A stretch of DNA of 21,678 bases. It comes from a virus. The position numbers and the translations under genes are program-made. How positions within the stretch are numbered: position 1 is the stretch's first letter; each line of letters opens with the position of its first letter. The stretch spans positions 1 through 21,678 of the IMG/VR virus record IMGVR_UViG_3300048591_000352. One strand, written 5' to 3'. Of this stretch, positions 1 to 21,678 are shown in pieces. The notes under the pieces are model-generated. The model saw nothing but the letters and a program-made list of their open reading frames with translations, was not told the origin of the DNA and made no database searches.

Positions 1-47
1 GTCTCGCGTTAGTGATTTTGGGGCAAAGGGCATAAGGGAGGCTAATG

Positions 48-404
48 ATGGCAGAAAATGATGATGCGATCTTGAGGGGTCTTCGGGCCATGGATGAGCG
101 CGACCAGCTCCGCGAGATCTGCGCGGGGCTCATGGGGTGGAATATGACCGCTCCAGGTTTTTGCGTTGACGATTATGGCGAACGTGTACCGGGCTACGAA
201 CCCGATAGAGATCCCACCCAGGCGCTGGAGTTGTTGATACATGTGGCGGGTAACCAGTACGTAATAGATGGGCGTGTCGTCCAGTTGCTGAATGAATCTG
301 AGGCTCCGATGATTGAACACGACAACACGCCCTCCGGCATCGCTCTGGCCATCTGCCGCGCGGTGTGCAGAGCCAATGGCATCGAGGTAGGGGAGGTGGG
401 GTGA
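48..404 (+). CDS. Phage ABA-sandwich-like small protein
   Basis: A 118-residue protein. An early MGW motif (about residues 29-31), an internal DPTQALELL stretch and a C-terminal AICRAVCRANG segment resemble the small phage 'ABA sandwich' domain family, whose members carry an MGW motif, a central alanine-rich helix and a closing AICxA-x-G helix. The family's function is unknown. Two adjacent ATGs occur at 45 and 48. The Shine-Dalgarno AAGGGAGG (34-41) is better spaced for 48. The stop overlaps the next ATG by one base (TGATG), so the two genes are translationally coupled. The first 44 bases could hold the end of an upstream gene, since two frames are open there, but nothing can be assigned. 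Family recognition is by motif only. Confidence 0.72.
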   Translation: MAENDDAILRGLRAMDERDQLREICAGLMGWNMTAPGFCVDDYGERVPGYEPDRDPTQALELLIHVAGNQYVIDGRVVQLLNESEAPMIEHDNTPSGIALAICRAVCRANGIEVGEVG

Positions 405-784
405 TGGGGAATTTTGACGAGATGATTGAGAAGTTCGAGCGTGGCCCCGCCGCTTACTTAGTGCAGCGCGCGGAGAAGGCCGAGGCCGCTCTGACCGCGG
501 CGCTGGGGCAGGTCGCGGCGCTGCGGAACCTGCTTTCGAGCATCGATATGCACCTGGGCACCAACGAAGCGGACGATTATGTGCTGAGCATGGACCCCTC
601 AGGCATTGGAGACCTGGTGGAAGACACCGCCGCCGCCGCGCAAGCCTACGAAGCGCGGATCCGGCGCGATGAGCGGCGGGAGGTGCTGGAGGAAATACAG
701 AACCGCCTCATGCTGACTACTGGAACGATGGCATGGATACGCGAGCAGCTCGCCGCCCTGGACGCGGAAAGCGAGGGCGTATGA
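404..784 (+). CDS. Hypothetical phage protein with helical N-terminus
   Basis: A 126-residue protein that I do not recognise. The first 50 residues are rich in Ala, Glu, Leu and Lys and look like an amphipathic helix or short coiled coil. The C-terminal third is also helical and charged (RIRRDERREVLEEIQNRL). The reading frame is open further upstream, but ATG 404 is the natural start because it overlaps the previous stop as TGATG. The stop in turn overlaps the next gene. It belongs to a tightly packed run of small accessory genes upstream of the packaging module. No catalytic motif is visible. Confidence 0.7.
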   Translation: MGNFDEMIEKFERGPAAYLVQRAEKAEAALTAALGQVAALRNLLSSIDMHLGTNEADDYVLSMDPSGIGDLVEDTAAAAQAYEARIRRDERREVLEEIQNRLMLTTGTMAWIREQLAALDAESEGV

Positions 785-1176
785 TGCGGTCTTACATCTG
801 CGATCACGAATGCGACGTGAACGACCCGGAGAGCATCCAGAGGAACCTAGCCAGTGCGACTCTCGACTGGCGCTACAGCGGCGAGGTTGTCGTCTGGTAT
901 GCGGTCAAGGGTGTCGGCATGGGGTCAGTCTTTTGCGCACGCAAGGGGAATAGGTGGTACATCAACACCGAAACCATGCCCTGGGTCTTTTGCTTCACCG
1001 TGTTCCGTGTGGCGTGGGGAAAGCACTTCAACAAAGGGCGGCAGAATCGCCGATGGCGCAAACGGAAAGAGCGGCTGCCGTTCCTGCACGATTGCCGCGC
1101 TTTACTGCTCCAGCGAGCGATGGACGAGGCGAGAAAGCGGCAAGCGCCTGTAACGGAAGGGGGAGAGTATGAGTAA
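781..1176 (+). CDS. Hypothetical basic phage protein
   Basis: A 131-residue protein of unknown function. The start is one of two consecutive ATGs (781 or 784) overlapping the preceding stop. The N-terminus has three cysteines and a histidine (CDHECD and nearby), the middle is rich in Trp, Val and Phe (WYAVKGVGMGSVFCARKG), and the segment around residues 85-105 is strongly basic (GRQNRRWRKRKERL), which could bind nucleic acid. The last 8 bases overlap the DUF5131 gene, so the four genes from position 48 on form one translationally coupled cluster. Nothing more specific can be supported. Confidence 0.68.
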   Translation: MMRSYICDHECDVNDPESIQRNLASATLDWRYSGEVVVWYAVKGVGMGSVFCARKGNRWYINTETMPWVFCFTVFRVAWGKHFNKGRQNRRWRKRKERLPFLHDCRALLLQRAMDEARKRQAPVTEGGEYE

Positions 1177-2101
1177 GATCGAATGGACGGAGAAGACCTG
1201 GAACCCTGTCAAGGCCCGCAACCTAGAAACGGGCAAGGTCGGTAACTACTGCGAGAAAATCAGCGCCGGGTGCAAGCACTGCTATGCGGAGGCCATCAAC
1301 CATCGCGGCATGGAGCCATCCGGCAACGGGCTTTTCTACATCGTTGAAAATCGTCCCAAGGTCGAGATCTTCCTAAACGAAGACATCCTCATGCAGCCGC
1401 TTCAGCGTCGGAAGCCGACAACCTACTTCCCCGGCTCAATGACCGACCTCTTCGGCGATTGGGTGACGGATGAGATGTTAGACCGCATCTTCGCCGTGAT
1501 GGCGCTCTGCCCGCAGCACACGTTCCAGGTGCTGACGAAGAGAGCGCGGCGGATGCGGGAGTATCTGAACACGCCATTCGTTTGTAATCGCATTTTCGAT
1601 CAAATGCGAGCAATCACGCCTGACCGGGGTGTCTGGTGCTGGGACGGCATGGAGCAAATGTTCCGCCATATCCAACTTGGCGTGTCCTGCGAAAACCAAG
1701 AGCAAGCCGACAAGCGCATTCCGGATCTGATCCAGACGCCGGCGGCTGTACGGTTCCTGTCCTGCGAACCACTGTTGGGACCGGTCACAGCAGACCTTAC
1801 GGGTATCGATTGGCTCATCATCGGCGGCGAGAGCGGGCCGGGGGCGCGGCCATGCGAAGTCCCGTGGGTGGAATCGCTCGTAAAGCAGTGCGCGGAGGCC
1901 AACGTCGCGTGCTTTGTGAAGCAGCTCGGAGCGTACGCGGTCGCTCCAGCGGATAAGGGGCTGCGGTTCCGCTTTACGGGTGACGGCATTGAGAAGTGGG
2001 GTAAGGGGGCCGACATGGACCGATGGCCACTAGGCTTGCGCGTGCGGCAGATGCCGGGAGACTTGCGGCAAACCAGCGACAAAACCCCGCTAACCCGCTG
2101 A
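1169..2101 (+). CDS. DUF5131 family (phage Gp37/Gp68-like) protein
   Basis: A 310-residue protein opening with SKIEWTEKTWNPV, the hallmark of the DUF5131 family (often labelled phage Gp37/Gp68). Three cysteines, C28, C35 and C38, in C-x6-GC-x2-CYAE are the family's conserved cluster. The spacing resembles an iron-sulfur or radical-SAM-like site, but the activity of the family is not established. Other typical segments are the SMTDLFGDWV stretch, the QVLTKR motif, the LGVSCENQEQADKRIP motif, the RFLSCEPLLGP motif and IDWLIIGGESGPGARP. The length is normal and the gene looks intact. The ATG follows a purine-rich Shine-Dalgarno (GGAAGGGGGAG) and overlaps the previous gene by 8 bases. The gene is common in phages, usually outside the structural operon. 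Confidence 0.93.
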   Translation: MSKIEWTEKTWNPVKARNLETGKVGNYCEKISAGCKHCYAEAINHRGMEPSGNGLFYIVENRPKVEIFLNEDILMQPLQRRKPTTYFPGSMTDLFGDWVTDEMLDRIFAVMALCPQHTFQVLTKRARRMREYLNTPFVCNRIFDQMRAITPDRGVWCWDGMEQMFRHIQLGVSCENQEQADKRIPDLIQTPAAVRFLSCEPLLGPVTADLTGIDWLIIGGESGPGARPCEVPWVESLVKQCAEANVACFVKQLGAYAVAPADKGLRFRFTGDGIEKWGKGADMDRWPLGLRVRQMPGDLRQTSDKTPLTR

Positions 2102-2183
2102 CTCCAAAGGCCCCACCATAACCACCATTATATGAGTGGCGTCTTCCAGATCGGCGGCATTTTGACAAATGAGGACGGTTCCA

Positions 2184-2639
2184 ATGCCACGCAGTAAGCC
2201 CGGCCCGAAGGGGAAAACAAACCGCTCGCTGACCGGGGCCGCGCCGTCGTTCCCGGCTCCGGCGGCGGCTGCCTACCTCAACGAATCCGAGGCGGCCCGC
2301 TTCCGCGAGATCATCGCCCAGATCGGCCACCGCTACCGGCCCGGCATGGAGTACGACGCCGAATCGCTTGCTATCGCCCTGTCTCTGCGTGGCACGGCGG
2401 CGGAAACGCTGCGCAAAGAGGGTCTGATCGTCGAGGGTTCGAAGGGCTCCAAGGTCAAACACCCGGCATACGAAATTCTCCGGGACGCTCAAGGGGATAT
2501 CGCGCGGCTGACATCGGCGCTCGGGCTGGTGCGGCGGGAACGATCCGACCGGATCAAGGACGCGAAACCGGCCTCAAATGATGTCGAAAAAGTTAAACCT
2601 GACCCGCTGGCGGCCGCGCTGGAGGAACAGTTGGGATGA
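2184..2639 (+). CDS. terS: Terminase small subunit, P27 family
   Basis: A 151-residue protein with the layout of P27-type small terminases, the DNA-recognition subunit of the packaging motor. It has a basic Pro/Gly-rich N-terminus (PRSKPGPKGKTNRS), a helical core, and the typical segment VKHPAYEILRDAQGDIARL followed by a helix ending in GLVRRERSDR. The frame allows an earlier ATG at 2169, but ATG 2184 has the better Shine-Dalgarno (GAGGA at 2171-2175, 8-base spacing). The large terminase lies 555 bases downstream, after two small genes. The 82-base gap before it (2102-2183) contains a TTGACA at 2162 without a matching -10, so I do not call a promoter. Confidence 0.87.
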   Translation: MPRSKPGPKGKTNRSLTGAAPSFPAPAAAAYLNESEAARFREIIAQIGHRYRPGMEYDAESLAIALSLRGTAAETLRKEGLIVEGSKGSKVKHPAYEILRDAQGDIARLTSALGLVRRERSDRIKDAKPASNDVEKVKPDPLAAALEEQLG

Positions 2640-2794
2640 CCTGCCCAATCTGCCGCGGCGCCGGAACCCAGCGGCGCTTCGTGATGGTCGAAAAGAAGCC
2701 CGCGTCGGAAGTCGTTCCGTGCGCGTACTGCCGCCGGGAAGAATGGGCGGCGTGGGTGGCGAAACAGGAGAAGGAAAGGAAGGCAAGCAAGTGA
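2636..2794 (+). CDS. Small two-CxxC zinc-binding protein
   Basis: A 52-residue protein starting at an ATG that overlaps the small terminase stop (ATGA). C3-x2-C6 and C29-x2-C32 form two CxxC knuckles about 22 residues apart, as in a small zinc ribbon. The tail is lysine-rich (KQEKERKASK). The stop (2792-2794) overlaps the GTG start of the next gene (GTGA). Both overlaps and the Cys pairs argue for a real gene. Small zinc proteins near terminase genes are common in phages and may help DNA binding or transcription (compare Mu Com in size only), but the role here is unknown. Confidence 0.8.
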   Translation: MTCPICRGAGTQRRFVMVEKKPASEVVPCAYCRREEWAAWVAKQEKERKASK

Positions 2795-3198
2795 ACACTG
2801 AGGCGTCTAGGCAACTGCGGGTATTGATTAATCACCCGACGCTGACAGCAGACCAGCGCGTGTCAATGATGTGGTTCAACGTCCTGGGGTTCTGCGGATG
2901 CGGCCAACCGGAGGAAGTTCTGGGCCGGATGCGCTCTATCCTTGAGGGGCTGGCGGTTGATACCGGCGGGTTGGGTGCCATCGTTGGCCCCGACGGGTTC
3001 TACAGCGATTCCGATACGCTGCTCTGGTGCTACCTGCTGGACGGCCTGGGCCTGAGCGAGCACGGAACGGGGATCGGCTGGGGGCGGATCACGGACGAAG
3101 GCCGCGCGGTGCTGTCCTGGCTCCGGAAAGTGGAAGCGCCTTCGGATTGTTACCACGAATCACTGGCCGATGAAATCCTGGAGCGCAAGCCGGAATGA
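2791..3198 (+). CDS. Hypothetical protein between terminase subunits
   Basis: A 135-residue protein. The frame is open further upstream, but the natural start is GTG 2791. It overlaps the preceding stop and has AGGAAGG at 2777-2783 as Shine-Dalgarno, while the upstream part is out-of-frame sequence of the two earlier genes. The order of motifs, a CGCGQPEE segment, a LLWCYLLDGLGLSEHG segment and a closing ITDEGRAVLSWL helix, resembles an unnamed family of small phage proteins with a Cys-rich first half and an HG-x-GWxTxxG second half. No function is known. The stop overlaps the large terminase start (ATGA). Confidence 0.8.
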   Translation: MNTEASRQLRVLINHPTLTADQRVSMMWFNVLGFCGCGQPEEVLGRMRSILEGLAVDTGGLGAIVGPDGFYSDSDTLLWCYLLDGLGLSEHGTGIGWGRITDEGRAVLSWLRKVEAPSDCYHESLADEILERKPE

Positions 3199-4790
3199 AG
3201 TCCCTGGCAGAACGCGGGATCTACTTCGACGCACGCCTGGCGGATTCCGCCGTCGAGCGCATGGGGCGGTACCGTTTCCAGGGCCGGGACTTTCCGCTCA
3301 CCGATTGGCAGGCCGAGCACATCATCCGACCGCTTTGGGGATGGCGCCGCGCGGATGGCACGCGCCGTTTTCGTCGATTCCTCATCACGTTCGCGCGCAA
3401 GAACGGCAAAACTACCCTGATCGGCTTGCTATCTGCGGATCTGCTGTACTTCGACGACGACGCCTTCCCCGAAATCGACCTGGCGGCGGCGGATCGCGAT
3501 CAGGCGGGCATCTGCTACGGCGTGGTTTCGTCGCTGATCCAGGAAAACCCGCAACTGGACCGCTTTGCCCGCGTGACGGACTCGAAGAAGCGAATTGACA
3601 TCCTGCTGACCGACAAAACGGGTGGCGTGCGGCGGAAGGGGCACCTGAAAGCGCTTTCCAGTGACGCGAAGACGAAGCACGGGCTGAATCCATCAGTGGT
3701 GGTGATGGATGAGCTTCACGTCTGGCCGGGCCGGAAGTTGTTTGAGGCGCTGACGACGGGCCGGGGCTCCCGAAAGTCTCCGCTTCGCCTGGTAATCTCG
3801 ACGATGCCCGAAGATTCCGGCGGTACGAACGTCATGGAAGAGCAAGTCACCCGCACGCAAGCGGTGCTGTCCGGCCTGATCGACGATCCGACGACGGGCG
3901 GCTATCTCTGCATTCCGCCGGACGGCGCGGACCCGCACGATGAGGCGACCTGGGCGCTTGGAAACCCCGGGCTCGGCACCATCAAGAGCCTGGACACCAT
4001 GCGGGAAGACTATCAGGAGGCGAAGGACATACCGGCGCTGTTCAACGCCTGGTGCCAGTTCGAGTTGAACATGCGCGTGGAGCGGCAAGCGGCTGCACTG
4101 TCGAAGGAGCAATGGGACGCACAGCAAGCGCCGTTCGATCCGCTCCCGGGAGCCCGCTGCATCCTTGGCTTGGATCTATCCTCCACAGTGGACATGACCG
4201 GGGCGGCGCGGATTTACCCGCAGGCCAACGGCGATTGGTGGGTGAAGTTTGACGCCTGGACGCCGGGGCAGACCATGATCCCGCGCGAAAAGAAAGACAT
4301 GATCCCGTACACGTCCTGGGCGCGCGACGGGTACCTGCACAAGATGCCGGGCAAGGCCATCGACCACGGCATTCTCAAGCAATGGGTGCTCGACTTGCTG
4401 GCGGAATGCGATCTGGTGCAAGTGTCCTGCGATCCCTGGAACGCCGGGAACTTCCTGCAAGACTTGGAGAACGAGGGGCTTTCGGTTAACTCGATCCGGC
4501 AGGGCTACGCCTCGATGAACGCGCCCTGTAAGGAACTTTTGCGGCGGCTGCTGGAGGGCACGATCTGGTTTCACCCGCACCCGGTGGCAGACTGGATGCG
4601 GGCGAACGTGATCTTTACGCGAGACCCGGCGGGCAACCTGAAGCCAGACCGCCGGCGGGAACGCGAGAAGATCGACGTCTTTGCGGCGCTGCTGAACGCC
4701 ATCGACGTGGCTATGCGCATCGCGCCGAAGCCGGAAGCGCCCAGGAGGTCGGTCTACAACACGCGGGCGCCGCTAGTGCTGTCGGTCTGA
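3195..4790 (+). CDS. terL: Terminase large subunit (Terminase_1 type)
   Basis: A 531-residue DNA-packaging motor with ATPase and nuclease domains. The ATPase shows a Walker A-like ARKNGKTT at residues 67-74 and a Walker B VVVMDELH at 168-175. The RNase H-like nuclease shows an acidic residue in LGLDLSS (D327), a second in VSCDPWNAG (D413) and a third in KIDVFAALLNAID (D494), the usual spacing for metal-binding acids in this family. The length is normal and nothing is missing. The start overlaps the preceding stop by 4 bases. The 3' end overlaps the convergent small gene on the - strand by 37 bases (4754-4790). The portal gene does not follow directly: about 1.1 kb of antisense genes intervenes. 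Confidence 0.96.
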   Translation: MKSLAERGIYFDARLADSAVERMGRYRFQGRDFPLTDWQAEHIIRPLWGWRRADGTRRFRRFLITFARKNGKTTLIGLLSADLLYFDDDAFPEIDLAAADRDQAGICYGVVSSLIQENPQLDRFARVTDSKKRIDILLTDKTGGVRRKGHLKALSSDAKTKHGLNPSVVVMDELHVWPGRKLFEALTTGRGSRKSPLRLVISTMPEDSGGTNVMEEQVTRTQAVLSGLIDDPTTGGYLCIPPDGADPHDEATWALGNPGLGTIKSLDTMREDYQEAKDIPALFNAWCQFELNMRVERQAAALSKEQWDAQQAPFDPLPGARCILGLDLSSTVDMTGAARIYPQANGDWWVKFDAWTPGQTMIPREKKDMIPYTSWARDGYLHKMPGKAIDHGILKQWVLDLLAECDLVQVSCDPWNAGNFLQDLENEGLSVNSIRQGYASMNAPCKELLRRLLEGTIWFHPHPVADWMRANVIFTRDPAGNLKPDRRREREKIDVFAALLNAIDVAMRIAPKPEAPRRSVYNTRAPLVLSV

Positions 4791-4948
4791 GGCTTTGGCT
4801 TCGCGGGCCGTCCGCGCTTGCGGGGCGGTGCCAGTTCTGGTACCGTTTCGCGAACGTACGCGGACACGGAAGGGAGACGCCGGGAGCGCGCCGCGGATTC
4901 CAGGGCGGCGTGCTCGGCTTCGGTGGTGATGATTCTTAGTTCTGGCAT
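4754..4948 (-). CDS. Small ribbon-helix-helix-like protein with AT-hook
   Basis: A 64-residue protein on the - strand. The N-terminal half (a short beta-like LRIITTE followed by two helices, EAEHAALESAARSR and SVSAYVRETV) has the pattern of a ribbon-helix-helix DNA-binding fold. The C-terminal part contains RKRGRPAKPKP, an AT-hook core (RGRP) in a basic, proline-rich setting. Together these suggest a small DNA-binding regulator. The start has a GGAGA Shine-Dalgarno 5 bases upstream. It is the last gene of the antisense cassette, and its 3' end overlaps the large terminase gene by 37 bases. A regulatory role over the cassette promoter is inference. Folding was judged by eye. Confidence 0.72.
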   Translation of the reverse strand: MPELRIITTEAEHAALESAARSRRLPSVSAYVRETVPELAPPRKRGRPAKPKPQTDSTSGARVL

Positions 4949-4986
4949 GATGTCTCCATGGGAGCGGGTGCGCCTTGCTTGCGCGG

Positions 4987-5187
4987 TTAGCGACTAGCAG
5001 CGTGCACCCGGTCAAGCGACTTTTCGTGCTCCGACTGCGTATGAGGTCTCCCGCGCAAGCATGCGGGGCAGTCGGGGTGATAGATGGCGTACGCCGCCTT
5101 GTTTGTGCCCCCACTCTCCTTCGCGACAATAGCGCAGGTCAAACAGCCCGGTTGCGGGTGGGTTTTGTGTTTTTTGCAATACAGCAT
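4987..5187 (-). CDS. Small Cys/His-rich protein of the antisense cassette
   Basis: A 66-residue protein with Cys/His clusters: C4-x2-H7, C15-x2-C18 and H37-x2-C40-x2-C43. These could bind one or two zinc ions. The start has AGAGGA just upstream (AGAGG-AAAA-ATG), supporting translation. A second overlapping - strand frame here lacks these signals and is taken as a shadow. It is the third gene of the four-gene antisense cassette. The function is unknown. Treble-clef or HNH-like fragments can look similar, but no HNH catalytic signature is visible. Confidence 0.72.
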   Translation of the reverse strand: MLYCKKHKTHPQPGCLTCAIVAKESGGTNKAAYAIYHPDCPACLRGRPHTQSEHEKSLDRVHAASR

Positions 5188-5208
5188 TTTTTCCTCTTTC
5201 TTGGCATT

Positions 5209-5243
5209 CCACCATGAGCTACCGCCGTAACGGTAGCAGGTGG
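5209..5243 (-). other. Intergenic bulged hairpin in antisense cassette
   Basis: On the - strand the gap between the second and third cassette genes folds into a 7-bp stem (GCUACCG/CGGUAGC, 6-base loop) stacked on an outer 5-bp stem (CCACC/GGUGG), with a 1x4 internal loop. There is no following U-run, so it is not a standard intrinsic terminator. It could stabilise or separate messages, or be a protein-binding RNA. It lacks the hammerhead core bases found in the neighbouring gap. Confidence 0.5.
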
Positions 5244-5250
5244 GGGAACG

Positions 5251-5502
5251 CTAGGCGTAGATCTGGTATTCTTTGTGGCACTGCGCGACCCATTGGCGCG
5301 GCTCCAACGGGGCGGGCTCCAGTTCCCGCCACTCCAGCGTGCCGAAATCCGAGTATGCGGACTGGGCCTCTTCCAGTGTTGGCCAGTGCCCAGCGCGGAT
5401 CAGGATTTCGCGCCCGAAGTCGTTTTCGTCCCGGCATTCGCACACGGACCCGCAGTAGCGGTCGTTTCCCTCATCGTAAAAAACGCTGATTTCGTAGATC
5501 AT
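5251..5502 (-). CDS. Small acidic protein downstream of the ribozyme
   Basis: An 83-residue acidic protein of unknown function with four cysteines (CGSVCEC and one near the C-terminus). Two ATGs are possible: 5508 abuts the AGAGG Shine-Dalgarno (5513-5509), while 5502 sits 6 bases from it and is chosen. The N-terminus (YEISVFYDEGNDRYCGSV) looks like a beta hairpin and the middle like a helix (TLEEAQSAYSDF). Its ribosome-binding site lies in the outer stem of the hammerhead ribozyme immediately upstream, so its expression may depend on ribozyme folding or cleavage. A small acidic phage protein could be a host-takeover or anti-defence factor, but nothing in the sequence proves it. Confidence 0.72.
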   Translation of the reverse strand: MIYEISVFYDEGNDRYCGSVCECRDENDFGREILIRAGHWPTLEEAQSAYSDFGTLEWRELEPAPLEPRQWVAQCHKEYQIYA

Positions 5503-5506
5503 GCTC

Positions 5507-5581
5507 ATCCTCTTTCTGGCTTCCGCCTACCCCTTGCGGGGTTTCGGCCCGTGCCAAGGGCCTCGTCAGGGCGGTTAGGAT
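5507..5581 (-). ncRNA. Hammerhead ribozyme (type I)
   Basis: Read on the - strand (5' to 3' = falling coordinates). Stem I 5' strand CCGCC is 5574-5570. CUGACGA core is 5569-5563. Stem II GGCCC/GGGCC is 5562-5558 and 5550-5546, with loop UUGGCAC. GAAA is 5545-5542. Stem III CCCC/GGGG is 5541-5538 and 5533-5530, with a GCAA tetraloop. UA is 5529-5528, and stem I 3' strand GGCGG is 5527-5523. All invariant core positions match: C3 U4 G5 A6 N7 G8 A9, G12 A13 A14, the A15.1-U16.1 pair, and H17 = A. Cleavage is predicted between 5528 and 5527. Stem I continues after an internal loop as AUCCU (5581-5577) with AGGAU (5511-5507). Loop II UGGC (5556-5553) can pair with GCCA (5520-5517) in the stem I internal loop, the loop-loop contact expected of fast natural hammerheads. 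It lies exactly between two cassette genes. Confidence 0.93.
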
Positions 5582-5790
5582 GCGACCGGCCGCATTTTGC
5601 AGTACACATGCCGCCAGTAATCGACGAACTCTTCCTCGACTTCGATGTCGTACGCCCTGTCGTCATAGGGCAGCACGCCGTAAACCTTGCGGCAGTCTTC
5701 GTTGAAATGCCCGAGCATGTTCGTTTCTGAACCGGGCGCCAAGTCCCTTTCGTGTCCTTTGATTTCGGCTCTGAGTTCTGCGAGTGTCAT
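5575..5790 (-). CDS. First gene of the antisense cassette, small acidic protein
   Basis: A 71-residue acidic protein of unknown function. It starts with a helix (TLAELRAEIKGHERDL) and continues with a segment rich in Asp, Glu and aromatic residues (DDRAYDIEVEEEFVDYWRHVY). An AAGGAA Shine-Dalgarno lies 8 bases before the ATG. It is the promoter-proximal gene of the - strand cassette, about 40 bases downstream of a plausible -10 box. Its stop codon (5577-5575) lies at the very edge of the hammerhead ribozyme, so cleavage would leave its message with a ribozyme hairpin at the 3' end. Confidence 0.74.
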   Translation of the reverse strand: MTLAELRAEIKGHERDLAPGSETNMLGHFNEDCRKVYGVLPYDDRAYDIEVEEEFVDYWRHVYCKMRPVAS

Positions 5791-5830
5791 CGTTCTGGTT
5801 CCTTTCGGTCTCTCGCTGCCTTACATCCTT

Positions 5831-5859
5831 ATTATGGAGTATTTCTGCTCGCAGTGCAA
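5831..5859 (-). promoter_or_regulatory. Candidate sigma70-type promoter for antisense cassette
   Basis: On the - strand, CATAAT (5836-5831, five of six to TATAAT) lies 17 bases after TTGCAC (5859-5854, a partial -35 match), about 40 bases upstream of the first cassette ATG. The surrounding 70 bases are much richer in A and T than the rest of the window, as expected for a promoter. Direct repeats flank the boxes. The - strand genes need a promoter of their own because they oppose the late operon. The -35 is weak, so the call is moderate. Confidence 0.5.
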
Positions 5860-6058
5860 CAAAAAAGTGGAGTATTTACGAAAAAAGTCGCAAGTCACGG
5901 CGAACAGACGGTTTTGCACTTGCGGGGCGTGGACATCCGCAACGCTATCCGCTCCTGGCTCGGGCTTGGGGCGATACCCCGCGAAAAGTGGTCAATGTTC
6001 GGCGCGGAAACGTCGGAGAGCGGCGAAGTCGCCGGAGTCTCCCACGAGCGGGCGCTGA
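5834..6058 (+). CDS. Possible zinc-ribbon ORF overlapping the portal start
   Basis: A 74-residue frame. The first 35 residues contain C5-x2-C8 and, about 21 residues later, a C-x-C-G turn, a pattern seen in small zinc ribbons. The rest overlaps the portal gene in another frame and is low-complexity Ser/Arg/Ala sequence. There is no clear Shine-Dalgarno, which lowers confidence. An in-phase A AAA AAG (5881-5887), the classic -1 slippery heptamer, would move ribosomes into the portal frame, with GGAG 8 bases upstream acting like the dnaX stimulator. It may be a real small gene, a frameshift-fused N-terminus of the portal, or chance. Confidence 0.38.
   Translation: MEYFCSQCNKKVEYLRKKSQVTANRRFCTCGAWTSATLSAPGSGLGRYPAKSGQCSARKRRRAAKSPESPTSGR
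5835..5877. repeat. Paired 10-bp direct repeats at the cassette promoter
   Basis: TGGAGTATTT occurs at 5835-5844 and again at 5868-5877, 33 bases apart, about three helical turns. One copy overlaps the edge of the predicted -10 and the other lies upstream of the predicted -35. A second direct repeat, AAAAAAGT, occurs at 5861-5868 and 5881-5888. Repeats on the same face of the helix around a promoter suggest operator sites. The AT-hook protein at the end of the cassette is a candidate binder (inference). Part of this sequence also lies in a + strand ORF. Confidence 0.45.
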
Positions 6059-7944
6059 ATCAGATCACCTACGCTACCTGCATCGAGCTGCTGGCCCGGG
6101 ACATCGCGAAGCTGCCAATCCACCTGTACCGAGCCGCGCCTGGCGGGGTCCGGGAGCGGGCGGAAGACGACCCGCGGTACTGGATGCTGAAGCAAGCGCC
6201 GAATCCCGACATGACGCGCGTCGAATTCGTGCTCTCCCTCATGGGAAACTGCCTGTCCTGGGGCAACGGCTACGCTGTCATCGAGCGGGATGGAATCGGC
6301 CGGCCGAAGGCTATCTATCCACTACTGGCGCAATATGTGAAGCCGTACCGGAGCGGGCGGAATCTGCGCTACGAAGTGCGCTACCCGGAGATTGCGCCTA
6401 CCTCGTTTGCCGCGGCGGACGTGATCCACATCAAGCGTTACACCCTGGACGGCATCACTGGGGTTTCGCCGATTGGCATGTTGCGCTTGACCATCGGGCA
6501 GCAGGTGCGCGCGGATGAGTACGCGGCGAAGTTCTACACGGACGGGGCGTTGCTTTCCGGGGTGATCGCTGCGGACGGCGAACTGTCCGACGAAGGCCGG
6601 AGCGCGCTCGAAGCATCTTGGAAGAAGTTCAAGGCGGGCGTCCGGAATGCTTTCTCAATTCTGGTGCTGGAGGCCGGGTCCAAGTTTCAGCCAATGGCGA
6701 TTCCGCAGAAGGACGCCCAGTTCCTGGAGTCGAACCGCTTTCGCGCTGAGCAGGTAAGCGCGTTTCTGGGCATCCCGCTCTACCGGCTGAACGATCTGAC
6801 GAAGATGACCTACACGAAGCTGGAGGAAAACGCCCTCAGCTACAAGCAGGACACCCTGCTGTTTTGGACGGAGATGATTACCGGGGAACTCGACCGCAAG
6901 CTCATTGGCCAGAATCAGAACCTTTATTTCGAGTTCAACTTCGACCAGTACCTGCAGGCGGATCGCGTGGCGACCGAAGACGCGAACACGAAGGCCCTGC
7001 AGCGCGGCGTCACGATCAACGAAATGCGGCGCCGGGACAACCTTCCGCCCGTCGAGGGTGGCGATACTCCGCTTGTGCCGGTCAACATGCAGACCCTGGA
7101 TCGCGCCATCAACCCGCCGGAGCCCGCAGCCGCGCGGCCCGCTCCCGTGGCTGGCGAGGCTTCCCGCCGGCACTCTGTATCGTGCTCCTGTGGGAGCTGC
7201 CAGCCGAAGGCGTCGCGAACAGATACGCGCGCTGGCCGCTACCTCCGCGTTGCGATTACCGGAACGGACGCGCTGGAGGACGCCATTGCGCGAGTCGTTC
7301 GCAAAGAGGTCTCGGACGTTCACCGGCTACTACCGAAGCTGCAAGTCCTGGACGATTGGGAAAACCTGCTCGATAGCTACTACAGCGACGAAATCCGCAA
7401 CCGCGTGGCGCGGGATCTGGAGAAAGTCTTCCTGTCGATCACTCGCGGCGTCCACGCTGAACTGGCTGAGCAATTGTCCGTCGAGATCGCGCAAACCGTG
7501 TCCCGGGAATTCGCCGAAGCCTACGCCGCGAACTACGCGAAGGCGTACACCTCAGAGTCCGCGCTGCAGTTGGCGAAGCTGGCCAAGGGCGTGTGGAATC
7601 CGGAAGACTTGATCGAAGTGGTGCGCAAGCGGCTCCGCGAGTGGGAAGAGAAGCGGGCGCGGAAAGAGGCGGACGCGGAAAGCGTGCGGATCGCGAACAA
7701 GGCCGCCCGGGAAACCTACCGCCAGCACGGCATCCAGACTCTGGTATGGCGTGCGAACGCCAATGCCTGCCCGCTTTGCCAATCGATGGACGGGCGGACC
7801 TGTGGGATTGAAAGCCCGTTCCTGGCCCACGATGATAAGGTGGACCCCGGCGACGGGAAGACCGCGCCGCTGACTGTTCGCGGCAACCTGATGACGCCTC
7901 CACTGCATGGCGGCTGTTTCTGCTGGATTGAACCTGGAGGGTAA
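5929..7944 (+). CDS. Portal protein fused to MuF-like head morphogenesis domain
   Basis: About 671 residues from GTG 5929. The first ~395 residues are an HK97-type portal, the dodecameric DNA gate at the head vertex: YATCIELLARDIAKLPIHLYR near the start, then MGNCLSWGNGYAVIERD, the IPLYRLND segment, and EMRRRDNLPPVEGGDTPLVP at its end. A Pro/Ala linker with a CSCGSC cluster follows. The last ~240 residues are helical and end in a MuF-like domain with CPLCQSMDG (C614, C617) and a PPLHGGCFC close. MuF proteins are minor head proteins usually encoded separately after the portal. The start is uncertain: the frame is open back to 5752 but that part is antisense to the small cassette genes, and GTG 5929 lacks a strong Shine-Dalgarno. 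ATG 5995 is an alternative. Confidence 0.9.
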   Translation: MDIRNAIRSWLGLGAIPREKWSMFGAETSESGEVAGVSHERALNQITYATCIELLARDIAKLPIHLYRAAPGGVRERAEDDPRYWMLKQAPNPDMTRVEFVLSLMGNCLSWGNGYAVIERDGIGRPKAIYPLLAQYVKPYRSGRNLRYEVRYPEIAPTSFAAADVIHIKRYTLDGITGVSPIGMLRLTIGQQVRADEYAAKFYTDGALLSGVIAADGELSDEGRSALEASWKKFKAGVRNAFSILVLEAGSKFQPMAIPQKDAQFLESNRFRAEQVSAFLGIPLYRLNDLTKMTYTKLEENALSYKQDTLLFWTEMITGELDRKLIGQNQNLYFEFNFDQYLQADRVATEDANTKALQRGVTINEMRRRDNLPPVEGGDTPLVPVNMQTLDRAINPPEPAAARPAPVAGEASRRHSVSCSCGSCQPKASRTDTRAGRYLRVAITGTDALEDAIARVVRKEVSDVHRLLPKLQVLDDWENLLDSYYSDEIRNRVARDLEKVFLSITRGVHAELAEQLSVEIAQTVSREFAEAYAANYAKAYTSESALQLAKLAKGVWNPEDLIEVVRKRLREWEEKRARKEADAESVRIANKAARETYRQHGIQTLVWRANANACPLCQSMDGRTCGIESPFLAHDDKVDPGDGKTAPLTVRGNLMTPPLHGGCFCWIEPGG

Positions 7945-7950
7945 CGACCG

Positions 7951-8574
7951 ATGCCAAAGAACGAAAACCGTAACCTGCGCATTTCCAAACAGATCCGCAT
8001 GGAGGGCGAAGGCGCGGCCCGAAAGATCACCGGATACGCCGCCGTCTACAACTCGATGAGCCTCGACCTGGGCGGCTTCCGCGAAATCATCCGCCCTGGC
8101 GCGTTCGCGGGGACTCTCACGGAAGACGTGCGGGCGCTGCTGAACCACGATTCCAACATCGTTCTTGGCCGCACCACGGCGGGCACGCTGAAGCTGGCCG
8201 AGGATGACATCGGCCTCCGCTTCGAGTGCGATCTGTCGGACTCTCAGCTCGTGCGGGACATGGTTGTTATCCCGATGGAGCGCGGCGACATTAGCCAGTG
8301 CTCGTTTGCCTTCTACATCGACCAACCGGAAGACCATTTGTGGCGGGAGTCCCGCGAAGAGGGATTCATTCACGAAGTCCTCAAGGCTCGCATCGACGAT
8401 GTGTCGGTAGTCACATACCCGGCCTACCCAGCCACTTCCGCGGATGTGAGGAGCGCACTCCAGCGACTCCAGAACCCCGCGAGTGGGCAGGCGCCCGGCG
8501 CGGAGTCGCAGCCGAGGCAGGCGCTGAGGCGGCGGGAACTGGAACTGGCAGAGCGGGTGGGGCGATTCCTCTGA
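7951..8574 (+). CDS. HK97-family prohead protease
   Basis: A 207-residue serine protease of the HK97 prohead type (peptidase family S78), which cleaves the capsid protein N-terminus and itself during head maturation. The N-terminal ITGYAAVYNSMSLDLGGFRE and RPGAF segments are typical. The catalytic residues fit H66 in LLNHD and S118 in SQCSFAF, with the acidic residue near D150 in IDDVSVVTYPAYP. The start has GGAGGG overlapping the portal stop. The C-terminal 40 residues are a Pro/Gln/Arg-rich tail that is probably dispensable or self-cleaved. It is placed directly before the major capsid gene, as usual. Confidence 0.95.
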   Translation: MPKNENRNLRISKQIRMEGEGAARKITGYAAVYNSMSLDLGGFREIIRPGAFAGTLTEDVRALLNHDSNIVLGRTTAGTLKLAEDDIGLRFECDLSDSQLVRDMVVIPMERGDISQCSFAFYIDQPEDHLWRESREEGFIHEVLKARIDDVSVVTYPAYPATSADVRSALQRLQNPASGQAPGAESQPRQALRRRELELAERVGRFL

Positions 8575-8595
8575 TTCCAAATCAGGGAGAACCCC

Positions 8596-9825
8596 GTGAA
8601 CAAAGAAAAGCTGATGCGTGAGTATCAGCAGCTTTGCGCAGACCAGCGCAAGATGCTTGACCACGCTTCGAACGAGAACCGCGATCTCAACGCCGAGGAA
8701 AGCCAGTCTTACGACCGCATGACCGAGCGGCTCGGCGAAATCACCAAGTCCATTGAACGTCTCAACGCGCTCGAAGTTGCCGAGCAGCGGATGCAGGAAG
8801 TCCGGAACCCGATTCCGGCCGGACTGTTGCCCGGGCAGGGCACGCGCGGCGCGGATGGTGTCACCGAAAACAGCGATTGGAGCCAGTTCCACCGCGGCAA
8901 CCGTGGCGAACCGGAGTACCGCAAGGCGTTCGCGTCCCTGCTGCGCTCCGGCTCCGACGCGGAACTCCGCGCCCTGGGCACCGGCTCCGTAGGCGCGGGC
9001 TCCGCGTTGGTTCCGAAGTGGCTCTACACCGAGGTTGTGAAGTATCTGCAGCAGGCGGTGCGGATGCGGCAACTGGCCACGGTGCGGACGTCGGACACCA
9101 ACATGGATATTCCGATCATCATTCCACCCACGGCGGCATGGAAGGCGGAATCCGCAGCCTACACCGACACCGACCCGACCTTTGAGAACAAGACGCTCAC
9201 CGCGCGCAAGCTGACCTGCCTCGTGAAGATCCCCGAGGAATTGCTGGCGGATGCGGCCATCGATCTCGAAGATGAAGTCATGATGTCGCTGCAGGTGGCT
9301 TTCGCGCAGGCGGAAGAGAAGGCCTTCCTCGTGGGCACTGGCTCCGGCGACAACCAGCCGCGGGGTGTTGTGCTCGATGCGGGCGTGGGCAAGACTGCCG
9401 CTGCAACGGGCGCGGTCACTGCCGACGAAATCCTCGACCTGTTTTACAGCCTGAAATCGCAATACCGGGATCGCGCCGTCATGTTTATGAACGATGCGAC
9501 CCTGGCGGCGATTCGCAAGCTGAAGAGCGCCGTAGACGGCCACTACATTTGGGTGCAGGGCTTCGGAACGAACCCGGGCACCATCGAGGGGCGGCCGGTC
9601 TACACAAACTCGAACATCGCGACCATGGCCGCCGACGCCAAGACGATCATCTGGGGCGATATGTCCTACTACCGCATCCAGGATCGCCCGGGCATCTTTG
9701 CCCAGACGCTCCGGGAGCTGTACGCGGGCAACGGACAGGTGGGCTACCGCATGTATAAGCGCACCGATGGGGCGTTGACGGTGGCCGAAGCGGTCAAAGT
9801 CCTGCAGATGGACGACGGCGTGTAG
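8596..9825 (+). CDS. Major capsid protein, HK97 fold
   Basis: A 409-residue capsid subunit. Residues 1-70 are a charged helical segment, the delta domain that acts as built-in scaffold and is removed by the protease, followed by a Pro/Gly-rich spacer. The mature part begins around residues 95-130 and includes RALGTGSVGAGSALVPKWL, typical of HK97-type capsids, then segments such as AFAQAEEKAFLVGTGSGDNQPRG and VMFMNDATLAAIRKLK, and closes with FAQTLRELYAGNGQVGYRMYKR. The start is GTG with AGGGAG 6 bases upstream. The exact cleavage site cannot be read from sequence. A strong hairpin follows the gene, fitting a highly expressed product. Confidence 0.96.
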   Translation: MNKEKLMREYQQLCADQRKMLDHASNENRDLNAEESQSYDRMTERLGEITKSIERLNALEVAEQRMQEVRNPIPAGLLPGQGTRGADGVTENSDWSQFHRGNRGEPEYRKAFASLLRSGSDAELRALGTGSVGAGSALVPKWLYTEVVKYLQQAVRMRQLATVRTSDTNMDIPIIIPPTAAWKAESAAYTDTDPTFENKTLTARKLTCLVKIPEELLADAAIDLEDEVMMSLQVAFAQAEEKAFLVGTGSGDNQPRGVVLDAGVGKTAAATGAVTADEILDLFYSLKSQYRDRAVMFMNDATLAAIRKLKSAVDGHYIWVQGFGTNPGTIEGRPVYTNSNIATMAADAKTIIWGDMSYYRIQDRPGIFAQTLRELYAGNGQVGYRMYKRTDGALTVAEAVKVLQMDDGV

Positions 9826-9857
9826 TCTCTCTCCGGTGGATCAACAATAACCCTAAC

Positions 9858-9881
9858 CCCGGCGGGCTTCGGCTCGCCGGG
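9858..9881 (+). terminator. UUCG-capped hairpin after the capsid gene
   Basis: A 10-bp stem (9858-9867 with 9872-9881, one G-U pair) is closed by a UUCG tetraloop, an exceptionally stable hairpin, 32 bases after the capsid stop. Only a short CCTTTA follows, so termination would be partial at best. It may be an attenuator or a 3' stabiliser that raises capsid message over the downstream genes. The next ATG is 16 bases beyond it. Confidence 0.6.
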
Positions 9882-9897
9882 CCTTTACGGTAAAGCA

Positions 9898-10092
9898 ATG
9901 AAAATCAAGTTCCTGCAGAGCGTATCAGGGCCTGGCGTGAACTACGGCTACGGCGAAATCGCGGAAGCCGCCGATATCCCGAACGGTGACGCCGCACGGT
10001 TCCTGCGAGCGGGAATCGCCGTCCCCGTCGAAGATCGGCCCGATACGACCGAAGCCCCGCGTCAGACCGTCCGCAAAGCGATCAAGAGATAA
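9898..10092 (+). CDS. Small phage protein after capsid
   Basis: A 64-residue protein. The pattern MKIKFLQSVSGPGVNYGYGEIAEA followed by DAARFLRAGIAVPVE matches a widespread type of small phage protein found between capsid and connector genes, predicted to form a short SH3-like or beta-rich fold (VxG...Y..GEI....A..L...GIA.P). Its role is not established; a head accessory or connector function is possible from location. The ribosome-binding site is weak. The gene lies just behind the stable hairpin that follows the capsid gene. Confidence 0.8.
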   Translation: MKIKFLQSVSGPGVNYGYGEIAEAADIPNGDAARFLRAGIAVPVEDRPDTTEAPRQTVRKAIKR

Positions 10093-10098
10093 CCAGCC

Positions 10099-10926
10099 AT
10101 GCTTGCCATCGTTACGCCCGTCGCCGCCGAGCCGCTGACGCTCACCGAAGTGAAGCGGTACATCCGGCAGGGTGGCGACGAGGAGACCGAGTTCACCGCT
10201 GATGACGATCTCCTGGAAATGCTCATCACGGCGGCCCGCGAGAAGGCAGAGGCCTCCCTCCGCATGTTCCTGGCGGCGGCAACCTACGATTACACGATCA
10301 ACGCGACCGATGCCGTGATCCGACTGGGCTACGCGAACATCGCCACAGTCCATGGCGTGACGGTCCATTCCGATGGCGGCGACACGGTGGCCGTGGGCTC
10401 CGGAGCAACCGGCGCGCCAAAGACGGACATCCTGACGCCAGACGGCACGCTGGTTTATACCCTGTCTGCGGTTCCCATTGCCGATTCGGAACGGGTATTC
10501 CTGGGCGGCATCCGGCGCGCAAGCCCGGCAGAGTACACCATCAGCGGCAACCAGATCACGTTCGATGCGGCGTTCGCGGCGGACCTAGCAGAAGGCTCCG
10601 GCGTTTCCGTGGTGGTGGACTATGAGGCGGCTACGGTGGTGGAAGCGGAAGGCTCGCTGGATACTGTCGTCGAGTACACTGCGCGGCTCAAGAAAGACCC
10701 AGCCGAAATCGAGATCACCAACGCATCGGTGGATTACTACGCGGTGACGGTGCGCTTCACGTCCGGCGCCCCCACGGTGCCACAGATGCTCAAGCTGGCG
10801 ATGCTGTACCTGGTCGCCCACTACTACGAGAACCGCGAACTCATCATCACGTCCGGCGCCGTTCCGCAGACGACCCCCGAGGCGTACGACCGGATCATCC
10901 ACTTGAACAAGAGGCACCGGCTATGA
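10099..10926 (+). CDS. Head-tail connector (gp6/phiE125 gp8-like) with inserted beta domain
   Basis: A 275-residue neck protein. The N-terminus (LAIVTPVAAEPLTLTEVKRYIR, then ADDDLLEMLITAAREKAEA) and the C-terminal helix AMLYLVAHYYENREL are hallmarks of the gp6-like connector family, which forms a ring under the portal. Members are usually around 190-200 residues. The extra length is a central beta-rich segment of roughly 80 residues or more. Within it, V125 onward (PIADSERVFLGGIRRASP, then YTISGNQITFDAAFA) resembles the knob-like domain of phage fibres and of the protein at 19062. The stop overlaps the next start (ATGA). Confidence 0.87.
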   Translation: MLAIVTPVAAEPLTLTEVKRYIRQGGDEETEFTADDDLLEMLITAAREKAEASLRMFLAAATYDYTINATDAVIRLGYANIATVHGVTVHSDGGDTVAVGSGATGAPKTDILTPDGTLVYTLSAVPIADSERVFLGGIRRASPAEYTISGNQITFDAAFAADLAEGSGVSVVVDYEAATVVEAEGSLDTVVEYTARLKKDPAEIEITNASVDYYAVTVRFTSGAPTVPQMLKLAMLYLVAHYYENRELIITSGAVPQTTPEAYDRIIHLNKRHRL

Positions 10927-11252
10927 ATGCGGGCGCGCTCCGGCACCTGGTGAGCATCGTCAACGAAACCATCACGCCCGATGGCATGGGCGGCGGCCTC
11001 CGGGTGGACACCGTGCTCGCCACCGTTCGCGCGGATATCACGCCCACCGGCGGCCGGGAACGATTCGGCGGGATGCAGATGCAGTCGGAAACGACGCACC
11101 TTGTGAAAATCCGCTTCCGCCCCGGGGTGCTGCCAAAGCAAATCATCGTTTGGGGCTCCCGGCGCTTCGAGATTGAATCCGTCGTCAACAGCAAAGAGCA
11201 GAACTTCCTGCTGCTGCTGGCGTGCCGTGAGCAGTTTCCGGAGGCCCGATAG
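10923..11252 (+). CDS. Head closure / head-tail joining protein
   Basis: A 109-residue protein matching the SPP1 gp16-like head-tail joining family. It has an N-terminal GALRHLVSIVNETITPDGMGG (the family's rH.v.i....tpDg.GG pattern), a WxxV-like ATVRADITPTGGRE segment, a THLVKIRFRPGV strand, and the closing beta hairpin RFEIESVVNSKEQNFLLLLACRE. Such proteins form the stopper ring that retains DNA below the connector. Start and stop are tightly coupled: ATG overlaps the previous stop and its TAG abuts the next ATG. Confidence 0.9.
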   Translation: MNAGALRHLVSIVNETITPDGMGGGLRVDTVLATVRADITPTGGRERFGGMQMQSETTHLVKIRFRPGVLPKQIIVWGSRRFEIESVVNSKEQNFLLLLACREQFPEAR

Positions 11253-11615
11253 ATGGCGTTCACGTTTCAACTCGATGGTGTGGAAGATCTTCGGCGGCAG
11301 CTTGACGCGGCGCATGAGGACATCAAGGCGGAGTTTAAGACCGAAGTGAAGGCCTCGACGAAGCGGCTGCATGATGACGCTCTGGAGCGGGCTCCCGTCA
11401 GGGATGGTGGCCTGCGGGCTTCTGCCCAGATGGAGTTTTCCGCCGGCGGATTCTACGGCCGCGTCCGCTTCAAAGCGCCACACGCGCACCTGCTGGAGTA
11501 CGGAACCGTCGCGATGTCCGCGCGGCCGTTCCTGCAGCCCGCCGTCGCCTCCGAGCAGCCGAAGTTCATGCAGGCGGCAATGAAGATTCTGGAGAAGGCG
11601 AACAATGGCTCCTGA
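11253..11615 (+). CDS. HK97 gp10-like tail completion protein
   Basis: A 120-residue protein with the HK97 gp10 family pattern: an N-terminal LDGVEDLRRQLDAA helix, a long Lys/Glu-rich helix, APVRDGGLRAS, and the signature HAHLLEYGTVAMSARPFLQPA. The family acts at the head-tail interface or in tail completion. GGAGG lies 9 bases before the ATG, and the last 11 bases overlap the next gene. The length is slightly short but complete. Confidence 0.93.
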   Translation: MAFTFQLDGVEDLRRQLDAAHEDIKAEFKTEVKASTKRLHDDALERAPVRDGGLRASAQMEFSAGGFYGRVRFKAPHAHLLEYGTVAMSARPFLQPAVASEQPKFMQAAMKILEKANNGS

Positions 11616-12015
11616 AGTGGCTCTCCAGCAATGGGCATACGACACCCTGACCGCCGCGGCGATGACAGCGACCGGCCACACGGGCACGGTTCCGGTGCGT
11701 GACTGGGTGCCCGACGCGACCGAGTTTCCCTACGTCTCCATCGGCGAAGACGTGCTGACTGAGGACGTCTACAAGGGCAGCGGGCGGGATTTCTCGCTAA
11801 CGGTCCACGTCTGGAGCCGCTACGCCGGGAAACTGCAGGCAAAAGAGATCGGCGGGGCGGTAGTCACGGCGCTGCTGGCGGCAATCACTACCACGGGCGA
11901 ATGGCGGGTAACCCGCGTGAACCTGGACGCCGTGAACTATTTCCTCGATCCGGATGGCCGGACAACCCACGGTGTCGTTCGCGTCGAGGGGCACCTCGCG
12001 AACTACCCAGACTAA
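11605..12015 (+). CDS. Tail terminator-like protein (DUF3168)
   Basis: A 136-residue protein of the DUF3168 type, which includes tail terminators that cap the tail tube and set its end. Visible family features are the N-terminal ALQQWAYDTLTA helix, VPVRDWVPDATEFPYVSIGED, a beta strand FSLTVHVWSRYAGKLQAKEI leading into the GAVVTALL helix, and a closing HGVVRVEGHLAN strand. The ATG lies within the end of the gp10-like gene behind GGAGAAGG. Position directly before the tail tube gene is the usual one. Confidence 0.88.
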   Translation: MAPEVALQQWAYDTLTAAAMTATGHTGTVPVRDWVPDATEFPYVSIGEDVLTEDVYKGSGRDFSLTVHVWSRYAGKLQAKEIGGAVVTALLAAITTTGEWRVTRVNLDAVNYFLDPDGRTTHGVVRVEGHLANYPD

Positions 12016-12024
12016 GGCGGGACC

Positions 12025-12471
12025 ATGTTTCTCAACGGGCAAAAACTCACCATCGAAATTGGCGACGGCGCGACCCCCACGGAAGCCTTCACCGAGCTGG
12101 AGCAACTGACCGGGACGTTTAACTTCCCGTACGTCGAAAACCTCATGGCGGATTCGAGCCCCTACGGGCAGAACGTCCACTACTCCGTCCCCACCGGCTC
12201 TGTGCGGATTCCCGAATTCACCGCCGATGTGGCGTGGGATGAGGGCCTGACGACTCACGGCCGCATCGCCACGGTGCACGGCTCCCGCGCGGATCTGAAC
12301 ATCAAGCTGGTGAAGTACAAGAGCGTCACCGGCGCGGAAAAGTACGTGAAGCTGCCGCTGACGGTGACTGTCCGCTCGATTCAGCCGAAGCCGGGCAAGA
12401 CGACGCACCAAATGGCGACGATTACCCTCACGCCGAAGGGCACTTTCGGTACGCCTGAAGTCGAAACCTAA
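12025..12471 (+). CDS. Major tail (tube) protein
   Basis: A 148-residue protein between the tail terminator and the tail chaperone, which is where siphoviruses encode the tube subunit. It is beta-rich, opening FLNGQKLTIEIGDG and continuing with strands such as LNIKLVKYKSV and KLPLTVTVRSI, consistent with the two-sheet tube fold. The length is in the normal range for short tube proteins. AAGGCGGG precedes the ATG. Two hairpins follow the gene, as after the capsid gene. Assignment rests on position, length and strand pattern rather than a single motif. Confidence 0.85.
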   Translation: MFLNGQKLTIEIGDGATPTEAFTELEQLTGTFNFPYVENLMADSSPYGQNVHYSVPTGSVRIPEFTADVAWDEGLTTHGRIATVHGSRADLNIKLVKYKSVTGAEKYVKLPLTVTVRSIQPKPGKTTHQMATITLTPKGTFGTPEVET

Positions 12472-12473
12472 GA

Positions 12474-12524
12474 TCCGCTGTTGCCTCGCAGCGGAGGGGC
12501 CACGACCTGGCGACCCGTGGCCCC
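12474..12524 (+). terminator. Tandem hairpins after the tail tube gene
   Basis: Two perfect stems lie back to back. The first has 7 bp (12474-12480 with 12489-12495, 8-base loop). The second has 9 bp, GGGGCCACG/CGTGGCCCC (12496-12504 with 12516-12524, 11-base loop). No strong U-run follows. The placement after a highly expressed structural gene suggests partial termination or protection of the tube message from 3' decay. Loop 1 GCCTC (12483-12487) is complementary to GAGGC around the next gene's ribosome-binding site (12552-12556), which may be chance. Confidence 0.6.
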
Positions 12525-12559
12525 GCCTCCCGCTTTGTTCTGTCGCCACTTGAGGCACC

Positions 12560-12901
12560 ATGAAGCAACGAATCACTCTCCCTTACGACACCTGCCCGGT
12601 GGCCGAGTTCGAACTGAACGGCCAACCCATCACCATCAAGCTCAACATGAACGCGATCCGGCGCGCCGAAGAGCGGCTCAAGGATCGCAAGGACGTGACC
12701 GGCCACGAACGCGACGGCGTGCGGCTCTACGAGGCTGCCATCGAAGCGGGTATGGTGCTCGACTTCGACGCCTGGATGGAAAACTGGTGGAGCATCACAT
12801 TCCAGCAGGCGGACGCGCTCGCTAAGGGCCTGGCTGCGATCTACAACCCGCCCGCATCGGAGAAGCCTGCAGACCCTCCACAGGCCCCGCCCGCACAGTA
12901 G
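12560..12901 (+). CDS. Tail assembly chaperone, first part (gpG-like)
   Basis: A 113-residue protein, mainly helical (MNAIRRAEERLKDRKD, RLYEAAIEAG), ending in a Pro/Ala-rich tail before a TAG at 12899. Its position between tail tube and tape measure, and the presence of a conserved chaperone-like frame at -1 immediately after, fit the gpG half of the gpG/gpGT chaperone pair, which holds the tape measure for tube assembly. TTGAGG precedes the ATG. The Pro-rich C-terminus is the kind of linker expected before a frameshift-joined domain. Confidence 0.78.
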   Translation: MKQRITLPYDTCPVAEFELNGQPITIKLNMNAIRRAEERLKDRKDVTGHERDGVRLYEAAIEAGMVLDFDAWMENWWSITFQQADALAKGLAAIYNPPASEKPADPPQAPPAQ

Positions 12902-13251
12902 AGGACTGGTGCGCTTACGCCGTCCTGCGGTTGGGGCTTCGGCCGGCTGAATTCTGGGCGCTCTCCCCGCGCCAGTTTGCCTCCTATCAGACCGAATACG
13001 AGCGGCGCCAACACGCCGATGCGGAACTGTTGCGCGTACTCATCGGCCGCGCTGCGCTGATCTTCGCGGCACCCTATTCCGGCGACAACCCGCTCACCCT
13101 CGACGATTACTGCCCGCCGTTCCTCGATGCTGAGGCCCCGCCCGCGTCACAAGAGGCCGACCCGGAAGCACTGTTTCGGGCGAACGAGCTGCGCTTTGAT
13201 GCGCTGTGGCGTTACGCGGAGAGTGTGAATGGCGGAAAATCGCGGTCTTAA
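12901..13251 (+). CDS. Tail assembly chaperone, -1 frame extension (gpT-like)
   Basis: The open frame runs from 12826 to 13251, -1 relative to the upstream chaperone gene. Conserved sequence begins at about 12901: EDWCAYAVLRLGLRPAEFW followed by LSPRQFASYQTEY, the pattern of phage tail assembly chaperones (W..A...LGL.P.EFW.LTP.E). No ATG or GTG precedes this segment in frame. The first possible start, TTG 12931, would cut the domain and has no Shine-Dalgarno at proper distance. Production as a fusion by -1 frameshifting, as in lambda gpGT, is therefore likely. The slip site is not a canonical XXXYYYZ; Pro-codon runs such as C CCG CCC (12886-12892) or G GGC CTG (12826-12832) are candidates. 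The 3' end overlaps the tape measure gene by 23 bases. Confidence 0.75.
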   Translation, partial: EDWCAYAVLRLGLRPAEFWALSPRQFASYQTEYERRQHADAELLRVLIGRAALIFAAPYSGDNPLTLDDYCPPFLDAEAPPASQEADPEALFRANELRFDALWRYAESVNGGKSRS

Positions 13252-15841
13252 AGCAGTCATCGGCTTCGACGATTCGGCGCTGAAGTCCGGAATCGCGGGC
13301 ATCCCGCAGAGCCTCCAGAACATCCTGGGACCGGTGGGAGCCATCGCTGGCCAGCTTGGCCTGGCGCTCTCCGGCCCGGCCATCCTGGGCGGGATCGCGG
13401 CCATTGGAACGACGTTCGAGGACTCGATGCGGACCATCCGCGTCGGGACGGGTGCGACCGGCCCACTGCTGGAGGGTCTGGCTGAGAACTTCCGGAATGT
13501 CGCCGGGAACGCGGACGATAGCTTGGCCGATGTGGCGACGGCAATTGCGGATCTCAACACCCGCATGGGCATCACGGGCCCTGAATTGGAATCGCTCTCC
13601 GCGCAATTTCTTGACCTGGCGGACATCACCGGCACGGATCTCCAGCAGGCCATCGCATCGGGCACCCGGGTATTCGGCGATTGGGGTATCGCGACGGAAG
13701 ACGCCAGCGGCAAGCTGGATTATCTGTTCAAGGTGTCCCAGTCCACGGGGATTTCGTTTGGCTCGCTCTCCGCGCAACTGGTGCAGTTCGGCGCCCCGCT
13801 CCGGCAGCTCGGCTTTGACTTCGACGAAGCGGCGGCGCTGCTGGGCAAGTTCGAAAAAGAGGGCGTGAACTCCGAGCTGGTGATGGGCTCGCTTCGGATC
13901 GCCCTGGGCAAGTTCGCGCGGGAAGGAATCGAAGACGTTCGCGGCGGCCTGGAACTGGTTACCCAGAAGATCAAGGAGGCGGGCACCGCGGGCGAAGCGA
14001 ACGCGATCGCGCTCGAAGTGTTCGGGGCCCGGGCTGGCGCGGACATGGCGGCGGCCATCCGTGAAGGGCGCTTCGAGATAGATGAGCTGGTCGCGGCTCT
14101 ACGGAAGTCGAAAGAGGGCGTTTCGGAAGCCGCGAATCAGACCAAAACCTTCAACGAACGCCTGGACGAGCTGAAGAACAAGGCGTTCCTAGCGGCCGAG
14201 CCCCTGGGTGGAAGCCTGGTCATAAGCCTAAACAACGTCCTCACCGTTGTGAATGATCTATCGGCGGGCTTGATTGGTCTGCACAAAGAGTTCGGCATCG
14301 GTTCCGGCGAAGGCGTGATCTCCCAGACTTGGAAGTTTGGCGCGCAGTTGAACGCCCTCCTTAACCCCGGGCTTCTGGCGGTACAAGCGATTGACCGGCT
14401 CACGGCTGGATACGCGGACCTGAAGGAAAAGCAGGAAGCACAGACCAAGGCCGACAACGAAAAGATCCCCAGCACGCAGAAGATGACGGCGGAAACAAAC
14501 GCCGCGGCTGCTGCCGCCACCACGCAGACCGACGCGGAGCGGAAGCTGACCGAAGAGAAGCGCAAGCTCGAAGCGCAGATCAAGAACCTGCTGACGCCGA
14601 AGAAGGAACTGGTGAAGGAAAGCCAGTCCCTGAACGAGAAGCTCGAAGAGCGGTACAAACGGTACCTGGAGAACAAGACGGAGGAGGCGGCCTGGTCTGC
14701 GATGCTCCGGCGCCTCGAAGGCGACCAGAAGGCGCTGAACAACGTTCTCGATGACTATGCCAAGGTGAAGGCGAAGGCGGCGCAGGAGGAAACGAAGAAG
14801 CTCACCAAGGATCTGGGCGACCAAGCACAAGAGTTCATCGATATGGGCCTGGATATCCAGGACCTGACGGATATCAAGGTTCCGGACTTCATTGACGAAT
14901 CGATGCGGCTTTCGACCGAAGTCCAACCAGCCGCCATCGCCCTCAGCGCGGAGTTCACGAAACTGCGGGATTCGTTCCTGGGCGGCGCCTACGACATGAT
15001 GCACTCCGGCATTGATGATCTGCTGCACGGGGACTTTTCGTTTTCGGCGCTCACCAACGCGGCCAAGCAAGCCGGGCTCGATATCGTGCACACGTTCGCC
15101 GAACCGTTCATCGCGGCTGTCACCGGCCCCGATGGTGTGATCGCGAAGGCTCTTACCCCGCTCATCAACAAGATGCTCGAAGTCACCGGCCTGACCGGCT
15201 CCCTTCTGGGCTCTGCTGGCTCCAGCGTGGCCGGTGGCGTTGCCAGCGGGGCGGCGGGTGCAGCCGGGAGCGTAGCAGGCGCGGCGGGCTCTGCTGGCTC
15301 CACGGCGGGCTCTGCTGCTGGCGCGGCGGCCTCTGGTGTCATGGGCGTGATTGGCGCGGTGGGATCGATCGGCGCGATGGTTTCCGGCATCATCGGCAAT
15401 TTCCAGATGGCCGGAATGAACAAGACTCTCGACCTAATTGAGCACGAAGTGCGGTACACGAAGATTGCCACTGTTGACGGCGAATACAGCGTCCTCCGGA
15501 ACACCGGCCTTGCTCGGGAATACCTGTTTTACCTGGTGGAAGACTCCCGCACGGGCGCGGATTCGGTGAAGGCGCGGCTGTCCAACATCGACGGAACGAT
15601 GGGCTGGATGCTCAAGAAAATCGAGTCCGGCGGCGGCGTGCTCGACTGGCTCCAGAAGATCCAGGACAACACGTTCTGGGGGCTGAAGAAGCTCGAAGAC
15701 ATCAGCGCCAAGGTGGGCAATATCAGCATGACGGCAACGGTTGTGGTCAACGGCGCACAGGACCCGGCGGCGACGGCGAACGCGGTCGCTGAGGCGCTGA
15801 ACCGGCAAGCCCGGCTTCGGGGCGGGGCGGTGTTCGCATGA
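13229..15841 (+). CDS. Tail tape measure protein
   Basis: An 870-residue protein, the longest in the window. It sets tail length and is ejected with the DNA. Residues 30-65 are hydrophobic and glycine-rich (GPVGAIAGQLGLALSGPAILGGIAAIG). Residues about 65-330 carry the phage tail tape-measure domain (SMRTIRVGTG, then helices with repeated ALLGKFEKEG-type segments). Residues about 400-530 are a Lys/Glu/Ala coiled coil. Residues about 655-705 are a Gly/Ala/Ser low-complexity stretch followed by a second hydrophobic helix (GVMGVIGAVGSIGAMVSGIIG). At the usual 0.15 nm per residue the tail would be about 130 nm (inference). The start lies in the chaperone gene, and the stop overlaps the next ATG (ATGA). 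Confidence 0.95.
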   Translation: MAENRGLKAVIGFDDSALKSGIAGIPQSLQNILGPVGAIAGQLGLALSGPAILGGIAAIGTTFEDSMRTIRVGTGATGPLLEGLAENFRNVAGNADDSLADVATAIADLNTRMGITGPELESLSAQFLDLADITGTDLQQAIASGTRVFGDWGIATEDASGKLDYLFKVSQSTGISFGSLSAQLVQFGAPLRQLGFDFDEAAALLGKFEKEGVNSELVMGSLRIALGKFAREGIEDVRGGLELVTQKIKEAGTAGEANAIALEVFGARAGADMAAAIREGRFEIDELVAALRKSKEGVSEAANQTKTFNERLDELKNKAFLAAEPLGGSLVISLNNVLTVVNDLSAGLIGLHKEFGIGSGEGVISQTWKFGAQLNALLNPGLLAVQAIDRLTAGYADLKEKQEAQTKADNEKIPSTQKMTAETNAAAAAATTQTDAERKLTEEKRKLEAQIKNLLTPKKELVKESQSLNEKLEERYKRYLENKTEEAAWSAMLRRLEGDQKALNNVLDDYAKVKAKAAQEETKKLTKDLGDQAQEFIDMGLDIQDLTDIKVPDFIDESMRLSTEVQPAAIALSAEFTKLRDSFLGGAYDMMHSGIDDLLHGDFSFSALTNAAKQAGLDIVHTFAEPFIAAVTGPDGVIAKALTPLINKMLEVTGLTGSLLGSAGSSVAGGVASGAAGAAGSVAGAAGSAGSTAGSAAGAAASGVMGVIGAVGSIGAMVSGIIGNFQMAGMNKTLDLIEHEVRYTKIATVDGEYSVLRNTGLAREYLFYLVEDSRTGADSVKARLSNIDGTMGWMLKKIESGGGVLDWLQKIQDNTFWGLKKLEDISAKVGNISMTATVVVNGAQDPAATANAVAEALNRQARLRGGAVFA

Positions 15842-18216
15842 GCTACTTCGTGGTGAGCATCGGCGGGGTGGACGTCACCGAATACCTGGTCCGGCCGCAT
15901 CTGCAGGTGACGCGGGAGATTGCGGGCGCGATCTCGACCGCCTCCATGGTGTTCCGCGCGGAGGATCGCGACGACGGTTTTCGGCTGGACTATTCCGAGT
16001 TGGACATCGTTCCGCTCGACCTGTCCCGGCCTGATCCGTCCGGCAACTCCCTGGTGGTGATCGAAGACGGCGACGAAAACGTGTTGTTCCGGGGCCGAAT
16101 CAAGACGCTCGACCGCATCCCGCACAGCACTTCGTACTGGGAATATCGGATCGACTGCCAAGGTATCGAAGCCGATCTGGATCGCATCGAGGTGGACACC
16201 GAATTCTCCGAGCTGACCGACCGCGAGATGATCCAGGCGGCCTTCGCGGGCAATGTGCTCGGCATCACCACCGACAACGCGACGGTGGAGAGCACGCTCG
16301 CGGCGGTGGACTTCGATGCCCGCGGGATGACGGCCCGGCGGCTGCTCGATGAACTGGTGAATCTGACCGGGTGCGACTGGTACATCGATCACGAAACGCT
16401 GGCGCTGCATTGGTACATCCCGAACACTTCGGCTCTGCCGGCGGCCCCGTTCGATATCAGTGACGACCCGGACAACCTGACGACCTTTGCGGCCCGGGAA
16501 CTGCGGCCGGCCGCCGAAGACTGGTTCAATTTTGCAAACCGCGTCACCGTGAAGGGCGCGGTCAAAGCGGACGGCACGCGCTACACGAAGACCGTGGAGG
16601 TTGCGGACCTAGACGACGAAGACGCCTACCCGTGGAGCACGGTAGACGATTCGCTGACAAGTCAGGCCCTGGTGGATGCGCGGGCGGATTACGAGCTGGC
16701 CGTTCGCTCGACGCTGGCGCAACAGGGTACGTTTGAGATCGAACGCGATGGCTTGCTTCCCGGGCAGGTAATCCACGTCACCGTTGCGGCGCGGGCCATC
16801 GATGCAGATTACCAGATTCGGCGCGTGGAGATTCGCGAGAGCTACGCCATGCAGCGGCTCACCTACAAGGTGGACTTCGGCCTGTTCGTCGCCAGCTACT
16901 ACGACCAGCAGCGGGTGCTTCGCCGCGTCACCAGTCCCACCGGGCGCGTGGACATCATTAGCACCGCGCAACTCAACGGCGTGATTGAGGCGGGCGGCAA
17001 CGTCACCGTCAATACGAACGCGCTGTTCGGCGTGATCCTGGCCGACGAAGTGGCGGACGGGGTGATTGACGCGCTGGAGAAGTTCTCGCTGGCGTTGCGG
17101 CCGATTCCGATTCTCGCGAGCGACCCCACACTGCCCGATGATGCCTACCCGGAGGGCGCGGTCTATTTGCGGTCGAGCGATTCGCAGTACCGGAAAGTAG
17201 TGTCGGGCGCCTGGGCGGATGCGAACGAATCCGAAGCGCTGGCGGGCAAGACGGAGTTCGTCAACGTTGGCACGCTGAACGTGTCGCAGTTGAACGGCCT
17301 GATTCTGGCCTCGCAGATCGACACATTGAACGTGGACCAACTGAACGGGCTCATCCAGTCCTCGCAGATTGAGGACCTGGACGTTGGCAAGCTGTACGGG
17401 GAGATCAACACGTCCGGCGATGTGACGATCAACGGCGGAACGGTGGTTCTGAACTCGCTGCCCGGCTCCGCGATCATCGGCCTGGCGGTTTCGAAGCTCA
17501 CCGCCGGGGACGCGAACTTCACCGGTACCGCGTCCTTCGGCTACTCGACGGGATCTACTAACCGGCTCACGATTAGCTCCCTGGCCATCAAGATCGAGGG
17601 CGGCTCCGGGAACTACCTGCAGGCGGACGGCGGTCAAGTCCGGATGGAGCAAGGCGGTCGGACCATCGTGATTTCGTCGGCAGGCATCGTGTTGACGAAT
17701 AGCTCCAGCGTGGCCACGTTCACGGCGTCGTCGCTGAAGTTCACGCAGGGCACGGCCAACACGGAAGTTTCAGCCGGGGGCGTGCAGATCTGGGGCGGGA
17801 CAACGGGCATCGGCATCGGCGCGAGTTCGTTTGCCAGTAGCCCGCTGCAGATCACGGCGTCAGCGATCGCCATGGTGCAGGGCTCCAGCACCTTCGACGT
17901 GAACTCGACATACGTTCGCATGTTCTTTGGCGGAAGCGGCGTGCTCGTGTCGTCTGGCCAGACCGCCCTCGGGTCTGCCACCACATCAGTTACCGGCATC
18001 CTCAGTTGCGGCACGGTGAATTCCACCGGTGTAATCACCACCACGGCCAGTAGCATCCACGTGAACTCCGCAAGCGGCCGGATCGATATCAACGGAACGC
18101 AGGTGCTGACAGTGCAAGCGGCGGCCGTCGCGAACGCAACCGGGGCTGGCGACATCGTGGCCCAATTCAACACTCTGCTGTCGCGGTTGCGCGGGCATGG
18201 ACTTATAGCAACGTAA
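15838..18216 (+). CDS. Tail-tip hub and fibre protein
   Basis: A 792-residue protein immediately after the tape measure. Residues 1-365 look like a baseplate hub/tail-associated protein: an N-terminal IGGVDVTEYLVRPHLQVTRE, paired beta domains, FRGRIKTLDRIP, a LLDELVNLTGCDWYID segment and an LLPGQVIHVTVAARAID segment. Residues 480-530 contain three 17-residue repeats. From there to the end the protein is Ser/Thr/Gly-rich beta sequence typical of a fibre shaft. The C-terminal ANATGAGDIVAQFNTLLSRLRGHGLIA matches a common closing helix of phage tail fibres. A single gene therefore seems to combine hub and central fibre. No separate distal-tail (Dit) gene or cell-wall peptidase lies between it and the tape measure. 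Confidence 0.85.
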   Translation: MSYFVVSIGGVDVTEYLVRPHLQVTREIAGAISTASMVFRAEDRDDGFRLDYSELDIVPLDLSRPDPSGNSLVVIEDGDENVLFRGRIKTLDRIPHSTSYWEYRIDCQGIEADLDRIEVDTEFSELTDREMIQAAFAGNVLGITTDNATVESTLAAVDFDARGMTARRLLDELVNLTGCDWYIDHETLALHWYIPNTSALPAAPFDISDDPDNLTTFAARELRPAAEDWFNFANRVTVKGAVKADGTRYTKTVEVADLDDEDAYPWSTVDDSLTSQALVDARADYELAVRSTLAQQGTFEIERDGLLPGQVIHVTVAARAIDADYQIRRVEIRESYAMQRLTYKVDFGLFVASYYDQQRVLRRVTSPTGRVDIISTAQLNGVIEAGGNVTVNTNALFGVILADEVADGVIDALEKFSLALRPIPILASDPTLPDDAYPEGAVYLRSSDSQYRKVVSGAWADANESEALAGKTEFVNVGTLNVSQLNGLILASQIDTLNVDQLNGLIQSSQIEDLDVGKLYGEINTSGDVTINGGTVVLNSLPGSAIIGLAVSKLTAGDANFTGTASFGYSTGSTNRLTISSLAIKIEGGSGNYLQADGGQVRMEQGGRTIVISSAGIVLTNSSSVATFTASSLKFTQGTANTEVSAGGVQIWGGTTGIGIGASSFASSPLQITASAIAMVQGSSTFDVNSTYVRMFFGGSGVLVSSGQTALGSATTSVTGILSCGTVNSTGVITTTASSIHVNSASGRIDINGTQVLTVQAAAVANATGAGDIVAQFNTLLSRLRGHGLIAT
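17275..17427 (+). repeat. Three 17-residue repeats in the tail-tip protein
   Basis: Three consecutive 51-base units (17275, 17326, 17377) encode LNVSQLNGLILASQIDT, LNVDQLNGLIQSSQIED and LDVGKLYGEINTSGDVT. The first two are close copies and the third is diverged. An LNGVI element is also present earlier in the protein. They mark the switch from hub to fibre and probably form a regular beta-helical or trimerising segment. The repeat is protein-level; DNA identity is partial. Confidence 0.7.
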
Positions 18217-18274
18217 TCAATAGGTTACAGAGTTGAACCATCGAACATTCTGCAGTCGCTGGCAATTTGGACGC

Positions 18275-18778
18275 ATGAGGCTCTTGGTTCTGTTTGCGAT
18301 GGCTGCGCTCTTGGCGTCTGGTCAAGTTATCGTCTACGGCGGCGCAAGCCGGGGCTCGGAGGCATCCGGGATTGCGGGCGCTGGCTGGACATCTGGCCGA
18401 CTTTACCTGGGCGCTGAGGCCATCCAAGGCTCGCAGCCAGTATGGCGGGCGGGATTCGCTGGCGCTCGCGGGTGGCGCGGTTTGCATTTTGAGGGCGGCG
18501 CTGGCGCGTTGCGGACAAAAGCAGCCGGCGAATGGCAAGAATTGGTAGGCGTGCCGTTTGTGAATCCCTGGTGTCCGCACAAATGCCCACCGCTCGGAAT
18601 TATGGATGAGATCGTCACACACACATGGACCGATGTGCGACAGCGCGCTTTCTGTTCCGCCGGCGCCTACTACCAGACGCCCGGGCGGGTGTTCGTCCGT
18701 GTCGGCTACCGCCGTCTATTTGTGCGCGGCGACCATGACACCAACCAAGTCTATACTTCCGTAGGGGTGACGTTTTGA
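18275..18778 (+). CDS. Predicted outer-membrane beta-barrel protein (Lom-like position)
   Basis: A 167-residue protein. It begins with a Sec signal peptide (MR, then the hydrophobic LLVLFAMAALLA, cleavage near SG|Q). The mature part alternates polar and hydrophobic residues with many Gly and aromatic residues (GRLYLGAEAIQG, RGLHFEGGAGALR, RVFVRVGYRRLFVRG) and ends in VYTSVGVTF. A C-terminal Phe after alternating hydrophobics is the outer-membrane barrel insertion signal. A central CPHKCPP and one other Cys may form a disulfide. Lambda encodes the outer-membrane protein Lom at the same place, next to the tail tip and fibre genes. The frame is open to a TTG at 18233, but ATG 18275 gives the clean signal peptide. 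No sequence similarity to Lom can be claimed. Confidence 0.75.
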   Translation: MRLLVLFAMAALLASGQVIVYGGASRGSEASGIAGAGWTSGRLYLGAEAIQGSQPVWRAGFAGARGWRGLHFEGGAGALRTKAAGEWQELVGVPFVNPWCPHKCPPLGIMDEIVTHTWTDVRQRAFCSAGAYYQTPGRVFVRVGYRRLFVRGDHDTNQVYTSVGVTF

Positions 18779-19056
18779 GCAAGATTCGAACCATGCAGCG
18801 GGCGGCGAAGGCGGCCAAGCCGGAGCCCGGCAAGCCTCGCGTGCTCTACACCGTTTCCGACGTTGAGGGGCGCTTCGTGCAGGCCCGTATCGACAAGTGG
18901 CGACAGGCAGCGGCGGCCGCCAAGGATGCCGAGCGCGAAGTGCTGGAACTCCTGGCGCTGATCCGTGGCCAGCAGGGCATTCCCGATTCGGCGAACTACA
19001 GCGAAGCCGATCGGGCTTTCGTCGAAGTCACACAGCCCGCCAAGCCCGCCACGTAG
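18775..19056 (+). CDS. Hypothetical small protein with central helix
   Basis: A 93-residue protein starting at TTG 18775, which overlaps the previous stop (TTGA) and has AGGGG 7 bases upstream. The N-terminus is basic (SKIRTMQRAAKAAKPEPGKPR) and the middle is a long Ala-rich helix (ARIDKWRQAAAAAKDAEREVLELLALI). It ends with a short Pro/Ala tail. No function is recognised. Its location between the predicted barrel protein and the first fibre-type protein suggests a tail accessory role, but that is only from context. Confidence 0.68.
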   Translation: MSKIRTMQRAAKAAKPEPGKPRVLYTVSDVEGRFVQARIDKWRQAAAAAKDAEREVLELLALIRGQQGIPDSANYSEADRAFVEVTQPAKPAT

Positions 19057-19061
19057 AGGGC

Positions 19062-19532
19062 GTGCCACTTCCAGCAGACCTCGGCTTTGGCGTCAAGCTC
19101 CCATCGACGACGTTCAACGCCGTCAAGAACGCGATTAAGGTATGGGTCGAAGCCGTCAACGGTGGCGGCTATCGGCTCTCGAACGTATCGTCCGTGCAGA
19201 TCGCGCCGGGAGCCCTGCCTGACTCCCCGGCCGCGGGCGAAGTCGCCATCGACTCCGGCGCCAGCAACGCCCTGAAGTACCACAACGGCACGGCCTGGGT
19301 GACGGTGGGGGGCGGCGGCGCATCGATCAGCCGCGCGGCGGAAGACTTCACCGGCTCGGCCACCGACGAGTTCACCCTGGCGGCGGCGCCCATCGACGCC
19401 GGTCATGTTACCGTCTTCGTCAACGGCATTCGCCAGCGACCTACTACCGACTGGAGCCTTTCCGGCTCGACCATCACGCTCACATTTACAACCGATGCCG
19501 CGGACGTGGTGTCCGTCGAATATTGGACATAG
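19062..19532 (+). CDS. Fibre-type tail protein with knob-like C-terminus
   Basis: About 156 residues from GTG 19062. The frame is open upstream to 18897, but that part is the previous gene read in another frame. The GTG lies 6 bases after the previous stop, so re-initiation is likely. The middle (PAAGEVAIDSGASNALKYHNGTAW) is a very common phage tail-fibre motif. The C-terminal 45 residues (VTVFVNGIRQRPTTDWSLSG, then TITLTF, VVSVEYW) resemble a fibre knob domain. Gly-rich GGGGA joins them. It is probably a structural tail component or fibre tip. Unlike its neighbours it has no signal peptide. Confidence 0.75.
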   Translation: MPLPADLGFGVKLPSTTFNAVKNAIKVWVEAVNGGGYRLSNVSSVQIAPGALPDSPAAGEVAIDSGASNALKYHNGTAWVTVGGGGASISRAAEDFTGSATDEFTLAAAPIDAGHVTVFVNGIRQRPTTDWSLSGSTITLTFTTDAADVVSVEYWT

Positions 19533-19540
19533 GAGGGGCC

Positions 19541-20800
19541 ATGCGCTCACTGATTCCACTCTTGCTCGCTTTCGCGCTGGCTCTCCCATTGGCAGGCCAG
19601 CGAACCAAGATCAACGCCGCGCGGGATGTGACGGGCACGTTGCCAATCGGCAACGGCGGCACCGGCCAAACCACGCAGCAGGCCGCTATCGATGCGCTTG
19701 TGCCTTCGCAGACTTCGCAAAGCGGGAAGTGCCTGTCTACCAACGGGACGACGGTTTCCTGGCAAGCTTGCGGTTCCGGCGGCTCCGTCTCCGTCCAGGT
19801 GGGCGGATCTGCGGTAGCGACGGAGGACACCATCGACTTCCAGCCGGGCACGGGCATCTCGATCGCCGGCACAAACCCCACGGGGCAGGCGGAAGTGACC
19901 ATTGCGGCGGATACCGCCGTGATGCTCACCCGCGCGCAGAATCAGGCGGGAACAGACGTTCACTGCAAGCCGTCCAGCGGCACCAATACGCTTGCCTGCA
20001 CGGTATCTCCCGCGCTTAGCGCACAGCCTGCGGACACGTTGCTTTTCCTCGTCCCCTTCGCCAACAACACCGGGCCGGTGACATTGGATGCAGGGCCGGG
20101 GGCTATGGCCGTTGAGACAGGCGACAGCACGGCGCTGTCCGCCGATGATCTTGTCGCGGGCGCTGGGCGTTGGATTCGGTCTACAGGCACGGAATGGCGG
20201 CTGGTTGGCCTTGCGCCAAGTCAGGCGGGCGGGGGATCGGTTACCGCATCCTCGACCACCACGTTTACAAACAAGACCATCGACGCGGACGCCACGGGCA
20301 ACGTCATCACGAACATCGGTTCCAGCGAGGTTAAGAGTGAACTCATCACCGGCCAGACCGACAAGACCGCGCCGGTAGGTGCGGACTCCGTGATGATCAG
20401 CGATTCGGCGGCATCCGGGGCGCTCAAAGAATCGACGCTGAAGCAGGTGCTTGACGTTCTGCCATTGACCAAAGCGGTCACCATCGAAAGCCCAACCTCT
20501 TCAGAAGACATCACCCTCTTTTTTACCGACGTTGCGATCACCGTTGTCCAACTGAACGCCGTCTGTGTCGGTTCCACGCCCTCCGTAACTTACACCATCC
20601 GGCACGGCTCTGACCGCAGTGCAACGGGCAACGAAGTAGTGACAAGCGGCTCGACCACAACCAGCACAACCACGGGCGATGAGGTAACCAGCTTCAACGA
20701 CGCCACGATCCCGGCAGACTCCTGGGTCTGGCTGGAAACTACGGCACAGTCCGGTACTGTGGCTAGCCTAAACGTCACCATCAAATACACGAGGGATTAA
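19541..20800 (+). CDS. Fibre-like protein with Sec signal peptide
   Basis: A 419-residue protein starting at ATG 19541 behind a perfect AGGAGG. The first 20 residues (MRSLIPLLLAFALALPLAGQ) form a Sec signal peptide. The next segment, VTGTLPIGNGGTGQTTQQA, carries the GNGGTG-x-TT motif typical of phage tail fibres. The remainder is Ser/Thr/Gly-rich beta sequence, with SSTTTFTNKTIDADATGNVI typical of fibre shafts and a C-terminal VTIKYTRD strand. A signal peptide on a phage fibre is unusual because virions assemble in the cytoplasm. Either the protein is exported to the host envelope, or the hydrophobic N-terminus has a structural role. Confidence 0.85.
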   Translation: MRSLIPLLLAFALALPLAGQRTKINAARDVTGTLPIGNGGTGQTTQQAAIDALVPSQTSQSGKCLSTNGTTVSWQACGSGGSVSVQVGGSAVATEDTIDFQPGTGISIAGTNPTGQAEVTIAADTAVMLTRAQNQAGTDVHCKPSSGTNTLACTVSPALSAQPADTLLFLVPFANNTGPVTLDAGPGAMAVETGDSTALSADDLVAGAGRWIRSTGTEWRLVGLAPSQAGGGSVTASSTTTFTNKTIDADATGNVITNIGSSEVKSELITGQTDKTAPVGADSVMISDSAASGALKESTLKQVLDVLPLTKAVTIESPTSSEDITLFFTDVAITVVQLNAVCVGSTPSVTYTIRHGSDRSATGNEVVTSGSTTTSTTTGDEVTSFNDATIPADSWVWLETTAQSGTVASLNVTIKYTRD

Positions 20801-20801
20801 C

Positions 20802-21494
20802 ATGCTGAGACTGATTCTTGCCCTATTCCTCGCCTTGCCGTGCTTTGGGCAGATTGCTCTGTCGTATTTGCAATCGGGGTTTGATGAAACCGACCTGTCC
20901 ACTTACACATTCGCATCGCAGAACCTTGGCACAGCGGATTCTAACAGATACATTGTCGTCGCGGTATACGGGCGGCGAATCGGCGGCAGCGTTACTTCCG
21001 TGACCGTCAATGGTGTGAGCGGAACAGAGATTGCCGATGTTGGCACATCCAACAATTACACGGCGCTTTATATCGCCCACGTTCCCACCGGGACAACCGG
21101 GGATATTGTCATCGTCGTCGCTGGCGGAAACGCTTTCCGGCTTGCATATTCAGCATATCGACTAGTTGCCAACAGTATTACCGTAACCGCCAGCCAGACG
21201 GATATCACCAGCACATTCTCCCAGGATGTCAACGTCGAGGCTGGGGGCGCTGTGGTCGCGGCGATCTGCTCAGAGACGGGTGGGGGGACCGTAACATGGT
21301 CCGGGGTTACTGAGGACGCCGACGCCGCGCCTGGGACATCGTTTAACTATTCTGCAGCATCGGACGAGTTTGCGACGGCGCAAACGCCGCTGAGCGTTAC
21401 GGCAACCCTCAGTTCCGGGACAACGGCGGCGCTGATTGTGGCGTCATTTGAATACGTTGCTAGTTCAACACGGCGAATTATGGTGATTAATTAG
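20802..21494 (+). CDS. Secreted tail-like beta protein
   Basis: A 230-residue protein starting one base after the previous stop, with GAGGG 5-6 bases upstream. Residues 1-17 form a signal peptide (MLRLILALFLALPCFGQ); the Cys lacks a lipobox because Pro precedes it. The mature part resembles a family of phage tail proteins with FDETDLSTYTFASQNLG, RYIVVAVYGRR, VTSVTVNGVSGTEI, HVPTGTTGDIVIVVAGG and TVTWSGVTEDADAAPG in this order. The fold is all beta. Related tail proteins normally lack a signal peptide, as far as I know. The role is unknown; surface binding is plausible. Confidence 0.82.
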   Translation: MLRLILALFLALPCFGQIALSYLQSGFDETDLSTYTFASQNLGTADSNRYIVVAVYGRRIGGSVTSVTVNGVSGTEIADVGTSNNYTALYIAHVPTGTTGDIVIVVAGGNAFRLAYSAYRLVANSITVTASQTDITSTFSQDVNVEAGGAVVAAICSETGGGTVTWSGVTEDADAAPGTSFNYSAASDEFATAQTPLSVTATLSSGTTAALIVASFEYVASSTRRIMVIN

Positions 21495-21501
21495 GAGCCT
21501 T

Positions 21502-21678
21502 ATGCGCATTTTGCTCTCTATCTTGCTATGTCTCTCCGCCTTCGCTGCCGAATCCTTCGATATTCGCGAGGGCGCGACGGGCACGTTCACGACTGTAGCC
21601 CTCCCGGGTGATGCCCAGCCCTTTCGCGTTGAAGGCCACGTCCACGACTACACCCCTGGGGTCTATTCGTCCTGGATG
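21502..21678 (+). CDS. Partial gene, secreted protein N-terminus
   Basis: The first 59 residues of a gene that runs off the window. AGGAG overlaps the previous stop and lies 4 bases before the ATG. Residues 1-16 are a signal peptide (MRILLSILLCLSAFAA, cleavage near AFA|A). The following part (ESFDIREGATGTFTTVALPGDAQ, FRVEGHVHDY) has a beta pattern that may start a lectin-like or LamG-like fold, but too little is present to say. It is the fourth signal-peptide gene in the row. Confidence 0.75.
   Translation, partial: MRILLSILLCLSAFAAESFDIREGATGTFTTVALPGDAQPFRVEGHVHDYTPGVYSSWM

Follow-up and report, generated by a model that had tools for sequence, protein, structure and literature searches.

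A probable pseudoknotted type I hammerhead ribozyme in an antisense gene island between phage terminase and portal genes

The window, by which we mean the whole stretch of DNA that was analyzed, is a virus record of 21.7 kb. Genes for the terminase large subunit and the portal are found on its + strand, and between them is a leftward island of four small ORFs (A to D). A hammerhead ribozyme lies between ORFs A and B of this island. Its first base directly follows the TAA of ORF A, and it ends just upstream of AAAGAGG and the ORF B start codon ATG. The features of the locus are as follows.

3195..4790, + strand: terminase large subunit gene (phrog_9, E 1e-120)
4754..4948, - strand: ORF D, 64 aa, whose last part overlaps the terminase gene's 3' end
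4987..5187, - strand: ORF C, 66 aa, Cys/His-rich, with AAAGAGG in front
5251..5502, - strand: ORF B, 83 aa from the ATG at 5502-5500 (85 aa from 5508)
5517..5574, - strand: type I hammerhead ribozyme together with its pseudoknot tail, from the sequence and from a model (R1) built without the window
5523..5574, - strand: three-way junction of stems I-III with CUGACGA, GAAA and UA, whose minimum-energy fold is the hammerhead fold
5574-5570 with 5527-5523, - strand: stem I, 5 bp, CCGCC/GGCGG, from the sequence
5569-5563, - strand: core CUGACGA, from the sequence
5562-5558 with 5550-5546, - strand: stem II, 5 bp, GGCCC/GGGCC, from the sequence
5551..5557, - strand: loop II, UUGGCAC, in which UGGC (5556-5553) is one half of the pseudoknot; an NUGGYNN loop is kept in relatives and covaries with the tail
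5545-5542, - strand: core GAAA, from the sequence
5541-5538 with 5533-5530, - strand: stem III, 4 bp, CCCC/GGGG, with loop GCAA, from the sequence
5528..5529, - strand: UA, U16.1-A17 by hammerhead numbering, with predicted cleavage between 5528 and 5527
5517..5520, - strand: GCCA tail 3' of stem I, the other half of the pseudoknot, which pairs with UGGC at 5556-5553 and covaries with it in relatives
5575..5790, - strand: ORF A, 71 aa, whose stop TAA (5577-5575) adjoins stem I
5752..7944, + strand: portal gene, longest frame (phrog_12, E 6e-97 over residues 93-658)

The AAAGAGG at 5515-5509 is likely the ribosome-binding site of ORF B, and the true start of the portal gene is probably further in than that of the longest frame, at GTG 5929 or ATG 5995. 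Neither PHROGs nor Pfam yields a family for ORF A or ORF B at a meaningful score. ORFs C and D likewise match no family at such a score, and ORF D has a sub-threshold NikA-like match (E 0.028). A first-pass annotation had placed the element within a group of - strand genes flanked by the terminase and portal genes, and the ORF calls and the phrog_9 and phrog_12 matches agree with that location. No promoter for the island was called at the threshold of the promoter scan; a possible Sigma-70 promoter with CATAAT at 5836-5831 has a poor -35 box, was not called by the scan and was rejected. The next gap in the island (5250-5203, - strand), which extends from the ORF B stop to the ribosome-binding site of ORF C, contains a strong, long hairpin (-28.3 kcal/mol, z -4.8) with a 3x3 internal loop and a UACG tetraloop. 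This hairpin has no Rfam match and might be a terminator, an RNase III site or another structured RNA. Elsewhere in the window, a protein of the DUF5131 family (phrog_2045) is encoded at 1169-2101 (+ strand), upstream of the gene for the small terminase.

Read 5' to 3' on the - strand, positions 5574-5517 consist of the segments listed above in direct succession, with AA between the second strand of stem I and the GCCA tail. On re-reading of the letters, every invariant hammerhead base occurs at the position first assigned to it, as do the proposed stems of 5, 5 and 4 bp and the GCAA cap. The element has the C3 U4 G5 A6 N7 G8 A9, G12 A13 A14, A15.1-U16.1 and H17 that define the hammerhead core (PMC3088659). 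Its three helices occur in the right order, the core-adjacent pairs C1.1-G2.1, G10.1-C11.1 and A15.1-U16.1 are all paired, and the permutation is type I, with stem I open to both strand ends and loops closing stems II and III. We take the UA at 5529-5528 to be U16.1-A17, which places the predicted cut between 5528 and 5527.

The hammerhead three-way junction is exactly the minimum-energy fold of positions 5574-5523, which is also the fold first proposed, and represents 71% of the ensemble. The stability of the fold is unexceptional for a GC-rich sequence (z -1.7 for 5574-5523, and z -0.6 for a 91-nucleotide fold that includes flanks), so the argument for a hammerhead rests on the core and the connectivity. 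Agreement of these features by chance had been judged very unlikely. Consistent with this judgment, 694 Mb of sequence simulated with a first-order Markov model of the window contain no match to a type I descriptor with the exact core and the observed stems of 5/5/4 bp, a descriptor that matches the window only once. A looser descriptor with stems of 4/2/3 bp has 10 matches in the same 694 Mb, which corresponds to 0.0006 expected per window.

Pattern scans of viral contigs showed that the architecture of this hammerhead recurs at more than 50 phage loci. A pattern comprising the core, CC..GCAA..GG and UA is found in three viral contigs, two of which (L004 and L005, from AT-rich phages) share the loop and the tail. 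A scan with the loop and tail motif returned further members together with chance matches, and the stemless matches of the first looser scan were taken as chance and served as a control. The main pattern, CTGANGA-N5-9-TGGY-N6-11-GAAAC-NNN-GNRA-NNN-GTH-N7-RCC, fixes the core, the loop II motif, the tail and a stem III that is closed by C-G and capped by a GNRA loop, but leaves stems I and II free. It matches 52 viral stretches, and 50 of these have a stem I of at least 4 bp along with stem III; the other two have a stem I of 3 bp. A Christensenellales phage (IMGVR 15666929; PV036454.1) has the same element and two more with lower scores. In a scan of genome contigs with a pattern restricted to TTGG and TA, none of the 21 matching stretches has paired stems, and these were rejected as chance.

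The first-pass annotation had also proposed looking for homologues between terminase and portal genes in related phages, and no relative that shares the flanking genes could be identified. Searches of viral contigs with the portal, terminase, ORF A and ORF B proteins found no true relative; one 12-residue match of ORF B on a 1-kb viral contig was taken as chance. ORFs A and B have no match in the named-phage collection, and blastn of positions 4700-8700 against named phages gave a 56-base protease match only.

Several other hammerheads were observed in these contigs. Two tandem type I hammerheads are present in L003 (7269-7318 and 7439-7507, + strand) upstream of a tRNA cluster at approximately 9.1-9.7 kb; they have a common stem I, GGTTAA/TTAACC, and a loop II without the UGG motif. 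A further type I hammerhead that R1 misses is present in L069 (4846-4902, - strand), in an array with two others. It has stem I CGCC/GGCG, stem II GGCCC/GGGCC and a UA site like that of the window. Both hammerhead types occur together on the viral contig L062, with a type II element (RF02276) at 1084-1147 (+ strand) and a type I element of the window's kind at 3093-3158 (+ strand).

A covariance-model match in Rfam was another proposed check, and none was obtained at the gathering score when Rfam 15 models, including RF00163, RF00008, RF02276 and other hammerhead families, were used to scan the window. The best permissive match is to RF00008 (Hammerhead_3), which aligns the core and stem II only and scores 19.1 bits against a cut-off of 48.5. 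Rfam misses the type I relatives as well. Scans of L003 to L005 yielded tRNAs only, there was no type I call in L011, L017, L022 or L047, and there was none in 14 further relative loci, where the one match was the separate type II element of L062. In the most consensus-like relative (L079), RF00163 (Hammerhead_1) aligns the correct core and stems and scores 22.1 bits, below its cut-off of 34. The failure of Rfam on the window therefore reflects the library threshold and not the element. The window's group is a sharply defined set of phage type I hammerheads that is mostly missed by Rfam 15, whose curated models do not recognize the combination of an NUGGYNN loop, a GNRA-capped stem III and a CCA tail.

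Comparative data support the proposed fold. Because a first MAFFT alignment (A1) placed the window's loop one column off, the model was built without the window, from an alignment (A2) of 34 distinct relatives. In A2, 97.5% of paired cells are standard pairs, and double changes occur in 13 of the 19 pairs. There are 124 double-change cells, versus 26.6 +/- 4.3 in shuffles, and pairing is at most 43.5% when partners are slid. Compensatory changes thus occur in the stems of the relatives themselves. The sequences CUGANGA, GAAA and UH are fixed in relatives while the stems vary freely, although the search pattern itself also imposed the core.

The original suggestion of a possible 4-bp pseudoknot between UGGC (5556-5553) and GCCA (5520-5517) is likewise supported by covariation. 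The TGG and CC of the pseudoknot were fixed by the search pattern and so prove nothing, but its Y/R pair (columns 28 and 63) was left free by that pattern and never mismatches: 29 of the 34 relatives have U-A there and 5 have C-G. The outer U-A/U-G pair, whose 3' side was not fixed by the second pattern, is formed in 33 of the 34 sequences. This contact between loop II and the stem I side is the one that characterizes pseudoknotted hammerheads. The covariance model derived from A2 (R1) finds the window's element at 5514-5577 (- strand) with 59.3 bits and an E value of 6.3e-16, which is rough given the short calibration but leaves a large margin. This is the sole match in the window, and it bears out the identification as a type I hammerhead. 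A stemless sequence that matched the pattern only (L096) has no R1 match.

The position of these RNAs between genes is as consistent as their structure. Among 74 distinct elements, 68 are at the stop of the upstream ORF (control 6.1%), 63 are directly before a ribosome-binding site and ATG (control 6.9%), and 59 show both, versus 1.5% of random positions. The window's ribozyme has the same placement, between two small - strand ORFs. Whole-record searches found many phages with 2-6 copies, with up to 6 elements per phage contig; the window has a single copy, whereas several relatives have arrays. The genes downstream of the relatives have no common function, and the few that were recognized include two anti-restriction proteins and a helicase. 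This lack of a shared function points to a role at the RNA level. An apparent 47% identity to ORF B in the protein downstream of the L062 element, seen in a multiple alignment, is a gap artefact without BLASTP support. In many elements found with R1 (for example, L090, L070 and L091), the upstream frame ends at the UGA within CUGANGA, and the conserved core may thus double as a stop codon in many relatives.

A 2011 study (PMC3088659) already described hammerheads from phages and prophages, among them type I forms with pseudoknots and groups located between genes, and the window's copy adds another. That study reported pseudoknots in all three hammerhead types and clusters flanking phage genes; clustered hammerheads cleaved in vitro, and a set from Agrobacterium tumefaciens also cleaved in E. 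coli. Enrichment of ribozymes near Mu-like phage genes has also been described (PMC10085705). The core, open stem I, stem I-II pseudoknot, phage or prophage context and intergenic location of the published type I RNAs are like those of the window's copy, which differs in being antisense between terminase and portal genes. The rarity first attributed to the element was therefore overstated, except as regards this unusual site. In L004 and L058 the ribozyme strand is also opposite the terminase gene, yet outside the terminase-portal interval, so the exact site in the window is a single case, and no second example was found.

Two other systems resemble the element in part. The HHphage RNAs of haloviruses HF1 and HF2 also occur in DNA phages a short distance before a start codon, although they have a variant core and belong to archaeal viruses; an mRNA 5' end there maps within 3 nucleotides of the hammerhead site, 13 nucleotides before the start codon (PMC3088659). 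Type II arrays (RF02276) in the Streptomyces phages R4, Salutena and Andris occur serially between small phage genes, like the arrays of the relatives, but they have the type II permutation, with stem II open, and leave part of the core on the downstream mRNA. Each of these three genomes has 9-12 such elements, mostly located in the right-hand region, where they occupy gaps between small genes.

Considering its fold, its family and its location, the element is very probably a pseudoknotted type I hammerhead that acts between co-directional small phage genes by cutting the - strand RNA and so separating mRNAs within the operon. Hammerheads cleave 3' of H17, which leaves a 2',3'-cyclic phosphate and a 5'-hydroxyl, and we infer such cleavage and end chemistry here, as well as an effect on mRNA stability or expression. 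When the - strand island is transcribed, the RNA would fold into the three-way junction, and loop II would pair with the tail that directly follows stem I on its 3' side, which would hold stems I and II side by side. The strand is predicted to be cut between A5528 and G5527. The ORF A mRNA would then end in the two hairpins of the ribozyme with a 2',3'-cyclic phosphate, and the ORF B mRNA would start with GGCGG and a 5'-hydroxyl, about 25 nucleotides before the start codon. With a type I element, the catalytic hairpins would thus remain on the upstream mRNA. Cutting of phage transcripts into mRNAs of operon or gene length has been proposed before, and the mechanism agrees with that proposal and with the 5' end mapped in HF1 and HF2 (PMC3088659).

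Perhaps the element is a real hammerhead by descent but has no role in this phage, being a relic or a slow ribozyme, and the island might be little transcribed. Its single copy, the absence of a promoter from the scan and its lack of conserved neighbours would suit a relic, and among 18 consensus hammerheads assayed in vitro, 14 were active and 4 inactive (PMC3088659). We regard this as unlikely, because decay would be expected at some of the many constrained positions, whereas the core, all three stems and the pseudoknot are intact, in exactly the position between stop and ribosome-binding site that the family occupies. Alternately, cleavage might switch on translation of ORF B, if CAUCCU at the end of ORF A masks AGGAUG at the ORF B ribosome-binding site until the cut. 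The minimum-energy fold of 5590-5500 includes this 6-bp CAUCCU/AGGAUG outer helix, but relatives show no excess of such a helix (the longest one averages 4.99, versus 5.06 in re-paired controls), and unmasking is quite improbable. It is also very improbable that the hairpins form an intercistronic terminator, an RNase III site or a 3' stabilizer with an incidental likeness to a hammerhead. The strong hairpin in the next gap suggests that hairpins between island genes may be a general feature, but the element lacks a U-tract, and a plain hairpin needs none of the single-stranded core sequences that are fixed in relatives (in part by the search pattern). Chance assembly of the motif in GC-rich DNA, which folds easily and here yields a 91-nucleotide fold of ordinary stability, is exceedingly improbable given the empty Markov control, the match to the held-out model, the fitting pseudoknot and intercistronic position and the failure of R1 to match the stemless L096.

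Processing of - strand mRNA by a hammerhead is the preferred explanation, and the tight placement between stop codons and ribosome-binding sites, beside unrelated genes, makes this idea directly testable. The group also shows that self-cleaving RNAs are more numerous in phage genomes than annotation based on Rfam cut-offs suggests. More tentatively, diverse DNA phages might use a cassette of stop codon, hammerhead and ribosome-binding site as punctuation that converts polycistronic early transcripts into single-gene mRNAs, where the upstream mRNA would keep the ribozyme hairpins at its 3' end and the downstream 5'-hydroxyl would bypass decay initiated at a 5'-monophosphate. The window would then carry one such cassette among the late structural genes, in an antisense island.
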